Translations under genes and position numbers: made by a program | Part shown: piece by piece, positions 1 through 64,000 of the stretch | Numbering within the stretch: position 1 is the first letter of the stretch | Layout of the letters: each line of letters starts with the position of its first letter | The notes under the pieces: model-generated | Databases searched by the model: none | Seen by the model: only the letters and a program-made list of their open reading frames with translations | What the model was told of the DNA's origin: nothing | NCBI GenBank assembly: GCA_015200345.1 | Contig: CP054187.1 | Span: forward strand, 2,960,470-3,024,469 | Reading direction: 5' to 3' | Origin: Planctomycetia bacterium | GTDB taxonomy: Bacteria; Planctomycetota; Phycisphaerae; UBA1845; UTPLA1 | Length of the DNA: 64,000 bases

Positions 1-311
1 ATCCAGAACAATGGTCATGCGAGGGTCCGTATCCGTTCCTGCGGTGAACGTCGGGTCGCCGTGGCGTGTCGGAGCCAAAGGCCTGCTTCTACCCTGACGA
101 TACCGCCGTTCAGCCGCAAATTCGAGTCGACTGCGTCAGCAACGTGGGATGGCCGCTTTTCACAGCGTTTCTCCACCCGCCGAGACGCGGATTTGACAGA
201 CAATTGAAAATAAAGCTAGAATCCACCGGCAATTAGCTTCACGGGATCATCGCCGCGATCCAGCCGAAATCACCTGCGATCTGCAACGATTGAAAGGGCG
301 ACCGCCTTACC
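1..311. other. Left-edge region without a recognisable gene
   Basis: No frame in this stretch gives a recognisable protein. The only structure I can support is a promoter-like pair at 193-222 pointing at the glycosyltransferase that starts at 312. The short minus-strand reading frames here look like chance open frames of high-GC DNA. Confidence 0.5.
193..222 (+). promoter_or_regulatory. Sigma-70-type promoter for the GT2 glycosyltransferase
   Basis: TTGACA at 193-198 and TAGAAT at 217-222 are separated by 18 nt. A transcript would begin near 230 and have a leader of about 80 nt before the ATG at 312. The match to the housekeeping consensus is seen directly; activity is inferred. Confidence 0.55.
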
Positions 312-1916
312 ATGGAATCGTATTCGTACTGGCATTACCTGCTTCTCTTTACGCACCTGTTCGTATGTCTGGCGCTGGCGGCCTACGGCATTCATCGCTA
401 TTCGCTGGTGTACCTCTACTACAAGTACCGGCGCAATTCGCCCCGTGCGAAGGCCTGCTTCCGGGAGAAACCGTTCGTCACCATCCAACTCCCGATGTTT
501 AACGAGCAGTACGTCGCCCAGCGGGTCATCGAGGCGGCTTGTCACATCAAGTGGCCGCGCGATCGCCTGGAGATTCAGGTGCTGGACGACTCGACCGACG
601 AGACGGTGGAGATCGCCCGCTCGACGTGCGAACGAATGGTCGCGCAGGGTTGCCCGGTGACCTTCATCCACCGCGACAACCGCGAGGGGTTCAAGGCCGG
701 CGCGCTGGCCAACGGGCTGAAATCGGCGCGTGGTGATTTCATCGTCATCTTCGACGCGGACTTCATTCCGCCGGAAGACATTCTTGACCATCTGATCGAT
801 CACTTTGTCGACGACAAGGTTGGCATGGTTCAGGCGCGGTGGGAGCACATCAACCGCGAGCAATCCCTCCTGACCAAGACGCAGGCGATCCTGCTCGACG
901 GGCACTTTGTCATCGAGCACACGGCGCGGCATCGCTCCGGCCGATTCATGAGCTTCAACGGCACGGCCGGCGCGTGGCGGCGAAGCTGCATCGACGACGC
1001 CGGCGGCTGGCAGCACGACACCCTGACCGAGGATCTCGACCTGTCCTATCGCGCCCAGATGCGCGGCTGGAAGTTCATCTATCTGCCCGACGTCGTCAGC
1101 CCGGCCGAGCTGCCGCCCGAGATGAACGCCTTCAAGAGTCAGCAGCATCGCTGGGCCAAGGGCGGCGCGCAGACCTGCCGCAAGTTGCTGCCGGCCATTC
1201 TCCGTTCGCGCCTGCCGTGGCGGATCAAGCTGGAGGCGTTTTTCCACCTGACCAGTTGCGTCAGTTACTTTTTGATTGTCATCCTTGTGGTGCTGCTGCT
1301 GCCCGTGCTGCATCTGAAGTTGCACATTTTCTCCAACAACGCGGCGCTGCGGGCGATCTTTGACATTTCACTCGTGTTGATCGCCACCTGCTCGGCCAGC
1401 ACGTTTTATGTCGCCTGTCAACGCGAGTTGTTCCGAAGCTGGGCCGACAGCCTCAAGTACCTGCCGTTCCTGATGAGTCTGGGGGTCGGCGTATCGCTTA
1501 ACAACGCCCGCGCGGCGTTGGAAGGCTTCTTCGGCAAGGCCGGCGAGTTCGTGCGCACACCCAAGTTCGGCGTGGCCGGCCGCGAGGACAAGGAACTGGC
1601 CCGTAAGGCCGCGCGCCATCGGCTCGATCCGAAGCGCGTCCAGGCATGGTGCGAACTGTTCATCGGGCTGTACCTGGCGACCTGCGTTGCGTACTGTCTG
1701 ATGCATAAGTTCTGGATCGGCACTTTCTTCATCTGCCTGTTCATGATCGGCTACCTGTACGTCGCCATGCTCACCCTCCATGGGCAATTCGTCACGGCAC
1801 GTGCGGCGAACCAGTCGGACACCTCGGCGGCCGATGCGGCCTTGTCCGGGCAGCCGCCCAGGCCGTCTCACTCGTACAGCGCGCGGGCCTTCGCGCCGGT
1901 CAGAACGCGCGAGTAA
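312..1916 (+). CDS. Membrane GT2 family glycosyltransferase, cellulose-synthase-like
   Basis: 534 residues. An N-terminal membrane segment (about residues 8-28) precedes a processive-type GT-A domain with the full motif set: DDSTDE near residue 92, DADF near 148, TEDLD near 239 and QQHRW near 277. The last (QxxRW) is typical of polymerising GT2 enzymes such as cellulose or mannan synthases. Several hydrophobic segments follow in the C-terminal half, consistent with a polymer-conducting membrane domain. It should join sugars from a nucleotide-sugar donor at the inner membrane; donor and product cannot be told from sequence. No PilZ domain is seen. The SD is weak (AAAGGG about 15 nt upstream), but the ATG is supported by the membrane segment that follows directly. 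Confidence 0.85.
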   Translation: MESYSYWHYLLLFTHLFVCLALAAYGIHRYSLVYLYYKYRRNSPRAKACFREKPFVTIQLPMFNEQYVAQRVIEAACHIKWPRDRLEIQVLDDSTDETVEIARSTCERMVAQGCPVTFIHRDNREGFKAGALANGLKSARGDFIVIFDADFIPPEDILDHLIDHFVDDKVGMVQARWEHINREQSLLTKTQAILLDGHFVIEHTARHRSGRFMSFNGTAGAWRRSCIDDAGGWQHDTLTEDLDLSYRAQMRGWKFIYLPDVVSPAELPPEMNAFKSQQHRWAKGGAQTCRKLLPAILRSRLPWRIKLEAFFHLTSCVSYFLIVILVVLLLPVLHLKLHIFSNNAALRAIFDISLVLIATCSASTFYVACQRELFRSWADSLKYLPFLMSLGVGVSLNNARAALEGFFGKAGEFVRTPKFGVAGREDKELARKAARHRLDPKRVQAWCELFIGLYLATCVAYCLMHKFWIGTFFICLFMIGYLYVAMLTLHGQFVTARAANQSDTSAADAALSGQPPRPSHSYSARAFAPVRTRE

Positions 1917-2100
1917 CTCCGCCGCGCGCGGTCAATCCATTCCCCTCCGGCGTCGGCGTTAAACCGGTGAGCATTGACCTGCCGGATTGCTTTTTGCGTT
2001 GACATGGTTCCGCTCGCCGCGCACCATGTGCTCGGTGCGTTTCCACACCAGGGTCGCGCCGGTTGCGTCCGGCGGAGCCCGCGCGCCGGGAGCATCGCGC

Positions 2101-2811
2101 ATGACCATCCGACGGATTGATGTTTGCCGCACGTCACACACGCTGACTTGTTGGATCACCGCAGCCGTTCTGGGCCTCATGCAGGGATCGGCCTGCAATC
2201 GTGCGCCGTCGGCGGAGCCACCGCCCGTTCAGGATGCGTTGAGCGTCTACATCGACGGCGGTGAAGCCGATGCGACGCGCCGCGCCGTGCGCGCCGACGA
2301 TTCAACAGCCGACACAGCCAAGTCGAGCGAGCATCTTCCTCGTACACTGGCGTTTGAGATGGCCGGCGTGGCCCGGGCCGATGCGAATCACGCCGAGGCC
2401 GCGCGCCAGGCGGCTGTCATCGAGGCATTCGCCAAGGCGCTGATCGAAGCGCGGCGTCTGCGCCGCCAGCCGACGGCGGATTTCACCGCGCGGCTCGGCC
2501 CAAGGCTGACCGTCATCCATCGGTCGCTGGGCGACGGCTGCGAGATCGAAGTAGCGCTCACGCATCGCGGCGAGGAGACGCGCTTTGATGTCAAGCGCGG
2601 TGTGCTGCAACACGAACCGCGCAACCCCGACACGCTGGCGCGGCTCTTCGACGAAACCAACGGCGAGTTCATCCTGCTCGAAACGCGCTGGCTGCCATCG
2701 GGCGAGGAGTGCCTCGCGCGCGTTGCCTGTTTCCGCCCGGCCGGTTTGGGCACGCTCGCGCCCGAGACGCTCGCCGGCCACCCCGACGACGAGCCGCCCA
2801 TCGAGCCGTGA
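2101..2811 (+). CDS. Putative lipoprotein of unknown function
   Basis: The frame is open from 1987, but the ATG at 2101 is preferred because it puts a signal peptide at the N-terminus, ending in a GSAC-N lipobox-like site near residue 32. The mature part (about 200 residues) is rich in Ala, Arg and Glu, with no motif I recognise. It ends in a TGATG overlap with the GH20-like gene, so the two are probably translationally coupled and may act together at the cell envelope. The lipobox is imperfect; a plain signal peptide is possible. Confidence 0.6.
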   Translation: MTIRRIDVCRTSHTLTCWITAAVLGLMQGSACNRAPSAEPPPVQDALSVYIDGGEADATRRAVRADDSTADTAKSSEHLPRTLAFEMAGVARADANHAEAARQAAVIEAFAKALIEARRLRRQPTADFTARLGPRLTVIHRSLGDGCEIEVALTHRGEETRFDVKRGVLQHEPRNPDTLARLFDETNGEFILLETRWLPSGEECLARVACFRPAGLGTLAPETLAGHPDDEPPIEP

Positions 2812-4754
2812 TGGCGCCCGACCGACGGCCGCGCGATTGGATTTCTCGCCGCTCCGGGCCGCGACCCGTGCTTTCTATCGCCCAAGTTGCGGAGTGCATC
2901 TTCCCACGGCCGCGGCGCATTGCGCGCGTCGCCGGTTCGCCTGTGCGATTAGGCCTTACGACACCGATCACGTTGTTGTGCCCGGAAACGATCGCTCACG
3001 TTCACCGCGCACTCCGGCGCATCTTGAACAAACTCCCGGCGGCCAAGCGACCACGCATCAACCTGCTCGGCACGATCGGCGCGGGCAATTTAACCTCCCA
3101 GGGTTATGCCATTGACATCCGCGACGGCGGCGTCACGGCCATCGCGGCCGATCTCGCCGGGGCACGATTCGCCGTCACAACTCTGGCACAGTTGATTCGG
3201 TCTGCCCGTGGACCGATTCCTGCCCTGACCATCACCGACTGGCCTGACTTCCCCGTGCGCGGCGTCATGCTCGACATCAGCCGCGACAAAGTCCCGACGA
3301 TGCGCACTTTGATGCGTCTCATCGACCGCCTCGCCGACTGGCGGATCAATCACCTCCAGCTTTACACCGAGCATACGTTTGCCTATCGCGGGCACGCGCG
3401 CGTCTGGCGCGGCGCCTCGCCGATGACGCCGGCGCAGATTCGCAAGCTGGATCGCTACTGCGCCGAGCGCGGCATCGAACTCGTGCCGAATCAAAACTCG
3501 TTCGGCCACATGGAACGCTGGCTGAAACACGAGCCGTACCGCGCGCTGGCCGAGACGACCGGCCCGTGGAAATCGCCTTTCGGCACGATCCGCACGCAGG
3601 CGGCGACGCTGAACCCGCTCGATCCGCGCTCGTTGAAGCTCGTCATCGGACTGTACGATCAATTGCTGCCGAACTTCACCAGTCGGCTGTTCAACGTCGG
3701 CTGCGATGAGACGTTCGAGCTGGGGCAAGGTCGCAGCGCCGCCGAGTGCAAGCGCCGCGGCGTTGGCGAAGTCTATCTCGACTATTTGCTGAAAATCCAC
3801 CGCGCGCTCGCGCGCCGCGGCCGGCGCATGATGTTCTGGAGCGACGTCGTCCACCAGCACCCGCGCATCCTCCCGCGCCTGCCGAAAGACGCGATCGCGC
3901 TGATCTGGGGATACGAATCCGATCACCCGTTCGACGCCCAGTGCCGCGCGCTGCGCCGCGCCGGGCTGGACTTCTACGTCTGCCCCGGGACGTCGAGCTG
4001 GTGCAGCTTTGGCGGGCGCACCGCCAACATGCTCGCGAACCTGCGCAACGCGGCTCGAGCAGGTCGCCGGCACGGCGCGATCGGCTATCTCGTCACCGAT
4101 TGGGGTGACTACGGCCATCGTCAGCAGTTGCCCGTCAGTTACCCCGGATGGCTGTTTGGCGCGGGCATCGCATGGTGCGCCGAATCCAACGAGCGCATCG
4201 ACCTCGGCACCGAATTGAGTCGGCTGGTCTTTGACGGTTCATCCCGTGCGGGCGAACTCTGGTGCGAGGCAGGCCGAATCCATGAGCCGACGCGATTGAA
4301 CCTGAAGAACAAGACGCCGCTATTCGTGGCCATGCACGGCGACTGGCTCGACCCGGCCAGCGTTAACGGGCTGACGCTTCGAAGCATCAACGCCATGCTC
4401 GCGCGACTGAAGCCTCTGTACCGGTCCGCATTAAGTCTCAAACTCAAGGAACCTGACCCCGCCCTCGTTCGGCGGGAGTTGATCCTCACCTTTCTCGTGC
4501 TGCGCCATGCCGTCTTGCGCGCGCGGGCGGCGCTGAACCCGCGCTTGCGCGCCGCAGCCGCGCGGCATTTGCATTTCGACCTGCGCCGGATCATGGCCGA
4601 GCATCGACGGCTGTGGCTGGCGCGCAATCGCCCCGGCGGACTCGCGTCGAGTCTTAGTTACTACGAGCGCAATCTGAAGGAGTACGCCGACTACCTGAAA
4701 CGCGCCGAACCGCGATCCCGTCGGAGGACGAATCTAATCACGGTAATGGATTAG
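2811..4754 (+). CDS. GH20-like beta-N-acetylhexosaminidase
   Basis: The frame extends upstream to 2709, but the ATG at 2811 overlaps the previous stop as TGATG and is the likely start (647 residues). An N-terminal alpha/beta region (about residues 30-150) resembles the GH20b domain. The TIM-barrel part follows, with PVRGVMLDISRDKVP and, near residue 300, NVGCDETFELG, in which the Asp-Glu pair is the GH20 catalytic signature (Asp orients the N-acetyl group, Glu is the acid). This predicts exo-removal of GlcNAc or GalNAc from glycans. No clear signal peptide is seen with this start, so the site of action is uncertain. The 3' end overlaps the convergent anti-sigma gene by 21 bp. Confidence 0.8.
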   Translation: MAPDRRPRDWISRRSGPRPVLSIAQVAECIFPRPRRIARVAGSPVRLGLTTPITLLCPETIAHVHRALRRILNKLPAAKRPRINLLGTIGAGNLTSQGYAIDIRDGGVTAIAADLAGARFAVTTLAQLIRSARGPIPALTITDWPDFPVRGVMLDISRDKVPTMRTLMRLIDRLADWRINHLQLYTEHTFAYRGHARVWRGASPMTPAQIRKLDRYCAERGIELVPNQNSFGHMERWLKHEPYRALAETTGPWKSPFGTIRTQAATLNPLDPRSLKLVIGLYDQLLPNFTSRLFNVGCDETFELGQGRSAAECKRRGVGEVYLDYLLKIHRALARRGRRMMFWSDVVHQHPRILPRLPKDAIALIWGYESDHPFDAQCRALRRAGLDFYVCPGTSSWCSFGGRTANMLANLRNAARAGRRHGAIGYLVTDWGDYGHRQQLPVSYPGWLFGAGIAWCAESNERIDLGTELSRLVFDGSSRAGELWCEAGRIHEPTRLNLKNKTPLFVAMHGDWLDPASVNGLTLRSINAMLARLKPLYRSALSLKLKEPDPALVRRELILTFLVLRHAVLRARAALNPRLRAAAARHLHFDLRRIMAEHRRLWLARNRPGGLASSLSYYERNLKEYADYLKRAEPRSRRRTNLITVMD

Positions 4755-5651
4755 CGCCAGCCGCACCGCGACATCCAGCTTCGCCAAAGCCTCGCGCGAC
4801 GAACCGACCATCTCGATGATCCGCTCGAAGGGCACCGGCCCGCAGCAGATGTAGGTCGTGGCGTTCTGGTGCCACGCGACGATGTGCAACGTCTGGCCGG
4901 ACTCATCGTCGACTTCGTAGCGGCGGTAGCCATCGCCGGTGCGAATGCCGCCCTTGCCGCATTTGTCGAGGCAGTCCCAGCGCGGAATGCTGAAGACGCT
5001 CAACCGCTGCGCGCCGCCGGCCGAGGCGTAAATCAGGTGCGCCCCCTCGCAGCCGGGTTTGTTGCGCACACCGCACAGATTAACCGATTCAAAGGAGAAA
5101 CCGAAACGGCTCAAGTCGGGCGTCAACGAGGCGATCGTCTCGTGGTACTTGTCTTTGAGGACCGGCCCCAGGGCCTTCAGCTCGCGTGGCAAGGCGTCGC
5201 TCTGGTGGTCCGGCCCGTGAGCGCAGCAGGTGTTATGCGTCTGGGCGATCATCGTCGCCGCCGAGGCGCTGCGCGGAACCGTGATCGTCGCGCTGGACGA
5301 CTCCACCACACCCGGCAGATACCACACCGCGCCGACCGCCAGCAGCAGACACGCCGCCACCACCAGCGGCCGCAGCACGCTTAACTTGCGCGGGGCCATC
5401 GCCGGTCGCGGCCCGCTCGCCAAGGCGGCGTCGCTTCCCGTCGCCGCGAAGATCTGTTGCTTTAATCGCGAAGGCACCGGCACGCGCTCCAGGTCCTTCG
5501 CCAGCTTCGCGCGAAGCGCCTGGTGCTCGTCCACCAGCGCTCCGCACACCCGGCACATCTTGAGATGGTCCAGAATGTCGCAATTGCCCTTCACGTCCAG
5601 CTGGCCGTCGGCAAATGCGTAAATGTATTTTCGAACGCTGTCGCAGTTCAT
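4734..5651 (-). CDS. Membrane anti-sigma factor with zinc finger and Cys-rich outer domain (ECF module 1)
   Basis: 305 residues. The N-terminus carries the ZAS-type motif Cys3, His29, Cys33, Cys36 used to hold ECF sigma factors. One membrane helix lies at about residues 88-112. The outer domain contains many cysteines, including a Cys-Cys-Ala-His cluster and a late Cys-Cys pair, which suggests sensing of metal or redox state; this is inference. The cognate sigma gene ends 47 bp upstream on the same strand. The same Cys3/His29/Cys33/Cys36 spacing occurs in the anti-sigma at 56.5-57.3 kb, so the two are probably paralogues. Confidence 0.8.
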   Translation of the reverse strand: MNCDSVRKYIYAFADGQLDVKGNCDILDHLKMCRVCGALVDEHQALRAKLAKDLERVPVPSRLKQQIFAATGSDAALASGPRPAMAPRKLSVLRPLVVAACLLLAVGAVWYLPGVVESSSATITVPRSASAATMIAQTHNTCCAHGPDHQSDALPRELKALGPVLKDKYHETIASLTPDLSRFGFSFESVNLCGVRNKPGCEGAHLIYASAGGAQRLSVFSIPRWDCLDKCGKGGIRTGDGYRRYEVDDESGQTLHIVAWHQNATTYICCGPVPFERIIEMVGSSREALAKLDVAVRLALIHYRD

Positions 5652-5698
5652 CGGTCTTCGTCGGCCTCCACCCGGCCACTTGCTCCTGCCGTCTTATT

Positions 5699-6295
5699 CT
5701 AGCGTTCCACCGGTCGAATGCCCCGCTTGGCGGCGTACTCGGTCAGCGCCAAGGCGAGTTGACGTCTCGCCCGAAAAAGACGGCTCATCACCGTTCCGAT
5801 GGCGATCCCCAGCACCTGCGCGATTTCCTTATACGACATGTCGCCCAGCGCCCACAGCAGCAGCACCATTCGATACTCGGGGGCGAGCTTTTCCACCGCG
5901 TGCTTCAACTCCTCATCGAACAAGTCCCAGTTCAGGCGCCCCGGCGCCAGGCTATCCAGCGTCTGCGGCTCGAAGTCGGCGGCGAAATCGTTGAGACTCA
6001 AATCATCCAGCAGCGTCGGCCCCCGACCCGCGACGCCCCGCCGCGTCAGGTACGCGTTGTGCATGATCTTCAGCAACCAGGGCTTGGCGCCGTAATCGCG
6101 CAGTTCGAAGCCGCCGAAACTCCGCCGAGCCTTCAGGAAAACTTCCTGCACCAAGTCTTCGGCTTCGTGGGCATCCCCCGTGAGCTTGTAGGCCAGCCGG
6201 TAGACGATGTCGAAGTGCGGCAGGACCAGCGCCTCAAAGGAGCGGTCTTCCGTCGGCTCGTCGGTACGGGTTCCCGGTGTGGTCGGCATCGCCAT
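5699..6295 (-). CDS. ECF-family RNA polymerase sigma factor (module 1)
   Basis: 198 residues, normal for an ECF sigma. Region 2 is visible as LTGDAHEAEDLVQEVFLKA followed by the core-binding PWLLKIMHNAY segment. Region 4 has YRMVLLLWALGDMSYKEIAQVLGI and the helix-turn-helix IGTVMSRLFRARRQL. It should direct RNA polymerase to a small regulon and be held by the anti-sigma encoded directly downstream. The N-terminal residues before FDIVYRL are short and Thr-rich, so a slightly later start cannot be excluded. Confidence 0.88.
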   Translation of the reverse strand: MAMPTTPGTRTDEPTEDRSFEALVLPHFDIVYRLAYKLTGDAHEAEDLVQEVFLKARRSFGGFELRDYGAKPWLLKIMHNAYLTRRGVAGRGPTLLDDLSLNDFAADFEPQTLDSLAPGRLNWDLFDEELKHAVEKLAPEYRMVLLLWALGDMSYKEIAQVLGIAIGTVMSRLFRARRQLALALTEYAAKRGIRPVER

Positions 6296-6499
6296 GCTTC
6301 AGCCTACTCTAACCCGCCCCAGGGACGGATTATTCCAGCGAATCAGTAGACCGGCGAATCCGGCGGGAATCGGAAATTCTGGTGTGGTAATCTAAGGTTT
6401 TCTGCCGACGGGCTTGTATTCTTCGGAGTTCGAACCAATTAGCCGGCGGGCTTGCCCGCCGCGAGTGCGCCGGATGACCCCCGACCCGACCTAACCGCG

Positions 6500-7894
6500 T
6501 CAGACCAGCCGCAACTGCACAATCTCGGCCGGGGCATTGATCCGCACCGGGAACCAGTTTCCCACGCCGGAATTCACGAACAGCCGCGACCGGTCATCCC
6601 CGAAGAACCCGCGGATGTATCGGAAGAGCAGCTCGCCCGCGCCGCGGTCAAAGCCCGACCCCGGCGGCGCGAACATCAGTTGCCCGCCGTGCGTGTGCCC
6701 CGACAGCGTCAACGGCACGCCGCTGTCCCGCAGTGCATCCCACGTGTGCGGATGATGCGCCAGCGCGATCATCGGCCCTTCGACGTTCTTGTCATAATTC
6801 ATCAGCGCCGAACGGACATCGCGGCGATGCCCCGGCCGACTGCCACGCGGCTCGTCGCTTCCCGCGTAGTCGATTCCGGCGATGCAGAGTCGCTCGCCGC
6901 CGATCTCCAGCGAGCGCCGCCGGTTGATGAGCAGATCGAACCGCTCGCGCACCATGCGGATGAACTCGGCGCGATCATCAATCTCGTCGTGATTGCCGAT
7001 GCAGAGGAAGCAGCCGTAGCGGTGCTGCATGCGCCCGATCGCGTCCAGCGCAGGCGGCAGCAGGGCGTTGGAGTTGTCGACGACGTCGCCAGTGATCAGG
7101 AGCAAGTCGCTGTTCAGCGCGTTCACCGCGTCCACGACGCGCGGAAGCATGTCGGGCCGGAACAGCCGCCCGACGTGCAGGTCGCTCACGTGCGAAATGG
7201 TCAGTCCGCGCAATCGATCAGGCAGCCACGGCGCGGGCACATCATGTCTGCGAACGACGAACGCCGCCTGATCGCGCCACGCCAGGACCGACCCGCCGAG
7301 CAGCGCCATCGGTGCTGTCGCGACGGCTGTCTTTAACAACGCACGACGCGATACGAGCGCGTTCGGCGTCGTTTGCTCCGCGCTGGAAGGCGGTGCGCGC
7401 GGCGGAAGCGGCGCGGGATCGTGTTCGACTCGTCCTCGCCCGCACCACCGTTGCCATGACCAAGAGAAGGCCAGTGCCGCAAGCCGAAGCCCGGCGACAA
7501 GCGGCAAACAACAAACCAGCCCGATGTTCCAGAGCGTGACGGCCGAGGCGTACCAGACCGGCCCCTTCATGAACTGCGGCATGCGGCCGGTGATGAACAT
7601 GTACACCATCGGCGCGACAAGGCCGGCGGTGAAAGCGCCGGCGATGGCGCGCGCGGCATTCGAGAATCGCGTTGACTCGATGCAGCGCGCGAATCGACGA
7701 TCGGCGATCGACCACCAGAGGGCGTTGAACACGAGCATGGAGAGGATGACCAGTCGAAAGCCCAGCCCGCGCGGCGTCGGCACGAACCGCGCGATCACGA
7801 AGCCGTACAGCAGCAGCGCCGCCACGAGGGCGATCAGCGTCCATTGAAGACGCGAATAGAATCGATCGGTGGGGGCGCGAGGCGGTATCCACAT
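6500..7894 (-). CDS. Membrane-anchored calcineurin-like metallophosphoesterase
   Basis: 464 residues. The first 150 or so carry about four membrane segments. A Ser-Arg-Arg-Ala-Leu-Leu-Lys stretch and a hydrophobic segment (about residues 180-205) follow, resembling an internal Tat-like anchor. The catalytic domain has all five metallophosphoesterase motifs in order: SDLHVG, TGDVVDN, GNHDE, HHPHTW and GHTHGGQ. It is close in layout to YkuE/YaeI-type phosphodiesterases; the substrate is unknown. The ATG at 7894 lies only 5 nt from a TATAAT element, so the transcript may be leaderless. Confidence 0.85.
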   Translation of the reverse strand: MWIPPRAPTDRFYSRLQWTLIALVAALLLYGFVIARFVPTPRGLGFRLVILSMLVFNALWWSIADRRFARCIESTRFSNAARAIAGAFTAGLVAPMVYMFITGRMPQFMKGPVWYASAVTLWNIGLVCCLPLVAGLRLAALAFSWSWQRWCGRGRVEHDPAPLPPRAPPSSAEQTTPNALVSRRALLKTAVATAPMALLGGSVLAWRDQAAFVVRRHDVPAPWLPDRLRGLTISHVSDLHVGRLFRPDMLPRVVDAVNALNSDLLLITGDVVDNSNALLPPALDAIGRMQHRYGCFLCIGNHDEIDDRAEFIRMVRERFDLLINRRRSLEIGGERLCIAGIDYAGSDEPRGSRPGHRRDVRSALMNYDKNVEGPMIALAHHPHTWDALRDSGVPLTLSGHTHGGQLMFAPPGSGFDRGAGELLFRYIRGFFGDDRSRLFVNSGVGNWFPVRINAPAEIVQLRLV

Positions 7895-7899
7895 GAGCG

Positions 7900-7905
7900 A
7901 TTATA
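7900..7905 (-). promoter_or_regulatory. TATAAT -10 element directly before the metallophosphoesterase
   Basis: A perfect TATAAT on the minus strand ends 5 nt before the ATG at 7894, which would place the transcription start at or next to the start codon. No convincing -35 element is seen at 16-18 nt upstream. Confidence 0.45.
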
Positions 7906-7968
7906 GGGTTGCGTGGTACGCTCGCCTTCTAACGAATTGCGCGTCTCACGCGTCGGCCTGCTTCCGCG

Positions 7969-7974
7969 CATAAT
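7969..7974 (+). promoter_or_regulatory. CATAAT -10-like element directly before the GH1 gene
   Basis: CATAAT ends 6 nt before the ATG at 7981, the spacing expected for a leaderless transcript. There is no recognisable -35 and no Shine-Dalgarno in the 6-nt gap. Confidence 0.35.
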
Positions 7975-7980
7975 GCCGAC

Positions 7981-9435
7981 ATGACGATCCCGGCGAACCG
8001 ACCTGTCTCGAGGCGATGCACGCGCGCGATCATTGCCGCCTGCCTCGCCCTTCTCCTGCCGGCGCCGGTCGCTTGCATTCATCCGACCTCGCGGAAATAC
8101 GACATTCCCCCCGCGCCGAAATCGACTGCTTCGCAGCGAGCCTCCGAACCGCAGCCGTTCTGGTGGGGGGTATCAACCTCGCCGTATCAGATCGAGGGTC
8201 CGCCCCGTGCCGACGGCGGCACGACCATCTCGTTCAAGACGGACTGGGATCTGCTGCACGAGATGGGCAAACTCGACGCCGCGCGCGATCGGCGGATCGA
8301 CAGTTTTGAATGCTTCGAGCGGGATCTGGCGGCGCTGAAGTACCTCGGCGTGACGCACTATCGCTTTGGCATCGAATGGGCGCGCGTCGAGCCGACGCCC
8401 GGCGCATTCGACGAAGCGGCGATCGAGCGCTACGTCAGCATGGCTCGCCGCCTGCGCGAAGAAAATATAACGCCAATTGTCTGTTTTTGGCACTTCTCCC
8501 TGCCCCACTGGCTTTGCAATATGGTTGAAGACCCCGACGCGCACGGCTGGTTTCATCCGGACGCGCCGGCCGCCTGGGAGCGGTACGTCTCGCGCATGGC
8601 GAAAGCCCTCGCGCCGGACGTGGAACTGTTCGCGCCGCAGAACGAGCCGAACATTTACGCGCTGGCGGTCTCGATCGGAATCTTTCCGCCGGGTAAAAGC
8701 CTGGGCAAGCCCTATTACGAAAAGTTGACGGAGCGCGAGGTCCAGTTGTTCCTTCGCGCAGCCGAGATCATCCGCGCCGAGCGCCCGGGCGCGAAGATCA
8801 TCAGCGTGCAGAACATCATCCATTGGGAACGCGACGCGTTTGACCTCTTCGGCATCTGGTACGACATCGCCCGGTGGCACAATTACGCCCATCTGGATCG
8901 CGTCGCGTCGGCCGTTGATTACATCGGCTTCAACTATTATCAGCGCGAAGTCGCCAGCCCGCTGGCGCTGTGGGCGCAGTCGCTGCGAAAGGGCGAGCAC
9001 GTTTCCGATCTCGGCTGGATCATCGACCCGCGCGGGCTGGAAGAGGAGATCGTCGAGCTGGCCCGGCGCTACCAGAAACCGATGGTGATCATGGAAAATG
9101 GCATCGCCGACGCGGGAGATGAAAAACGCCAGTTGTATCTATTGCAGCACATCCAGGCCGTGCGCCGCGTGCGCGAAGCGGGCTACGACCTGCGCGGCTA
9201 CTTTCACTGGTCGCTCATGGACAACTACGAATGGACGCACGGCTACAGCCAGAAGTTCGGCCTCTTTGCGTTGGAACCGACCATGCCCGCCGCGCCCGGA
9301 GCAATCGCCGGCCCGTCAAAACTGGTCCCCAAGCCCTCGGCGAATCTCTATCGGTTTCTAATCAAAAATGCGCTTCACGATGTGCAAGCCAAGGCGTTTG
9401 AGGGAGAGCTTGAAAAAAGCAGAGTGGGCCGGTAA
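7981..9435 (+). CDS. GH1 family glycoside hydrolase, probable lipoprotein
   Basis: 484 residues, usual for GH1. The N-terminus is a signal peptide ending PAPVAC-I, a probable lipobox, so it is likely tethered outside the inner membrane. The family opening WGVSTSPYQIEG, the acid/base motif QNEP (usual form TxNEP, here with Gln for Thr-Leu context) and the nucleophile motif IMENG are all present. GH1 enzymes are retaining beta-glucosidases, galactosidases and relatives; specificity is not predictable here. The last seven codons lie inside the 3' end of the antisense-strand rnpB gene, so the two overlap by 19 bp. Confidence 0.88.
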   Translation: MTIPANRPVSRRCTRAIIAACLALLLPAPVACIHPTSRKYDIPPAPKSTASQRASEPQPFWWGVSTSPYQIEGPPRADGGTTISFKTDWDLLHEMGKLDAARDRRIDSFECFERDLAALKYLGVTHYRFGIEWARVEPTPGAFDEAAIERYVSMARRLREENITPIVCFWHFSLPHWLCNMVEDPDAHGWFHPDAPAAWERYVSRMAKALAPDVELFAPQNEPNIYALAVSIGIFPPGKSLGKPYYEKLTEREVQLFLRAAEIIRAERPGAKIISVQNIIHWERDAFDLFGIWYDIARWHNYAHLDRVASAVDYIGFNYYQREVASPLALWAQSLRKGEHVSDLGWIIDPRGLEEEIVELARRYQKPMVIMENGIADAGDEKRQLYLLQHIQAVRRVREAGYDLRGYFHWSLMDNYEWTHGYSQKFGLFALEPTMPAAPGAIAGPSKLVPKPSANLYRFLIKNALHDVQAKAFEGELEKSRVGR

Positions 9436-9897
9436 GCCGAATTCTGTCCCGCAGGATCGCTCCCGCGGTGGCGATCATTTCTCTGGGCCGACGATTGCTC
9501 GCCGGCTCAAGCGCCCTACCCGCGGCGTGGTGCGAGACGGGCCGCCTCGCGCCGCCGCGACGCCGATCAGCTTTCGCCGATCGCGCCCGCACTCGTCGAT
9601 CGAAATCGACAATCGCAGGCTTTCGTCGCTGCGGACTCGCCGCTTACATGGGCTTGCTGGCGGTGGGGTTTGCCGTGCCGCGACCGTCGCCGGCCGCGCG
9701 GTGCGCTCTTACCGCACCGTTTCACCCTTGCCTGTGATGCCGTCTCGAGAGCCGGCACCCATCGGCGGTCTCATCTCTGTGGCACTGTCCCTGGCGTCGC
9801 CGCCGGTGGCCGTTAGCCATCACCGCGCCCGGACCAGTTCGGACTTTCCTCCCGAAGCGCTCTCGCGCCCCGGGCGACCGCCTGGCCCACTCTGCTT
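9417..9897 (-). ncRNA. rnpB: RNase P RNA (bacterial type A)
   Basis: The minus strand carries the conserved core in order: GGAGGAAAGTCCG near the 5' end, CCACAGAGAT, GGTGAAACGGTGCGGTAAG, GGCACGGCAAACCCC, GGGTAGG and ACAGAATTCGGCTTA near the 3' end. The two ends form a perfect 14-bp P1 helix (9884-9897 with 9417-9430). The RNA 3' end runs straight into six U (9411-9416), so P1 plus the U-run may serve as an intrinsic terminator. Length is about 480 nt against about 377 for E. coli. Most of the excess lies between the GCAAG segment and GGGTAGG, the P15-P17 region. A TACAAT -10 element sits 6 nt before the 5' end. Confidence 0.93.
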
Positions 9898-9903
9898 GGA
9901 AGC

Positions 9904-9909
9904 ATTGTA
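9904..9909 (-). promoter_or_regulatory. -10 element of the rnpB promoter
   Basis: TACAAT on the minus strand ends 6 nt before the predicted 5' end of the RNase P RNA at 9897, the standard distance to a start site. The -35 region is poorly conserved. Confidence 0.55.
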
Positions 9910-9960
9910 GCCGAGGGTGGATGCTGCGTCCGGGATGCCCCGAAGGGGCTATGGAATATA

Positions 9961-10000
9961 ACCACGGGTGCAGATCGCGCATGCCACCGGCACCCGTGGT
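9961..10000. repeat. Perfect 11-bp inverted repeat between rnpB and the lipoprotein gene
   Basis: ACCACGGGTGC at 9961-9971 pairs perfectly with GCACCCGTGGT at 9990-10000 around an 18-nt loop. It lies just upstream of the promoter at 10015-10043 and in the upstream region of rnpB. No U-run follows on either strand, so an operator or cruciform is more likely than a terminator. Confidence 0.55.
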
Positions 10001-10014
10001 CGCATATTTTCCGC

Positions 10015-10043
10015 TTGACATCGCCATAGGGGGGGGGTATGCT
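10015..10043 (+). promoter_or_regulatory. Consensus promoter with a G9 tract in its spacer
   Basis: TTGACA (10015-10020) and TATGCT (10038-10043) are separated by exactly 17 nt, and the last nine spacer bases (10029-10037) are all G. The predicted start is near 10050 and the SD GGAGG (10077-10081) sits 8 nt before the ATG at 10090. Length changes in the G tract would alter the spacer and hence promoter strength. Confidence 0.7.
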
Positions 10044-10089
10044 ACACGAAATGGCTCTTTTGCTTTTTGCACCAATGGAGGCTTGAACT

Positions 10090-10785
10090 ATGTCACGGAT
10101 TAACTCGCTGATTGTTTCATGTATGATGTTGGTTGTGTTGACGGGATGCCCTGTCAACCCTTGTTTGAAGCCCGCTGGAACTACAAACTGTATTACTGCA
10201 TGTGCGGCAGCCGCGAATCCGCGTCGCTCCTGCAACTCGTGCTGTAACGCCAAACCACAAACACCGCTGGCTCGTCAACAATGCTTCGACGCCTGCAATA
10301 CAGCCTATGGCGGATTCGCAATCATAGCGAACCCGGTTGAAGAGGTCAGAGATGTGGAAGCAACTGAAGTAATCGTAGAAACTGAATCCGTGGATAATAG
10401 CTTGAGCGCATGCTCTTGTGAACGCATCGTGCCATGCGACACATCGATTACTCAACCGATTCTCATGGCTATTCCGGAATTCTGGCGAACCGTGACGATT
10501 GCAAATTTCATTTGTTATCTTTCCCCGTCGGAGCGATCCGAACTGCTCATGGACATTCAGAATTCGGAGAATTGGGTGTTTGGACGCACCCAAGCAGATT
10601 TTGACGCTCAAATGGCAATACTTGACGCGGCCGTGATTGAGATAATGGCGGCCAATGAAGTAGAAGGTAGCGCCCATTATACTTTCTATATGAACAACTT
10701 ACTTTATGGGCTATGGGGAATGCACGGGCCAGACTTGATCAGAGAGGTGCCGGAGCCTGTTCCAGCTCCTCCGGAAGCACAATGA
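10090..10785 (+). CDS. Cysteine-rich lipoprotein of unknown function
   Basis: 231 residues. The signal peptide ends in VLTGC, a textbook lipobox, preceded by a strong SD. The mature protein has twelve further cysteines, mostly in two clusters: the first 65 residues (including a Cys-x-x-Cys-Cys pattern) and a Cys-x-Cys...Cys group near residues 115-125. The C-terminus is Pro/Glu-rich (PEPVPAPPEAQ). I recognise no family. The gene is visibly lower in GC than its neighbours. It lies 46 bp upstream of a TlpA-like thioredoxin protein in the same direction, which fits a disulfide-related partnership (inference). Confidence 0.75.
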   Translation: MSRINSLIVSCMMLVVLTGCPVNPCLKPAGTTNCITACAAAANPRRSCNSCCNAKPQTPLARQQCFDACNTAYGGFAIIANPVEEVRDVEATEVIVETESVDNSLSACSCERIVPCDTSITQPILMAIPEFWRTVTIANFICYLSPSERSELLMDIQNSENWVFGRTQADFDAQMAILDAAVIEIMAANEVEGSAHYTFYMNNLLYGLWGMHGPDLIREVPEPVPAPPEAQ

Positions 10786-10831
10786 GAGAGTAGATCGCAT
10801 TTGTAAATCGCCAGAGATATCGAGGCAGTCG

Positions 10832-12370
10832 ATGAAGACTCGTCCGTGGATCGGGATCGCAGCATTTGCAGTGGCGGCAATGCTTGCAATAGCTGTTGCA
10901 GCATATTGTCTAGTGGATGCCGGCCCTGGCTCCGCCGGTTCAAAGCCTGCACAGGTACTCTGTCCACTTGATTCTGTTGAGTGGTTTAATACCGAGAGGC
11001 CCGTTTCATGGCAAACGCTTCGCGGCAGGCCGGTCCTGCTGGAAGTTTGGGCGACATGGTGTTCCGTCTGCCTCAAGCAAGTTCCAAAGCTCAACGCCCT
11101 GCAACGGAAATACGCTGACCGCGGGCTTGTCGTCATCGGCGTCACCGAGGAATCCGCTGAAAAGGCTCACGCTTACATCAGGCGTTATCAAATGGAGTAT
11201 GTCGTCTGTACAAACCAAAAATTAGTTGGCGTCAATGCCTTGCCAACAGTAATTCTTATTGATGGCAGTGGAAATGAGCTGTTGAGAGAAGTAGGAGAAA
11301 CATCGACTCGGCGTCTCGAAACAATATTGAGCCAAATGCCATTAATGAGTGTAGATAATCCGGTTCGACTTGGAGCGATGAGCGGATTTGTCTCAAACAG
11401 GCCTGCGTCTGCCAAGGGCTACGATCAAGCCGCCTTGAATATTGAGATCGATCACTTCATTACTCGAATTGAAGCAGGTCAAGCGGATGAGATTGAGAGG
11501 GACATCAAGCGTATTATGAGTTTCTACCAGGCAAATCTTCCGGTCGGTGGCTGGCAGGGCGATTCGGCATGTCGTCTCTTTCTTATGGGAGCGTTATTTG
11601 ATCTGTTGACACCCATGAAAGCACGCAACCTTAATGCGGGTATTTCGTTGCTAGGCGACGAATTACTGGATACGTTTGACTGGACCGAACCGGACTGGGA
11701 AGTTCGAGCCGAACGAGCGCGAAAAGTCGGCAAGGCTCTGCGTCCCGGGAATGCGCGAGCGATCAACGTATTGTCACAGGCCGAGCGTTCGGAAGCTCAT
11801 CCCTTGGTTCAATACGCTTTAATCGAATCCTTGTCGCAACTGGACAAGACCAGGCCACGAGTTATTCGACCGCCGTCAGAATGGGAAATCGCCTACAGAA
11901 AATATACAGACGAATCACTAAAATGGACCACCCGATGGTTCGGTGCAGCCGGGGAGTACAAGGCATTTGATGACTATGTTCGCGACATGGAAGCCCGGAT
12001 GACAACGGCCGACATGGAAATACTGTTGTCAAAGCTGATGTCTGATTATTCAATTCATTCGGGAATGTCGGAATTAGATTTGCTGGTTCGTTATTTTATT
12101 CTCGATCAACTCAGCACAATCCCATACAGCCGCACAGTGACCAAGAGCGACCGTTGCCGCATGCAAAAATGGTTGCTATCCGTTCTCAAGCATCACGAAC
12201 CTGATTGGCGCATTCGGCTCCATTTGCTACTCACGCTCGACCAATGGAAATATGATTGCCTTCCATTGCCTGAACTGATTTACGTGTTGGATGAACGAAT
12301 TCGTAGCGAAGACGTGAAATATGTGAAAGCCCATTTCGAATCCATACGAATGCAAGTCGCTTCAAAATAG
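10832..12370 (+). CDS. TlpA-like thioredoxin-fold protein with a long unknown C-terminal region
   Basis: 512 residues. A membrane segment or signal (about residues 8-28) is followed by a thioredoxin fold with WATWCSVC (Cys77 and Cys80), the conserved GVTEES strand and the cis-Pro segment VNALPTV. The fold ends near residue 170. The remaining 340 or so residues are mixed alpha-helical, with no motif I know. The redox domain should act outside the cytoplasm on disulfides. The gene shares low GC and probable transcription with the Cys-rich lipoprotein upstream, an obvious candidate substrate. It converges on the pseudouridine synthase gene with a 25-bp gap. Confidence 0.8.
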   Translation: MKTRPWIGIAAFAVAAMLAIAVAAYCLVDAGPGSAGSKPAQVLCPLDSVEWFNTERPVSWQTLRGRPVLLEVWATWCSVCLKQVPKLNALQRKYADRGLVVIGVTEESAEKAHAYIRRYQMEYVVCTNQKLVGVNALPTVILIDGSGNELLREVGETSTRRLETILSQMPLMSVDNPVRLGAMSGFVSNRPASAKGYDQAALNIEIDHFITRIEAGQADEIERDIKRIMSFYQANLPVGGWQGDSACRLFLMGALFDLLTPMKARNLNAGISLLGDELLDTFDWTEPDWEVRAERARKVGKALRPGNARAINVLSQAERSEAHPLVQYALIESLSQLDKTRPRVIRPPSEWEIAYRKYTDESLKWTTRWFGAAGEYKAFDDYVRDMEARMTTADMEILLSKLMSDYSIHSGMSELDLLVRYFILDQLSTIPYSRTVTKSDRCRMQKWLLSVLKHHEPDWRIRLHLLLTLDQWKYDCLPLPELIYVLDERIRSEDVKYVKAHFESIRMQVASK

Positions 12371-12395
12371 AAGCGAGCAATAAGGTCTCGTTCCT

Positions 12396-13586
12396 TCACC
12401 GCCCCCGCTTCGGTCCCGTCGGATGGACCAACGGCCGCTGTTCCAGCAGGTCAATCAACTCCTGCATATCCGGCGCGACCGGGGCGATCAGTTCCAGCGG
12501 CGTCTGGTGGATCGGATGCTGCACCACCAGTCGGTGCGCGTGCAGCATCTGCCGGCAGAATCGCGGCTCGGCGCTGTCGCTCGGCCGGCCGGTCACGTCG
12601 CGCAGCGAGATATTCCGCCCGCCATAGAACGGATCGCCGACAATCGGGTGGCGGATATGCGACATATGTATACGCAACTGGTGCGTGCGGCCGGTGCGGG
12701 GGTGCAGCTCTACCAGCGAAAAACCCTGATACCGCTTGAGCACCTTGTAGCGCGTGACGGCGCTCTTGCCCAGCTTTTTCTCGAACTTGCCGCCCATGCG
12801 CTCGGCCAGCCCGCTGGCGACGTAGCGATCGTGCACGGTCGGATGCTGCCCGATGGGCACGTCGATCACGTCTTCGTCGAACTCGGGGTTGCCGTGGACG
12901 ACGGCGAGATACACTTTCGTCGTCGTTCGATTCTCGAACTGCGCCGCCAGCCGCCAGTGGGCCTCATCGGTCTTGGCGATGATCATCACGCCTGTGGTGT
13001 TCTTATCCAGCCGATGGACGATGCCGGGGCGGAAGACATCCCCCCCGCGCGACAGGCTCTTGCAGTAGAACGCCAGCGCGTTGGCGATCGTGCCGCCCTG
13101 CGTGCGACTCGCCGGGTGACAGATGATGCCCGCGGGCTTGTTGATAGCGAGGACAAAGTCGTCTTCGTAAATGATATTCAGCGGAATGTCTTCAGGTGAA
13201 ACGTCATACACCGGCGGCGGCGGGAAGATGATATCAATCACGTCGTCGCCTTCCATCTCGTAGCTGTTCTTCGTCGGCCGGCCGTTGACTAAGACGTCGC
13301 CCTGCTTGATGAGGCGTTGAATCGTGGTGCGCGAAACCTTGGGGAAGCGGCTGGTCAGATACTTGTCCAATCTCGCGCCGGGGAGACGTCGGCGGACGAT
13401 GATCTGCACGCGCGGGCGGGATTCGTCTTCGGCTGCGTCAATCGTTTGAATCGTCGCGGCGTCGTCTGCGGCAATGACGGACGGATCTTCAATCGGCGCG
13501 GCGGGGGCGACGGGCGCGACGATCTCGTCGTCAACATCGGCGGACATCGATCCGTGGGCGGGATTCCTGGACGCTTTGTCGGTCAT
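12396..13586 (-). CDS. RluA/RluD-family pseudouridine synthase
   Basis: About 397 residues from the ATG at 13586; the frame is open to 13646, so the start is uncertain. An acidic, Ala-rich N-terminus of about 60 residues precedes an S4 RNA-binding domain (KVSRTTIQRLIKQGDVLVNG). The catalytic domain has HRLDKNTTGVMI, where the Asp is the nucleophile, and the late motif GRTHQLRIHMSHI. The family modifies uridines of 23S rRNA (RluD: helix 69) or other RNAs; which member this is cannot be decided here. Confidence 0.87.
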   Translation of the reverse strand: MTDKASRNPAHGSMSADVDDEIVAPVAPAAPIEDPSVIAADDAATIQTIDAAEDESRPRVQIIVRRRLPGARLDKYLTSRFPKVSRTTIQRLIKQGDVLVNGRPTKNSYEMEGDDVIDIIFPPPPVYDVSPEDIPLNIIYEDDFVLAINKPAGIICHPASRTQGGTIANALAFYCKSLSRGGDVFRPGIVHRLDKNTTGVMIIAKTDEAHWRLAAQFENRTTTKVYLAVVHGNPEFDEDVIDVPIGQHPTVHDRYVASGLAERMGGKFEKKLGKSAVTRYKVLKRYQGFSLVELHPRTGRTHQLRIHMSHIRHPIVGDPFYGGRNISLRDVTGRPSDSAEPRFCRQMLHAHRLVVQHPIHQTPLELIAPVAPDMQELIDLLEQRPLVHPTGPKRGR

Positions 13587-13690
13587 CACGCCGGAATGGT
13601 AGATGAACGGCGGCGCGATTGCGAACGCACCGGAGTCCCGTCTCATCCGCCACAGGACGGATCTGCGCCTCGCGCCTGTGGCTGGGATGA

Positions 13691-15313
13691 TTACTGCGCC
13701 ATGGCCACGACCGGATTGAGCGCGGGTGCATGTTGAGCGGCAGCGGGGGCGGTTCTCGCGGCGGCTGGCAGATGCAGCGTCGCGGTGGCGGGGACCGCCT
13801 CCGGCTCAAGTTCGCTCGCCGAGTCGGATGTCGCTGCATTGCCGCGGGTCAGCCAGCCGGTGTTGCGAAGCGTGAAGGCCGAGTAGGGAATGATCCACGA
13901 GAAACCCGGCACCCAACTGAATTCGTAGAGGAACAGCCAGATCCAGTCGCTGTCGCGCTCGTTGACGTAATAAATCGTCGCCATCGTCGCGCCGTAGATC
14001 AGCAACATGCCAAGCTGGTGCATCACGTAGCCGTAGCTGGTGAAGAGCAGCAAGGTGCTGTTGAAGATCATGAACGGCGGGAGGACGAGCGTCAGCGCGA
14101 CCAGCACCATTTGAAACTGGAACGTGCGGAGGTACTCGCGTCGGAAACGCGTGAACAGGAAGCGGAACAGAACAATCGTCTCGCGAATGTTGCTGCGGCC
14201 CCAGCGGAGCAGCATCCTCACCATGCCCGGGTACGTGTGCGGCATCTGGCTGTAGACCACCGCATTCTGCTGGTACGCCGTCAGCCAGCCCTCGCGCAGG
14301 ATGAGGTTCGTCATGGCGCGGTCTTCGCCGGTGGTGCAGGGCAGGCCGAGAAAGTGCTGATTCAGCCATTCGTCGGCGACTTTCCGCACGACGTCGGCGC
14401 GATAGACGCTCAATGCCCCCGGCGTGCAGAAGACGCCGTAATACTGATTCTGGTAGGCCCGCACGAACTTGAACGACAGGCTGAACGTGGTCTTGAGGAA
14501 TCGCGTGATGATGCTCTGCCGGGGGTTCATCACCTCGACGCAGCCGGCCACCGCGCCGATGCGAGGATTGCGCACGACGGGCGAGACGGCGTTCCGCAAC
14601 GCTTCGGGGTGCAGCACGCTGTCGGAGTCGATGGTGACGAATACGTCGCCGCGGCCGTGCATGAAGCCGTGATACAGAGCGTGGCGCTTGCCCATGTTCT
14701 TCGGTTGCTTGTGGGTGGTGATGCGGATGCGCGGATCGACTTCCGCCGCCGCGGCGCGAATGTGCAGCCATGTGTCGTCGCTGCTGCCGTCGTCGATCGC
14801 GAAGATCTCCAGCTTGTGGCGCGGGTAGCGGTTGGCCGCGACCGACAGGATCGACTGGCGAACGAGCGCGCCTTCGTTGAAGGCGGGGATGATGACCGTC
14901 AAGGAGGGGAGATGCTTTTCCGGCACGGCGTCCATCGGCTTGTAGCGCCGCCACATCACGACGCGCCAGACCAGCACGGCGTACATGAGACCGCCGTAGA
15001 AAATTGCCGAGTACCAGAACGTATCGCCCAGTGCGCTGCCCGTGAACAACGAGTGGCGAAGGGTGAATCGACCGCTTGCGATAACCATCGCGGCGACGAC
15101 GACGCACAACACCAGGATGCCCGCCTTGATCCATGCCTCATAACGAACCATCGACTGCGGCTGCTCCGGCATGAACCGCGCCACGTCCTCGACGGATGGG
15201 CGATCGGTCCGTTGTCGGTCGCGGGCGCGGACGGTTGGTTTGCGGAACGAGTGGGTGCGGCGGCCGCGCGGTGCGAGCCGCTGTGCTCCATCGACGAATT
15301 GAGCGCGATACAT
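13691..15313 (-). CDS. Membrane GT2 glycosyltransferase, NodC/hyaluronan-synthase-like
   Basis: 540 residues from the ATG at 15313, chosen because AGGA lies about 9 nt upstream; the frame stays open to 15454. The first 60 residues are Arg-rich. Two membrane segments come before the GT-A domain, which shows DDGSSDDT, the DxD-like IDSDSV, GEDRAMTN and LRWGRSN (the QxxRW equivalent). Four or five membrane segments follow. This is the layout of chitin-oligosaccharide and hyaluronan synthases, so a processive transferase making an extracellular polysaccharide is likely. The C-terminal 50 residues are Ala/Pro-rich and low in complexity. Confidence 0.85.
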   Translation of the reverse strand: MYRAQFVDGAQRLAPRGRRTHSFRKPTVRARDRQRTDRPSVEDVARFMPEQPQSMVRYEAWIKAGILVLCVVVAAMVIASGRFTLRHSLFTGSALGDTFWYSAIFYGGLMYAVLVWRVVMWRRYKPMDAVPEKHLPSLTVIIPAFNEGALVRQSILSVAANRYPRHKLEIFAIDDGSSDDTWLHIRAAAAEVDPRIRITTHKQPKNMGKRHALYHGFMHGRGDVFVTIDSDSVLHPEALRNAVSPVVRNPRIGAVAGCVEVMNPRQSIITRFLKTTFSLSFKFVRAYQNQYYGVFCTPGALSVYRADVVRKVADEWLNQHFLGLPCTTGEDRAMTNLILREGWLTAYQQNAVVYSQMPHTYPGMVRMLLRWGRSNIRETIVLFRFLFTRFRREYLRTFQFQMVLVALTLVLPPFMIFNSTLLLFTSYGYVMHQLGMLLIYGATMATIYYVNERDSDWIWLFLYEFSWVPGFSWIIPYSAFTLRNTGWLTRGNAATSDSASELEPEAVPATATLHLPAAARTAPAAAQHAPALNPVVAMAQ

Positions 15314-15655
15314 GGATGATCCTGAACTGATGAACCCCATCCAGAAGGACGTTTGGTGGCGATCTGGCTTTTCTGGAATGCGAACCCTCGCGAGCGATTG
15401 CGACGCGCCGATCACTCCCACGATGGCTCGACCCGTTTCAGGCGGGGCATCCAATTCTTCAAACTAGACAGCACCAACGCAAGGACGTTAGTCACAAACC
15501 ACTTGCCTGTTTATCATGATCTCCTGACAATCCGGCCGTGTGATCGGAAGGTCCTAAAACACGGGCATACGTGGCATCGCATGGACTAGAGCCGTTGCGG
15601 ACTCGCAGAAGCTCGCGCGGGGCGATGGCCATAATCTTCTGACAGAACGAAAGAT
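15314..15655. other. Intergenic region between divergent GT2 and ComEA-like genes
   Basis: 342 bp with no convincing reading frame. It must hold the promoters of both divergent genes, but I find no clear consensus pair. The AGGA before 15313 is the only site I can defend. Confidence 0.4.
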
Positions 15656-16060
15656 ATGTACGACAAATGGACCGCCGAAGTTGCAGTCGATTCGGAACTA
15701 TCCCAGCGACGGGCCGATTGGAACCGCTCAATTGCGGTCGTTTCGAGTGTGGTGCTTGCGGCCCTGTTATTCGTCCACTTTCTGGCGATACCCGTTTCCT
15801 GTCCGGAAACTGGTCAGGAAGGCGGTCGATGCAGTGAGATTCCGGGAAAACTGGACCTGAATCGTGCAATGTGGTTCGAGCTGGGACAACTGCCGGGCGT
15901 TGGAGAGGGTCTAGCTCGCCGGATTGTCGAGTACCGTACTTTGGCGGGACGTCCGTTGCTGGTGCGGGATCTGATCGCGGTAAAGGGAATCGGCAGTCGC
16001 ACGCTCCAGCGAATCGGTCCCTACCTTAGCGTTCGCAGAGTAAGGGAGCAACCTTCGTGA
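15656..16060 (+). CDS. ComEA-like helix-hairpin-helix protein with N-terminal membrane anchor
   Basis: 134 residues. A short cytoplasmic tail, a membrane helix (about residues 27-47) and a linker with two cysteines precede tandem helix-hairpin-helix motifs: LNRAMWFELGQLPGVGEGLARRIVEYR and the VKGIGSRTLQRI repeat. This is the ComEA architecture: a periplasmic DNA-binding protein used in DNA uptake. Family members also occur as general HhH proteins, and no other competence gene is nearby. The STAS gene starts 94 bp downstream. Confidence 0.78.
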   Translation: MYDKWTAEVAVDSELSQRRADWNRSIAVVSSVVLAALLFVHFLAIPVSCPETGQEGGRCSEIPGKLDLNRAMWFELGQLPGVGEGLARRIVEYRTLAGRPLLVRDLIAVKGIGSRTLQRIGPYLSVRRVREQPS

Positions 16061-16153
16061 AGACCGGACCGGTTTGTGTTGACAGCATTTCCATGCACCG
16101 ATACCGTTGCGGCCATTGGCGGGAGATTCCGAGCCTGTTTTGGGTCAGATGCA

Positions 16154-16489
16154 ATGTCTCTTAAAGACTGGTCCGACAACATTATTCTGGCGGAATTGCA
16201 GGATGACCCCCTGTTTTCTGACGATTTGAACTCGCTCCACGAGATGGTTGAGCGGCGAGGCGGCTGTCACGTCGTCCTCGATTTCACAGCCGTGAACTAC
16301 TTGAATTCCTCCAACATCGCCAAGCTGCTCAAGTTGCGAAAGATGATGAGCAGTTCGGCCCCGGGGAAGCTGCGTCTTTGTGGCATCAAGACCGGCGTTT
16401 GGGGGGTCTTCCTCGTCACCGGCCTCGATAAGATCTTCGATTTCTGCGACGACGTACCCAGCGGTCTGGCAAGCGTACAGCTTAGCTAG
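16154..16489 (+). CDS. STAS-domain anti-anti-sigma-like protein
   Basis: 111 residues from the ATG at 16154; the frame is open from 16076, but the extra residues do not look like the domain. The core VVLDFTAVNYLNSSNIAKLL matches the SpoIIAA/RsbV fold around the phosphorylatable Ser, followed by LRLCGIKTGVWGVFLVTGLDKIF. Such proteins release sigma factors or act as phospho-switches when dephosphorylated. No partner kinase or phosphatase is adjacent. A response-regulator protein begins 400 bp downstream. Confidence 0.8.
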   Translation: MSLKDWSDNIILAELQDDPLFSDDLNSLHEMVERRGGCHVVLDFTAVNYLNSSNIAKLLKLRKMMSSSAPGKLRLCGIKTGVWGVFLVTGLDKIFDFCDDVPSGLASVQLS

Positions 16490-16892
16490 ATCCATGCATG
16501 AATTAACCCGTGCCAGCTTGGTCTCCCCCTCGCTGATTCCAGCGAAACGCCTTGTACTCGGCAGTAAGAAAGCGATCACTTCCAGCGGCTCCAAGGGGTG
16601 AGAGCTTGATCTTGGTACAGCCTGTGTTTAATGGGCAAAGCCCCCTGTTGATAGGGCCGACGATAGCATCCGGTCGATAATAGATGGAATGGGGCGCGTA
16701 AAAACGCGCAATTTCCGACGTAAGGGGGGAGGGGGTTGGTTTGGAAGGTGCAGGCGTGATAGAATCCAGCACAAGGGCCTTGGTGAAAGGTTTTCGCATG
16801 GCTGCATACCGGGGGATTCCGGTCTGTTCAACTCGTCGATGGGCTCATCCCCTGCGCGGTCGTAGGGAATTTAAACAGCGGGTTTGTACGCG
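16490..16892. other. Intergenic region upstream of the PAS/GAF/receiver gene
   Basis: 403 bp. It holds a small hairpin (GCGCGT-AAAA-ACGCGC near 16693-16708), a G-rich run (16723-16735) and a promoter-like pair at 16736-16765. No riboswitch class I know fits, and the short minus-strand frames lack family resemblance. Confidence 0.45.
16736..16765 (+). promoter_or_regulatory. Possible promoter for the PAS/GAF/receiver regulator
   Basis: TTGGTT (16736-16741) and TAGAAT (16760-16765) with an 18-nt spacer, about 125 nt before the ATG at 16893. The -35 is two mismatches from consensus. Confidence 0.4.
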
Positions 16893-18584
16893 ATGAACGG
16901 CACGGCGACTCATTCACGAATCCTCGTCTTGAGCCGCCCCGGTTCTCCCTCTTCCGACCGCGTTTCGCAGATTTTTCCCGAAGCCGAAGTTCGAACCGTC
17001 GCCTCGTTTGATGAAGCGGTGGCGGCGCTGCGCGACGGGCAATACGACCTGGTCATCAGCGACCAGCGCGATTTTCTGGCGTTGGAGCGTGCCTCGATCA
17101 ATCACCAGGCGACGCTGCTTCTAGAGACGATCGGGCAGGGCGTTTGCATCGTGGGGCTGGATGGTCGGCACGTCTGGTCGAATCCCAAGATGCAGAGCTA
17201 CCCGGCGGATTTGCAGGAGAAAGTCTGCGAGGTTTGCGCCAAGACGTTCGGCGGTGCCGTGGAGGCGGATCCCGCGCAACCCTCGTATCACCGCGCGCGG
17301 CGCTTCAGTCTGACGGGCGGCCAGGATCAGTACTTCGATCTGACGGTGACCCCGGTCATGAATCCGCGCGGCGAGGTGTCGCAGGTGGCGGCGGTGGTGT
17401 GGGACGTGACGCACAGTCGCCGTTTGCAGAAGAAGATCGACGCGATCGACCTGGCGGGCCGGGAGTTGGCGCGGATCGACGCGGAAACGTATGCGGGGAT
17501 GAACGTCGAGCAGCGCATCGCGCTGCTGGAAGAGAAGATGCACGGCTACCTGAAGGAGCTGTTGAACTTCGACAAGTTCGCCGTGTTGCTGATCGACAAG
17601 AAGACGAACAAGCTGGACTTCGTGTTTCACCACGGGCTGTCGCAGAAGAGCCGCGATTACGTGATCTATGCGGAGCCGACGGGCAACGGCACGAGCGGCT
17701 ACGTGGCGGCGACCGGACAAAGCTACATTTGTAAGGATACTTCGTTGGATCCCCTGTACCTCCAGGGGCTGGACACGACGGGCAGTTCGCTGACCGTGCC
17801 GCTGCGGCTGCGCGACGCGGTGATCGGCGTGCTGGACATCGAGTCGGACCAAGTCAACGCCTTCAACGAGGACGACAAGCAGTTCGCGGAGATTCTGGCC
17901 CGCTACGTGGCGATCGCCCTGAACACGCTGGACCTGCTGATCATCGAGCGGTACGAGTTCGGCGGGCAACTGGTCGACGACGTGTGCAGCGAAGTGGCCG
18001 GGCCGGTGAACGACATCATTGCCGAATCGCAGGGGATCATGGACGAGTACATCGGCAACGATTCGCTCCGCCGGCGGATCGCCGCGATCTGCGAAAACGC
18101 CAAGGAAATCAGCAAGCGCATCAAGGCCGCTGGCACGACCCGCGCCGGCATCCTCGGCCGTCACAACGACGCCACGCCGGTCGATCCGCTGATCAACGGC
18201 AAGCGCATCCTGGTCGCCGACGACGATCAGACGATCCGCGAGACCATCGCCGAGCTGCTTGCCCGCCGCGGCGGCAGGATTGACATGGCCACCGACGGCA
18301 GCGACGCCATCGCGCGCATCAAGCAAAACGGCTATGATCTGGTGCTGTCCGACATCCGCATGCCGCATAAGAACGGGTACGAGGTTTTTTCCGCGGCGCG
18401 CGACAAGCGGGCCGATTGCCCCGTGATTCTCATGACCGGCTTCGGCTACGACCCGAATCACTCGATTGTCCGCGCGCGGCCCGAGGGATTGAGCGCCGTG
18501 CTGTTCAAACCGTTCATGGTCGATCAACTGGTCGAGGCCGTGCGCAAAGCGCTGATGCCTGCGGGTACCGGAACGCAGCAGTAG
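16893..18584 (+). CDS. Multi-domain regulator: receiver-like, PAS, GAF and C-terminal receiver domains
   Basis: 563 residues from the ATG at 16893 (a TTG nine bases upstream is an alternative). A degenerate receiver-like segment comes first (RILVLSRPG... YDLVISDQRD, about residues 8-55). A PAS-like domain (about 70-180, ending VVWDVTHSRRL) and a GAF domain (about 205-350, with GTSGYVAATGQSYICKD) follow. A typical CheY-type receiver (about 430-555) has VADDDQ, the phospho-acceptor Asp in LSDIRMP, and a late Lys in FKPF. There is no histidine-kinase HATPase domain and no DNA-binding or output domain, so it is a signal integrator acting through partners. Confidence 0.83.
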   Translation: MNGTATHSRILVLSRPGSPSSDRVSQIFPEAEVRTVASFDEAVAALRDGQYDLVISDQRDFLALERASINHQATLLLETIGQGVCIVGLDGRHVWSNPKMQSYPADLQEKVCEVCAKTFGGAVEADPAQPSYHRARRFSLTGGQDQYFDLTVTPVMNPRGEVSQVAAVVWDVTHSRRLQKKIDAIDLAGRELARIDAETYAGMNVEQRIALLEEKMHGYLKELLNFDKFAVLLIDKKTNKLDFVFHHGLSQKSRDYVIYAEPTGNGTSGYVAATGQSYICKDTSLDPLYLQGLDTTGSSLTVPLRLRDAVIGVLDIESDQVNAFNEDDKQFAEILARYVAIALNTLDLLIIERYEFGGQLVDDVCSEVAGPVNDIIAESQGIMDEYIGNDSLRRRIAAICENAKEISKRIKAAGTTRAGILGRHNDATPVDPLINGKRILVADDDQTIRETIAELLARRGGRIDMATDGSDAIARIKQNGYDLVLSDIRMPHKNGYEVFSAARDKRADCPVILMTGFGYDPNHSIVRARPEGLSAVLFKPFMVDQLVEAVRKALMPAGTGTQQ

Positions 18585-18688
18585 CGCGGCGAGGAAGTGC
18601 GTCGAGCCGCTTCGGGGGTAGCCTTACTCATAACGTGGATGCCGCGTAGAATTCGCCCCCGGGCCGGGCGGACGGAGGACGTGCCGAC

Positions 18689-19984
18689 ATGAAGCTGCGA
18701 TGTCCGCGGTGCCAGAAGGCCCTGCAGATCGCCGACAAGTATGCCGGTCGAGCGATTCGCTGCCCCGCATGCAATCGTGCCTTCACCGTGCCCAAGCTGC
18801 AAACCGCCCTGCGGAGCGGAGGGGCCGGCGACGATCTCGATCTGGAGCGTCTCGCCGCGCTGGAGAAACAGGCCGGTGAAATGGAAGGCGAGGAGCTGAA
18901 GGCGGCGCAGGAGGCCGCCATCGCCGCCGCGCAGAAGGCAGCCTCCAAGGGCGACCCCAACGTTCGGATCTGCCCCAGCTGTCAGAAACCGACCCAGGCG
19001 AAAGATCCGTACACCGAAGTGCTTTGCTCCAATTGCTGGAACCCGATCCCCGCGCTGGTCAAGGCCGGCGGGCCATCGCCCCGTCGGCAGAGCGGTCCGT
19101 CCTCCGTCGCGCTGTTTTACAGCGGCATCGGCAGCGCGATGGCCTATCCGATCCCCGCGATCGCGTCGCTGATGAACGCGGCGGGCATCGCGGTCGGCGC
19201 GGGGCTGGTACCCGTGGCGATCTTCACGTCGCTGACTTATCTCATGCAGCAAAGCGCGGCGGGGACGGAAGCCGCCGAGCAGACCGGTGATTTGAGCACC
19301 GCATCGCTGATGCTGATGGGCATCTTCGCGCTCGAGGTGTTTTTCTTCTCGGCCGTGGCGATCCACACGTTTCTTGACGTGGTTCGTGCAACGACGGTCG
19401 GGCAGGAGGCGCCGCCGAATTTGTCGTGGAGCCCGGCCCAGTGGGGCAAGAGCGTCGTGGCGTATCTTGTGTTAAATGTCTATTTCGCGGTGATGTTGAG
19501 CATCGTCGTGTTTCTGACGATGGGCAAGACACCGGTGGAGTTCGTCATGGAGACGAACGCGACCGACCTGCTGGAAAAAGGCGGCGCGGGGTTCTTTGTC
19601 GGCTTGCTCATCATCTCGCTGGGCGTCCCGATGAACCTCGTCGGCATCGCGCTCGGATCGGTGTCGCAGGGCATCAACCCGGTGAACGTGGCCAAGGGCA
19701 TCGCCCGCACCCACGTGCATTACCTGTTTCTCGTCGTCATTCTCGTGGTCTATGGCATCCTGTTCGGCGGCGCGTTCTGGGCCATCGTTCACGACTGGTT
19801 CATCCCGAAGATCAGCCAGATGTCGGCCGGCTCGAAGGAGGGCAACCTGCTTCAGGTCGGCCTTGCCCTCGTCGCGTGGGGCGCGGTCATGGCATTCTAT
19901 TTCTACGGGATGTACGTCCTGGCCCGGCTGCACGGCCTGTTCGCCCGGGCGTTTCGCAAGAATCTGGAGTTCGGGGCGCAGTAG
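18689..19984 (+). CDS. Zinc-ribbon multi-pass membrane protein
   Basis: 431 residues with a good SD (GGAGG) upstream. The N-terminus is a zinc ribbon of the MJ0042 type (CPRCQKAL... CPACNRAF, residues 5-32). A charged coiled-coil stretch (about 45-85) and a second Cys pair set (CPSCQKP... CSNCWNP, about 95-120) follow. About six membrane segments occupy residues 140-420. Proteins of this form are common in planctomycetes. The function is unknown; membrane-protein quality control or transport are both possible. Confidence 0.75.
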   Translation: MKLRCPRCQKALQIADKYAGRAIRCPACNRAFTVPKLQTALRSGGAGDDLDLERLAALEKQAGEMEGEELKAAQEAAIAAAQKAASKGDPNVRICPSCQKPTQAKDPYTEVLCSNCWNPIPALVKAGGPSPRRQSGPSSVALFYSGIGSAMAYPIPAIASLMNAAGIAVGAGLVPVAIFTSLTYLMQQSAAGTEAAEQTGDLSTASLMLMGIFALEVFFFSAVAIHTFLDVVRATTVGQEAPPNLSWSPAQWGKSVVAYLVLNVYFAVMLSIVVFLTMGKTPVEFVMETNATDLLEKGGAGFFVGLLIISLGVPMNLVGIALGSVSQGINPVNVAKGIARTHVHYLFLVVILVVYGILFGGAFWAIVHDWFIPKISQMSAGSKEGNLLQVGLALVAWGAVMAFYFYGMYVLARLHGLFARAFRKNLEFGAQ

Positions 19985-20001
19985 ACCGCATCAAGACCTT
20001 G

Positions 20002-20029
20002 TTGACGCCGGTTTTCGTTTGGCTACACT
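20002..20029 (+). promoter_or_regulatory. Promoter for the 27-residue membrane peptide gene
   Basis: TTGACG (20002-20007) and TACACT (20024-20029) with a 16-nt spacer. The predicted start is near 20036, giving a 65-nt leader before the GTG at 20100. Confidence 0.6.
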
Positions 20030-20099
20030 CGGCTTCGCTCTTGCATGAAGTCCGCTTCTATGGCGGGCGCGAGCGCGAACCCGTACAGGAGGCCATCCC

Positions 20100-20183
20100 G
20101 TGGGTATTGCAGCGATCTTCTCGGCGATCTGGTACTTCTTTGTCCTCATGCAGTGGATCCTCTACCCGGCTCCGCGTATCTAA
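20100..20183 (+). CDS. 27-residue single-helix membrane peptide
   Basis: GTG start, 27 codons, TAA. An ideal AGGAGG (20087-20092) lies 7 nt before the start. The peptide reads VGIAAIFSAIW then YFFVLMQWILYPAPRI, which is almost wholly hydrophobic with a Pro-Arg tail and fits one membrane helix. A promoter-like pair upstream (20002-20029) and an intrinsic terminator downstream (20228-20268) make it a complete monocistronic unit. No homologue is known to me. Small membrane peptides of this size often modulate larger membrane proteins; the neighbouring zinc-ribbon membrane protein is one candidate partner (inference). Confidence 0.65.
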   Translation: MGIAAIFSAIWYFFVLMQWILYPAPRI

Positions 20184-20227
20184 TCACCCGCGCCCGGATA
20201 ATCTCCGGTTGCGATCATAAGAAAATG

Positions 20228-20268
20228 AAAGCCCCTTCGCCGCCGCGAGGTGAACGAGGGGCTTTTTT
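20228..20268 (+). terminator. Intrinsic terminator after the 27-residue peptide gene
   Basis: AAAGCCCCT at 20228-20236 pairs perfectly with AGGGGCTTT at 20257-20265, and the T run continues to 20268. Stem of nine pairs followed by six T. Confidence 0.75.
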
Positions 20269-20277
20269 CTTGCAGGG

Positions 20278-20473
20278 TTCTAGAACTGGTTTCAACACTC
20301 CTCTCCCCAATGGGATGGATTCGAGACGCGGGAGGCGACTTGCTCCTAGAACGGCTTCAAAACTCCTCTCCCCCTTGGGGGAGAGGTTGGGTGAGGGGGA
20401 ACAGTAGTTCAACCGAAAGGATTCACCCTCACCCGAGCCTCTCCCTGAAAGGGAGAGGGGGTTTTGAAACAGC
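20278..20473. repeat. Palindromic interspersed repeat, copy A (plus a degenerate partial copy)
   Basis: The full element spans about 20348-20473: a CTTCAAAAC end, a CCTCTCCC/GGGAGAGG palindrome, GGTGAGGGGGAA, a middle with TTCAACCGAAA, TTCACCCTCACC, a second palindrome, and the end GTTTTGAAACAGC. It matches the elements at 38275-38404 and 59402-59537 in the opposite orientation. A decayed partial copy lies at about 20278-20330. It reads like a non-autonomous MITE/BIME-type repeat. Confidence 0.75.
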
Positions 20474-20522
20474 ATGGAATCAGCAACGCCCGGTTGTGGG
20501 CATCAGATTTTGCTGCGAGGCC

Positions 20523-21833
20523 TTAGGACTTCGCACCGACATCCAGGGCCATGATGACCTTGCGATCGCGCAGGTAGAGCCGCTTGCCGACGAGGGTCGG
20601 ATGGGTCCAGGCGGCCTTGGTGAGCAGGGGCACGTTGGCCTTGATCTTGAACGACTCGGGGTCCGGCTCGACGAGGCCGACGTTGCCGTCTTCATCGACG
20701 ACGAAGAATTTGCCGTCGCCATAGACGAATGTCGCCTTGGCGAAGCCGCGTTCCTTCCAGCGGATGTCGCCGGTCTTGACGTCGACGGCGTAGAAGATTC
20801 CGGGGCCGCGCCCGCCCGATGAGGTGTAAATCGTGTCACCGAGGCGGATCGCGTTGGAGTGGTGAATCTGAAGTTTGGGGTTGGCCCAGACCTCTTCCAC
20901 CATCGTCTCGTCCCCCTCGCGTGACAGCTTCAGGCACTTGCTTCCGCCCTGGGCCACCGACGTGATGAACAGCAGGTGGTCCTTCGCGTCCCAGACCGGC
21001 AGGCAGACGTTCTGGCCCCACTGGTTTTTGTGCTCCACGCGCCAGAGCAGCTCGCCGTTCTCGGGGTTCAGCGCCGCCAGTTCCTCGGCCATGAAGCAGA
21101 GCAACTGATCCTGCCCGTCGACGTTGATGACCATCGGCGTCGAGTAGCTGTTCTTGAAATCCTGCTTCTTCCAGACGACCTTGCCGTTGTCCTTGCGAAA
21201 GGCCATGAGGCTGTGGCCCTTGCCGCCGACCATGGCGATGACCGTGTCGCCGTAGTCCAGGGCGCTGGAGGAGTAGCCGTGGTTCAGCACGGTGCCCTTG
21301 AACTCCTTCCAGAGATCGTGCTTCCAGACGACCTTGCCGTCGGCCTTGTTCAGGCAGTGCATGATGCCCGAGACGCCGATGGTGTAGACGCGGTCGTCGC
21401 AGATGAGCGGCGTGGCGCGGGGACCGGCCCCGAACTCCATGACGTGTTCATCCGACGGCTTGGCCTTGTACTTGTACTCCCAGATCGTCCGGCCGGTGCC
21501 GGCATCAAGACAGATGGCAACTTCCTTGCCGTCTTCGCCTTCCTCGCGATACATGGTGTACAACTTGCCGTCTTCCTCGCTGATGGACGAGTAGCCCTCG
21601 CCCAGCTCGCGCGTCCAGATTTTCTTGGGGCCGCTTTCGGGCCATTCGCCGGCGAGCTTGCCGCACTTGATCTTCCAGTCCTGATTCGGTCCGCCCCAGC
21701 GGGTCCAGCCGCTCTCGGCGCGGGCATGGACGGTGCAGCAGAGGGCGGCTGCGGCGGTCAGGCAGCAGACGGCCGCGCGCGACGCGCGCAGGATGGAGAT
21801 TGAACGCAGTGCGTCGTAATACGCGAAGGCCAT
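20523..21833 (-). CDS. Exported PQQ-type beta-propeller repeat protein
   Basis: The minus-strand frame is open to 23048, but the part beyond 21833 lies antisense to the dehydrogenase gene. The ATG at 21833 has AGGAG about 10 nt upstream and begins a signal peptide, giving 436 residues. The mature protein opens with WTRWGGPNQDWKI and has repeated blade motifs such as AICLDAGTGRTIWEY, MHCLNKADGKVVWKH and LAALNPENGELLWRV. This is the BamB/quinoprotein fold that planctomycetes use in many secreted proteins. The tryptophan-docking repeats are clear; a cofactor is not implied. Confidence 0.83.
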   Translation of the reverse strand: MAFAYYDALRSISILRASRAAVCCLTAAAALCCTVHARAESGWTRWGGPNQDWKIKCGKLAGEWPESGPKKIWTRELGEGYSSISEEDGKLYTMYREEGEDGKEVAICLDAGTGRTIWEYKYKAKPSDEHVMEFGAGPRATPLICDDRVYTIGVSGIMHCLNKADGKVVWKHDLWKEFKGTVLNHGYSSSALDYGDTVIAMVGGKGHSLMAFRKDNGKVVWKKQDFKNSYSTPMVINVDGQDQLLCFMAEELAALNPENGELLWRVEHKNQWGQNVCLPVWDAKDHLLFITSVAQGGSKCLKLSREGDETMVEEVWANPKLQIHHSNAIRLGDTIYTSSGGRGPGIFYAVDVKTGDIRWKERGFAKATFVYGDGKFFVVDEDGNVGLVEPDPESFKIKANVPLLTKAAWTHPTLVGKRLYLRDRKVIMALDVGAKS

Positions 21834-21980
21834 GTTCGGATGCTCCTGGAGGGTTGAGGCTCGCCGAGTCGGTACAGGATACAACGTATTGTGCCGTGCG
21901 GACTTTGGAAACTCAAGCACGGCGGGCAACGCAGCGGTGCTTTGACGATTCCAACGTGGGCCGACAGAATCACGGGCATC

Positions 21981-23087
21981 ATGACCAGAACCGCACAAGC
22001 CGCCGTGATGCACGCGTTCAAGCAGCCGATTCGCGTGGAGGAGTTCCCGCTGCCGACGGAACTGGCCCCCGGCGAGGTTCTGGTGAAGGTCGAGATGGCG
22101 GGGGTCTGCGGGACGGATGTCCACTTGCACGAGGGTCAGTTGCCGGTTCCGCTGCCGCTGATCATGGGGCATGAGACGGTGGGGCGGGTTCATGGCGTGG
22201 GCGGCGAGGCGACCGACTGGCTGGGCCAGCCGCTGCGGACGGGGGATCGGGTTTCGTGGACGGTGGGGATGACGTGCGGTCAGTGTCGATATTGTCGATT
22301 GTATAAACTTCCGGCGCGGTGTTTGAATCGCAAGGCTTACGGTGTGAACACGCCGTGCAACGCGCCGCCGCATTTCCTGGGCGGGTACGGGCAGTATCAC
22401 CATCTGCGCGCCGGGACGGCGATCTTCAAATTGCCGGACGATCTGCCGAGCGAGTCGCTGATCGGCGCGGGCTGCGCGCTGGTGACGGCCGTGCACGCGT
22501 GCGAGAAGATGCCGTATCGCTGGGGCGAGAGCGTGGTGATTCAGGGCGCCGGGCCGGTCGGGCTGGCGGCGCTGGCGATCGCGGCGGACGCGGGGTGCCG
22601 GCCGATCATCGCGATCGGCGGGCCGCGCGAGCGGCTGGAGCGTTGCCGGCGGTTCGGAGCCGACATTTGTATTGATATCGACGAGGTGCGCGACGCCGAC
22701 AAGCGGCGTGGCATCGTGCTGGAGCACACCGGGGGGCTGGGCGCCGATTGCGTGGTGGAGTGCGTGGGTCATCCGGCCGCGGTGGCCGAGGGCTGGCCGC
22801 TCGCGCGCGATGGCGGGCGGTACATGGTGCTGGGTCAGTATTGCGACGCGGGGCCGGTGATGCTGAACCCGCATCACATCACGAAGCGCGAGCTGGAGAT
22901 TCACGGATCGTACGGTTCGGAACCGGTGCATTGGGCGCGGGCGCTGACCTTTTTGCGAGCGCGGAAGGATCGCTTCCCGTTTCATGAACTGATCACGCAC
23001 CGGTTCCGGCTGGATCAGGTCAACGAAGCGCTGGAGGAAGTGGCGCACTGGCGCACGGGCAAGGCCGTGATTCTGCCGAATGGTTGA
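21981..23087 (+). CDS. Zinc-dependent medium-chain dehydrogenase
   Basis: 368 residues from the ATG at 21981 (the frame runs back to 21891). Catalytic-zinc residues Cys43 (GVCGTD), His64 and Glu65 (GHE) are present. Structural-zinc cysteines follow (Cys99, Cys102, Cys105 and Cys114). The NAD(P)-binding Gly motif is GAGPVGLAALAIA. The family oxidises alcohols or polyols; the nearest recognisable types are threonine/sorbitol and phosphonate-linked dehydrogenases, but the substrate is unknown. It diverges from the propeller gene over 147 bp and runs toward the PAP2 gene. Confidence 0.85.
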   Translation: MTRTAQAAVMHAFKQPIRVEEFPLPTELAPGEVLVKVEMAGVCGTDVHLHEGQLPVPLPLIMGHETVGRVHGVGGEATDWLGQPLRTGDRVSWTVGMTCGQCRYCRLYKLPARCLNRKAYGVNTPCNAPPHFLGGYGQYHHLRAGTAIFKLPDDLPSESLIGAGCALVTAVHACEKMPYRWGESVVIQGAGPVGLAALAIAADAGCRPIIAIGGPRERLERCRRFGADICIDIDEVRDADKRRGIVLEHTGGLGADCVVECVGHPAAVAEGWPLARDGGRYMVLGQYCDAGPVMLNPHHITKRELEIHGSYGSEPVHWARALTFLRARKDRFPFHELITHRFRLDQVNEALEEVAHWRTGKAVILPNG

Positions 23088-23170
23088 GCAAGGCTAAGCC
23101 TGCGGGTACTATCCTGCCGGTGCGCCATGGATGGCGCGAGGCGGCCTCGAACCTGATGGGAGGCTTTGTC

Positions 23171-24313
23171 ATGTCACGGTTCATTCTTCCTGCGATTGCA
23201 TTCGTTGTTTCACTCGCCGGTTGCGGCGCGCGGACGGCGAGCGTGGCACCGCAAGGGCTGGCGGGTCGGCTGGATCAGATCGAGCGGGAGCGATTGGCGA
23301 GCGCCGGTGATTCGCCGCATACGGACAGGAATCGGGCATGGCGAAGTTCCGGGTCATCGCGCTCCGCGACGGTTCGAATGAACCAGCCCGTCGCGATCGA
23401 GTCCGAATCAACCGGTGATCCGGCCCGTGGAGCGTCGCGCGAGGGCGGTATCACGCTGGCGCAGGCGGCGCAGCTCGATTTTGACGAAACGATTCTGCTG
23501 CTCGGGGATGCAGGCGAGGAGGCCCATGCCGCGGACGGGGTGGAGATCAACTGGTCGGAGAAAGAAGACAAGTATCTTCGTCGCCCGCCGCTGCCTTTGT
23601 TCTGGGAGACGGTCAAGCGCGACGTGAAGAACGCGCCGGCCGATCTCTGGCGTGACACGAAGCGCGTCTATGCCAACCCGGTCAATCTCGTCATCCTCGG
23701 CGGCACGTTTGGCGGGGCGATCGCGATCAAGGAATCGCGCGTCGATCATTCGATCGAGCGGCACTTCAACAAAGAGGGCGACTGGCGGCCGGCGCACCAT
23801 CATTTCAAGGAAGACTGGCGCGACGCGCTGGGGGCGATCGGCAATCCCGGCACGCACTTTGCCCTGGCCGGGGCATGGTACCTCATCGGTCAGCAGCGGC
23901 TGGATGACAAGACCTACGAAGTAGGCAAGACGCTTTTCTCGGCGCTGGCCATCAACGGCGTGACGGTGATGCTGGGTCAGGCGGCCTCGTACGACCGGGC
24001 ACCGAACGGTGAGCGCGGCACGATGCCGTCGGGCCATACGTCGAGCAGCTTCGTCGTGGCCAGTGTCATGCACGAGGCATATGGTCATGCGGTGGGCATT
24101 CCGCTGTACGCGCTGGCTGCGCTCGCCGGGTACGAACGCATTGAGGATGGCGAGCATTATTTCTCCGATGTGGTCATGGGCGCGGTGCTCGGGACGGTGG
24201 TTGGGCACAGCGTCGCGTCGGGCCGCGATCCGGAGTTCTTCGGCTGGAAGATCGCGCCGTATGCGAGCACGCAGGGCGGCACGGGCATCGCGTTCGTGAA
24301 ATCGTTTGATTGA
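23171..24313 (+). CDS. PAP2-family phosphatase, lipoprotein
   Basis: 380 residues. The ATG at 23171 is chosen because GGGAGG lies 8 nt upstream and the next residues form a signal peptide ending SLAGC, a perfect lipobox. A low-complexity linker (to about residue 130) precedes hydrophobic helices and the PAP2 signature: MPSGHTSSSF and the final ERIEDGEHYFSDV, which supply the two catalytic histidines. The family dephosphorylates lipid phosphates or undecaprenyl pyrophosphate. Lipid anchoring is unusual for the membrane-embedded forms and suggests an outer-envelope enzyme. Confidence 0.82.
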   Translation: MSRFILPAIAFVVSLAGCGARTASVAPQGLAGRLDQIERERLASAGDSPHTDRNRAWRSSGSSRSATVRMNQPVAIESESTGDPARGASREGGITLAQAAQLDFDETILLLGDAGEEAHAADGVEINWSEKEDKYLRRPPLPLFWETVKRDVKNAPADLWRDTKRVYANPVNLVILGGTFGGAIAIKESRVDHSIERHFNKEGDWRPAHHHFKEDWRDALGAIGNPGTHFALAGAWYLIGQQRLDDKTYEVGKTLFSALAINGVTVMLGQAASYDRAPNGERGTMPSGHTSSSFVVASVMHEAYGHAVGIPLYALAALAGYERIEDGEHYFSDVVMGAVLGTVVGHSVASGRDPEFFGWKIAPYASTQGGTGIAFVKSFD

Positions 24314-24359
24314 GGACGAAAAAGGCAGTTGTCTGTTGTCGGGGATCAGTGGTCAGCAT

Positions 24360-24385
24360 AGCGTAGGGTGCGTCCACGACGCAAC
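24360..24385. repeat. Short repeat GTAGGGTGCGTCC-type, copy 1
   Basis: The segment beginning GCGTAGGGTGCGTCC and ending ACGACGCAAC nearly matches the reverse complement of 58388-58412. It is a decayed palindrome (GGTGCGTC/GACGCACC in the better copy). Confidence 0.5.
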
Positions 24386-24412
24386 AATGCGACATGCCTA
24401 TTCCCCCATCCA

Positions 24413-24452
24413 TACAAAATTAAGGCCCGCGGTCGACAAGCGACCGCAGGCC
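24413..24452 (-). terminator. Terminator for the minus-strand operon of ECF module 2
   Basis: On the minus strand a 12-bp stem with one mismatch (24424-24435 with 24441-24452, 5-nt loop) is followed by TTAATTTTG. It lies about 165 nt past the stop of the gene at 24617. The rest of 24314-24616 holds only the short repeat noted above. Confidence 0.6.
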
Positions 24453-24616
24453 CACTCCACCCACGTATCTCACGCGGATGCCACGCTCATGTTTTCCGCC
24501 GGCGATTCACTTCGCCAGCGCATTCAAGTTAGCCCTCACACGCCGACCTGTCGAGTCGCGGACTGCGACTCGAAACGCGGCTGTGAAATCTTCTCCAATG
24601 CGTCGACGCTCGCGCA

Positions 24617-25594
24617 TCACTCACCCGGCGGCGGCGGCATTTCGCCGTCTTCCGGCGGCATGTCTTCGTCGGGCCGCGGCCGCGGATGACGCGGGCCTTT
24701 GCCGTCACGCATCCGCAGGCGGCGCTCATCCGGTCCGCCCAGACCCGGACCCTCGGGTCCGCCCGGCGTGCCCGGTCGCCCCGGACCGAAGCCTCGCCCT
24801 TCAAGCGGGCCGCGCTTCGGCGGCAACTTCCCGGCCTTGATGTCCTCCAGCCGCTGGTTCACGAGTTCATCGACGCGTGTCTTTTCATCCGCGAGCTTGG
24901 ACTGCTCCTCGGCGAGGCGCTCCTGCTGCTGGGCGATCCGCGCGGCGAAGTCCGCCAGCCGCGCCTCGCGCCGCGTGAGCATCAGGTTCACCTGCGAGCG
25001 AACCACTTCGCGCATCGTCGTCTCGATTTGCGTCTGCTTCGCCGCATCGCCCGTGGCGGCGCGATACTGCTCGATCAGATCGGCCAGTTGTTGCTCGCCG
25101 CGAATCTCGTCGATCAGCGTCTCGGCCATTTCGGGATGGCGCTCCTTGAGCATCTGATACTCGTGATAGACGCCGACCATGCGCCCGATCGCACGGCGGA
25201 ACCGGTCGGGGTTCTCCTCACGCAGCCGCGTGAGCCGCTGATGCATGATCGGGAACTTGTCCGCGACCATGGCCATGACCTGGTCGAGCATTTCATCGGT
25301 CAGTTCGGGCGGACCTTCGCGCCAGCGGCGGCCGCCGTCCGGACCTTCGCCGCGACGCTCGCGCATCGGCCGGCCCGGTCCGTCGTCCATGCCGTCTTCG
25401 TGGTGCCCCGGCGGCGGACCGCCGTGCATCCGCGGACCGCCCATCGGACCCCGGCGCGGCGGTCGATCCTGGTCGGCCGCACCCGGCCGGTCGTCCGGCG
25501 GCACGGTCGCCCGCGCCGACGAAACTGCCAAAAAGCTGACACTCAGCGCCAACCCCATCATGCCCGCCACTGCACACCTGATTCGCCCGTTCAT
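24617..25594 (-). CDS. Exported Pro/Gly/Arg-rich protein with a helical core, third gene of ECF module 2
   Basis: 325 residues from the ATG at 25594, which starts a signal peptide (the frame continues to 25654). A low-complexity Arg/Pro/Gly/Asp segment (about 35-95) and a second one at the C-terminus (about 260-325, ending PPPPGE) flank a long helical region (about 95-255) rich in Glu, Arg and Gln. The arrangement recalls periplasmic Spy/CpxP/ZraP-type helical proteins, but I see no diagnostic motif. It follows the sigma and membrane regulator genes on the same strand and may be their sensor or main target (inference). Confidence 0.65.
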   Translation of the reverse strand: MNGRIRCAVAGMMGLALSVSFLAVSSARATVPPDDRPGAADQDRPPRRGPMGGPRMHGGPPPGHHEDGMDDGPGRPMRERRGEGPDGGRRWREGPPELTDEMLDQVMAMVADKFPIMHQRLTRLREENPDRFRRAIGRMVGVYHEYQMLKERHPEMAETLIDEIRGEQQLADLIEQYRAATGDAAKQTQIETTMREVVRSQVNLMLTRREARLADFAARIAQQQERLAEEQSKLADEKTRVDELVNQRLEDIKAGKLPPKRGPLEGRGFGPGRPGTPGGPEGPGLGGPDERRLRMRDGKGPRHPRPRPDEDMPPEDGEMPPPPGE

Positions 25595-25706
25595 GTTCTT
25601 GCCCTTTGTTTTCTTGTCTGCCCGCGCCGGCGATTGCCGGAACGCGCCACCCACACCCTTGCCCGCTCATGTCTGCATTCTGCTTACGATCCAATCGTCC
25701 CCACGT

Positions 25707-26141
25707 TTACGCGCCGATCTCCAGGGCCGCTTCGCGCACGCCCGACAGCACATCGTCCAGCGATTCGGACTCCAGGGCGGACAACTCGCGTTCCCAGTCG
25801 CTGTAGCGGCTAAGCTGCTCGGTGGTATCGATCGACAGCGGAATCGGCTCGCCCGTTTCCGCCGCCGTCAACGACGAACGACCCGGTCCGGGGAGGGAGT
25901 ACCAACCGACCCCGATTGCCAACAGCAACGCCGCCGCAGCCGCCAGCGAGCCGTGCCAGCCGGAGATTCGCCGCATGGGAGCGGCCCGCTCCCCCACGCG
26001 GTCACTACCCAACTCCGCGGTCAAAACTTCTTTCATACGCGCGATGGCCTTCGGCGACGGCGACGGCGTCTCGAACTGCCGCAACCACCGCTCGCCTTCG
26101 GCGATCTCGCGTTCCAGATTGTCCGGATCAAACGACCGCAT
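25707..26141 (-). CDS. Probable membrane anti-sigma factor (ECF module 2)
   Basis: 144 residues with one membrane helix (about residues 68-84) after a charged N-terminal region containing WLRQFETPSPSP. There is no HxxxCxxC zinc site, so if it binds the sigma factor it does so with a zinc-free domain. It starts 17 bp after the ECF sigma stop on the same strand, the classic position for an anti-sigma. The outer region is short and Glu/Ser-rich. Confidence 0.6.
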   Translation of the reverse strand: MRSFDPDNLEREIAEGERWLRQFETPSPSPKAIARMKEVLTAELGSDRVGERAAPMRRISGWHGSLAAAAALLLAIGVGWYSLPGPGRSSLTAAETGEPIPLSIDTTEQLSRYSDWERELSALESESLDDVLSGVREAALEIGA

Positions 26142-26158
26142 GACTCGACTCCTGCCTG

Positions 26159-26785
26159 CTAAACGCTCAACTTGCCGCCGGATTGCCGGGCGAAACGGTT
26201 CGATTCCCGCGATTCCATCAACTCACGCAGGCGACGCAGGCCGCGATGCCCGCGCGCGAGGGCCGTCCCCAGCGGCGTGCCCGTCGCCTCGGCGATCTCC
26301 TTGAACGACATCTGTGAAAAATGTCGTAGCATGATGACTTCCCGTTCGCCGTCCGGAAGCTGCGCCAGCGCCGCATTCAGGGCGTCTACTTCTTCGCCCA
26401 GCGCCATGCGGGCATCGGCCGCCGGCTCTTCACCGGCTAACTCGTCCAGTACGGGCGATTCGCTGCCGCACCCGGTGGAATCAGTGCCGTGACCCGACAG
26501 TTGACGCGGTCGGCGACGCTGCTGCCGAACCCGGTCGCGCACCAGGTTCGCGGCGATTCGAAACAGCCAGGACTCGAATCGGCCGTCGTCCTCGTAATAC
26601 GCCAGCATCCGTACGACGCGAACGAAGACCTCCTGCGTCAAGTCTTCGGCGTCGGCCCGCGAGCCGGTCGAGCGGTAAAAAAAACCAAAGATTCGGCCCG
26701 CGAAGAGATCGACCAGCCGGTGCATGGCCGGAGCATCGCCGCGCTTGGCCAGCTCAATCGCCTGCCGCAACGAGGCGTCATCCAT
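26159..26785 (-). CDS. ECF-family RNA polymerase sigma factor (module 2)
   Basis: 208 residues from the ATG at 26785, which has GAGG 6 nt upstream; a GTG four codons earlier (26797) is an alternative. Region 2 shows SRADAEDLTQEVFVRVV and the SWLFRIAANLVRD core-binding segment. Region 4 has GEREVIMLRHFSQMSFKEIAEATG and the recognition helix LGTALARGHRGLRRL. An Asp/Gly/Ser-rich linker separates them. It heads a three-gene operon with the membrane regulator and the exported helical protein. Confidence 0.88.
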   Translation of the reverse strand: MDDASLRQAIELAKRGDAPAMHRLVDLFAGRIFGFFYRSTGSRADAEDLTQEVFVRVVRMLAYYEDDGRFESWLFRIAANLVRDRVRQQRRRPRQLSGHGTDSTGCGSESPVLDELAGEEPAADARMALGEEVDALNAALAQLPDGEREVIMLRHFSQMSFKEIAEATGTPLGTALARGHRGLRRLRELMESRESNRFARQSGGKLSV

Positions 26786-26917
26786 CTCCGACCTCACAGG
26801 AGGCCTAACGCGGCCCGGCGTGGTTCATTGCCGGTATTCGAGAGCAGCCCGGGTGAATCCGACATTGGTTATCGGAACCAGCTTGACGGCCCATGGCGAA
26901 TAAGCTCCAGCAAGCAC

Positions 26918-26945
26918 TTGAAAAAAGCGCGAACCGACTTACACT
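26918..26945 (+). promoter_or_regulatory. Promoter for rpmB
   Basis: TTGAAA (26918-26923) and TACACT (26940-26945) with a 16-nt spacer, about 50 nt before the ATG at 26995. Confidence 0.55.
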
Positions 26946-26994
26946 TGCCGGATTCTACGGAACTGTTGGGATTTGGACACCGTCGAGGTGCAGC

Positions 26995-27258
26995 ATGCCA
27001 CGCGTTTGTAAGTTCACAGGGAAGAAGACGACCACCGGCCGCCAGTACACCCATCGCGGCAAGGCCAAGTACCTGGGCGGCGTCGGTACCAAGGTCACGG
27101 GTCGCACCAAGCGGAAGTTCAAGCCCAACCTTCAAAAGGTCCGTGCCCTCGTCGACGGCAAGATCACGCGGATTCTTGTCTCCACCAAGGCGATTCGCAT
27201 GGGGCTGGTGGTGAAGCCGGTGCGGCGCAACTGGAAGCCCGAGGCCGCATCGGCCTGA
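26995..27258 (+). CDS. rpmB: 50S ribosomal protein L28
   Basis: 87 residues. The frame is open from 26893, but the ATG at 26995 has GAGGTG 5 nt upstream and begins the family sequence MPRVCKFTGKKTTTG. The central RKFKPNLQ segment and the C-terminal STKAIRMG stretch are conserved L28 features. Only one of the four zinc cysteines of C+ L28 forms remains, so it is a zinc-independent type. A promoter lies just upstream and gatCA follow 84 bp downstream. Confidence 0.9.
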   Translation: MPRVCKFTGKKTTTGRQYTHRGKAKYLGGVGTKVTGRTKRKFKPNLQKVRALVDGKITRILVSTKAIRMGLVVKPVRRNWKPEAASA

Positions 27259-27342
27259 CGCGGCCTTCGCCGATCCGAGGTTCCTGGCTGGACATCTCCG
27301 CCAGACCCGTGCAAGCTTCTGCGCACGAGGTTTGAATCGTCC

Positions 27343-27645
27343 ATGCCCGCCATTGATCCCAAGCTCGTCGAACACATCGCGCACCTGGCGCGGCTGAAGC
27401 TGCCGCCGGATCGGCTGGCGGTCTATGCCGGCCAACTCGGCGACATCCTGACGTATGTCGCGCTGTTGAACGAAGTCAACACGGATGGGGTGGAGCCAAC
27501 GGCGCACCCGATGCCGATGGCGAACGTCTGGCGTGAGGACGTGCCGGGCGAGTCGCTCGGCGCTGATCGCGCGCTGGCCAACGCGCCGCAGCGCGACACG
27601 CCGTACTTCAAAGTTCCCAAGCTGCTCGATCAGGGGTCGGCATGA
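27343..27645 (+). CDS. gatC: Asp-tRNA(Asn)/Glu-tRNA(Gln) amidotransferase subunit C
   Basis: 100 residues, the usual size. It has the conserved helices [12 protein letters not shown] and [20 protein letters not shown], then the wrapping tail with [10 protein letters not shown] and a closing [10 protein letters not shown]. GatC stabilises the GatAB transamidosome that makes Gln-tRNA or Asn-tRNA from the mischarged form. Its stop overlaps the gatA start as ATGA. gatB is not in this window. Confidence 0.92.
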
Positions 27646-29060
27646 GCGAATCGGCGGTTCAGCAGGTCGCCGCGTCGCTCGAGCGCTTCGCGCGGCTCGA
27701 CTCGAAGCTTCAATGCGCGATCAGTTTGTTGGAAGCGCCTGCGCGGAAAAGGGCGGCTGATCTCGATGCCGCGGCTTCGCGCGGTGAGTCGCGCGGGGCA
27801 CTGCACGGTGTGCCCGTGGCGGTGAAGGACGTGTTCTGCACCGACGAGGGCACGACGACCTGCGGGTCGAAGATGCTGGCGGGCTTCAAGTCGCCTTACA
27901 ACGCGCACTGCGTTGAGCGGTTGCTGGACGCCGGTGCGGTCATCGTCGCCAAGACCAACACCGACGAGTTCGCCATGGGCTCGTCCACCGAGAACTCGGC
28001 CTATTTTCCAACGCGAAACCCGTGGGACCCCGATCGCGTGCCGGGCGGATCGTCGGGCGGGTCGGTGGCGGCCGTGGCGGCGCGGATCGTGCCGTACGCG
28101 CTGGGTTCGGACACGGGCGGATCGATCCGGCAGCCGGCGTCGTTCTGCGGCGTGTGCGGGTTGAAGCCGACGTACGGCCGCGTGTCGCGCTACGGGCTGG
28201 TGGCGTTCGCGAGCAGTCTGGATCACGTCGCGCCGTGCGCGACGAGTGCCGAGGGTCTGGCCCGCGTGCTGGGCTGCATCGCGGGAAAGGACGCGCGCGA
28301 TTCAACCAGCGTGGATCAGCCGGTGCCGGATTATGCGGCGGAGCTGGGCAAGCCGCTGGGATCGCTTCGGCTGGGCGTGCCGCGGGAATACTTCGGCGAG
28401 GGGCTGGATGGCGAAGTGCGGGCGGCGGTGGAAGCGGCGATCGAGCAGTATCGAAAGCTGGGAGCGGCCGTCGCGGACATCTCGCTGCCGCACACGAAAT
28501 ATACAATCGCCTGTTATTACCTGATCTGCACGGCCGAGGCGTCGAGCAATCTGGCGCGATACGACGGCGTGCATTTCGGGCATCGCACGGCGACCGGCAG
28601 CGATTTCATCGAGATGGTCGCGGCGAGCCGGGCCGAGGGCTTCGGGCCGGAGGTGGCGCGGCGGATCATGCTGGGCACCTATGCCCTGTCGAGCGGATAC
28701 TACGATGCGTACTATCTCAAGGCGCTGAAGGTGCGGACGCTGATTGCGCGGGATTTCCGCGCGGCGTTTGAGAAATGCGACGTGATCGTGTCGCCCACGA
28801 CGCCGACGGCGGCCTTTCGCCTCGGCGAAAAGTGCGGCGACCCGTTGCAGATGTACCTGGCAGATATCTATACGACCGCTGCGAACCTCGCCGGCATTCC
28901 CGCGGCGTCGATCCCCTGCGGGTTCACGTCGGACGGCCTGCCGATCGGCTTGCAATTGATGGCCCCCGCTTTCGCCGAAGCCCGGCTGCTGCAAGTCGCC
29001 CATGCCTACCAGCAGGTGACGGATTATCACACGCGCGTACCGCCGATGTGCGCCGCGTAG
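27642..29060 (+). CDS. gatA: Asp-tRNA(Asn)/Glu-tRNA(Gln) amidotransferase subunit A
   Basis: 472 residues. It is an amidase-signature enzyme with the catalytic Lys in PVAVKDVF, the Gly/Ser-rich loop [14 protein letters not shown] carrying the cis-Ser, and the nucleophile Ser in [10 protein letters not shown]. Later motifs [14 protein letters not shown] and [12 protein letters not shown] are typical of GatA. It releases ammonia from glutamine for the GatB kinase step. It is coupled to gatC by a 4-bp overlap and converges on the nuclease gene with only 10 bp between. Confidence 0.94.
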
Positions 29061-29070
29061 CATCCAGCGC

Positions 29071-30336
29071 CTACATGCCGATCAACGCGCTGACAAACCC
29101 GCTTATGTCCGCGGCGTCCACCAGGCCGTTGCCGGAAAAATCGCCCTTGGCGATGCGCAGCGGGTCGTTGGCCGGCCCGGTCGTTATCAATCGCACGAAC
29201 CAGTCGATGTCGCCGCCGTTGACGGCTGCGTCGAGGTTGACGTCGCCATTGGCGGGGACGGGCACCGTCAGTCGGAAGTCGATGACCAGAGGCAGGTGGT
29301 CGTAGCCGCCCGGAGGTGACAGAACAACGTCATATTGCTGCAAGCCGTTCGCGGCGAGTTCGGAGGTGGTCATGGTGACGGTGTTCAGCACGAGCTTCTT
29401 CGCGGCGTTGATGGCGGTATCGGTGTAAATCGCGTAATCCAGCCGACCGGGATCAAAGCCGCTGCCGTCCTCGCGCCACGTGTAATCGGCCGGGCCGACG
29501 AGGTTGTGAAGCGGGTGCACGTCGGTGCTGCACGAGGCGTCCCAGTCGGGCGGGGAGTCGGGTCCGTACGTTGTGTTGTTGCTGATGTCGCCGCAGAGGA
29601 CCGTGTTGAGCGGGGCAAGCGAGCCGACGATGTTGAGATCGCCGAGGACGAGCATCGGCGTGCCGGTCGGCAGCGTGATGGACCCGCCGGCGGTTCGGGC
29701 GTCTCGAAGCCAGGCGATGATCGAATCGGCCTGCTTCTGGCGGCGGTTGTCGTTGGTCGCGCCGCTGCAGCATTTAAAATGCTCGTTGATGATGTAAAGG
29801 TCCCGCGCGAAGCGATCATTCGGCAGATCGACGAGTACCATGACGCGCGGCAAGTCCCCCGCGGGGGTCGTCTGGGTGGCAATCATCGAGAGCGGCCAGC
29901 GGCTGACTGTGACGTTGTTGTAGCCGATGGCGCCGTGCCAGCTCGCGCCGCCGGGCAGGGGCAGCACGTCGTTGAAGATGGCGGTGACGTCGCTGACGGG
30001 CCGGCTGCCGTTGATTTCCTGAAGCGTCATGATGTCGGGGTTGATGGCGGCGATGAGCCGGCGAAACTCGGCGACTTTGTTGCAGCAGCGGAAGGAGTGA
30101 TTGTTCGGGTCGTTGTCGGGGAAGATGGAATCCCAGTTGACGTTGTAGTCCGCGATGCGCAAATCACTGGGCCACTGGCGGTCGAGGAAGGTGCCGGTCT
30201 GGGCGTGAGCGATTCCGTTCGATCCGAATGCAATCGCCGCAAGTACCAATCGAGGTGACTGCGCGAGCAATCGGGTGCAGCACTTTTTCACCGGGGCGAC
30301 AGGCTCCGGCTCTGACTTGCGAGAATCGTTACACAT
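29071..30336 (-). CDS. Secreted endonuclease/exonuclease/phosphatase-family protein with dockerin-like C-terminus
   Basis: 421 residues. A basic N-terminus with a hydrophobic stretch (about 23-45, ending AHAQT) is a signal peptide. The EEP domain shows ADYNVNWD, TLQEINGS with the metal-binding Glu, LGDLNIVG and a final DHLPLVIDF motif. The last 60 residues hold two EF-hand-like calcium loops, GDVNLDAAVNGGDIDW and GDFSGNGLVDAADISGF, the planctomycete dockerin-like pair. This predicts an extracellular nuclease or phosphodiesterase. Its start overlaps the preA stop by 8 bp, so it is read in the same transcript. Confidence 0.85.
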   Translation of the reverse strand: MCNDSRKSEPEPVAPVKKCCTRLLAQSPRLVLAAIAFGSNGIAHAQTGTFLDRQWPSDLRIADYNVNWDSIFPDNDPNNHSFRCCNKVAEFRRLIAAINPDIMTLQEINGSRPVSDVTAIFNDVLPLPGGASWHGAIGYNNVTVSRWPLSMIATQTTPAGDLPRVMVLVDLPNDRFARDLYIINEHFKCCSGATNDNRRQKQADSIIAWLRDARTAGGSITLPTGTPMLVLGDLNIVGSLAPLNTVLCGDISNNTTYGPDSPPDWDASCSTDVHPLHNLVGPADYTWREDGSGFDPGRLDYAIYTDTAINAAKKLVLNTVTMTTSELAANGLQQYDVVLSPPGGYDHLPLVIDFRLTVPVPANGDVNLDAAVNGGDIDWFVRLITTGPANDPLRIAKGDFSGNGLVDAADISGFVSALIGM

Positions 30337-31822
30337 GGCTGGGCGGCTCGATTTTCTGCATCTCGCCGGAGGCGAGCTTGGCCTGGTATTCCTTCCAGTT
30401 CATCTTCGGCAGGCCGCTGTCGACCTGTTTCATCGTGATGCAGCCTTCCACCGGGCAGACGAGCGAGCACATGTTGCAGCCGACGCAGGTGTCCTGCTTG
30501 ATGGAGAAGACACCGACGTAGCCGTCGCCCGCGCCGGGCAGCACTTCGACATCGCCGCTTTTGTGAAAGTGCATGTCGGGGTTGATGAGGCGGTGGCCGT
30601 TGCCGTTGGTGTTCGCGGGATGGGCCCGCACAGCGGACCCTGCTGCTGCACCCTCACCCCGGCCCTCTCCCTGGGAGGGAGAGGGGGCAGCGCCGTAGCG
30701 CTTGGTGAACTCATCCAGCGGCACCTTCTCCCACTTGATCGACTGGTGGCATCCGTCCTCGCAGGCGATGTAGCACAGCCCGCAGTGGATGCACTTGGCC
30801 TGGTTTATCTCGGCGACGACTTTGTATGACAGATCGAGATCGCCCCAGTCGACGATGTTGGGCACGCTTCTTCCGATGAAGTCAGACGTCTTCTTGAAGC
30901 CGCGCTCGCGCATCCAGTTTTTCATGCCGCTGATCATGTGTTCGACGATTCGGAAGCCGTAATGCATGACGGCGGTGCAGACTTGGACACTGGTCGCGCC
31001 GAGGAGCATGAACTCGACGGCGTCCTGCCAGGCCTGGATGCCGCCGATGCCGCTGATGGGGATGCCGACGCCGGGGTCGGCGGCGATGCTCGAGACCATG
31101 TTGAGGGCGATCGGTTTGACCGCCGGGCCGCAGTAGCCGCCGTGCGAGCCGCGACCGGCGACGTTGGGCCTGGGGGCGAACGAATTGAGATCGACGCCCA
31201 TGATGGAGTTGATGGTGTTGATGAGCGAGACGGCGTCGGCCCCGCCGTTCTTCGCGGCGCGAGCGATGGCGCGCACATCGGTGACGTTCGGCGTCAGCTT
31301 GACGATCACCGGGATGCGCGACGCCTCCTTCACCCACGACGTGATCATCTCGGCGTATTGCGGCACCTGGCCGACGGCGGCGCCCATGCCGCGTTCGCTC
31401 ATGCCGTGGGGGCAGCCGAAGTTCAGTTCGAACCCGTCGCAGCCGGTGTCCTGGGTGCGCTTGACGATGTCGTGCCAGGTTTCGCGTTTCGACTCGACCA
31501 TGAGTGACACGAACAGGGCATGATCCGGGAAGTCGCGCTTCACGTCGCGGATCTCGGCGAGATTCACGTCCAGCGGGCGGTCGGTGATCAGCTCGATGTT
31601 GTTCAGGCCCATGACCTTGCGGCCGTCGTAATCGACCGCGCCGTAGCGACTGGAGACGTTGACGATCGGTTCGTGGGTGAGGGTCTTCCAGACCGCGCCG
31701 CCCCAGCCGGCCTCGAAGGCGCGACGGACCTGGTAGCCGCTGTTGGTCGGCGGGGCCGATGCGAGCCAGAAGGGGTTGGGCGATTTCACGCCGCAGAAGG
31801 TGATGGAGAGGTCGGGTTGCAT
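30329..31822 (-). CDS. preA: NAD-dependent dihydropyrimidine dehydrogenase subunit PreA-like protein
   Basis: 497 residues. The N-terminal 310 form a dihydroorotate-dehydrogenase-type FMN barrel: NPFWLASAPPTNSG, ELNFGCPHGMSERGMGA, VKLTPNVTD and GIGGIQ. Two 4Fe-4S motifs follow, CIHCGLCYIACEDGC and CVGCNMCSLVCPVEGC. Between them an extra stretch containing APSPSQGEGRGEG is encoded by an interspersed repeat (30650-30690). PreA with PreT reduces uracil and thymine; preT is not adjacent, so the electron donor must be encoded elsewhere or the role differs. The downstream nuclease overlaps its stop. Confidence 0.87.
   Translation of the reverse strand: MQPDLSITFCGVKSPNPFWLASAPPTNSGYQVRRAFEAGWGGAVWKTLTHEPIVNVSSRYGAVDYDGRKVMGLNNIELITDRPLDVNLAEIRDVKRDFPDHALFVSLMVESKRETWHDIVKRTQDTGCDGFELNFGCPHGMSERGMGAAVGQVPQYAEMITSWVKEASRIPVIVKLTPNVTDVRAIARAAKNGGADAVSLINTINSIMGVDLNSFAPRPNVAGRGSHGGYCGPAVKPIALNMVSSIAADPGVGIPISGIGGIQAWQDAVEFMLLGATSVQVCTAVMHYGFRIVEHMISGMKNWMRERGFKKTSDFIGRSVPNIVDWGDLDLSYKVVAEINQAKCIHCGLCYIACEDGCHQSIKWEKVPLDEFTKRYGAAPSPSQGEGRGEGAAAGSAVRAHPANTNGNGHRLINPDMHFHKSGDVEVLPGAGDGYVGVFSIKQDTCVGCNMCSLVCPVEGCITMKQVDSGLPKMNWKEYQAKLASGEMQKIEPPSHV
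30650..30690. repeat. Palindromic interspersed repeat, half-copy B inside preA
   Basis: ACCCTCACCCCGG followed by CCTCTCCCTGGGAGGGAGAGG. On the minus strand it matches the first half of copy C (38281-38325) closely. The insertion keeps the preA frame and encodes the Ser-Pro-Ser-Gln-Gly-Glu-Gly-type peptide. Confidence 0.7.
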
Positions 31823-31901
31823 GTCGGGCGCTCCGATCCGCGCGCGTCAGGCGCGAAGGTGCATTATATCAAGAATTGGCCGTCTGCGCCAGCGATCGTA
31901 C

Positions 31902-31972
31902 TCAATGAGTCGAATGCGCGAGCAATCGGAGCACTGCGCGCGTTCGTCGCTTGCTTGCGCAATCGGCTTTTT
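31902..31972. repeat. GCAATCGG-type short repeat, copy 1
   Basis: It begins TCAATGAGTCGAATGCGC, has GAGCAATCGG, then GCGCGCGTTCGTCG and TTGCTTGCGCAATCGGCT. It is closely matched by 33231-33292, in the same orientation on the other side of the serine hydrolase gene. A T-rich stretch follows directly. Confidence 0.6.
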
Positions 31973-32061
31973 GTCCGGCGCGAAATGGCCGTGAATGACG
32001 GACCCGCCCTCCGTTTTGAGTATCATCGTTAAGAACGGTCCCATCCAGACGGGGTACCGAT

Positions 32062-33216
32062 ATGCGTCTCATTTCAATTTCGCCATTGGTTGCGACCATG
32101 GCCGCTTTGAGCTTTGTGCCAAGCGTTGCTGCTGATCCGCTGACAACGCAGCCGGCGGCCGACGACGTGACCGCCATTCTGAAGGATGTCCTAAAAAAAG
32201 ACCGCGTGCCGGGGATGGCGGCGGCGGTGGTTCGCTGCGAGGGGCCGATCGTGGTCGGCGTTGCAGGCAGGCGCGCGGCGCGAGGCAAACAGAAGATCGC
32301 TGCGGAGGATCGGTTTCATCTCGGCTCATGCACGAAGTCGATGACGGCGACGCTTTGCGCAATGCTCGTGGAGCAAGGTAAGTTGAAATGGGAGACGACG
32401 GTCGCCGAGGCTTTTGGCGAGCAGGCGGAGAAGTTGAACCCGGCGTATCGCACCGTCACGTTGAAGCAATTGTTGTGTCATCGCGCGGGGCTGGCGGAGG
32501 ATCGGCGGCCGGATTTGGCGACGTGGCCGAAGGTGTTGCTGCTTTCTGGGGATATGCTCAAGCAGCGGCGTTCGCTTGTTGAGATCGTGCTGTCGCGCGA
32601 GCCGGCGCACGAAGCGGATTCAAAATTTGCGTACTCGAATTACGGCTTCGCGATTGCGGGGGCGATGTGCGAGGCCGTGACCGGCGAAGCCTACGAAGCA
32701 CTGATGAAGCGAATGATGTTCGAGCCGCTGGGGATGACGACGGCTGGTTTCGGCGCGCCGGGTTCGCCAGAGAAGATCGATCAGCCGCGTGGGCACGACA
32801 CGCTGTTCGGGATGTACAGCGCCGTGCCGCCGGGGCCGGGGAGCGATAATCCGGCGGTGATCGGCCCGGCCGGCACGGTGCATTGCTCGGTCGGCGACTG
32901 GGCGAAGTATGCGCGGATGCATCTGCTCGGCGCGCGGAAACCCGAGGCTGTTCCGCTGCTCAAGCCGGCGACGGTTGAGATCCTGCACACCGATCCCTAT
33001 GAACAGGGCTATGCGTTTGGCTGGGTGATTCGCGATGAGGAGTGGGCCGGCGGGAAGATGCTGGCGCACGACGGATCGAACGGCCGCTGGTACGCGGTCG
33101 TCCTGATCGCCCCGCAGCGTGATCTCGCCATTCTCGCGGCGACCAATGCTGCCGATGACACGGCGCAGAAGGCGATTGGCGGGGCGATACGAAAACTGCG
33201 TGAGTCCTTCAAATAG
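32062..33216 (+). CDS. Exported serine hydrolase, beta-lactamase/esterase (class C-like) family
   Basis: 384 residues with a signal peptide ending SVAADP. The family triad motifs are clear: SCTKSM (SxxK, nucleophile Ser and general base Lys), YSNYG (YxN) and a late HDGSNG in place of KTG. These mark the beta-lactamase-related esterase/D-alanyl peptidase group rather than a true resistance enzyme. The substrate is unknown; cell-wall peptide or ester hydrolysis is likely. The gene is bracketed by direct copies of a short repeat (31902-31972 and 33231-33292). Confidence 0.84.
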   Translation: MRLISISPLVATMAALSFVPSVAADPLTTQPAADDVTAILKDVLKKDRVPGMAAAVVRCEGPIVVGVAGRRAARGKQKIAAEDRFHLGSCTKSMTATLCAMLVEQGKLKWETTVAEAFGEQAEKLNPAYRTVTLKQLLCHRAGLAEDRRPDLATWPKVLLLSGDMLKQRRSLVEIVLSREPAHEADSKFAYSNYGFAIAGAMCEAVTGEAYEALMKRMMFEPLGMTTAGFGAPGSPEKIDQPRGHDTLFGMYSAVPPGPGSDNPAVIGPAGTVHCSVGDWAKYARMHLLGARKPEAVPLLKPATVEILHTDPYEQGYAFGWVIRDEEWAGGKMLAHDGSNGRWYAVVLIAPQRDLAILAATNAADDTAQKAIGGAIRKLRESFK

Positions 33217-33230
33217 GCAAACATCAAAGG

Positions 33231-33292
33231 TCCGATTGCGCCGGCAATCGAAGCCCTGCGCGCGTTCGTCGATTGCTTGCGCAATCGGCTCT
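33231..33292. repeat. GCAATCGG-type short repeat, copy 2
   Basis: It contains CCGATTGCGCCGGCAATCG, then CTGCGCGCGTTCGTCG and TTGCTTGCGCAATCGGCT. Over about 60 bp it is nearly identical to copy 1 and in the same orientation. It includes a small perfect stem, GATTGC-TTGC-GCAATC. Confidence 0.6.
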
Positions 33293-33305
33293 TTATATCG
33301 CGCCG

Positions 33306-33833
33306 TCAAACCACGCAGACGCAATCGACTTCCAGCAGCGCGCCGGGGACGACGAAATCCAGCACAACCACGGTGCTTCGCGCCGGGCGCGGTTCGGGGA
33401 AGATCGTCATATACACTTCGTTGAACTTCGCGAAGTCTTCATACTTCTTCAGGAAGCAGGTGCACTTGAGGACTTTGTCCAGGCTCGAACCGGCTGCTTC
33501 GACCGACGCCTTCAGATTCTCCAGGGTTCGCCGCGCCTGCGATTCGAAGTCCGCATCCAACGCCGACTTGCCGTCTTTCTGATACGTCCCGACGCAGCCG
33601 GCCACGAACACGAATCGACCCGACTGCATCGCGCGCGAATAGGCCTTGCTCGGGCTGCCGGGCACGGCGCGGCGGTCGGGGCGATTCACTTTCCCATCCT
33701 TGGTTTGCGGGTCATCGGCGAGTGCCGTTTGTGTGACGATGCCCGATGCGCCGGCCGCCGCGGCGCCGGTCACGATCGCCAGCTTGCCGGTGTTGCTCAA
33801 GAATCGGCGACGTGTGCTTCGGTTGGTTGCCAT
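33306..33833 (-). CDS. Tat-exported RidA/YjgF-family protein
   Basis: 175 residues. The start at 33833 is chosen for GGAGG 8 nt upstream and because it begins a twin-arginine signal, STRRRFLSNTGKL, followed by a hydrophobic stretch to about residue 40. The mature part is a complete RidA domain with QARRTLENLKASVEAAGSSLDKV and the conserved Arg in PARSTVVV that binds the imine/carboxylate substrate. RidA normally clears reactive enamines in the cytoplasm, so Tat export is notable. It could act on periplasmic amine-derived intermediates (inference). Confidence 0.85.
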   Translation of the reverse strand: MATNRSTRRRFLSNTGKLAIVTGAAAAGASGIVTQTALADDPQTKDGKVNRPDRRAVPGSPSKAYSRAMQSGRFVFVAGCVGTYQKDGKSALDADFESQARRTLENLKASVEAAGSSLDKVLKCTCFLKKYEDFAKFNEVYMTIFPEPRPARSTVVVLDFVVPGALLEVDCVCVV

Positions 33834-33993
33834 CTGACGTTCCTCCTTACTCGTTTCTCGCTCGATTGCGTTCGTACGCCGCTGATTCGCATGAATCATC
33901 GCCGGCCCCTACAATACTCACGAAACAACGACGCCGATCGTCGGTAGACCCGAAACCACAACACGATACCACACCCGGAAACGACACCCCGCC

Positions 33994-35817
33994 ATGCTGC
34001 TACGAAACGTCGCCATCATTGCTCACGTCGACCACGGCAAAACGTCCCTGGTGGACTGCCTCCTGCGGCAGACCGGCATCTTTCGCGAGGGCACGGCCAC
34101 GCAGGACCTCATCCTGGACTCCAACCCGCAGGAACGCGAGCGCGGCATCACCATTTTCGCAAAGAACTGTGCGATCCGCTACAAGGATTTCAAGATCAAC
34201 CTGATCGACACGCCGGGCCACGCCGATTTTGGCGGTGAAGTCGAGCGCGTGTTGAAGATGGCCGACGGCGTGCTGCTGCTCGTCGATGCGTTCGAAGGCC
34301 CGATGCCGCAGACGCGCTTCGTGCTGAAGAAGGCGTTTGAGTACCACCTCAAGCCGATCGTGGTGATTAACAAAATCGACCGGCCCGATGCGCGCATCAA
34401 AGAGGTTGTTGACGAAGTGCATGACCTGTTCATTGAGCTGGGCGCGAACGAGGAGTGCCTCGAATGGCCGATTCTTTATACCAGCGCCAAGCTCGGCTTT
34501 GCGCGGACATCGCCGACCGATACCAACACCGACATCCGACCCTTGTTGGATGAGATGGTCAAATCCGTGCCCGCGCCGCAGGTCTCGGTAGAAGAGCCGT
34601 TGCAGATGCTCGTCGCCTCGCTGGACTACAGCGACTACGTCGGGCGCATCGCCATCGGCCGCATCTTCAGTGGTTCGATCAAAACCGGTCAGCGCATCGT
34701 GCGGATCAGCCGCGACGGCCACCATTGCGGCGAGACGGTGGACACGGTGTTCATCTTCGACGGCCTGGGTCGAAAGAAAGTCGATTGCGCGGCGGCCGGC
34801 GAGATCGTCGCGCTGACGGGTCTGGCCGAAATCGGAATCGGCGACACGGTGGCCGATCCGGACAATCCGCAGCCGCTGCCGACGATTCCGGTCGACGAAC
34901 CGACGCTGACCATGGTGTTCTCGATCAACACGTCGCCGTTCGCCGGGCGCGAGGGGAAGTTCCTCACGACGCGGCACATCCGCGATCGGCTGATGAAGGA
35001 ATTGCAGCACAACGTCGCGCTTCGCGTGGAAGACATGCCGCAGAAGGACAGTTTCCGCGTCTCCGGGCGCGGCTTGCTGCACCTGGGCGTGTTGATCGAA
35101 TCGATGCGGCGCGAGGGATTTGAGTTGATGGTGGGCAAACCGAAGGTGATCTACCGAGAAATCGCCGGGAAGAAATGCGAGCCGATCGAGTACCTCGTGG
35201 TCGATGTTCCCGCCAATGCAGCCGGCGCGGTGATCGAGCTGGTCGGCGGCCGCCGCGGTGAGATGATGAAAATGGAGACAAAGGATGCCCAGGCGCACCT
35301 GGAGTTCACGATCCCCGCGCGCGGGCTGATCGGCCTGCGCACGCGCATGCTGAACGCGACGCGCGGCGAAGCGATCATGCATCATTCGTTCTACGAGTAC
35401 GAGCACTTGCGCGGGGCGATTCCTGTGCGGCACGTCGGCGTGATGGTGGCGACGGAGACCGGCCGCGTGACGGCCTACGCGCTGGAGGCGCTGGCCGACC
35501 GCGGGACGATGTTCGTATCGCCCGGCGACGAGGTGTACAAGGGGCAGGTGGTCGGCGAGCACTGCAAAGACGAGGACATCGAGGTCAACGTGGCCCGGCT
35601 GAAGAAGCTGACCAACATGCGCGCCGCGGGGGCTGACAAGACGGTCGTGCTGAAACCGCCGCGACAGATGGCGCTGGAGGCGATGCTGGAGTACATCGAA
35701 GAGGATGAATGGGTGGAGGTGACGCCCGGCGCCTGCCGGATGCGGAAGAAGCTGCTCGACCCGACTGATCGCAAGCGCGCCGGGCGTGAAGCGATGGCGG
35801 TGGAATCTGAAATGTGA
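33994..35817 (+). CDS. typA: Translational GTPase TypA/BipA
   Basis: 607 residues, the usual length. G-domain motifs are [13 protein letters not shown] (switch I), DTPGH and NKIDRPDAR. The domain-II beta barrel, EF-G-like domains III and V, and the TypA-specific C-terminal domain ([14 protein letters not shown]-type segment, here [18 protein letters not shown]) follow. TypA binds the 70S ribosome and is needed for growth under cold and other stress. The acetyltransferase gene starts 6 bp downstream and is probably co-transcribed. Confidence 0.95.
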
Positions 35818-35823
35818 CGCGCG

Positions 35824-36627
35824 ATGAACGAATCAGGCGAAGTTATTTCTGCCGTGCGGCGCTCCGATCGGGCGCTGGTGGAGCAATTGAGCGATTGGGA
35901 GTCGCTGGAGTTCGGCGTGGCGCACACGTCGAGCCGGCATCCGGCGCTGGCGAGCGCGAACCAGTTGCGCGAGGTGTGGCTGGCGGAGGTTACGGCCGAG
36001 TCGGCATACGAACGCGCCGAGGCGTATTACGCCGAGCGCGCGCTGACGTGCCGCTTGTGGACGCCGGCATCGGGCCAGGCGCCGGAGCCGGTGGAGCGGC
36101 TGCTGCTTTCGCACGGTTGGCGCTGCATGGACCGGGCTGCCATGTATCTGACAACGATGGACGCGCTGACCGATGCGATGCCTCCTGCGATTCGCGTATT
36201 GCCGGCGCGGGCCATGCCGAAGGCGTTTCGGCAGACGTTCGCGGCGGAAGGCGCCGCGGCCAACGCGGATCCGGCCTTTGCCGGCGCGGCGGCCGACGCC
36301 CAGGCCGAAGCGGCCATCGACCGGCTGAATGATTCCAATCACGACGCATTCGTTGCGATGCTCGATGGAGTTGCCGCCGGGCGGATCAGTTACTTGCAGG
36401 CAGGCGATATCGCGCGGCTGGACGACCTCACCGTGCTGCGCGCGTTTCGCGGGCGCGGCGTCGGCGGCGCGCTGGTGTCGCATGTCCTGCACCTCGCCAA
36501 ACGCCTGCTTCCCAAGATCCTTGTCGCGACGGCGCCCGCCGACTGTCCCGAGCGAATTGGATTCCTGCGCGGATGGGGGTTCGAACTCGGCGGCGTCGTG
36601 CGGGACTTCGTCCGACCGGCCGGCTGA
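35824..36627 (+). CDS. GNAT-family N-acetyltransferase
   Basis: 267 residues. The recognisable acetyl-CoA-binding motif A lies in the C-terminal half: LDDLTVLRAFRGRGVGGALVSHVL (RGxGxG/A), followed by ATAPADCPERIGFLRGWGFELGG. The N-terminal 150 residues are less conserved and could be a degenerate second GNAT fold. The substrate is unknown. It lies 6 bp after typA, so co-expression is likely. Confidence 0.77.
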   Translation: MNESGEVISAVRRSDRALVEQLSDWESLEFGVAHTSSRHPALASANQLREVWLAEVTAESAYERAEAYYAERALTCRLWTPASGQAPEPVERLLLSHGWRCMDRAAMYLTTMDALTDAMPPAIRVLPARAMPKAFRQTFAAEGAAANADPAFAGAAADAQAEAAIDRLNDSNHDAFVAMLDGVAAGRISYLQAGDIARLDDLTVLRAFRGRGVGGALVSHVLHLAKRLLPKILVATAPADCPERIGFLRGWGFELGGVVRDFVRPAG

Positions 36628-36633
36628 TGTGGC

Positions 36634-36662
36634 CAACGAGTCGACTGCGCAAGCGATCGGAC
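36634..36662. repeat. GCAATCGG-type short repeat, partial copy 3
   Basis: CAACGAGTCGACTGCGCAAG followed by CGATCGGA aligns with the left part of copy 1 (31902-31932). It lies just after the acetyltransferase stop. Confidence 0.4.
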
Positions 36663-36786
36663 ACGATGGCGCGGGAGGATCCGATGTGTCACGCAGCATC
36701 GCACCGGCGGCTCGGGTCGACGGCTCGAGTCGCTGGCTCATCGGGGTCTTGATGAACCACCGCCTCGCCGTACGATGCTTGGCGGC

Positions 36787-38217
36787 ATGATTTCGTTCTC
36801 TCCCGACAGCATCGTCTTCACGCGGCGCTATCGCCAAGCCGTCTTCGCACTGCTGCTGATTGTGAATGCGATGGTGTGGGTTCTCCCCAGCAACGTGGCC
36901 GAGCAATTCGCGCGCGAGCAGCCGGTGTTGCTGGGCCGCTACTCGCGCACGCATGTCGCCTGGTTGATCGGCATGGCGATCCTCACACCGATGATCCTGT
37001 TTCCGGCGTTCGCCACGTCGCCCGCGATGCTCCGGCGCCGCGTCTTCGCCGTTTTCAGCGCGGCCATCGCCGCCACGCTGGCCCTGCTGGCGATCAACGT
37101 CGGCCTGTATTTCGTCACCGATTACCCTTACGTCGCGGGGGATCACGTCTATCACCGTCCGCCGAACGCGCGCTATCACTCTGTCTACGAAGACCGGCCC
37201 GAACCGGGACAGGCCTATCCGGTTATTCGGCCGGGCTTCGGGCGCGTCGAATGCACGCTCACGTTCGACGCCAACGGTTACCGCAATCGCGCCGTTCCGG
37301 ATCAATGCGACATCGTGACGGTCGGCGATTCCTTTACCGAGGGCAGCCGCGTCACCGATGGCGACGAGTGGCCGGCGCGCTTGGCTGTCTTGACGAATCA
37401 GAGCGTCTATAACCTGGGGTTGTCCGGTTACGGGCTGCCGGAGTACGTCGCTGCGGTGAAGGCTTATGGGTTGACGCTCAAGCCACGCATCGTCGTGTGC
37501 ATGTTGTACGAGGGGAACGACTTTCGTTCGACGACGACGCAGGCCCAGCGGGGCGTGACCTGGTTGCAGGTTCTGAAGGCGTCCCCCCTGCTGATGCGGC
37601 TGAATGACGCCCTCCTTCGCGGGCTGGGTCCGATCGGCTCGCAATCGGCCGCGCAGCGACTGCCGATGCTTGCCTGGCAGCCGATGGCGCTGCCGGAGGG
37701 GCCGGCGGCGCGCTATTACGCCTTTGCGCCAAAGCAGTTGCTCGAGCTGTACGCGGAAGGAGAGGAGTTCCGGGGCAGCGGCGCGTGGTTCGCATCCAAG
37801 GGACTGCTGAAGGAACTGGATCGCGCGTGCCGAGAAGCCGGCGCGACGCTGGTGGTGGCATACGCTCCGTCCAAGGCACATGTAGTGTTTCCGCCTGCCG
37901 CCGATCGTCTGCCGGGAAACGACGTCCTCGCATTTTGTCGTTTGCGGTACAACAAGGCGCTGCCGCCGGCGGATCAGATTTGTCGCGCGATCGCCGCCGG
38001 GTTAGGCCGGCGTGAGTCCGTCATCTCGCAATGGTGCCGACAGGAGTCGATTCCATTCGTCTCACTCACTTCGGCGCTTCGCGAGGCGTGCATGGGGGGG
38101 CGACCGTGCTATTACACCTACGATCAGCACTGGTCGCCGATCGGCCACGAAATCGCGGCGAAGGTGATCAGCGCGAGTCTCAACAAGTCCACTCTTGCGC
38201 ACGTTGAGGGGCGCTGA
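36787..38217 (+). CDS. Membrane-anchored SGNH-hydrolase-like protein
   Basis: 476 residues from the ATG at 36787 (an ATG at 36775 is possible). Three membrane segments (about residues 15-115) come first. The SGNH domain has VTVGDSFTEG with the nucleophile Ser, NLGLSGYG, YEGNDFR with the oxyanion Asn, and the catalytic YDQHWSPIGH (Asp and His). This set is typical of AlgX/AlgJ-like sugar O-acetyl handling proteins and GDSL esterases. A role in decorating an exported polysaccharide is plausible given the GT2 genes in the window, but there is no direct link. Confidence 0.78.
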   Translation: MISFSPDSIVFTRRYRQAVFALLLIVNAMVWVLPSNVAEQFAREQPVLLGRYSRTHVAWLIGMAILTPMILFPAFATSPAMLRRRVFAVFSAAIAATLALLAINVGLYFVTDYPYVAGDHVYHRPPNARYHSVYEDRPEPGQAYPVIRPGFGRVECTLTFDANGYRNRAVPDQCDIVTVGDSFTEGSRVTDGDEWPARLAVLTNQSVYNLGLSGYGLPEYVAAVKAYGLTLKPRIVVCMLYEGNDFRSTTTQAQRGVTWLQVLKASPLLMRLNDALLRGLGPIGSQSAAQRLPMLAWQPMALPEGPAARYYAFAPKQLLELYAEGEEFRGSGAWFASKGLLKELDRACREAGATLVVAYAPSKAHVVFPPAADRLPGNDVLAFCRLRYNKALPPADQICRAIAAGLGRRESVISQWCRQESIPFVSLTSALREACMGGRPCYYTYDQHWSPIGHEIAAKVISASLNKSTLAHVEGR

Positions 38218-38221
38218 AAAC

Positions 38222-38254
38222 GAAAACGCCCCGGCGGCGGCAACACACCGGGGC
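38222..38254 (-). terminator. Possible terminator of the PepSY-domain gene
   Basis: GCCCCGG (38228-38234) and CCGGGGC (38248-38254) form a 7-bp stem. On the minus strand it is followed by GTTTTCGTTTTC. It serves the minus-strand gene at 38440-39063, with the repeat copy C lying between. Confidence 0.4.
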
Positions 38255-38274
38255 AACCAAGGATCGGCTCTACA

Positions 38275-38404
38275 AGCTGTTTCAAAACCCCCTCTCCCTT
38301 CCAGGGAGAGGATTGGGGTGAGGGTGAATCAATTTCGTCTGAACCACATTTCCCCCTCACCCGACCTCTCCCCCAAGGGGAAGAGGAGTTTTGAAATCGG
38401 TTCC
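38275..38404. repeat. Palindromic interspersed repeat, copy C
   Basis: The ends are CAAGCTGTTTCAAAAC and GTTTTGAAATCGGTTC. Inside are two CCTCTCCC...GGGAGAGG-type palindromes, GGTGAGGGTGAATCA and CCCCCTCACCCGACC around a central TTCGTCTGAACCACA. It matches copy D (59402-59537) over its whole length and copy A in inverse orientation. Confidence 0.8.
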
Positions 38405-38439
38405 GGCCGATCCAACCGTGCGAAGGCTTGAATTCCCCG

Positions 38440-39063
38440 TTAGGGCTTCTTGGGGGCATCTTTTTTCGTGCCGTCGTGATGAGTGGGCGCGGCATGGTGT
38501 TCTCCTGCGTTGCCGACCAGCTCGCGCGTTTTGGTCACTTTGCCGGTCTTGCCGTCCACGATCACGTCATAGGCCTTGTCCGCCGCAACGCATTGCACAT
38601 CGAATGCCAATGCGCCTTGCTTTTCGGCTCGAGTTCGAGCCATCACCGCAATGCCTTTGGTGCTGGCCTGTGCGGTTTCAATTGCCTTGACCAATTCGAT
38701 CTTATTGGTGTCCATCAGCTTGACCAGTTCGTGGGTCGCGCCGTGCGCCTTGGCATCCACCGCGGCGACCGCCTTGCCGGCCTTGCCGGTCTTCACGTCG
38801 ATCGGAACCTCCATGCACTTTTCATTGGCGCTGCACCGTACCGTCACCATCAACTCGTTGCCCTTCAGCCAGGCACGGGCTTCGACGGCTTTGCCCTTCG
38901 ACGCGGCTTGAGCCGTCTGAATGGCGTTGGCCAATGTCAGCTTGTGGCTTTCCAGCGCTTTGCCGACCTTCTGCGGTTCGGTCTCCCCGGCTACCAGCAC
39001 CGCCGATGAGAACAACACACCGACGATTGTCGTGGCTGCCCGAATGTTCGTGCTACGAGTCAT
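38440..39063 (-). CDS. Exported protein with two PepSY-like domains
   Basis: 207 residues. The ATG at 39063 is preferred: AAGGAG (39071-39076) is 7 nt from it but only 1 nt from the ATG at 39069. A signal peptide (to about residue 27) is followed by two similar halves, each with a helix of the KLTLANAIQTAQAASKGKAVEARA type and a strand ending IDVKTGKAGK or VDGKTGKVTK. That is the PepSY pattern, found in protease inhibitors and in redox and metal-linked envelope proteins. The C-terminus is His/Lys/Pro-rich. Confidence 0.75.
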   Translation of the reverse strand: MTRSTNIRAATTIVGVLFSSAVLVAGETEPQKVGKALESHKLTLANAIQTAQAASKGKAVEARAWLKGNELMVTVRCSANEKCMEVPIDVKTGKAGKAVAAVDAKAHGATHELVKLMDTNKIELVKAIETAQASTKGIAVMARTRAEKQGALAFDVQCVAADKAYDVIVDGKTGKVTKTRELVGNAGEHHAAPTHHDGTKKDAPKKP

Positions 39064-39332
39064 AGACATTCTCCTTGAAACCAGCTACGGTGCCGATCTG
39101 GTCCGGCAACACACCGAACCCGGCGCCGTGTTCATCAGATTCCTTTAACGCTCGACCGGATGGTCTGTGTTCAAACTAAATGGTTGGCACGACGAGATGA
39201 CGGTTTTGTCGCCGGTGCGCGATCGGCGCGGAGGCTTCGCCATGCACTGTACTTATGGATGGAATCGCCTCGGCTGATTCCTGCCGGGCGATACATGGAT
39301 GTTACAGGCGGGATGTGATCGGACACCCGACG

Positions 39333-40616
39333 TTACGGTTCCGGATTCTCGTACCAGATAACCGCGTCCGCAGCAGGCGTCGCACCCTGAAGCGCCGCGA
39401 CGACATCGGGCCGGCCGTCGCCATCGAAATCCCCGACTGCGATGCGAATCGCGTTGACCGTCAGGTCGCGCAGATTGTTCTCCACCCAGCCGACCGATTG
39501 CGCCTGGCCCGGCGTCGGCACGAACCATCGCAGCGTGCCGGCGATCTGCGTGCTGACGAGGATGTCCGGCTGCGCGTTGTTGTCGACGTTCGCCGTCTGC
39601 AGGTCCGTCGGCGTGTTGGATGTGTACATCGTTACCTGAAAGCCGCTCCAGTTGGTGGTTGCGTCCGTGGGTCGCTGATACCAGCCGACGATCCGGCCGG
39701 TCGGATTGATGACGACGACGTCGCTTCGGCCGTCGACGTTCAGATCGGCCGTGATAACCCGCGTGCTGGCGGGGAGATTGCCGACGGTGTGCTTGGTCCA
39801 GGTTCCGGCGACGGGGTCGGTGGGATTGGCAAACCAGGCGATGCGCGCTGCCGATTCGCCCGGTGCGGTGGAAATGACATCGAGGCGGCTGTCGTTGTTG
39901 AAGTTATCCAGCGCGATACCCGTCGCGGTGGTGCGGCCGGTCGCGGCGATATCGACACGTGTCCAGCCTGTGCCGTCGGCGATGTTGGCGGCCGGGCTGC
40001 GGAACCAGCTCACGCGGCCGGGTGTTTCGTTGCAGGCGACGATGTCCGGACCGGCGGCGTCGTCGATCTCGCCGATGGCGACGTCGTTCCACTGTCCGAA
40101 CGCGGCGTCGTCGGATTGCGCGATGACGCTTTGCGACCAGCCGGCTTCGCTCCGCGCGTCGGCCCCGCTATGGAGGTAGACGAGCCGCCCGTTGCAGGCC
40201 GCCACCACATCACGCCGCCCGTCGCCGTCGAGATCGGCGATGGCCAGCGCGCGGATCACGGCGAGATCGGCACCATTGCCAATGCGCACCGCGGTGAAAC
40301 TCTCCACGTCGTCCTGAAAGAAGATGAACACAGCCGCTTCGGCCGCAGCCGTTCCTTGATAGCCGACGGCAACATCAAGGCGACTGTCGTTATCAAAGTC
40401 GAACACGCCGATGGCGCTGGGCCGCGTCGCGGCGCCGGTGTTCACGGTTCGCGGCGTCCAGGCCGTCGTCTTTGGAAACCCCGAGCCGCCGCCCGGCAGG
40501 CTGAAACAGGACGTGCCCAGGCACGACGCCGTGCCGGTCAGCGCGAGAATCACGTATCCGATAAACGATCGCTGCCTTTGATTGCTTGCTCCCACCGCCT
40601 GATTGATGCGCCGCAT
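39333..40616 (-). CDS. FG-GAP/VCBS-repeat lipoprotein
   Basis: 427 residues. A signal peptide precedes cysteines in TASCLGTSC-F, one of which may be lipidated. The rest is a run of FG-GAP-like calcium-binding repeats: VFDFDNDSRLDVAVGY, IADLDGDGRRDVVAAC, NFNNDSRLDVIS, DLNVDGRSDVVVI and a final VGDFDGDGRPDVVAAL. These form an integrin-alpha-like beta propeller. Such secreted proteins are abundant in planctomycetes and have no assigned reaction. The gene diverges from serS. Confidence 0.83.
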   Translation of the reverse strand: MRRINQAVGASNQRQRSFIGYVILALTGTASCLGTSCFSLPGGGSGFPKTTAWTPRTVNTGAATRPSAIGVFDFDNDSRLDVAVGYQGTAAAEAAVFIFFQDDVESFTAVRIGNGADLAVIRALAIADLDGDGRRDVVAACNGRLVYLHSGADARSEAGWSQSVIAQSDDAAFGQWNDVAIGEIDDAAGPDIVACNETPGRVSWFRSPAANIADGTGWTRVDIAATGRTTATGIALDNFNNDSRLDVISTAPGESAARIAWFANPTDPVAGTWTKHTVGNLPASTRVITADLNVDGRSDVVVINPTGRIVGWYQRPTDATTNWSGFQVTMYTSNTPTDLQTANVDNNAQPDILVSTQIAGTLRWFVPTPGQAQSVGWVENNLRDLTVNAIRIAVGDFDGDGRPDVVAALQGATPAADAVIWYENPEP

Positions 40617-40782
40617 GGATACCGCCTTGTGATTGTCCTTGGCGCGAAGGCTCTGCCGCCGGCCGCGCCGTTGCAGCAGTATACCCGCTTTGCCGACGTC
40701 GGCTGCTTTGCTCCGCTCCCTTTTTGCGTATCATGGTGACGACGTTTTTTTCCGGCACCCAGTGAATCGGAGCGCCTCCTTC

Positions 40783-42111
40783 ATGCTCGATATCAAGTTC
40801 ATTCGTGATAACCTCGACGCGGTCCGCCAGGCCGCCCGGAACAAGAACATCCAGTGCGATCTGGACCGGCTCATCGCCGTCGATGACCGCCGCCGAGCGC
40901 TCCAGACCGAGGCGGACAACCTGCGAAACCAGAGCAACGAGCTGTCCAGCCAGGTCGGGCTGTACAAAAACCCCAAGAGCAAGTGGTTCCAGGAGGCGCT
41001 GGCGAAGGGCGCGACGGCCGAGCAGTTGCAGGCAGAGGGGGAGAAGATTCAGGCGCAGTCGGCCGTGATCAAGCAGCGTATCAAGGAGCTGGAGGAGGAG
41101 GCGCGAACGGTCGGAGAGGAGTTCCGCGCATTGATGCTGACCGTGCCGCAGGTGCCGTCAGCCAGGACGCCGATCGGCCGGGACGCGGAGGAGAACGTGG
41201 AGGTGCGGCGTGTCGGCACGCCGCGAACGTTTGAGTTCGAGCCGAAGGATCATGTGAAACTTGGCGAGGCGCTGGGCATCCTCGACATCGAGCGCGGCGT
41301 GAAGCTGGCCGGCACGCGGAATTACCTGCTGCGCGGCGCGGGCTGCCTGTTGCACCATGCCGTCCTGCGGCTGGCGATGGATACAATTGTCTCGCGCGGC
41401 TTCGAGCCACTGACCGTGCCCATTCTCGTCAACGACGCCCAGATGTACGGCACCGGCTACTACCCCGGCGGGGAGGAGCAGGCCTATCGCTGCGAGCGCG
41501 ACGGCAAATCGCTCGTTGGCACGGCCGAGGTCTCGTTGACGGCGATGTACGGCGATGAAATTCTCGACGAGGCGATGCTGCCGGTGAAGCTGGCGGCGGT
41601 CAGCACGTGCTTTCGGCGCGAGGCCGGTGCGGCCGGCAAAGACACCTACGGCATCTATCGCATTCACTTTTTCGACAAGGTGGAGCAGGTGGTCTTGTGC
41701 CGCGCCGATGACGCCGAGAGTGAGAAACATCATCACGAGATCATCGCCAACGCCGAGGCCGTGTTGACCGCGCTGGAGCTGCCGTATCGCGTGATGATGG
41801 TCTGCACCGGTGACATGGGCCAGGGCAAGGTGGAGATGTACGATATCGAGACGTGGATGCCCTCGCGCAACGGCTACGGCGAGACGCACTCGGCCAGCCG
41901 CTTCGGCGAGTTCCAGGCCCGGCGGCTGAATCTTCGCTATCGCGGAGGAGACAAAAAGACCTATTTCTGCCACACGCTGAACAACACGGTCATCGCCAGC
42001 CCGCGAATTCTCATTCCCATCCTTGAGCAGTACCAGAACGCCGACGGCAGCGTGACCGTGCCGAAAGTCCTTCGGCCGTACATGGGTGGCATGGAGCGAA
42101 TCGGGCCTTAA
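40783..42111 (+). CDS. serS: Serine--tRNA ligase
   Basis: 442 residues from the ATG at 40783 (the frame is open from 40633, but the extra residues do not fit the family). The N-terminal tRNA-binding coiled coil spans about residues 25-110. Class II motifs follow: VSTCFRREAGAAGKDTYGIYRIHFF (motif 2) and SASRFGEFQARRLNLRYR (motif 3). The TAEVSLTAMY stretch is the serine-binding TxE region. It charges tRNA-Ser (and tRNA-Sec where present). A tRNA-Ser(UGA) gene lies at 58.2 kb. Confidence 0.93.
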   Translation: MLDIKFIRDNLDAVRQAARNKNIQCDLDRLIAVDDRRRALQTEADNLRNQSNELSSQVGLYKNPKSKWFQEALAKGATAEQLQAEGEKIQAQSAVIKQRIKELEEEARTVGEEFRALMLTVPQVPSARTPIGRDAEENVEVRRVGTPRTFEFEPKDHVKLGEALGILDIERGVKLAGTRNYLLRGAGCLLHHAVLRLAMDTIVSRGFEPLTVPILVNDAQMYGTGYYPGGEEQAYRCERDGKSLVGTAEVSLTAMYGDEILDEAMLPVKLAAVSTCFRREAGAAGKDTYGIYRIHFFDKVEQVVLCRADDAESEKHHHEIIANAEAVLTALELPYRVMMVCTGDMGQGKVEMYDIETWMPSRNGYGETHSASRFGEFQARRLNLRYRGGDKKTYFCHTLNNTVIASPRILIPILEQYQNADGSVTVPKVLRPYMGGMERIGP

Positions 42112-42133
42112 ACGGTTGCGGCGTCGCGCGTCG

Positions 42134-43801
42134 TCATCTCCCGGCGCGAATCGGAACGACCACGTAAAACGTCGCCCACAGCGCGACTAAGATCGCGCAC
42201 AGCGCCACCGTCGCGGCGATGGTCAGGCGGCGGCCTCGGTGCGTGCCTTCGGCGATGGCGACCGCGTGGGCGTCGCGCGGGGTCGTCGCGAACGTCAACC
42301 CGCGCAGGCGCTCGTTGCTCATCGGCGCGGCGGCGAGACTGACCAGTACCAGCACGGCTGCGCACACGACAAACATCAGAATCGCAAAATGCAGGAAGTT
42401 CATCGCCACGAGCCGGTGAATCATGCCCGTTCCCAAGTCCCATTCCCACGCGGCCTGCCCCAGCTCGAGTACCAGCCGCGCGGAGCCGAGCACAAACCCC
42501 GTCAACAGCGACGCCAGCGCGCCCGCTCCATTCAGCCGCTTGACGAACAGCCCCAGCAGAAACACGGCCGCGATCGGCGGACTGATGTACGCCTGAATCT
42601 TCTGCAAGTACTGGTAAATCTGGCTGCCGCCCAGGAGTGCCATCATCGGGACGTAGGCGATGGCGATGCCGACCATGACGACGGTGACGGCGCGGCCGAC
42701 GTTGACCAGTTCGCGCTGCGAAGCATTGGGCCGGCGCGGGTGATACAGATCCATGGTGAAGAGCGTGCCGCAGGAGTTGAAACACGCCGCGAGGGACGAC
42801 ATCATCGCGGCAAAGAGGCCGGCGATCACCAGTCCCTTGACGCCGGCCGGCAGGAGCGTGGTCAGCATGGGGTAGATCAGGTTCGACTTGTCGGGCGCGA
42901 CGCCGGGAAAGAGCTTCAACGCGATCATGCCGGGAAAGACGAGCAGAAACATCGGCAGGATTTTGAGGAACCCGGCGAGCAGCGCGCCGCCGCGGGCGTG
43001 GTTCACGTCCCTGGCCCCCAAGGCCCGCTGCACAATGTATTGATCGGTGCACCAATACCAGATGCCGAGGATCGGCAGGCCGAAGATCATGCCGGGCCAC
43101 GGGTAGGCGTGCCCCAGCGGCTTGAGCATGGACCAGTGCCCGGCCGGGACGGCGGCGATGACCTCGGACAGGCCGCCGGCGCGGTTCAGCCCGGCCAGCG
43201 TGAGGACGATCGCACCGCCAATCAGTACAAACGCCTGAATCAACTCGGTATAAATGACGGCCGCAAGCCCGCCGGCGACGGTATAGACACCGGTAACAAT
43301 CACGAGCACGAGGCTGGAGGTGTAAAGGTCCCAGCCGAACAGCATATTGAGAAAGAGGGAGCCGGCGTAGAGGGTGACGGAGATCTTGGTGAGGACGTAG
43401 GAGACGAGGCTGATGACGGTGAGGTAGGTTCGGCAGGGCTTGTTGTAGCGGCGTTCGAGGAATTCGGGCATGGTGAAGACGCCCGCGCGGATGTAGAACG
43501 GCACGAAGACCCAGCCCAGCACCATGCAGGCGACGGCGGCGAACAGCTCAAACTGCGCCACGGCGAAACCGCTCGTGTAGCCGTCACCGGCGAGGCCGAC
43601 GAAATGCTCGGAGGAGATGTTGGCGGCGAAGAGGGCTCCGCCGACGGCGATCCATCCGGCGTGCCGTCCGGCGAGGAAGTAACCCGCAGCATCGCGCGAT
43701 CGCCGCGAAAAATAGGCGCCGATGGCGAGGACGATCGCAAAATAGAGGAGGATCGAAGTCCAGTCGAGCGTGGAAAGCGATTGGCGCTGGAGTTCCGGCA
43801 T
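42134..43801 (-). CDS. Sodium:solute symporter (SSS family)
   Basis: 555 residues with about 13-14 membrane segments, the normal SSS/SGLT fold. Family features include AGRHAGWIAVGGALFAANISSEHFVGLAG at the start, VYTVAGGLAAVIYTELIQAFVL, and the segment with WYWCTDQYIVQRALGARD. It should use the sodium gradient to import a sugar or organic acid. It is 63 bp downstream of prpB on the same strand, so the substrate may be linked to prpB metabolism, although SGLT-like sequence favours a sugar. Confidence 0.87.
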   Translation of the reverse strand: MPELQRQSLSTLDWTSILLYFAIVLAIGAYFSRRSRDAAGYFLAGRHAGWIAVGGALFAANISSEHFVGLAGDGYTSGFAVAQFELFAAVACMVLGWVFVPFYIRAGVFTMPEFLERRYNKPCRTYLTVISLVSYVLTKISVTLYAGSLFLNMLFGWDLYTSSLVLVIVTGVYTVAGGLAAVIYTELIQAFVLIGGAIVLTLAGLNRAGGLSEVIAAVPAGHWSMLKPLGHAYPWPGMIFGLPILGIWYWCTDQYIVQRALGARDVNHARGGALLAGFLKILPMFLLVFPGMIALKLFPGVAPDKSNLIYPMLTTLLPAGVKGLVIAGLFAAMMSSLAACFNSCGTLFTMDLYHPRRPNASQRELVNVGRAVTVVMVGIAIAYVPMMALLGGSQIYQYLQKIQAYISPPIAAVFLLGLFVKRLNGAGALASLLTGFVLGSARLVLELGQAAWEWDLGTGMIHRLVAMNFLHFAILMFVVCAAVLVLVSLAAAPMSNERLRGLTFATTPRDAHAVAIAEGTHRGRRLTIAATVALCAILVALWATFYVVVPIRAGR

Positions 43802-43864
43802 GGCCTGCCTCGGTGCTGCGCATGTTGCGACGCGATCCTGCTGTGGGCGGCGCGAGCGGGCGGT

Positions 43865-44746
43865 TCAGGAGCCGGACGCGTCGCGCGTCGCCGCGCGGTC
43901 AATCGCTTCCAGCCCGTCGTAGTCAAGCAGATCGTAAAGCTCCCGCCGCGTTTGCATGCGATCCAGCCAGCCGGCCTGATCACCCGCACGTTTCAGGTCA
44001 CCCAGCATGGCCGTGATCGCGCCGAACGCCACGCGCAGCGCCGTTTGCGGATAGATCACCATCCGATAGCCCAGCCGTTCCAGCTCGGCCAGCGGCAGCA
44101 GCGGCGTCTTGCCGTACTCGGTCATGTTCGCCAGCAGGGGAGCTTTCACGGCGGCCGCGAACTTCGCCAGTTCCTCGGCACTGGTCATGGCTTCCGGGAA
44201 GATCGCATCGGCCCCGGCGTCGAGGTATCGCTTCGCGCGATCGACGGCGTCTTCAAACGAGGTGACCCCGCGGGCGTCGGTCCGCGCGATGATGAGAAAG
44301 TCCTTTTCGCTTCGCGCTGCGCAGGCCGCGCGCAGCTTCTCGGCCATCGCCGGCGCCGGGATCAATTCCTTGCCGTCCAGGTGGCCGCACTTCTTGGGCA
44401 AGACCTGATCTTCGAAATGAATCCCCGCGACGCCTGCCGCCTCCATCTCCGTCACGGTTCGCGCGGCGTTCATCGCCTCACCGAAGCCCGTGTCGCCATC
44501 GACCACGACCGGCAGCGACACGGCGGCGCAGATCGTCCTCGCATGGCGGACCGCCTCGGTCATCGTAATGAGACCCACGTCAGGCAGACCATAGACGGCG
44601 TTCGACAATCCTGCGCCGGAGACGTACACGGCTTCGAAGCCGGCCTTTTCGATCGCGCGGGCGCACAGCGCGTTGAACGCGCCGGGCATTTGCACGGTCT
44701 TCGTGTTGATCAGGCGGCGAAGCGTTGCGGTGCGTGTGCTGCTCAT
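43865..44746 (-). CDS. prpB: Isocitrate-lyase-superfamily protein, probable 2-methylisocitrate lyase
   Basis: 293 residues. It has the superfamily signatures DGDTGFGEAMN (Mg2+-binding Asp), HFEDQVLPKKCGH (the KKCGH catalytic loop) and TDARGVTSFEDAVDRA. PrpB splits 2-methylisocitrate to pyruvate and succinate in propionate catabolism. The other prp genes (prpC, prpD) are not adjacent, so a related role such as oxaloacetate or PEP-mutase chemistry is possible. It lies between the cysteine desulfurase gene (51 bp) and the symporter gene (63 bp). Confidence 0.82.
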   Translation of the reverse strand: MSSTRTATLRRLINTKTVQMPGAFNALCARAIEKAGFEAVYVSGAGLSNAVYGLPDVGLITMTEAVRHARTICAAVSLPVVVDGDTGFGEAMNAARTVTEMEAAGVAGIHFEDQVLPKKCGHLDGKELIPAPAMAEKLRAACAARSEKDFLIIARTDARGVTSFEDAVDRAKRYLDAGADAIFPEAMTSAEELAKFAAAVKAPLLANMTEYGKTPLLPLAELERLGYRMVIYPQTALRVAFGAITAMLGDLKRAGDQAGWLDRMQTRRELYDLLDYDGLEAIDRAATRDASGS

Positions 44747-44797
44747 GCCGTGGATTATCCGCGCCGCGGGAAGCTTGGCAATCGCGACGCGGCCCGC

Positions 44798-45943
44798 CTA
44801 CGACCCAACGCCCAGCGCCGCCAGTTGCCTGGTCACGCCGGCGACGATCTCGATCGCGCGGTCGATTTCCTCGCGCGTGGTCTCGTGCGACAGGCTGAAC
44901 CGCACTGCTCCGTGAGCGATGCGCTCGTCAATGCCCATGGCCTTGAGCACGTGCGACGGCTCGAGCGATCCGCTGCTGCACGCCGCGCCGCTCGACGCAC
45001 ACACGCCTTGCTCACTTAAGGCAATCAGCACGGCTTCGGCCTCCAGCGCGGTAAAGCCAATCGTGGTCGTGTTGCACGTGCGGTTTGCGCGATCGCCGAT
45101 CACGCGTGCGAAGTTCACCGACGCAAGGACGCCGGCTTCCAGCCGATCGCGAAGCTCGGCCACGCTTCGCATCGCGCCGGCGGCGAGTCGCTCGCGGGCC
45201 AGCCGCGCTGCTTCGCCCATTCCGACGATCGCGGCGACGTTCTCCGTCCCCGGGCGCAGATCGCGCTCCTGGTGCCCGCCGACCTGGCAGTTGCGCAGTC
45301 GCACGCCGCGACCGACGTACAACGCGCCAGCGCCCTTGGGCCCGTGAAACTTGTGCGCCGACAGGCTCAACAGGTTCGCCCCCAGCGCCGACACGTCAAT
45401 CGGCAGCTTCCCGGCCGTCTGCACGGCGTCGACGTGCAGCGGCACGCCCCGCGCCGCGCACCGCCGGGCCACCTCCTCAACCGGAAAAATGACTCCCGTC
45501 TCATTGTTCGCGTGCATCACGCTGACCAGGGCCGTCTCGTCGCCGATCGCGGCCTCCAGCGCCGCCAGGTCCAGTCGGCCGCACGAATCCACCGGCAGAA
45601 ACGTCACGCGATGGCCCTGCGTCGCCAGTCGCTCGCAGAGGCTGTGCACGGCGACGTGCTCCACGGCGGTGGTCACGATGTGCCGCTTGGCGGTCGCTCC
45701 AAGCGCACCGAGGATGGCGAGGTTGTCGGCCTCGGTGCCGCCGCTGGTGAAGACGATCTCGCGCGGTTTCGCGCCGATCAGCGCGGCGACGTGCTCGCGC
45801 GCGGTTTCGATCGCATGTCGCGCCGCCTGGCCCATCGTGTGCAGGCTGGAGGCGTTGCCGTACTGCTCGCGCCAGAAAGGCTCCATCGCCGCCTGCACGG
45901 CCGCGTCGACACGCGTCGTCGAATTGTTGTCCAGGTAGATCAT
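44798..45943 (-). CDS. Cysteine desulfurase (NifS/IscS family)
   Basis: 381 residues. It opens with the family MIYLDNNSTTRVD. The PLP-binding Lys is in LSLSAHKFHGPKG, the His stacking on PLP in MHANNETGVIFP, and the active-site Cys in CASSGAACSSGS. It removes sulfur from cysteine for Fe-S clusters or tRNA thiolation. No iscU or thiI neighbour is visible. It diverges from the Sua5-phosphatase gene across about 125 bp. The active-site loop is short, of the NifS/group I type. Confidence 0.9.
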   Translation of the reverse strand: MIYLDNNSTTRVDAAVQAAMEPFWREQYGNASSLHTMGQAARHAIETAREHVAALIGAKPREIVFTSGGTEADNLAILGALGATAKRHIVTTAVEHVAVHSLCERLATQGHRVTFLPVDSCGRLDLAALEAAIGDETALVSVMHANNETGVIFPVEEVARRCAARGVPLHVDAVQTAGKLPIDVSALGANLLSLSAHKFHGPKGAGALYVGRGVRLRNCQVGGHQERDLRPGTENVAAIVGMGEAARLARERLAAGAMRSVAELRDRLEAGVLASVNFARVIGDRANRTCNTTTIGFTALEAEAVLIALSEQGVCASSGAACSSGSLEPSHVLKAMGIDERIAHGAVRFSLSHETTREEIDRAIEIVAGVTRQLAALGVGS

Positions 45944-46067
45944 GTCGGTGCCGCGAAACTTCTCGAGCGTGGCGCATTATAGTCGACGCCGCGCGGGGGG
46001 GCGTCGCCGCGGATTCTTGACAGCGCCGCGGCGCGTTCGCATAATCCGACGGGAGATTCACGCGTAC

Positions 46068-47192
46068 ATGGCCGCCGAGTTGATCTCGCTTTCGTCCGAG
46101 GGGGACCCGCGTGCCGCGGTCCGCCGCGCCGCCAAAGCCCTGGCCGACGGCGCGCTCGTTGCCTTCCCGACCGAGACGGTTTACGGCCTGGCGGCCAACG
46201 CCGCGAACGAAGACGCGATCCGCCGACTGCGCGCCGCGCGGCACGACGCGACGGACCAGCCGTATACGGTGCACGTGGCACGCGGCGAGGATTGTGACGC
46301 CTTTGTTCCACGCATGGCTTCCCTGGGTCGCCGGTTCATGAAGAAGGCCTGGCCCGGTCCGCTGACGCTCGTCGTGGAAGTGCCCGATCCCACCCGGGCT
46401 AAAATATACCCCAGTCTTGGACCGGCCGGGCGCGCCGCCATCTTCGGCGGAGGAAACGTCGGTCTGCGATGCCCGGACCATTCCATTGCCACCGAATTGC
46501 TCGAGGCGGCATCCGTGCCGATCGTCGCGACCGGCGCCAACCCGCCGGGCCAGCCCGCACCGACCGATGCCGCGGTCGTCCATCGCCAGGCCGGCGCGAA
46601 CATCGACCTCGTTCTCGACGCCGGACCGACCCGCTACAAGAAACCGTCCTCCATTGTCGCGATCAACGGCGACGGCTATCGGCTGATTCGCTCCGGCGTC
46701 CTCGACGAGCGATCCATCAAGCGGCTGGCGAACGTGAACATCCTGTTCGTCTGCACCGGCAACACCTGCCGCTCGCCCATGGCCGAGGGATTGTTCAAGA
46801 AGATGATCGCCGAAAAGCTCGGCTGCGCCGTCGGCGATCTGCCGCGACGGGGAATTCACATCCGCTCGGCCGGCACCATGGCCTTCGGCGGCGGTGGCGC
46901 TTCGCGCGAGGCCGTGGAAGTCGGTCGGCGGCGCGGATTCGACCTGACGCACCACGCCGCGCGAACGGTCGATCCGGAACTGATCCACTCGGCCGACTAC
47001 ATTTTCACGATGGGCCGCCATCACATTGACGTGCTGCGTTCGATCAGCCCGATCGATGGAGGGCGCGCGCTTCCGCTGGATGACGAATCGGACATCAGCG
47101 ATCCGGCCGGCGGCTCACTTGACGAATACGAGCGCGTCGCGGATAGAATCACGGCGGCGCTGCGCCATCGCCTGGAAGAGGTACCACTATGA
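46068..47192 (+). CDS. Fusion of Sua5/YwlC (threonylcarbamoyl-AMP synthase) and low-molecular-weight protein phosphatase
   Basis: 374 residues from the ATG at 46068 (GGGAG about 12 nt upstream). Residues 1-215 are a YrdC/Sua5 domain: GALVAFPTETVYGLAANA, KKAWPGPLTLVV and VPIVATGANPPGQPAPT. It makes threonylcarbamoyl-AMP for tRNA t6A. Residues 225-374 are a low-molecular-weight phosphatase: CTGNTCRS (Cys229, Arg235) and the late DISDP acid. In Bacillus the separate genes ywlC and ywlE (arginine phosphatase) sit next to rpiB/ywlF, and here rpiB overlaps the stop by 4 bp, so the same order is kept with the first two fused. Confidence 0.88.
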   Translation: MAAELISLSSEGDPRAAVRRAAKALADGALVAFPTETVYGLAANAANEDAIRRLRAARHDATDQPYTVHVARGEDCDAFVPRMASLGRRFMKKAWPGPLTLVVEVPDPTRAKIYPSLGPAGRAAIFGGGNVGLRCPDHSIATELLEAASVPIVATGANPPGQPAPTDAAVVHRQAGANIDLVLDAGPTRYKKPSSIVAINGDGYRLIRSGVLDERSIKRLANVNILFVCTGNTCRSPMAEGLFKKMIAEKLGCAVGDLPRRGIHIRSAGTMAFGGGGASREAVEVGRRRGFDLTHHAARTVDPELIHSADYIFTMGRHHIDVLRSISPIDGGRALPLDDESDISDPAGGSLDEYERVADRITAALRHRLEEVPL

Positions 47193-47653
47193 AGATCGCC
47201 CTCGGAGCCGACCATCGCGGCTTTACCGCCAAGAGCCACATCAAGCCCGTCCTCGAGGAGCTGGGGCATACTGTTGTCGATTTCGGGACGGATTCAACCA
47301 AATCGATGGACTATCCCGACCCCGCCGCCGCCGCCGCCCGCGCGGTCAAGTCGGGCCAGTGCGATTTCGGCATCCTCTTCTGCGGCACCGGCATCGGCAT
47401 GTCCGTCACCGCCAACAAGATTCACGGCATCCGCGCCGCCCTCTGTCACGACGAGCTGACGGCCGAAATGGCCCGCCGACACAACAACGCCAACGTCCTC
47501 TGCCTGCCCGCCGATCTCGTGGGCGACGCGCTCATGCGGCGCATCGTCGAGGTCTATTTGAAAACTCCGTTCGAGGGCGGCCGCCACGAAGCACGAATCA
47601 GCAAGATCAGCGACATCGAACGCACCGAATGCCGCTCCGACGGCGCAACGTGA
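47189..47653 (+). CDS. rpiB: Ribose-5-phosphate isomerase B
   Basis: 154 residues. It begins MKIALGADHRGFTAK and has the active-site CGTGIGMSVTANK loop and HDELTAEMARRHNNANVLC, all typical of RpiB/LacA-type isomerases. It interconverts ribose 5-phosphate and ribulose 5-phosphate. Its start overlaps the fusion gene stop as ATGA. rpe, the next enzyme of the pathway, is at 58.5 kb. Confidence 0.92.
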   Translation: MKIALGADHRGFTAKSHIKPVLEELGHTVVDFGTDSTKSMDYPDPAAAAARAVKSGQCDFGILFCGTGIGMSVTANKIHGIRAALCHDELTAEMARRHNNANVLCLPADLVGDALMRRIVEVYLKTPFEGGRHEARISKISDIERTECRSDGAT

Positions 47654-47758
47654 CTTCCGGTGCGATTCGCGCCGGTTTCCGCTACAATGTCCCACGAATT
47701 GCTGCGACTCGATCACGCATGACGGCTGTGCCGTCGCCGCATCAGGAAGACCGTACCC

Positions 47759-49099
47759 ATGCACGATCTGACCCCCCGCGCCATCGTGGCCGCGCTGGAT
47801 CAATTCATCATCGGCCAGTCCGCCGCGAAACGCGCCATCGCCGTTGCCGTGCGCAACCGCTGGCGGCGCTTGCAGTTGCCCGATGCGATGCGCCAGGAAA
47901 TTGCGCCGATGAATATTCTCATGATCGGCCCGACCGGCGTCGGCAAGACCGAGATCGCCCGGCGCATGGCGGCCCTGGTCAACGCGCCCTTCATCAAGGT
48001 CGAAGCGACCAAGTTCACCGAGGTGGGCTACGTCGGTCGCGACGTCGAGAGCATGATCCGCGATCTGCTCGAGCTGGCCATCGCCATGGTGCAGAAGGAG
48101 CAGTCGGAAGTCGTGCGCGAACAGGCGCAGGCCCAGGTCGAGGAGCGTCTGCTGGATGAATTGCTGCCGGACGCATCGGGCGAGTCGACCGCGACGGACG
48201 AGGAGGCCGAGGCACGCCGTCAGCGCACGCGTGACAAGTTCCGCGCGCAATTGCGCAACGGCGAGCTGGAGGAGAAATCCATCGAGCTGCGCGTGGAGAA
48301 GAAAACCCCGCCCATGGGCATGTTCGCCACGACGCTCGGGCCCGACCAGATCGGCCCCGAGTTTCAGGACATGCTCGAACGGCTGATGCCGTCGCAACAG
48401 AAGGACCGCCGCGTGTCGATCCGCGAGGCGCGGGCGATTCTCTTTCAGCAGGAATGCGAGAAGCTCATCGACCGGGACAAGGTCATCGAAATGGCCGTGC
48501 AGCGCACCGAGAACTCCGGCATCGTCTTCATCGACGAGCTGGACAAACTGTGCGGCGGTCGCAACGGCCACGGTCCCGATGTCAGCCGGCAGGGCGTTCA
48601 GCGCGACCTGCTGCCGATCGTCGAAGGCTCGACGGTCAACACGCGGCACGGACCGGTCAAGACCGATCACATTCTCTTCGTCGCCGCCGGCGCGTTTCAC
48701 ACGGCCAAGCCCAGCGATCTGATGCCCGAATTGCAGGGCCGGCTGCCGATCCGCGTCGAGCTGGACGAGCTGACGCAGGCGGATTTTGTGCGCATTCTGC
48801 GCGAGCCGCAGAACGCGCTCACCAAGCAACAAATCGCGCTGTTGGGCACCGAAAACCTGACGCTGAAGTTCACGGATGACGCGGTTGAGGAGATCGCCGC
48901 GGTCGCCAGCACTGTGAACCAGCGCACCGAGAACATCGGGGCACGGCGGTTGCAGACAATCATGGAGAAAGTCGTCGAGGACCTGTCGTTCGATGCGCCG
49001 GAAATGGGCGGGAAGTCGGTCACCATCGACGGCGCCTTCGTCCGCAAACGCCTCGCCGAAATCGTCAAGGACGAAGACCTTAGCAAGTTCATTCTTTGA
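47759..49099 (+). CDS. hslU: ATP-dependent protease ATPase subunit HslU
   Basis: 446 residues, the usual length. Walker A is GPTGVGKT (residues 57-64), Walker B IVFIDELDKL (about 255-264). The pore motif region has GYVGRD. The charged I-domain lies at about 110-230. The C-terminal tail EDLSKFIL is the segment that docks into HslV. hslV, normally directly upstream, is absent from the window: rpiB ends 105 bp before, and the gap holds no frame. A TACAAT element at 47683-47688 may be its -10. Confidence 0.92.
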   Translation: MHDLTPRAIVAALDQFIIGQSAAKRAIAVAVRNRWRRLQLPDAMRQEIAPMNILMIGPTGVGKTEIARRMAALVNAPFIKVEATKFTEVGYVGRDVESMIRDLLELAIAMVQKEQSEVVREQAQAQVEERLLDELLPDASGESTATDEEAEARRQRTRDKFRAQLRNGELEEKSIELRVEKKTPPMGMFATTLGPDQIGPEFQDMLERLMPSQQKDRRVSIREARAILFQQECEKLIDRDKVIEMAVQRTENSGIVFIDELDKLCGGRNGHGPDVSRQGVQRDLLPIVEGSTVNTRHGPVKTDHILFVAAGAFHTAKPSDLMPELQGRLPIRVELDELTQADFVRILREPQNALTKQQIALLGTENLTLKFTDDAVEEIAAVASTVNQRTENIGARRLQTIMEKVVEDLSFDAPEMGGKSVTIDGAFVRKRLAEIVKDEDLSKFIL

Positions 49100-49111
49100 C
49101 GGGAGATTGCC

Positions 49112-49948
49112 ATGCCCCTCGCCACGCTCGCATTCACGATCTGCCTGTTGCTGACCGGCGACACACCGAAACCGCAAACCGTCTCGTTCAAGACCTCCGA
49201 CGGGATCACGATTGAGGCGGACTACTACGCGCCCAAGCCGGCCGACAATTCGGCGGAGCTTAAGTCCGGCGATGCGAAAGCGGACGACAAGACCGGCGAG
49301 AAGCCTGTCGCGTCCGCCGATGCCAGGAACGTGGCAAAGCACCCCGTCGCCATCCTCATTCACATGTACCCCGCCGACCGCACAAGCTGGGCGCCGCTCG
49401 TGCCGAAGCTGCACGATGCCGGGTTCGCCGTATTGGCCTACGACATTCGCGGCAAGGGCGGCAGCAGCGGCGGGGCCGACAGCAAGCTCGCCCGCCAGTA
49501 CGCCGACCGCGACGAATCCCTCTTCGCCGATGCCTGGAAGGATTGCGAGGCCGCCAAGAAGTGGCTGACCGCACGGCCGGAATGCGACACGACGCGCCTG
49601 GTCTGCATCGGCGCGAGCATCGGATGCAGCATTTCGATTCAGTATGGCGCGAAGGACAAAGATGTGAAAGCGGTGGTGTGCCTGTCGCCCGGCACGAACT
49701 ACTTCGGCGTCGATTCCGTCGCGCACATCAAGAAGCTCATGCCGCGCGATGCACTGCTGATTGCGCCCGAGGGCGAGTACGCCGCCGTCACGAAACTCAT
49801 TCAGGCATCCGGCGACAAGGCCGTGGGCGGCATGTTCCCAGGCGGGCGCGAGCGCCACGGCACGAACCTGTTTGCGCCCGACTACCGCCGCAGTGGCGAA
49901 ATCATGGATGCCATCATCGAGTTTGTTACCAAGGCAACGAAAAAATAA
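49112..49948 (+). CDS. Exported alpha/beta hydrolase (dienelactone-hydrolase-like)
   Basis: 278 residues with an N-terminal signal peptide (to about residue 20). A lysine/aspartate-rich insert (about 45-75) interrupts the first strands. The fold is seen in VAILIHMYPADRTSW (oxyanion loop), DIRGKGGSS, the nucleophile elbow GASIGCS and a final GGRERHGTNLF with the catalytic His. The substrate is unknown. It follows hslU after 12 bp and precedes the dihydrouridine synthase gene closely, so the three may share a transcript. Confidence 0.8.
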   Translation: MPLATLAFTICLLLTGDTPKPQTVSFKTSDGITIEADYYAPKPADNSAELKSGDAKADDKTGEKPVASADARNVAKHPVAILIHMYPADRTSWAPLVPKLHDAGFAVLAYDIRGKGGSSGGADSKLARQYADRDESLFADAWKDCEAAKKWLTARPECDTTRLVCIGASIGCSISIQYGAKDKDVKAVVCLSPGTNYFGVDSVAHIKKLMPRDALLIAPEGEYAAVTKLIQASGDKAVGGMFPGGRERHGTNLFAPDYRRSGEIMDAIIEFVTKATKK

Positions 49949-49963
49949 ACTTTGCCGGCTGCC

Positions 49964-51034
49964 ATGCTGCGAATCGGCCCTATCACGCTTGACGCTCCCT
50001 TTGTGCAGGCCGCGCTGTCCGGCTACAGCGACGCGCCCATGCGCCGCCTCGCGCGCGAGTACGGCTGCCCCTACACGCTCAACGAAGTCGTGCTCGACAA
50101 GCTCGTGAACACCGGCGGCAAGAAGATGCGCCGAATGCTGGCCATCCCGCTGTCCGATCACCCCGTCGCCGGGCAACTCATGGGCAGCGAGCCGGAGCAG
50201 TTCGCACAGGCCGCCCACGTCCTTGTCGAGATCGGTTACGACGTGATTGACCTTAACTTCGGCTGCCCGGTGAAAAAGGTGCTGGGCCGTTGTCGCGGCG
50301 GGTTTCTGCTGTCGGTGCCGGATACGGCCATCGACATCCTGCGTCGCGTTTACGACGCCGTCGGCGGTCGCGTGCCCGTCACGGTGAAGATGCGCCGCGG
50401 CATGGACGACTCGGCGGAGAGCGAGCGGAACTTCTTCGCCGTGCTGGACGCGGCGTTTGAGATCGGCCTCGCCGCGGTCACGGTTCACGGCCGGACGGTC
50501 CGGCAGCGCTACGTCGGGCCGAGCAACTGGGCGTTTCTCTCGCGCGTCAAGCGGCACGTCGGCGATCGGACGATTCTGGGCAGCGGTGATTTGTTCAGCG
50601 CCGCCGATTGCGTTCGCATGTTGGAGGAGACAGGCGTCGACGGCTGCTCCATTGCCCGCGGCGCGATCGGTAACCCGTTCATATTCAACGAAGTGCGAGC
50701 GCTGGTAGCCGGGCGCGACCTGCCGCCGCCGCCGACGATCTTGCAACAACGCGCCGCCCTGCAACGCCATTACGCCCTGATGGTAGAACACTACGGTGTG
50801 AAACTGGCCGCGCCGCTCCTGCGGAAGTTCGGCGTGCGGTACAGCGAACTGCACCCGTGCCATGCCGAAGTAAAACGTGCCTTCCTCGCCGTCGCGAACG
50901 CCGACGGCTGGCACGCCATGCTAGATCAGTGGTACGCCGACGACGATGCCCACGGACCGGTGACGCGCCGCCCGCGGCCCGAGTCACTCATCGCCGCCGG
51001 GGCCGCGTGGACCTGCGAGCCGGTGACGGCATAA
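49964..51034 (+). CDS. tRNA-dihydrouridine synthase
   Basis: 356 residues from the ATG at 49964 (a TTG at 49952 is possible). The FMN barrel shows VQAALSGYSDAPMRRLAREYG, FGCPVKKVLGRCRGGFLL around the family Cys, VTVKMRRGMDD, VHGRTVRQRY and GSGDLFSAADCVRMLEETG. It reduces uridines in tRNA D-loops. The loop after GCPVKK reads GRCRGG instead of the common GAGA form, hinting at a divergent subfamily. Confidence 0.88.
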   Translation: MLRIGPITLDAPFVQAALSGYSDAPMRRLAREYGCPYTLNEVVLDKLVNTGGKKMRRMLAIPLSDHPVAGQLMGSEPEQFAQAAHVLVEIGYDVIDLNFGCPVKKVLGRCRGGFLLSVPDTAIDILRRVYDAVGGRVPVTVKMRRGMDDSAESERNFFAVLDAAFEIGLAAVTVHGRTVRQRYVGPSNWAFLSRVKRHVGDRTILGSGDLFSAADCVRMLEETGVDGCSIARGAIGNPFIFNEVRALVAGRDLPPPPTILQQRAALQRHYALMVEHYGVKLAAPLLRKFGVRYSELHPCHAEVKRAFLAVANADGWHAMLDQWYADDDAHGPVTRRPRPESLIAAGAAWTCEPVTA

Positions 51035-51058
51035 ACAGGGCCGGTCTGAACGGACACG

Positions 51059-51226
51059 ATGGATTTCCTGATTGCGATTTTTCTGGTGAGTCCCACCCGG
51101 CTGGGCATCTTCGGCTTCACGGCCCTGGCGGCGATGCTGTTTATCCGCCGCAGGCTGGAAGGCCCGTCGCGGCAGGCTGAACGAACTCGGCGGCCACGCG
51201 CAGACCCGCAGGTAGCGTCGAATTGA
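51059..51226 (+). CDS. Possible 55-residue two-helix membrane protein
   Basis: ATG, 55 codons, TGA. The first 33 residues read as two hydrophobic segments (MDFLIAIFLV and FGFTALAAMLFI) around a Pro-Thr-Arg turn, followed by an Arg-rich tail. It starts 25 nt after the dihydrouridine synthase stop in the same direction. There is no strong SD, and I know no homologue, so this is a moderate call based on hydrophobicity and position. Confidence 0.4.
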   Translation: MDFLIAIFLVSPTRLGIFGFTALAAMLFIRRRLEGPSRQAERTRRPRADPQVASN

Positions 51227-51271
51227 CCACGGACGTCGTCGTACACTGATTTCAGCCATGATCTATTCACC

Positions 51272-51949
51272 TCATGCAAACAGAAGATAGACACCCACAA
51301 TCAGAATCAGCAAGCCTGCGAACCTGCGGAGCACGTCCGCGCCACGATTCCAACCGCGAGAGTCTGCCAGTCGTTGAACCAATCCAATCGAGGTTCCGCC
51401 AGCCAGCACAAGTCCACAATGGCCCAGACTGTATGCAACCAGCAGGATTGCACCAAAGGCCGCACCCTTGAGCGGCATGATCGAGAGCAACGCGAGCAAG
51501 ACCGGGCCGGCGCACGGCATCGACACGAGGCCGAAGAGCAGCCCCAACAGCAGCGCGCCAATGAAGCCCTTCTGTTTCGGTTGCATTCCAGCCGGCGCCG
51601 GGATGTGGAATCGCAGCAAGCCCACCAGATGCAAACCCATGAGCAGACACACGCCGGCGGCGACGTACGTCCACCAACTTGCCTTCAACACCGAGCTGGC
51701 GGCCCACGTCGCCAGGAACAGGACCGCGAACATCATGGTCAGACCAATGCTGAACGTCAGTGAGAGCAGGAACGATCGGCCGATGTTGTGATTCTCCTGT
51801 CCCGCAACGTATCCGATCATCAGCGGCACCATCGCAAGAACACAGGGATTCGCAGCGGTTAAGAGTCCGCCGGCAAACGCGGCCGCGGGCGCCAACCAGG
51901 GGTTGTTCTGCACGATATTCGCCAGGTTTTCGGAAAGCTGTTCGAGCAT
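51272..51949 (-). CDS. ccdA: CcdA-type thiol-disulfide interchange membrane protein
   Basis: 225 residues with about six membrane helices. The paired redox cysteines sit in the family motifs ANPCVLAMVPL (Cys36) and SMPCAGPVLLALL (Cys146). CcdA carries electrons from cytoplasmic thioredoxin to partners outside the membrane. Its start overlaps the stop of the anchored thioredoxin gene (TAATG), which is the obvious partner. It is the last gene of the ArsR-led operon. Confidence 0.9.
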   Translation of the reverse strand: MLEQLSENLANIVQNNPWLAPAAAFAGGLLTAANPCVLAMVPLMIGYVAGQENHNIGRSFLLSLTFSIGLTMMFAVLFLATWAASSVLKASWWTYVAAGVCLLMGLHLVGLLRFHIPAPAGMQPKQKGFIGALLLGLLFGLVSMPCAGPVLLALLSIMPLKGAAFGAILLVAYSLGHCGLVLAGGTSIGLVQRLADSRGWNRGADVLRRFAGLLILIVGVYLLFA

Positions 51950-52377
51950 TACACGGCTCCCAGCTCCTTCAACTTGGTGATGATCTCATCCTTGGGCAGG
52001 AACCCCTCATGTCGCCAGACCTCCTTGCCTTCTCGGTCAAAGAAAATCTGCGTCTGGATGATGCGGATGTCGTAGGGCTCGCCGGCCTTCGGGTTCTTCC
52101 AGACGTCGATGAACTCGACGGTGGCCTTGCCTGCGTATTCGGTTTTCAATTCCGCGAGAATCGGCGCCATCTTCTTGCAAGGAATGCACTTGTCCGCGCC
52201 GAGATCGACCATGCGCGGTAATGCGCGCGCCGATGACACTCGTGGAGACTCCAACGCCGCTCCGCGTGTTTTCTGCGGCTCCGGCGATTCGCGAGATTCG
52301 CGCACCGTGGCCACGACAATGACCAAGGCGACCACACCGCCCGTCACCAGCAAACTCGTCAGCAGATTACGATTCAT
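51949..52377 (-). CDS. Membrane-anchored periplasmic thioredoxin-like protein
   Basis: 142 residues. An N-terminal anchor (residues 5-24) and a linker of about 30 residues precede a thioredoxin fold with CIPC (Cys64, Cys67) and the cis-Pro-equivalent region IIQTQIFF. A usual thioredoxin has a cis-Pro there (TPT), and here it reads Thr-Gln, so substrate handling may differ. It is translationally coupled to ccdA and lies 15 bp after the TM0996-type gene. It should receive electrons from CcdA. Confidence 0.85.
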   Translation of the reverse strand: MNRNLLTSLLVTGGVVALVIVVATVRESRESPEPQKTRGAALESPRVSSARALPRMVDLGADKCIPCKKMAPILAELKTEYAGKATVEFIDVWKNPKAGEPYDIRIIQTQIFFDREGKEVWRHEGFLPKDEIITKLKELGAV

Positions 52378-52392
52378 CGGTGCTCCTCCCGG

Positions 52393-52641
52393 TCAGCGCT
52401 GCGCCATGACGCTAGTGAGCAGCCGCGTGATCTCTGCCTCGGGGGGGACCCTACCCGCCGCGACCACCTTGCCATCGATGGCCAGGGCCGGCGTAAACAT
52501 CACACCGCGTTTCATGAACTCGTTGATGTCCTTGATGTGCTCGATTTCGTAGTCGAGCCCGAGCTTGTCGGCGGCCGATTTGGTAGCCGCTTCGAGCATG
52601 TTGCACTTGGCACAACCCGTTCCCAGAATTTCGATTTTCAT
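52393..52641 (-). CDS. TM0996-type small redox-active disulfide protein
   Basis: 82 residues. It begins with a beta strand and GTGCAKC (Cys10, Cys13), then the short glutaredoxin-like fold with the cis-Pro motif MFTPALAIDG and a final helix. The family is repeatedly found beside DUF318/ArsP-type permeases and ArsR repressors, as here. Its role is unknown; it may reduce a thiol or oxyanion bound by the permease. It has no signal, so it is cytoplasmic. The permease gene ends 9 bp upstream. Confidence 0.87.
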   Translation of the reverse strand: MKIEILGTGCAKCNMLEAATKSAADKLGLDYEIEHIKDINEFMKRGVMFTPALAIDGKVVAAGRVPPEAEITRLLTSVMAQR

Positions 52642-52650
52642 GATGCGCTC

Positions 52651-53958
52651 CTATCTGAAATGGCCGAAGAGCAATCCCGTGATCGTCGCCATGACGACAA
52701 TCAGCAGACTGAATGCGGCGGTTTTCTTCACGCCCATGACCTTGATGAGCACCAGCATGTTCGGCAGCGACAGCGCCGGCCCTGCGAGCAACAGTGCCAG
52801 CGCCGGGCCGCGGGCCATGCCGTGTTCCATCAGCGCTTGCGTGATGGGCACTTCCGTCAGCGTCGCGAAATAGAAGAGCGCTCCAACCAGCGACGCCACG
52901 AAATTGGCTCGCAGGCTGCTGTCACCGACCAGTTGACCGATTTGCTTGTCGGGCAGGAGCGCGGAAATGAAGCCGACCACAAAGACGCCGCCGAACAGCA
53001 AGGGAATGAGCAGCTTGGTGAAATCCCACGTGTTGTGCATCCACGTGCCGAATTCCTCGCGGTCCACCCAGCGCCAACTCATCACGACGACTGCCAGACC
53101 CATCAAGCCCGCGATGTACCAGCGGAGGTGATACACATCCATCACCCAGCTCCGGGCTTCTTGGATGGCGACAATTTCGCTCTTGGGTAGTGTCAGCCGC
53201 TCGCCGGCGCGAACGCCGCCAACCGACTCCTGGACTTGAATCATGACCTCATCGTGCATCTCCTGAAGCACGACGCCGCGGATCGCTGTGCCGTTGGTCC
53301 GCTTGATGATCGCATCGCCGGGGTTGAACCAGTCAGAGAAGACGAGGAAGGCGATCATGCCTCCCAGCAACATTGCGTTTTGCCACAGCCTGCGGCGCGG
53401 TGCGGGCGGATCGGGCATCAGCATCGCCGCTTCCGCCTTCACTCGCTCCTCACGGCCGAAGATCCCGGCCATTCCGAGGCCGACCAAAAAGGCAAATCCA
53501 ATCGCACCCAGGGCTCGCCACAGACCGATGTCGAAACCGAGCACGCGGGCCGTAAGGAAGATCGCCAGAATGTTGATCGCCGGACCTGAGTAGAGAAACG
53601 CGGAGGCCGGACCGAGCCCCGCGCCGAGCTTGTAGATGCCGGCGAACATCGGCAACACGCTGCACGAGCAGACGGCCAGCACCGTGCCGGCCACCGAGGC
53701 CACCGCGTAGGCCGCAAGCTTATTGGATTTTGGACCGAGATAACGCATCACGGACGCCTGCGATAAGAACGTCATGATCCCGCCGGCGATGAACAGTGCC
53801 GGTAGGACACAGGCCAAGACGTGGTTTCGCGCGTACCACTGCAGCAGCTTGAACGCCTCCAGGATGGCGGCGCTGATCTTGGGATTGGCCAGCGGCAGGA
53901 AATAGGCGACCAGAAAGACGGTCACGAACGCGGCAAGAATCTTCAGTTGTTTGGACAT
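52651..53958 (-). CDS. ArsP/DUF318-family permease
   Basis: 435 residues, about ten membrane segments in two halves separated by a soluble loop (about 200-270) that contains an unusual beta-rich insert (GTAIRGVVLQEMHDEVMIQVQ). The family core is AVCSCSVLPMFAGIYKLG followed by FLYSGPAINILAI and, in the second half, TLTEVPITQALMEHGM. ArsP members export methylated arsenite, and other members are uncharacterised. The CSCS motif is a candidate soft-metal or redox site. It has an SD (AAGGA) and its own operator-like repeat upstream (54004-54032). Confidence 0.85.
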   Translation of the reverse strand: MSKQLKILAAFVTVFLVAYFLPLANPKISAAILEAFKLLQWYARNHVLACVLPALFIAGGIMTFLSQASVMRYLGPKSNKLAAYAVASVAGTVLAVCSCSVLPMFAGIYKLGAGLGPASAFLYSGPAINILAIFLTARVLGFDIGLWRALGAIGFAFLVGLGMAGIFGREERVKAEAAMLMPDPPAPRRRLWQNAMLLGGMIAFLVFSDWFNPGDAIIKRTNGTAIRGVVLQEMHDEVMIQVQESVGGVRAGERLTLPKSEIVAIQEARSWVMDVYHLRWYIAGLMGLAVVVMSWRWVDREEFGTWMHNTWDFTKLLIPLLFGGVFVVGFISALLPDKQIGQLVGDSSLRANFVASLVGALFYFATLTEVPITQALMEHGMARGPALALLLAGPALSLPNMLVLIKVMGVKKTAAFSLLIVVMATITGLLFGHFR

Positions 53959-54003
53959 TGCGGTCTCTCATCCTTCATAAGGAACCCACCCGCAACATTC
54001 ATG

Positions 54004-54032
54004 CCATAATGGCAATTTCGCCATGAATATGG
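54004..54032. promoter_or_regulatory. ArsR-type operator before the permease gene
   Basis: The segment holds four half-sites in the order CCAT-a-ATGG-caatttcg-CCAT-gaat-ATGG. The central ATGGC-AATTTC-GCCAT (54009-54024) matches the site before the ArsR gene (ATGG-CAATTATA-CCAT). It lies between the repressor and permease genes, so the repressor can control the permease operon separately. Confidence 0.6.
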
Positions 54033-54056
54033 AAAAAAAAGAGGACTCTTGTTCGA

Positions 54057-54386
54057 TCATCGCAGCACCGCCTGCTGAGCCTTCAAATTCTCGCTCAACA
54101 CCGTTTCCAGGCACTTCCAGAAGCCGCTCAGGCAACAGACCTTGACACGGTAATACGCCATGACGCCTTCCTTGCGGTCTTCCACCAGGCCCGCCTGCTT
54201 GAGAATGGCAAGGTGCTTGGAAACCGTCGATTGATCCGCCCCGACAAGTTCCGTGAGGTCGCATACGCAAATCTCGCGGCCCTCCAGTGCTTCAAGGATC
54301 ATGAGTCGGCTCGGATGGGCGAGCGCCTTGGCGATCCGGGCACGGGCTTCATACCGCTGACGAGAATGTCGGGGCTTGGTAATCAT
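54057..54386 (-). CDS. ArsR-family metalloregulatory repressor
   Basis: 109 residues of the winged-helix fold with the recognition helix DQSTVSKHLAILKQAGLV. It has the classic ICVCDL metal motif (Cys40, Cys42), as in E. coli ArsR-type As(III) sites. It also has three late cysteines (Cys84, Cys85, Cys92) spaced much like those I recall from the Acidithiobacillus ArsR site. Both sites in one protein is uncommon. It likely binds the ATGG-N8-CCAT palindromes at its own promoter and before the permease gene, releasing on As(III), Sb(III) or another soft metal. Confidence 0.88.
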   Translation of the reverse strand: MITKPRHSRQRYEARARIAKALAHPSRLMILEALEGREICVCDLTELVGADQSTVSKHLAILKQAGLVEDRKEGVMAYYRVKVCCLSGFWKCLETVLSENLKAQQAVLR

Positions 54387-54391
54387 GGCTC

Positions 54392-54426
54392 TATGGCAAT
54401 TATACCATATAGACGAGCTTTGTCAA
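54392..54426 (-). promoter_or_regulatory. Promoter and operator of the ArsR-family gene
   Basis: On the minus strand TTGACA (54421-54426) and TATAAT (54399-54404) are both perfect, with a 16-nt spacer. The palindrome TATGG-CAATTATA-CCATA (54392-54409) covers the -10. A start site near 54391 leaves only about five bases before the ATG at 54386, so the mRNA would be nearly leaderless. Autorepression is inferred from the overlap. Confidence 0.8.
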
Positions 54427-54609
54427 GTCGCTCACATCGCTATTTCTGACTTTCCAACTCCCACTAACGGCTAGCCCCGCTCTTGGGTCACCCGCGGCAT
54501 TGGCTGCAGGGCAGAGTCGCCGGCCTACGTGGACGTATCACCAGAAGGACAACAGTTCTTGGCGGGCCAGCGGCCAGCCTCCGGCTTCGAAAACTGCGGC
54601 ACCATTGGT

Positions 54610-55166
54610 TTACTCTTGTGGCCGATATCGCATCTCAGGTTCAGGTTGGACGCCAAGAGCATCCATGACGCGGTTGCTGTAGTTGAAATACCCAATCGTC
54701 TGTACGGCGTCGAGAATGGTCTCATCGTCGAAACCAGCGGCCCGTACCTCTCGACATCGCCGCGTCGCAAGCACATTGGCTGCGTTGTCATCTTAACCGC
54801 GAAGTCGAGTAACGCCCTTGTCGCAGGTTCGAGATCGACCCGATTATGGTCGGCCTGAATTGCCTGAACTTTCGTTTCGTCCTTGATCTCCGACCGGAGA
54901 TCGCCTTCATGGCTTTCAATTCAGTAATGGCAGCCGTTGGTGCGCGAGACGACCGTCGCTATCAAGACTCGCTGGAGCCGTGAAAGCTTGCCTGGGCTTT
55001 CCATTAGATGTCGATAGAACTTTCTCCCTAGTGTCATCGTTTCTGGCCGCAGGCTTTGTATCCGTACAAGATTGATAACGCGTCCGAACTTGGCTTTGCT
55101 CTCGTCGTAGATGCTCGCGAGCAGCCCCGTTGCGTCTTCGTCTGCGATGGTTCGAATCCAACTCAT
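54610..55166 (-). pseudogene. AhpD/CMD-family peroxidase-like gene with UGA at the redox Cys codon and a one-base frameshift (candidate selenoprotein or pseudogene)
   Basis: A strong SD (GGGAGG, 7 nt) precedes the ATG at 55166. Codons 1-81 run to NGCHY, then TGA at 54921-54923. The same frame continues with IESHEGDLRSEIKDE... TRALLDFAVKMT... GDVERY, all AhpD/carboxymuconolactone-decarboxylase-like. Near 54734-54746 one base appears missing (TACGGGCCGCT where TACCGGGCCGCT would keep frame), after which GFDDETILDAVQTIGYFNYSNRVMDALGV runs to TAA at 54610-54612. Restored, it is about 185 residues, the family norm. The UGA replaces the second Cys of CHYC-x3-H, so selenocysteine is a serious possibility; the frameshift argues for decay or a sequencing error. 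Confidence 0.75.
54885..54902 (-). promoter_or_regulatory. Candidate bacterial SECIS hairpin
   Basis: On the minus strand GATCTCC and GGAGATC form a perfect 7-bp stem closed by a GGTC loop. The loop begins 25 nt after the UGA at 54921-54923, inside the 16-37 nt range I recall for bacterial SECIS elements. The apical GGUC sequence is the one SelB contacts in E. coli fdhF. The same bases encode Asp-Leu-Arg-Ser-Glu-Ile, which the family conserves, so coincidence is possible. Confidence 0.5.
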
Positions 55167-55310
55167 TGATCTGCCTCCCGAGAATGCCTGTTTTTTGTAT
55201 TACAACGAATTATTCAGCTCGCGCTGTCCCACCGTCTCGCAATGCGTTTGAGGGCAGTTGCGCACATGTAATCATTGTGGCGCGCGTCCGACTGTCATTG
55301 AAGATATAAC

Positions 55311-56414
55311 TTAGAAGATGAGCGCCGCGGCGAGGCCGACCACCAGGAAGAACCCAAACAGGATCACCGCCAGCTTTCGCGAGACCTCGCGCCACAAATA
55401 GATGCTCGGAATAATGCTGTACGTCCCAAGTGTCATAGCGAAGAGCATGACGTAGCCGGACGGTACGCCCTGATGTTGAAGCTGGGCCGCAAACATGACA
55501 TCCAGTGCAATCGGAACTGGCATGAACACAGAGATTAGGCTGACCAGTGCAGCGCGGAGCGGGGTCACCTCGGACAGCAGCGTGGTCCAGGGAACGAGAG
55601 TCAAGACCACCGAGGACACGATGCTCGCAAGTAGCATCAGCGTGATCGTCGGCTTGACCAGCATCCACACATGCTTGCCATAGTCTGCCGCCAGCTCCTT
55701 GAACACGAGCCAGATTGGTTCCGTGCAATCCGCCGTTGGTGGAGGCACGAGCCCACAGGCCGCCCCTTCAACGTCGGGAGTAAAGGCGTTCATCGGCTTG
55801 TCTCTTTCAAGGCGGGCGATTACGGCGGGAACGAACACGACGATGACCAGCAACAGGATGGCGTATTTCGTGACGCTCATCGCGAGCGGAAAGGCCATGA
55901 ACGTCATCATCAACACGACCGGGTTGAAATTCGGAGAACTGAAGAGGAAGCCGAGGGCCACCTCGACGCGGCCATGCCCGCGAGTGACGCCGCACGCGAC
56001 GGGCACCGAGCAATTTGCACACACCCCGGCTGGCACGCCAACCAGCGCGCCTTTCAGGGAGTTTAGATAAAGGTTCTTTCCGATTTTCAGCGGGTAGTAT
56101 CGCAGCACCGTGTGCAGCAGCGCACCGAACAACACGCCGAAGGTCATGCCGATCTTCATGGCGTCCAGCCAGTTTACCGTACCGAAGAGAATTCGCTTCC
56201 ACGCCGGTGCGGTCACGGCGACTTGCAATACCTCGTGGCTGTAGGCCATGCTCGGCACAGCCTGCCCGACATGCTTTGATTTGCTTATCAATTGCGGATA
56301 ACGCGACGCGAACCAGAACACGCAAAGCAGGACGACGGCAGCGGAGACCAGAATCAGCGGGCGGTAGTAGCACGCGAGGCGGCGAGAGTGAAACGGGATT
56401 GAAAGAGTGCTCAT
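55311..56414 (-). CDS. Second ArsP/DUF318-like permease
   Basis: 367 residues from the ATG at 56414, chosen for GGAG 6-7 nt upstream (the ATG at 56426 is embedded in that SD region). About nine membrane segments are seen. The family core reads GVCANCSVPVACGVTRGHGRVEVALGFLFSSPNFNPVVL, with a Cys-x-x-Cys in place of the CSCS of the other permease. Later comes MPVPIALDVMFAAQL. A cytoplasmic or outer loop (about 215-245) has two further cysteines. It follows the anti-sigma gene by about 95 bp on the same strand and may be a direct target of that sigma factor. Confidence 0.8.
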   Translation of the reverse strand: MSTLSIPFHSRRLACYYRPLILVSAAVVLLCVFWFASRYPQLISKSKHVGQAVPSMAYSHEVLQVAVTAPAWKRILFGTVNWLDAMKIGMTFGVLFGALLHTVLRYYPLKIGKNLYLNSLKGALVGVPAGVCANCSVPVACGVTRGHGRVEVALGFLFSSPNFNPVVLMMTFMAFPLAMSVTKYAILLLVIVVFVPAVIARLERDKPMNAFTPDVEGAACGLVPPPTADCTEPIWLVFKELAADYGKHVWMLVKPTITLMLLASIVSSVVLTLVPWTTLLSEVTPLRAALVSLISVFMPVPIALDVMFAAQLQHQGVPSGYVMLFAMTLGTYSIIPSIYLWREVSRKLAVILFGFFLVVGLAAALIF

Positions 56415-56508
56415 GGAAATCTCCATTCTTTGGGACCATTGATGCGTATCAAGGTTTCGAGAAAATACTCTGAGTCAGCCATTGTCGTCTCTGCAAACGT
56501 AAGTCGCG

Positions 56509-57294
56509 TCACTCCAGCTCGGACATGAAATGAATCAACTCGTCTTTTTCGGTACGGGACACCGCGGCATAGATCAGGTTGTTGCGCAGGCAGGCTACGA
56601 CGGAATGGCCCTTGCACCGGTCAACCCAGTATGTGCGGCCGTCATGCGATACGCGCTCCATTTTGCCGAGACTGCTTGTATCTCCAGCCAATACGACGAG
56701 ACACGCGGGATTTGCGTCCATTTCGTACGATGCAAATGCAGCAGATTGGCCGTTCAGTTTGCACTTGCGAGCACCGATCAGCTTGCAGTGGACTCCAGTC
56801 GTGGCGGGCAGTGATACTTCTAAGCCGGTCTTGCCACGCAACCACTGCGACACCTCTCCGCGATCTGCCGATGCAATCTGGACCAGCCTCCCCTCGCTGA
56901 GGAAGTGATTAAAGTCGGTAACGAGTAAATCAACCAGAGCACTCTGATGAAACGTGGCATCCGACGGATCGGACAAGTTATTGGCAAACACGCTCAGGAG
57001 AATAACGGCAGCGATACCGATCCCCAAAGACATCCAAGCCCACATGCGTCGTCGAGCTGGAATGTTCGCCGGGATGGTCATGACCGTGCGTAACAACTCA
57101 TCCAACGATGGCGATTTCCCGGAATCATGCTCCATCGCGGAAGCGAGTCGCCTTTGGACCAGCCGTTCTGTCTCCGCTTCACGCGCGCAATTGGGGCAGT
57201 GCTCCAAATGGCGTTGAACATCAATGCTGAGTGCGGCGTCCAACTCGTTGTCGAGAAACGTAAAAAGCAATTCACGCACTTCGCCACAGTTCAT
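56509..57294 (-). CDS. Membrane anti-sigma factor with zinc finger and Cys-containing outer domain (module 3)
   Basis: 261 residues; the start at 57294 overlaps the sigma stop as TAATG. The N-terminal zinc motif is Cys3, His29, Cys33, Cys36, with the same spacing as in the anti-sigma of module 1. A membrane helix spans about residues 84-107. The outer domain has five cysteines, including CKLIGARKC and the late DRCKGHSVVAC, where Cys/His could bind a metal. Loss of that domain's grip would free the sigma factor. The two paralogues suggest related signals. Confidence 0.83.
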   Translation of the reverse strand: MNCGEVRELLFTFLDNELDAALSIDVQRHLEHCPNCAREAETERLVQRRLASAMEHDSGKSPSLDELLRTVMTIPANIPARRRMWAWMSLGIGIAAVILLSVFANNLSDPSDATFHQSALVDLLVTDFNHFLSEGRLVQIASADRGEVSQWLRGKTGLEVSLPATTGVHCKLIGARKCKLNGQSAAFASYEMDANPACLVVLAGDTSSLGKMERVSHDGRTYWVDRCKGHSVVACLRNNLIYAAVSRTEKDELIHFMSELE

Positions 57295-57863
57295 TAGTGC
57301 CCTCCCCTTTCTTGGCTCTGAGTCGCCGCATAATCGGCCAGTTGCTCCCGAAGTGCTCTGCGAGCGCGTGCCATACGCGACATGACAGTACCAATGGGAC
57401 ATTCGAGAACGTCGCCGATCTCCCGGTAATTGAGGCCACCCGCCACGGAAAGTACGACGACCTCGCGATAAGGCGGCTCAAGCGTGTCAAGTGCGGCGGC
57501 CACTCTGTCGTCGAGAAACTCACGGAACTGGCTTTCGTCCATCGTTGGAAGGGGCGCGAATGGCTCGGACGAAGCGGGGCCAGCAACATCGGTCAGGTCC
57601 GTGTTGAAGAGCGGGGCGAGTCTTATTCGTCGTTGCGATGATCGATGCCATTCCGCAGCAACATTCCGCATGATCACAACAAGCCATGCACGTTGATACA
57701 CGCACGTCTGAGTTGAAGAGAAGCTTCTCCAAGCCCGCAGGAGGGTTTCCTGCATTAGGTCGTTGGAATCCGAAGGCGTTCGGACATATTGGCGCGCGAG
57801 AGTGGCGAGCCGCTCATAATGCGGTGCTACGAATGCCTCGAAGGTCGCACCCTTGGAATCCAT
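57294..57863 (-). CDS. ECF-family RNA polymerase sigma factor (module 3)
   Basis: 189 residues from the ATG at 57863 (the frame extends to 57899). Region 2: PSDSNDLMQETLLRAWRSF and QRAWLVVIMRNVAAEWHR. Region 4: PYREVVVLSVAGGLNYREIGDVLECPIGTVMSRMARARRAL. It is coupled to the anti-sigma gene by TAATG overlap. It is the most upstream gene of the minus-strand metal/redox cluster and is a candidate regulator of the permease and AhpD-like genes just downstream. Confidence 0.88.
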   Translation of the reverse strand: MDSKGATFEAFVAPHYERLATLARQYVRTPSDSNDLMQETLLRAWRSFSSTQTCVYQRAWLVVIMRNVAAEWHRSSQRRIRLAPLFNTDLTDVAGPASSEPFAPLPTMDESQFREFLDDRVAAALDTLEPPYREVVVLSVAGGLNYREIGDVLECPIGTVMSRMARARRALREQLADYAATQSQERGGH

Positions 57864-58186
57864 GATGATCAGCCGTCCGCTGAGACTGGGTCTCCTCAAT
57901 TAATGGAATGACATAACATCGCGATTTCATCCCGATTAGCAGAACAATAGTGTGTTGTGCCTTTGGGATAGTCCGCGAATCGCCGTATTGAGGGCAGTTT
58001 GAGGGCAGACCGACGGTCAAGAATTGAAAAAGTCCCACAAGTCACGTGGCTTCAGGAGATTGCGCGACCTTCGCTTCGAGTTGCGGTGAGTGTCAGGCTC
58101 TCGTGAATTGCCCATGATGAGCATTTTACGTAAATTCATTCCCAATAACGAGTTATAGTTTGCGGTTCGCAACCTTGTTGCTATAA
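57864..58186. other. Intergenic region between ECF sigma and tRNA-Ser genes
   Basis: 323 bp. The only structure noticed is a short direct repeat, TTGAGGGCAG-TTTGAGGGCAG (about 57990-58010). A related TTTGAGGGCAGTT lies at about 55247. It may be part of the sigma gene control region; nothing else is supported. Confidence 0.35.
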
Positions 58187-58273
58187 CGGAGAGGGAGGGA
58201 TTCGAACCCCCGGTACGGTTTCCCGTACTGCGGTTTTCAAGACCGCCGCCTTCAGCCACTCGGCCACCTCTCC
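58187..58273 (-). tRNA. tRNA-Ser(UGA)
   Basis: The minus strand begins GGAGAGGTGGCCGAGTGGCTG and ends with the T-arm GGTTCGAATCC and acceptor CCTCTCC-G. The anticodon loop is CTTGAAA, so the anticodon is TGA (UCA codons). A long variable arm (GTACGGG-AAA-CCGTAC) confirms tRNA-Ser. It has 87 nt without an encoded CCA. It has a normal serine acceptor of 7 bp, so it is not a selC tRNA (which would have an 8-bp acceptor). Confidence 0.95.
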
Positions 58274-58387
58274 ATGCTTCAGCGATTAGCTTCTAGCCAT
58301 TGGCTGTGAGCCAGTCCCAAACAGCCTTGAGCCGCGAGCCAGTCTGATATAGCCATCAGTTGGTAGCTCCAAGCCCTTAGCTAATCC

Positions 58388-58412
58388 GGTGCGTCGAGGA
58401 CGCACCCTACGT
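58388..58412. repeat. Short repeat GTAGGGTGCGTCC-type, copy 2
   Basis: GGTGCGTC-GAG-GACGCACC followed by CTACGT is a palindrome whose reverse complement matches 24360-24385. Confidence 0.5.
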
Positions 58413-58525
58413 TTACTTGAGCCGTCAGCCGATCCACTTCGGCAACGGTCCGCCGCGTAATCAGGTGCTTACCAGCGACGGCCCATTCAACAATCTCAAT
58501 TCTACATTCTCCATTACTTCGCCAT

Positions 58526-59206
58526 TCACCCTCGCACCGCCGACCGGATCTCCTTCAAGCTCTCCGGCGGACGCGGATGCTGGAACATCCCCGACGACAC
58601 CACCAGGATATCCGCACCCGCCTCCACCAGCCGCCGGGCGTTGGTCGCCTTCACGCCGCCATCGACCGTGATCGTCGCCTTCGACCCCGTCTTTTCAATC
58701 AACCGCCGGATGTCGGATATCTTGACAAACGTATATTCAAGCATCGCCTGACCCGCGAACCCCGGCGCGATCCCCATCACGCACACGTTGTCGAGGTACG
58801 GCAGCACCGGCTCCAGCGCGCTCGCCGGCGTCTCCGGGTTGATCGCCACACCCGGCTCCCACCCGCCGCGCTCGATCCCCTGGATCACCCCCATCGCCCG
58901 CGTGCTCGCCTCCAGGTGAAAGATCATCCGAAACTGGCCCAGCCCCGCCATGCGGCTCAACCAGTCGTCCGGCCGGCTCACCATCAGGTGAACCTCCACC
59001 GGCAGCTTCGTCGCCTCGCACGTCCGTTTCACCATGGCCTCGCCAAAGCTGATCGTCGGCACGAAATGTCCGTCGCACACGTCGAGTTGGATCAGGTCCG
59101 CACCGGCCTGCTCGCACAGCCGAATCGCCCCGCCCAGATCCAGCAGATCGCCCGACAGGATCGACCCCGCCAACTGCACCCCGCCGCCGTTTGAATTCGT
59201 GCTCAT
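58526..59206 (-). CDS. rpe: Ribulose-phosphate 3-epimerase
   Basis: 226 residues from the ATG at 59206 (frame open to 59233). Family features: IQLDVCDGHFVPTISFG, VEVHLMV, GIAPGFAGQ and TVDGGVKATNARRLVEAGAD. It interconverts ribulose 5-phosphate and xylulose 5-phosphate. The usual LDxMDGxFVP motif has Cys in place of Met. rpiB, its pathway neighbour, is at 47.2 kb. Confidence 0.9.
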   Translation of the reverse strand: MSTNSNGGGVQLAGSILSGDLLDLGGAIRLCEQAGADLIQLDVCDGHFVPTISFGEAMVKRTCEATKLPVEVHLMVSRPDDWLSRMAGLGQFRMIFHLEASTRAMGVIQGIERGGWEPGVAINPETPASALEPVLPYLDNVCVMGIAPGFAGQAMLEYTFVKISDIRRLIEKTGSKATITVDGGVKATNARRLVEAGADILVVSSGMFQHPRPPESLKEIRSAVRG

Positions 59207-59401
59207 GCCGGAAATGGTACGGCCCGGTGGCATCGGTTTCCATCCGGGGTAATGGAATCGTTTGGGTCAACTCGCGCGCGTCAGCAAGTTGAATATCCAC
59301 CGTGGGGGGCGGGTTCGACTGCGCCGACGTCAAGAAGCCGCTCCCAGACCCGCGGCTGCGGGTCATCCTTCGCAGCTCGGATCGAGACGCAATCACGACT
59401 G

Positions 59402-59605
59402 CAAGCTGTTTCAAAACACCCTTTCCCTTTCAGGGAGAGGGTTGAGGTGAGGGCGAATCATTTCGTTTGAACCACAGTTCCCCCTCACCCGACCTCTCCC
59501 CCCAAGGGGGAGAGGAGTTTAGAAATCGGTTCTAAGTCCGGGCCTGGAGGTGAGAGCCTCTGCAGCTCCCAAGGGGGAGAGGAGTTTAGAAATCGGTTCT
59601 AAGTA
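59402..59605. repeat. Palindromic interspersed repeat, copy D, with tandem duplication of its right end
   Basis: A full element at about 59402-59537 matches copy C over its length (ends CAAGCTGTTTCAAAAC and GAAATCGGTTC). The right end, CAAGGGGGAGAGGAGTTT plus AGAAATCGGTTCTAAGT, occurs again at about 59570-59604 after a 32-bp spacer. No gene lies between rpe and the small zinc-ribbon protein; this repeat accounts for most of the gap. Confidence 0.8.
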
Positions 59606-59739
59606 TCGCTCGGCACGACACAACCAGTTGGAAGTTTGGTCGCTGCCAGGTCCCCGCAAACTTTGCGCGACTTAGGGAACGCTCCCCAGTGCCCGCCACA
59701 TCGGACAACTCGCGCCCGGAATCGGCCGATACCTACCCT

Positions 59740-60051
59740 ATGCCTGACCCAACGGGTGATTACCTCGATATCATCTCGGCCCCCGACGGCGAATACGCCC
59801 CCGAGCGATTCGTCCCCGCGCCGCCGTCCGGCTTGGTTGCCGGCGTGGTTCCTGCGCAGGAATCGGCCGCGGCGGCTTCGCGTCCATGGATCGGCATCCA
59901 TTTCGCATGCTGCGGTCACTACATTCGTGTATATCGTCGGCCGAATGAAACGCGCTACGTGGCCAAGTGCCCGAACTGCCACCGCCGCGCGGTGTTGAAG
60001 GTCGCCGCGAATGGCACCAGCGCGCGCATCTTCCGCGCCGGCCCGAACTAG
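59740..60051 (+). CDS. Small zinc-ribbon-like protein of unknown function
   Basis: 103 residues from the ATG at 59740 (a GTG at 59689 is an alternative). The N-terminal half is acidic and Pro-rich. The C-terminal half reads IGIHFACCGHYIRVYR and YVAKCPNCHRRAVLKV, two pairs of cysteines that could form a zinc ribbon. The function is unknown. No SD is evident, so the start is uncertain. Confidence 0.6.
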   Translation: MPDPTGDYLDIISAPDGEYAPERFVPAPPSGLVAGVVPAQESAAAASRPWIGIHFACCGHYIRVYRRPNETRYVAKCPNCHRRAVLKVAANGTSARIFRAGPN

Positions 60052-60175
60052 AGATCGGGCCGGGCAGCCAAGCGATAAATCGACGTAGGCTGCATCCTTC
60101 CGGATGCCGATGATCGGGATTGTGACAGAATGTGTCACTCCGCGCAGATTTATTTCATTTTCTGAAAAAAGAGTA

Positions 60176-60204
60176 TTGACTTTCAGAGATCAACTCTGTT
60201 AGCA
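60176..60204 (+). promoter_or_regulatory. Orphan promoter
   Basis: TTGACT (60176-60181) and TTAGCA (60199-60204) with a 17-nt spacer. About 50 nt further comes TTGGGAGGCTT, an SD-like run, but no start codon follows in range. Instead the sequence turns into the transposase remnant. It looks like the control region of a lost gene. Confidence 0.5.
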
Positions 60205-60265
60205 TCGCGGACGTGTGTTGAGGAGATACCTCGGCGCGTAAATCGCAGTAATTTGGGAGGCTTAA

Positions 60266-60571
60266 AGGGGACATTCTGGAACCTATCCCAAAACCTCTTT
60301 GAGCAGCAGTTGCCTTGGCTCACAGTTCAACTGGAATCTCGGGACGGTATTTTGTGAGAGACTTCGCCGTCGCCACAGGCGGCATCGCCGGCGTGATCGA
60401 CCACTACAACCATGATCGGCTGCACAGCAGTTTGAACTTCCTGCGGCCGGTGTGGATTATTATCGAGGAAACCCGGAGGCGCTGCTGGCCGAGCGCCGCC
60501 GGAAACTGACCACGGCCAGACAACTGCGAAAGCAGGAGAACCTGAACCTCCGCCAACGCCTGCTGCCCTGA
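60266..60571 (+). pseudogene. Transposase (integrase-core) C-terminal remnant
   Basis: From about 60387 the frame reads IDHYNHDRLHSSLNFLRPV, the end of an IS3-type integrase core. A two-base insertion near 60450 then shifts the frame, after which YYRGNPEALLAERRRK, LTTARQLRKQENLN and LRQRLLP follow to a stop at 60569-60571. The catalytic DDE residues lie further upstream in intact genes and are absent. The AAGGGGACATTCTGG at about 60268 may be a leftover of an IS end. There is no intact element here. Confidence 0.75.
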
Positions 60572-60642
60572 CCGGCAGCCCAAACCATCCTTAATTCTCA
60601 AAGGCGAACGGTCTCACTTTGAGTGAAACATTTCATCGGCGA

Positions 60643-62022
60643 CTACCGCTCGATTTGCTTGGATTTCTTGCGGCGCTCTTCTTCTTCCCGAATCCACTTG
60701 CGCAGGTTTTCAATTTCCGTACTGGAGTAGCGCTGAAGCTTGTCTTTCACGTCGGGGTTGTAGCCGCCGCGTTTCAAATAATACTCTTCATCCGGCACCG
60801 ACTTGTCGCGCGAGATGTTCTCCTGCACCCATTTCGTCCAGTTTTTTTCCAGCGTCTCCTTGGCCTCGGCGGGGAACTTTTCCTCCCACGCGCGCGTGCG
60901 GTCGCCCATGTATGTCGTCTGGCGGTCGGAGCCGACGCGCTTGGACAGGTCAAACACCGCGCGGAAATCCTTCCAGCCCTGGCGCCCGCCGCCCATCATG
61001 TAGGCGGCCAACGACCACGCCTGCGCATAGTTCAGGAAGCCCTGCTCGCTGGTCATGTCTTTGTGCCAGCTCTCGGGGTCGATCGTCCAGACGTAGTTGA
61101 AATCCTTCCACTTGGGCGTGCCGACGATGCGGCGAATGACCGGCGCGTAGCGCCCGCGATTGGGAATCTCCGCGAAGTTCTCCTCCACCGTCTTGTCAAA
61201 ATCCCAGTACTCGAACACCGCCGCGTGGCCTTCGTTCCACCAGCGCGGGCAATCCACCGGCACGCCGATGTTCGCACCGGGATAGAGCGTATTCCCCAGG
61301 CGAAGCTGCAATTCCATGTGGGCCGCTTCGTGCTTCAGCGTGCCTTTTTCCCACTTGCGAAAATCGGTCACCCCGTCGGTGAATTGCTGCAAGCGATAGC
61401 GCCGGGCCGGCCAGTGCGGCCCCCGATCGCCCACCAGATGCCCGAACGACATGAAGAAACCGCCGCTGCCCGGCGTGCCCCCGTTCTGCATGTAAGTCTC
61501 GCGATCGGCGAAGACGATGACTTCGATCTTCTCGCGCACGTCCGCCGGAACACCGCCCAGCAGCTTCGAATAGGCCCGGCCATACTCGCGATGGAGCATC
61601 TCCATGTACATCGCGGTATCCGCCGTGAACTCCTTGCTGATGTCGGTGCGGACAATGAAGGGGTGGCCCATGTACGTCCAGAGGCGGACTTCTTCCTGGC
61701 CCTTCATGAAGGTGCCGTCGCTGGAGTCGCCACGCTTGTCCTGCTTGATGCGCTTGAGCAGACGTTCGTAGCGCTTGTCGTACTCGGCATCGGTCTCGTT
61801 GCGCTTCTGGCCCCAGCGCACGCGCGGCATCTCGTCGTCCGACTTCTTCGGCTTGGCCTTCTTCTTCGAAGTCGATTTCTTCCCACCCTCGTCGGGCCCG
61901 GTCTGGACAAACTGTTCGCACGTCGGACCGGCCTGCACGCGGCCGGCGGACGACCACGCCGCCAAGCCCACGATCAACGACAACCCGACCGTCCAGAACG
62001 TCACTCGGTACTTGTGCAACAT
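60643..62022 (-). CDS. Exported DUF1570-like metallopeptidase-type protein
   Basis: 459 residues from the ATG at 62022, which starts a signal peptide (the frame is open to 62130). A Lys/Ser-rich linker (about 40-65) precedes the main domain. Near residue 231 is LKHEAAHMEL, an HExxH zinc-binding motif, and about 30 residues on WWNEGHAAVFEYWD supplies the downstream Glu typical of gluzincins. This matches the DUF1570 group frequent in planctomycetes. The C-terminal 60 residues are helical and rich in Glu, Arg and Lys. The substrate is unknown. Confidence 0.75.
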   Translation of the reverse strand: MLHKYRVTFWTVGLSLIVGLAAWSSAGRVQAGPTCEQFVQTGPDEGGKKSTSKKKAKPKKSDDEMPRVRWGQKRNETDAEYDKRYERLLKRIKQDKRGDSSDGTFMKGQEEVRLWTYMGHPFIVRTDISKEFTADTAMYMEMLHREYGRAYSKLLGGVPADVREKIEVIVFADRETYMQNGGTPGSGGFFMSFGHLVGDRGPHWPARRYRLQQFTDGVTDFRKWEKGTLKHEAAHMELQLRLGNTLYPGANIGVPVDCPRWWNEGHAAVFEYWDFDKTVEENFAEIPNRGRYAPVIRRIVGTPKWKDFNYVWTIDPESWHKDMTSEQGFLNYAQAWSLAAYMMGGGRQGWKDFRAVFDLSKRVGSDRQTTYMGDRTRAWEEKFPAEAKETLEKNWTKWVQENISRDKSVPDEEYYLKRGGYNPDVKDKLQRYSSTEIENLRKWIREEEERRKKSKQIER

Positions 62023-62170
62023 CGCACCACGCCTCCAGCCGCAAGAAGTTTTGACCTGTTCGTCCTCGGCGCGCGAAATCCAGCCTGTCGGGCACTCCGA
62101 GACGTCGGTCCTATTGAGTATTCTAAGCAAGGGATGATGGAAAGTACCAAGGAATTTCGCACCCGAGTCG

Positions 62171-64000
62171 TCAGCGGTTCAGGAGCGGTCGCGCCAGGGT
62201 ACACAGCGTGTAGCCGTCAGGAAGCGATTGCGAGGCAATGACTTCCGACGGTTCGAGGGTCGCTCTGCGGCGGAGGTCGGGCCAGAGTCTGCGCTTGGTC
62301 TCCGGCGGTGACCAGCCGGGGAAGCCGCCGTGAATCCAGTCCCACTCGCGGTCCGGCTCGTCGGGCCGTACGAGGTACTGCGTCATGCCTTGCGGATCCG
62401 ATTGCGACCCGATCAGGTGATCGAGCCTCGACCAGAACGCACGGTACTCGGCGACCCGGCAGTGCTGACCCGTGAGATACGTCAGCACATGGGCATCCAG
62501 CGGTTCGGCCCAGACCTGCTTCACGTCGTGTTCGACCAGTGCATCGGCCACGCGTTGCATCGGGTGCGGCGCGCCGACCTGCTGAACGAGGGCTGCCTGT
62601 CCAACCATCCAGGCCACGCAGAGTGCGACTACCGCCGCGCGACCGGCGGCGGGCAATCTGCGATTGATAAAGACGCACGCCGATAAGCCGGGCAGAAACA
62701 CCCAGATCGGCAGCCAGTAGCGGATCGTCGTGAAGTTGAAACTGCATCCGCCGAACAGGTACAGTCCGATGCAACCCATCGCGCCGAGCGCCAGCAGCGC
62801 CACCGGATGGTGCACACCGGGCGTCATGCGAAGCAATCGCCCGAGGCGCGGCCCCGACGTCAGCAGCAGCACTGCGCCGGCCGTCATCGCCGCGCCGGCC
62901 ACGATGCAGTTCGCGCCGCCGACCAGCCCGCCCCAGGCGATGTCCAGCGGCGCAAGCGAGGCATCCTGCCCGACGGTCACGAGCCGCAGGAACGGCTGCG
63001 GATCGGCCCCGAAGAAGACCGGCGCGCCGCATAGTAAATATACGAGTGTATCGCCGATCGCCCACGGAGGTCGCAAGCCCAGTGGCAGCGTCGGTTCCAG
63101 ACCCCGGCCGCGCAGCATCGCCAGGACGACGTACGCGATGGCCGGCGCCGAACCGACCACCGCACCCAGCAGCAGCGGGCCGCATCGCGGTATCATCGCT
63201 CGCGCAGACGCTACAAGCCGCCCTCGCCATGCTGCAACCACGCCGACAACGCCCAGTACGACTGCCGCGGCCGGTCGGGGAATCAGCCCGAGCAACAGTG
63301 CCGACTTCACGCCGGACTCATCGACTTGTACGGACCATGCGGTGGTGACCAACAACAACAACGCCACGACAACAACGGTCAAGGCCGTGACACCGAGGCG
63401 GTCGATCACGGTCCAGGCGGCCGCGCGCGGCGTGGCGTCGCGAAGCATCCGCAGCGGCGAACCGAGCAGGTAATGCACGAGAACTGGAGCGAGGAAAAAA
63501 ACAACCGATGGGTTGAGCCACAGTCCCGAGCCGACCAGCGCGCCGAAGACGAATTGCCGACGGGTCATCCGAACAAGCGACGCCTTTGTCACGGCAGCGC
63601 GGATCCGCGGAGATGCATGATTGCTCCTCGAAGATGGACAGGCGAACCACTCCGCATACGCCCAGAGTATCAACGTCCCCCAGAGCAGGTTCTCCACGTA
63701 CGCCCCGCGCGCGGAGATCGTCCACTGCGCGAACATCGGCGGACCGCACAGCAACACCGCCGCGCCGACGAATCCCGCGCGACGGCCCAGCCAGCGCGTG
63801 AGCATCAGGTACTGCACACCGACCATCGCCGCGAAAAAAATCGCCGGTGCTGCCCGCAGCGCGTGAATCGGTTTGGCAAAGAACGGCAGCAACGCCGCGA
63901 CGACGTAGGCCTCCAGGGCGCCCATGTAGCGCTGGCCGTAGAAATAAAGCGGGAAGCGCGTCCCCTCGGCGATGTCCTGCGCCATCAGCCCGACGATGGC
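62171..64000 (-). CDS. Multi-pass membrane protein, glycosyltransferase-39-like (partial, runs off the right edge)
   Basis: The frame is open to the window end (reading AIVGLMAQDIAEG from 64000), so the true start lies outside; at least 609 residues are present. About eleven membrane segments are spread over the sequence. The beginning, FPLYFYGQRYMGALEAYVVA, resembles the segment after the first loop of GT39/ArnT-type lipid-linked glycosyltransferases, but the catalytic Asp region would lie upstream of the edge. The C-terminal 120 residues form a soluble domain with VEHDVKQVWAEPLDAHVL. Function is not certain. Confidence 0.7.
   Translation of the reverse strand, partial: AIVGLMAQDIAEGTRFPLYFYGQRYMGALEAYVVAALLPFFAKPIHALRAAPAIFFAAMVGVQYLMLTRWLGRRAGFVGAAVLLCGPPMFAQWTISARGAYVENLLWGTLILWAYAEWFACPSSRSNHASPRIRAAVTKASLVRMTRRQFVFGALVGSGLWLNPSVVFFLAPVLVHYLLGSPLRMLRDATPRAAAWTVIDRLGVTALTVVVVALLLLVTTAWSVQVDESGVKSALLLGLIPRPAAAVVLGVVGVVAAWRGRLVASARAMIPRCGPLLLGAVVGSAPAIAYVVLAMLRGRGLEPTLPLGLRPPWAIGDTLVYLLCGAPVFFGADPQPFLRLVTVGQDASLAPLDIAWGGLVGGANCIVAGAAMTAGAVLLLTSGPRLGRLLRMTPGVHHPVALLALGAMGCIGLYLFGGCSFNFTTIRYWLPIWVFLPGLSACVFINRRLPAAGRAAVVALCVAWMVGQAALVQQVGAPHPMQRVADALVEHDVKQVWAEPLDAHVLTYLTGQHCRVAEYRAFWSRLDHLIGSQSDPQGMTQYLVRPDEPDREWDWIHGGFPGWSPPETKRRLWPDLRRRATLEPSEVIASQSLPDGYTLCTLARPLLNR

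Follow-up and report, generated by a model that had tools for sequence, protein, structure and literature searches.

The window analysed here, a 64-kb stretch of planctomycete DNA (64,000 nucleotides), raises the question of whether a run of nine Gs in the spacer of a promoter may serve as a genetic switch. The original prediction proposed phase variation of a surface lipoprotein, on the grounds that the -35 and -10 boxes lie at the ideal 17-nt spacing only through the G run. TTGACA, TATGCT and G9 are read directly in the window, and this arithmetic is correct. The features concerned are as follows.

10015-10020, plus strand: -35 box TTGACA (direct sequence reading and consensus scan)
10021-10037, plus strand: 17-nt spacer, TCGCCATA and then G9 (direct reading)
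10029-10037, plus strand: G9 tract, abutting the -10 box (direct reading and G-run search)
10038-10043, plus strand: -10 box TATGCT (direct reading and consensus scan)
10077-10081, plus strand: RBS GGAGG, with the ATG 8 nt downstream (direct reading)
10090-10785, plus strand: gene for a Cys-rich lipoprotein of 231 aa with the lipobox VLTGC (translation; family search)
10832-12370, plus strand: gene for an exported thioredoxin-like protein of 512 aa, Redoxin/AhpC-TSA plus HEAT_2 (Pfam)

The consensus scan recovered the same TTGACA/TATGCT promoter, with 10 of 12 positions matching and a 17-nt spacer. The full promoter motif, with up to three mismatches allowed, has a single match in the window and none in any of 100 dinucleotide shuffles, and the tract at 10029-10037 is the sole G run longer than seven within the 64 kb. 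To judge from its sequence, this is a genuine housekeeping-sigma-type promoter of the lipoprotein-thioredoxin operon. It carries an uninterrupted G9 between the two boxes, and a homopolymer of at least about seven in this position marks promoter-spacer loci of the porA, fim and opc kind. Two other roles of the tract were considered and rejected. A single run of nine Gs is unable to fold into an intramolecular three-tetrad quadruplex, and a MerR-type activated promoter has a 19-20 nt spacer with a dyad operator, whereas the window spacer is 17 nt long and its G run is free of dyads. Upstream, the class A RNase P RNA gene (window 9417-9893, minus strand) is divergent from the lipoprotein promoter, and an imperfect inverted repeat lies between the two at about 9962-10000.

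The description of the gene products as a Cys-rich lipoprotein and a thioredoxin partner was accurate, as the first has the lipobox VLTGC and 14 Cys per 231 aa, and the second matches Redoxin/AhpC-TSA and HEAT_2 in Pfam. The lipobox by itself predicts export of the lipoprotein, which has no family above the cut-off in Pfam or NCBIfam. Its predicted structure, from three sequences, is helical with a mean pLDDT of 58, too weak for interpretation. A search for tandem arrays at the lipoprotein gene gave none. Its only strong paralogue within the genome (45% identity) is likewise followed by a thioredoxin-like gene, and its promoter reads TTGACT-N9-G7-TACCCT, with a spacing of 16. In the sister species a divergent homologue, 24-25% identical to the window protein, occupies the position of this paralogue (L027/L025); this gene, the closest one there to the lipoprotein pair, has an 18-nt spacer behind TTGACT, and the spacer lacks a G tract. 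The neighbouring pseudouridine-synthase gene has its closest named relatives in Planctomycetota/Phycisphaerae MAGs, at 72-74% identity, which points to a planctomycete as the source.

The G9 promoter does not stand alone. The source genome, a single contig of 3.88 Mb, contains 13 distinct tracts of nine or more Gs (grouped from 22 overlapping matches), and such runs are scarce in it, since composition alone predicts about 155. In four of the 13, TTGAC immediately precedes the tract at spacer distance, where about 0.2 are expected (p ~3e-5, computed for 14 tracts), and a fifth is flanked by TTGATA and TACAAT. The pattern TTGACN{0,14}HG7 occurs 10 times in this genome vs 2 for the reversed control, and TTGACN{2,14}G7TANNNT occurs 50 times vs 8 in 160 relatives. 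A search of the order's 114 genomes found TTGACAN{0,20}G7TANNNT 24 times and the reversed pattern once, and the architecture is present in 21 of these genomes, the source genome included; in 392 genomes of the phylum the same search gave 29 vs 2. Some of the G-run matches (e.g., L030, L032, L034) apparently lie in coding sequence and were retained in the counts. The per-genome density of these promoters is about threefold higher in the order than in the phylum sample. The excess over reversed controls in the genome, the order and the phylum therefore identifies poly-G-spacer promoters as a real class, to which the window promoter belongs and which is widespread in planctomycetes. Chance origin of the motif is ruled out by the order-wide and phylum-wide contrasts together with the window shuffles. 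A general promoter style of the genome was also rejected, as only 2 of 70 TTGACA-N15-19-TANNNT sites have a G run of at least four abutting the -10 box. Some matches outside the order are not of this class; in G354/G331, for example, the boxes are 22-24 nt apart and the gene downstream is one that we take to be trpB.

Long G runs were also noted in other settings. A multi-copy promoter-like element, "AAAAAATCTC TTGACATC G8-15 ... TAGGCT", occurs at four loci (L153, L154, L156 and L159; G027, G058), with three of the four copies near contig ends. Several promoters of one genus (L145-L150; G069, G071) have TTTTTTCC immediately 5' of TTGACA and, 3' of it, extended runs of 11 to 16 Gs (G11 to G16), and in this genus a good -10 box is not always present after the G run.

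The class sits preferentially on exported, often Cys-rich proteins. A fixed rule called the downstream gene for 19 of the 24 order-wide G-run promoters and for 13 of 20 ordinary promoters of the source genome. Exported-like products lie behind 18 of the 19 vs 8 of the 13 (p ~0.03), and products with at least 4% Cys behind 11 vs 2 (p ~0.03); the contrast is rough, as the controls all come from the source genome and, of the two that are Cys-rich, one belongs to the family. Within the source genome, most of the other G-run promoters are located upstream of small exported Cys-rich proteins. Five such small proteins had no match in Pfam or NCBIfam, and an HMM built from five Cys-rich members recovered no further members in 101 genomes. 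A probe blind to promoters used the regions upstream of genes for the exported partner protein of the Cys-rich genes. It covered 60 of 71 qualifying regions among the matches listed, three lying at contig starts and the last eight being omitted, with the four model-building proteins left uncounted. TTGAC followed by G7 or more was present in 8 of the 60. The antisense strand gave 1 of 60 (p 0.03), and 20 control regions gave none, a comparison that alone is not significant (p 0.19). The G tract is therefore enriched, yet far from universal, in the partner family.

Among the 24 order-wide G-run promoters the spacer lengths are 14 nt (3), 15 (2), 16 (2), 17 (4), 18 (1), 19 (8), 20 (3) and 22 (1), so that 19 nt is the commonest (8 of 24) and there is no spread centred on 17. 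Ordinary TTGACA...TANNNT sites of the source genome have spacers of 15 nt (3), 16 (15), 17 (25), 18 (22) and 19 (5); these counts take in the two G-run sites. Among sites with 15-19 nt, a spacing of 16-18 is found in 7 of 17 G-run vs 61 of 68 ordinary promoters (p 6e-5); here the two G-run sites are left out of the ordinary set, which includes chance sites, and the compared sets come from different genomes.

Close homologous promoters present a mixed picture, with lengths that differ in some of them. Two tandem copies in the source genome (G000:C1:3515749 and 3518042) have spacers of 12 nt (G6) and 18 nt (G11); over the 110 nt beyond the tract they align without gaps at 96% identity, roughly as far as the signal peptide extends, and then diverge abruptly. 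In two congeneric species the homologous promoters carry G13, G13 and G15, with spacings of 20, 20 and 22. Three other pairs have kept their spacing: two orthologous promoters of the source and sister species remain at 19/19 and 16/16 despite substitutions, the positions of the A interruptions having shifted in the former, and a paralogous pair in G087 remains at 19/19 with a different order of G and A. Such constancy suggests that spacer length is under selection there. A-interrupted runs are found in both members of two of the unchanged pairs and in one member of the third, while in the pairs with changed length the runs are uninterrupted, which is in line with the expectation for slippage, though the pairs are few (n=5). 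The tract lengths are as assembled and may include homopolymer error.

A second kind of repeat was found at a further locus of the source genome. Locus L329 (G000:C1:1302200-1304700, minus strand) encodes another Cys-rich exported relative, and a perfect 9.5-copy TCTCACCG array at its positions 1918-1993 directly follows the ATG. Tandem repeats right after the ATG are the classical hallmark of translational contingency loci. The array is in frame as found, the other two frames terminate within 8 codons, and a change in copy number would shift the frame because the 8-nt unit is no whole number of codons. The promoter of this gene is ordinary, with a 17-nt spacer, and the array is the only one of its kind among the 329 loci examined.

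Taken together, phase variation is the best-supported reading of the G-run promoters and, for the G9 tract of the window itself, probably the right one. The proposal gained from the excess of the class, its exported Cys-rich products, the G7 of the paralogue, the differences of G11/G6 and G13/G13/G15, the out-of-register spacers and the octanucleotide repeat; the three pairs of constant spacing and the predominance of 19 nt count against it. Slipped-strand mispairing would add Gs to the window tract or remove them, and each gain or loss would change the distance between the -35 and -10 boxes, the 17 nt of the window being the in-register state. Cells within one clone would then differ in the strength with which they express the lipoprotein operon. 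We infer slippage at the G9 tract within the population, its effect on transcription, the exposure of the lipoprotein at the cell surface and any advantage to the cells. For fast slippage, a tract of nine Gs is near the lower limit of length. Against slippage we also count the 52 of 60 examined partner-family members without a TTGAC+G7 promoter and the homologue of the sister species without a G tract.

Beyond this locus, we put forward a broader scheme tentatively, with rather less than even confidence. Poly-G-spacer promoters, with occasional coding-repeat variants, may form a hitherto unrecognised planctomycete contingency system which stochastically sets the expression of a fast-diverging exported Cys-rich repertoire and of its partner genes, thioredoxin-like or otherwise exported. 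The tandem pair at G000:C1:3515749/3518042 suggests how this repertoire may grow: a cassette with the -35 box at one end and the signal peptide at the other would be copied in front of new mature domains. The near-identity of the two operons of this pair (L328) begins at the -35 box and ends with the signal peptide, beyond which they encode different Cys-rich domains; the Cys-rich gene of the second copy looks frameshifted.

The alternative that survives best, although we regard it as unlikely, is a fixed promoter element with no switch. In this case a lineage-specific G-rich spacer of about 19 nt would be recognised either by a regulator of its own or by RNA polymerase, which would respond to the altered DNA shape of the G tract, and the spacer would co-regulate exported Cys-rich proteins. 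The predominance of 19 nt, the orthologous pair that stays at 19/19 while its A interruption has moved, the G087 paralogues at 19/19 and the link of the class to one kind of product all fit such an element. Nevertheless, the window promoter stands at 17 and its paralogue at 16, the order-wide spacers range from 14 to 22, the tandem copies have 12 and 18, and the G run offers no dyad for a MerR-type activator. Neutral drift appears a good deal less probable. It supposes that the spacer tolerates any sequence, that G runs born by slippage persist as nearly harmless and that nothing is switched in a regulated or selected way; members of the same gene family and the sister species' homologue that lack the tract are consistent with it. 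However, drift would predict neither the 24 vs 1 contrast with the reversed pattern nor the link to exported Cys-rich products, and G runs of nine or more are evidently not freely tolerated, being about tenfold rarer genome-wide than composition predicts. An assembly artefact, with a homopolymer error hiding another spacer length, is highly improbable, as 21 of the order's 114 genomes, the source genome among them, show the architecture, even though the sequencing method of this single-contig genome is unstated and some of its family genes look frameshifted.

Promoter switching by slippage is known chiefly from host-associated bacteria, e.g., Neisseria, Bordetella and Helicobacter. If phase variation is indeed at work here, contingency loci would extend to this phylum through the recurring, function-linked poly-G-spacer promoters of uncultured planctomycetes. 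It would also suggest that exported Cys-rich proteins selected for cell-to-cell diversity make up a large, still unannotated set, with phages, predators, competitors and surfaces as the obvious candidate selective agents. The class is listed fully enough for culture-free testing on existing metagenome reads. A literature search for planctomycete phase variation with homopolymeric promoter spacers found no paper in the library searched, and one for planctomycetes and phase variation found none on poly-G promoters among the papers listed, judged by title. A search for planctomycete homopolymer or promoter slippage returned work on coding frameshifts only, as far as the abstracts tell, and one for promoters of planctomycete Cys-rich secreted lipoproteins returned chlamydial work only.

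The closest parallels come from Neisseria and Bordetella. The porA promoter of Neisseria meningitidis has a poly-G tract between its -35 and -10 boxes, the same geometry as in the window. The octanucleotide array of L329 has the form of coding-region tandem-repeat contingency loci in general; at the window gene the search detected no such array. In the N. meningitidis opc promoter, the length of a poly-C tract sets the promoter strength of an outer-membrane protein, according to PMC3447861. For both meningococcal promoters the length variation and its effect have been measured, whereas for the window tract we infer both, and the loci are not homologous. The Bordetella pertussis genes fim2, fim3 and fimX have a poly-C stretch in their promoters, and fimX with C8 has a transcript level 3.8-fold lower than with C7, as reported in PMC1891110. 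These promoters are activator-dependent, with a fim box and the C-stretch, and the model given there concerns the distance from the activator site to the -10 box (PMC1891110). The window shares with fim an extended G/C homopolymer that overlaps an exported protein's promoter (a surface protein in fim); unlike in fim, the window has a full TTGACA box flanking the tract, the tract abuts the -10 box, and the phylum is another and the products unrelated. Within-species variation in length and length-dependent transcription define promoters of the porA, fim and opc kind, and by analogy the window promoter would resemble them in its working.

Follow-up and report, generated by a model that had tools for sequence, protein, structure and literature searches.

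An AhpD-like planctomycete gene in which an in-frame UGA very probably encodes selenocysteine, from a clade without the relay glutamate

Does a UGA codon at the active site of an AhpD-like gene specify selenocysteine, or does it mark a gene in decay? The question is raised by a gene on the minus strand of the window, the stretch of 64,000 nucleotides of planctomycete DNA analysed here, which lies entirely within a single-contig genome of 3.88 Mb (96% complete). An earlier note on this DNA had described a strong Shine-Dalgarno sequence, 81 codons ending in NGCHY and a UGA at the second Cys of a CxxC-x3-H motif, and all of these features were confirmed at 55179-54921. The Shine-Dalgarno-like GGGAGG (55174-55179) stands 7 bases 5' of the ATG at 55166, codons 1-81 (54924-55166) match the AhpD-like family TIGR01926 by reading frame and profile, with the first Cys of the pair at codon 79 (54930-54932), and codon 82 is the UGA (54921-54923), which homologue searches, individual loci and the Sec machinery lead us to read as selenocysteine. 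The same frame continues through codons 83-140 (54747-54920), where we counted 57 family codons for the approximately 55 previously noted. The family then leaves frame 0 at around codon 141 (54746-54741), and a further 43 family codons and a stop (54612-54610) follow in the -1 frame (54610-54741), in agreement with a frame shift placed earlier near 54740. The read-through product scored 36.8 bits against the Pfam CMD profile (PF02627; cut-off 23) and 101.7 bits against NCBIfam TIGR01926 (peroxidase-related enzyme; cut-off 81.8) over residues 2-139, and the redox columns C79 and C82 (Sec read as C), together with the second His (H86), are invariant in a 52-row alignment (A1). A single intact frame to the end of the family is absent from this copy, owing to the break at 54746-54741, and its assignment to the family rests on its two pieces and on its intact relatives.

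We searched for the read-through protein in 120 genomes, its own included (E≤1e-10). This search identified matches in 56 of the 120 genomes, in 73 match rows, of which 72 contained exactly one in-frame TGA, the last being a fragment from the gene's own genome that covers residues 1-68 only; as the list held no full copy free of stops, there was no Cys form at this threshold. When the position of the TGA was checked in 30 loci fetched from this search, the window copy among them, it fell at the equivalent of codon 82 in all 30, and the other 29 relatives gave intact read-through proteins of 177-187 amino acids, with U in CxxU and no break of frame. Two wider searches used the closest relative (L023) as the query at E≤1e-38, in sets of genomes that overlap with each other and with the set of 120. 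Matches came from 40 genomes out of 114 in the order and from 41 out of 392 in a phylum sample, and a TGA was present in all the matches listed. Cys members of the family were found at greater distance. A search of the phylum with TIGR01926 yielded a match in at least 214 of 294 genomes, with at least 19 stop-free rows above the cut-off, all 19 of which were read, and the remaining rows among the matches listed carried one TGA each, so that the putative Sec form prevails among the best TIGR01926 matches listed for the phylum. Outside these genome sets, a search of a contig collection detected one distant locus from Lentisphaeria, with a Cys codon at this place, and plasmids gave 462 matching records, all below 60% identity, of which 11 of the 12 listed were annotated as peroxidase-related enzyme and one was unannotated. 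Among viral contigs, 61 stretches fitted the single pattern searched, and none of them was a relative.

Sec machinery of planctomycetes is already in print (PMC4807772, as accessible in part), and all four genes named in the earlier note as a check, selA, selB, selC and selD, are present in this genome: selB (303.6 bits, above the cut-off) is adjoined by selA (517.5 bits), selC is a tRNA-Sec of 73.7 bits with the anticodon UCA, and selD scored 374.2 bits. The SelD of this genome (L018, G000:C1:3620511-3621431) itself has one in-frame TGA and is apparently a selenoprotein. In genomes with completeness of 90% or more and contamination of no more than 5%, the gene was present in 35 of 62 with selB versus none of 9 without it (Fisher p 0.0013). 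Over all 120 genomes the corresponding figures were 50 of 98 and 6 of 22 (p 0.036); the six genomes in which we found the gene and no selB are all 63-85% complete. In these comparisons relatives carry the same UGA, and not scattered unrelated stops, and the UGA of the window is very probably a selenocysteine codon that the gene has in common with its relatives, rather than a lesion.

The RNA 3' of the UGA can form a hairpin (54885-54902) with a 7-bp stem, GAUCUCC pairing with GGAGAUC, and a 4-nt loop, GGUC (54895-54892), that begins with GG and lies 25 nt from the UGA; the 33-nt segment has a folding energy of -11.1 kcal/mol. By computation, this hairpin falls within the constraints on bacterial SECIS elements set out in the accessible portion of PMC13188914, namely a loop of 3-9 nt, a stem of 4-16 bp, a G in the first two places of the loop, 16-37 nt between UGA and loop and a minimum free energy of at most -7.5. 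Scoring a stem as present when at least five of its six core pairs were formed, at a position chosen after inspection of the 30 order-level copies, we found it in all 30 of these Sec copies and, in what is a more independent test, in 25 of 34 other Sec copies versus 1 of 20 Cys copies. Pooled, 55 of the 64 Sec copies have the stem, compared with 1 of the 20 Cys copies (Fisher p about 4e-11, uncorrected for kinship). Over 63 aligned copies the covariation score was 0.251, compared with a mean of 0.154 in shuffled alignments and with none of 500 shuffles as high, the shuffles taking no account of relatedness, and cells with double changes numbered 40 versus 17.5 in the shuffles, two of the seven pairs supplying most of them. 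In addition, pairing fell from 84.6% to at most 53.2% when the partner strand was shifted by 1-3 columns. Other measures gave less: five pairs had changed on both sides versus 3.2 in shuffles, a weak measure of covariation that 45 of 500 shuffles reached; single-sequence z-scores over the whole 48 nt were weak (mean -0.97); and in six of the 30 order-level copies (L023, L025, L035, L040, L045 and L047) the lowest-energy fold of these 48 nt does not include the stem. Nine of the 64 Sec copies have no stem at the common place (L066, L067, L074, L081, L089, L090, L093, L112 and L114), and in these the SECIS may lie in a different register or belong to a different class.

The frame break is confined to the window copy, being seen in none of the 29 relatives among the 30 fetched loci. 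It falls on two strongly conserved residues of the family, an invariant Leu and an almost invariant Arg, and throws the last helix of the predicted fold (residues 148-170 of the L023 model) out of frame, so the copy as assembled is unable to make an intact protein. Compared with L024, the window copy shows 18, 9 and 42 changes at the three codon positions over the 81 codons before the UGA, 12, 10 and 28 over the 57 codons after it, and 8, 7 and 27 over the 43 codons past the break, when these are read in the -1 frame. The bias towards third positions was similar in comparisons with L023 and L025 and weaker with L029, the L026 row having been left out of the comparison past the break. As third-position changes persist beyond the break, the tail was coding until recently, and the break itself either arose by mutation very recently or is an error.

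Two accounts of the break deserve serious weight. In the first, to which we give about an even chance, the window copy is a selenoprotein gene that has genuinely, and very recently, become a pseudogene, in which the UGA is Sec and the break a real mutation that costs it the last helix; the restriction of the break to this one copy is in line with this, although the third-position pattern past the break leaves little time for decay. A further argument comes from the other family members of the same genome, which has two copies besides that in the window. One of these (L053, G000:C1:1184000-1203900; 1334-1528 and 17799-18140) belongs to the same clade as the window copy and is cut after codon 65, with its halves oppositely oriented, separated by 16 kb and each abutting the end of an element. 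The element has TGTCA ends, an IstB-like frame recognised by eye and a 6-bp target duplication, and reads as a putative member of the IS21-like group, while a Pfam search of the two ORFs there first taken for IS genes gave no match. Its first copy is about 2.6 kb long and its second extends beyond the fetched stretch; that the two are inverted relative to each other explains the inversion of the locus. The interruption of this second copy suggests that pressure to keep the clade may be relaxed in this genome, and a cut copy and a broken one in the same genome would fit decay. The third copy (L054, G000:C1:310104-310682) is of a different subtype with an insertion, and has an intact frame and a UGA. 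Together with L058 (G001:C1:398000-408000), L054 (G000:C1:308500-312500) represents a further Sec subtype in which the insertion follows the LRxE stretch after the UGA, and which has lost neither the relay Glu nor the SECIS stem.

In the second account, whose chances we put a little below even, the break is an error of sequencing or assembly, and the window holds an intact selenoprotein gene. The continued codon constraint past the break and the intact frames of all 29 relatives argue for this, and the quality of the assembly argues against it, since the genome is a single contig at 96% completeness and its selA, selB and selD matches are free of frame breaks. A programmed frameshift could likewise account for coding constraint on both sides of the break, but its absence from all 29 relatives, and the lack of a classical slippery heptamer at the site on inspection by eye, make this very improbable. 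Finally, a Cys-type AhpD gene that acquired its UGA by simple nonsense mutation, and so became a pseudogene with two lesions as the earlier note had considered, would need only one substitution (TGC to TGA), and the presence of another lesion might be thought to favour this reading. It is nevertheless hardly credible given a single TGA in 72 of 73 rows from 56 genomes, placed at codon 82 in 30 of 30 fetched loci, with intact frames past it in 29 relatives, a SECIS-like hairpin, and a genome equipped with all of the Sec machinery. Of the earlier idea of a doubly damaged gene, the part that concerned the UGA thus falls, the codon being a conserved Sec codon, and the part that concerned the break possibly stands, in that no intact protein can be made from the gene as assembled. 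By contrast, the reading of the UGA as part of a CxxU selenoprotein, also put forward there, is strongly supported by the Sec machinery, the conserved UGA, the SECIS and the phylogeny.

The reading that we prefer, and that we regard as highly probable, is that the gene encodes an AhpD-like CxxU selenoprotein, a redox enzyme that receives Sec by way of a SECIS element, and that this copy is newly dead or misread at codon 141 while its UGA is no lesion. Starting from the motif, the conserved UGA, the hairpin, the machinery and the predicted fold, we infer the selenocysteine in the product, and with it an activity, a substrate and a partner. The hairpin at nt 19-36 after the UGA, judged from its sequence and structure, would act as a bacterial SECIS element, and because it works as such SelB would deliver Sec-tRNA(UCA) to the UGA. 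An AlphaFold model of the relative L023, built with the 52-row alignment, is all helical with a mean pLDDT of 94.4, and its nearest solved structures are 6k40, 3c1l, 2oyo, 2prr and 2pfx (Foldseek TM 0.83-0.88 by query length, 0.88 for 6k40; VIA Z 23.3-23.7, rmsd 2.0-2.1 over 177-181 residues). Family and fold thus point to an all-helical AhpD-like thiol/selenol oxidoreductase, in which the Cys79/Sec82 pair would cycle between reduced and selenenyl-sulphide states and would reduce a peroxide or the disulphide of a partner.

The gene lies in a cluster of genes on the same (minus) strand (51272-57899) that comprises a sigma-70-type factor, a zinc-finger protein, an ArsP-like permease, the gene itself, an ArsR regulator, an ArsP permease, two thioredoxin-like proteins and a DsbD-like protein. 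We searched 8-15 kb around 13 clade copies of other genomes for these neighbours (tblastn, E≤1e-4), and none of the six proteins comprising the two ArsP-type permeases, ArsR, the two thioredoxins and the DsbD-like protein was matched there; nor did a comparison of ORFs around clade copies identify a neighbour common to the clade at large. A link to arsenic was therefore rejected as functional evidence, as these genes did not turn up beside those 13 copies. Weak matches near clade copies were seen for the zinc-finger protein and for the sigma factor of the window, in both cases at L057 and L119.

The active site of the window copy departs from the relay known from AhpD. In AhpD this comprises Glu118, Cys130, His132, Cys133 and His137, and in PA0269 Glu36, Cys48, Tyr50, Cys51 and His55, the position of Glu36 being occupied by His in 2GMY (PMC3141380, in the portion accessible). 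The corresponding positions of the window gene are residue 67, Cys79, Tyr81, Sec82 and His86, and the relay Glu, expected 12 residues before the first Cys, is replaced by Val (codon 67, 54966-54968). The earlier note had called upon a His/Glu relay to activate the second residue of the pair; its His is kept, whereas its Glu is Val67 here and is absent from the whole clade to which the window copy belongs. The clade is represented by 15 copies from 14 genomes, which encode 14 distinct proteins; Val occupies position 67 in 14 of these copies and Tyr in one. All 49 other Sec copies read have Glu there, as do 18 of the 19 Cys copies included in the tree, the remaining one having Gln. A second mark of the clade is a Glu directly after the catalytic His (codons 86-87, 54906-54911 in the window copy), found in 14 of the 15 clade copies (13 of 14 tree rows, with Lys in L030) but in none of the 49 other Sec copies and none of the 19 Cys copies.

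In a tree of 82 rows, the 14 distinct clade rows are split off from all others by a branch supported at 100/100. The tree omits L032, whose protein is identical to that of L031, and the distant L052; the window row was cut at residue 139, and the IS-cut copy was represented by its second half. Warnings of long branches (L106, L110 and L097) and of odd composition in seven Cys rows all concern sequences outside the clade. Searches with L023 agree with this boundary, as clade copies scored at least 222.7 bits, except for the half-copy (155.1), and other matches at most 181.1. Among the matches listed, neither the 120-genome search nor the L023 searches of the order (114 genomes) and of the phylum sample (392) revealed a Cys member of the Glu-less clade. 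Elsewhere in the tree, five Cys copies of family f10 of the same class (L076, L091, L095, L096 and L097) form one branch beside the Sec copies L081, L083, L089 and L090, a pattern that may represent a Sec/Cys switch.

As a single clade amounts to a single evolutionary event, the link between Sec and loss of the Glu is suggestive rather than a statistical association, and since other Sec copies keep the Glu, Sec alone does not force its loss. Selenols are mostly ionised at neutral pH, which may have made the old general base dispensable in the clade. It is conceivable, though we lean against it, that this all-Sec clade rebuilt its active site, Sec having made the old base unnecessary and the new Glu serving another step or substrate, and that the clade is now locked into selenium. 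If loss of the Glu is indeed tied to Sec, the clade is a natural experiment on the constraints that selenocysteine lifts from an enzyme. The clade may be new, no description of it having been found in the literature searched, in so far as this was accessible.

Under the standard code, the window gene would be taken for a pair of fragments or for a pseudogene, whereas its actual reading would be that of a selenoprotein gene with a SECIS-like hairpin, the sole lesion of which lies elsewhere. The family itself is already known, as the earlier note had stated: 27 AhpD-like CxxU sequences of COG2128 were reported from the Sargasso Sea in 2005 (PMC1088965), the GOS survey of 2008 gives, for AhpD-like 1, 299 Sec and 902 Cys forms (PMC2398784), and a 2026 AEM review catalogues an AhpD-like CxxU protein under TIGR01926 (PMC13188914), each as given in the accessible part of the source. 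With M. tuberculosis AhpD (1knc, 1gu9) the model has in common the catalytic hairpin with its Glu/Cys/His/Cys/His relay; the structural match (VIA Z 11.8-11.9 over 135-137 residues) is at a level that helical bundles can reach by chance, identity is 11%, and the relay Glu118 of AhpD is without counterpart in the window clade. The NF041238 AhpD-related (seleno)proteins, for which the same review, in its accessible part, records CxxU, have the AhpD-type core in common with the window product, which nevertheless falls far below their cut-off (33 versus 175 bits). Much closer are the AhpD-like protein of Deinococcus radiodurans (6k40) and 3c1l, 2oyo, 2prr and 2pfx, which have the same fold and a CxxC-x3-H site, although in the alignments 6k40, 3c1l and 2oyo carry Cys instead of Sec and, unlike the window copy, the relay Glu. 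Closest of all in kind are the AhpD-like CxxU selenoproteins of COG2128/TIGR01926, with which the window copy agrees in NCBIfam family, in Sec at the second Cys and in a SECIS-like hairpin, and from which it differs by its Glu-less clade and its frame break.
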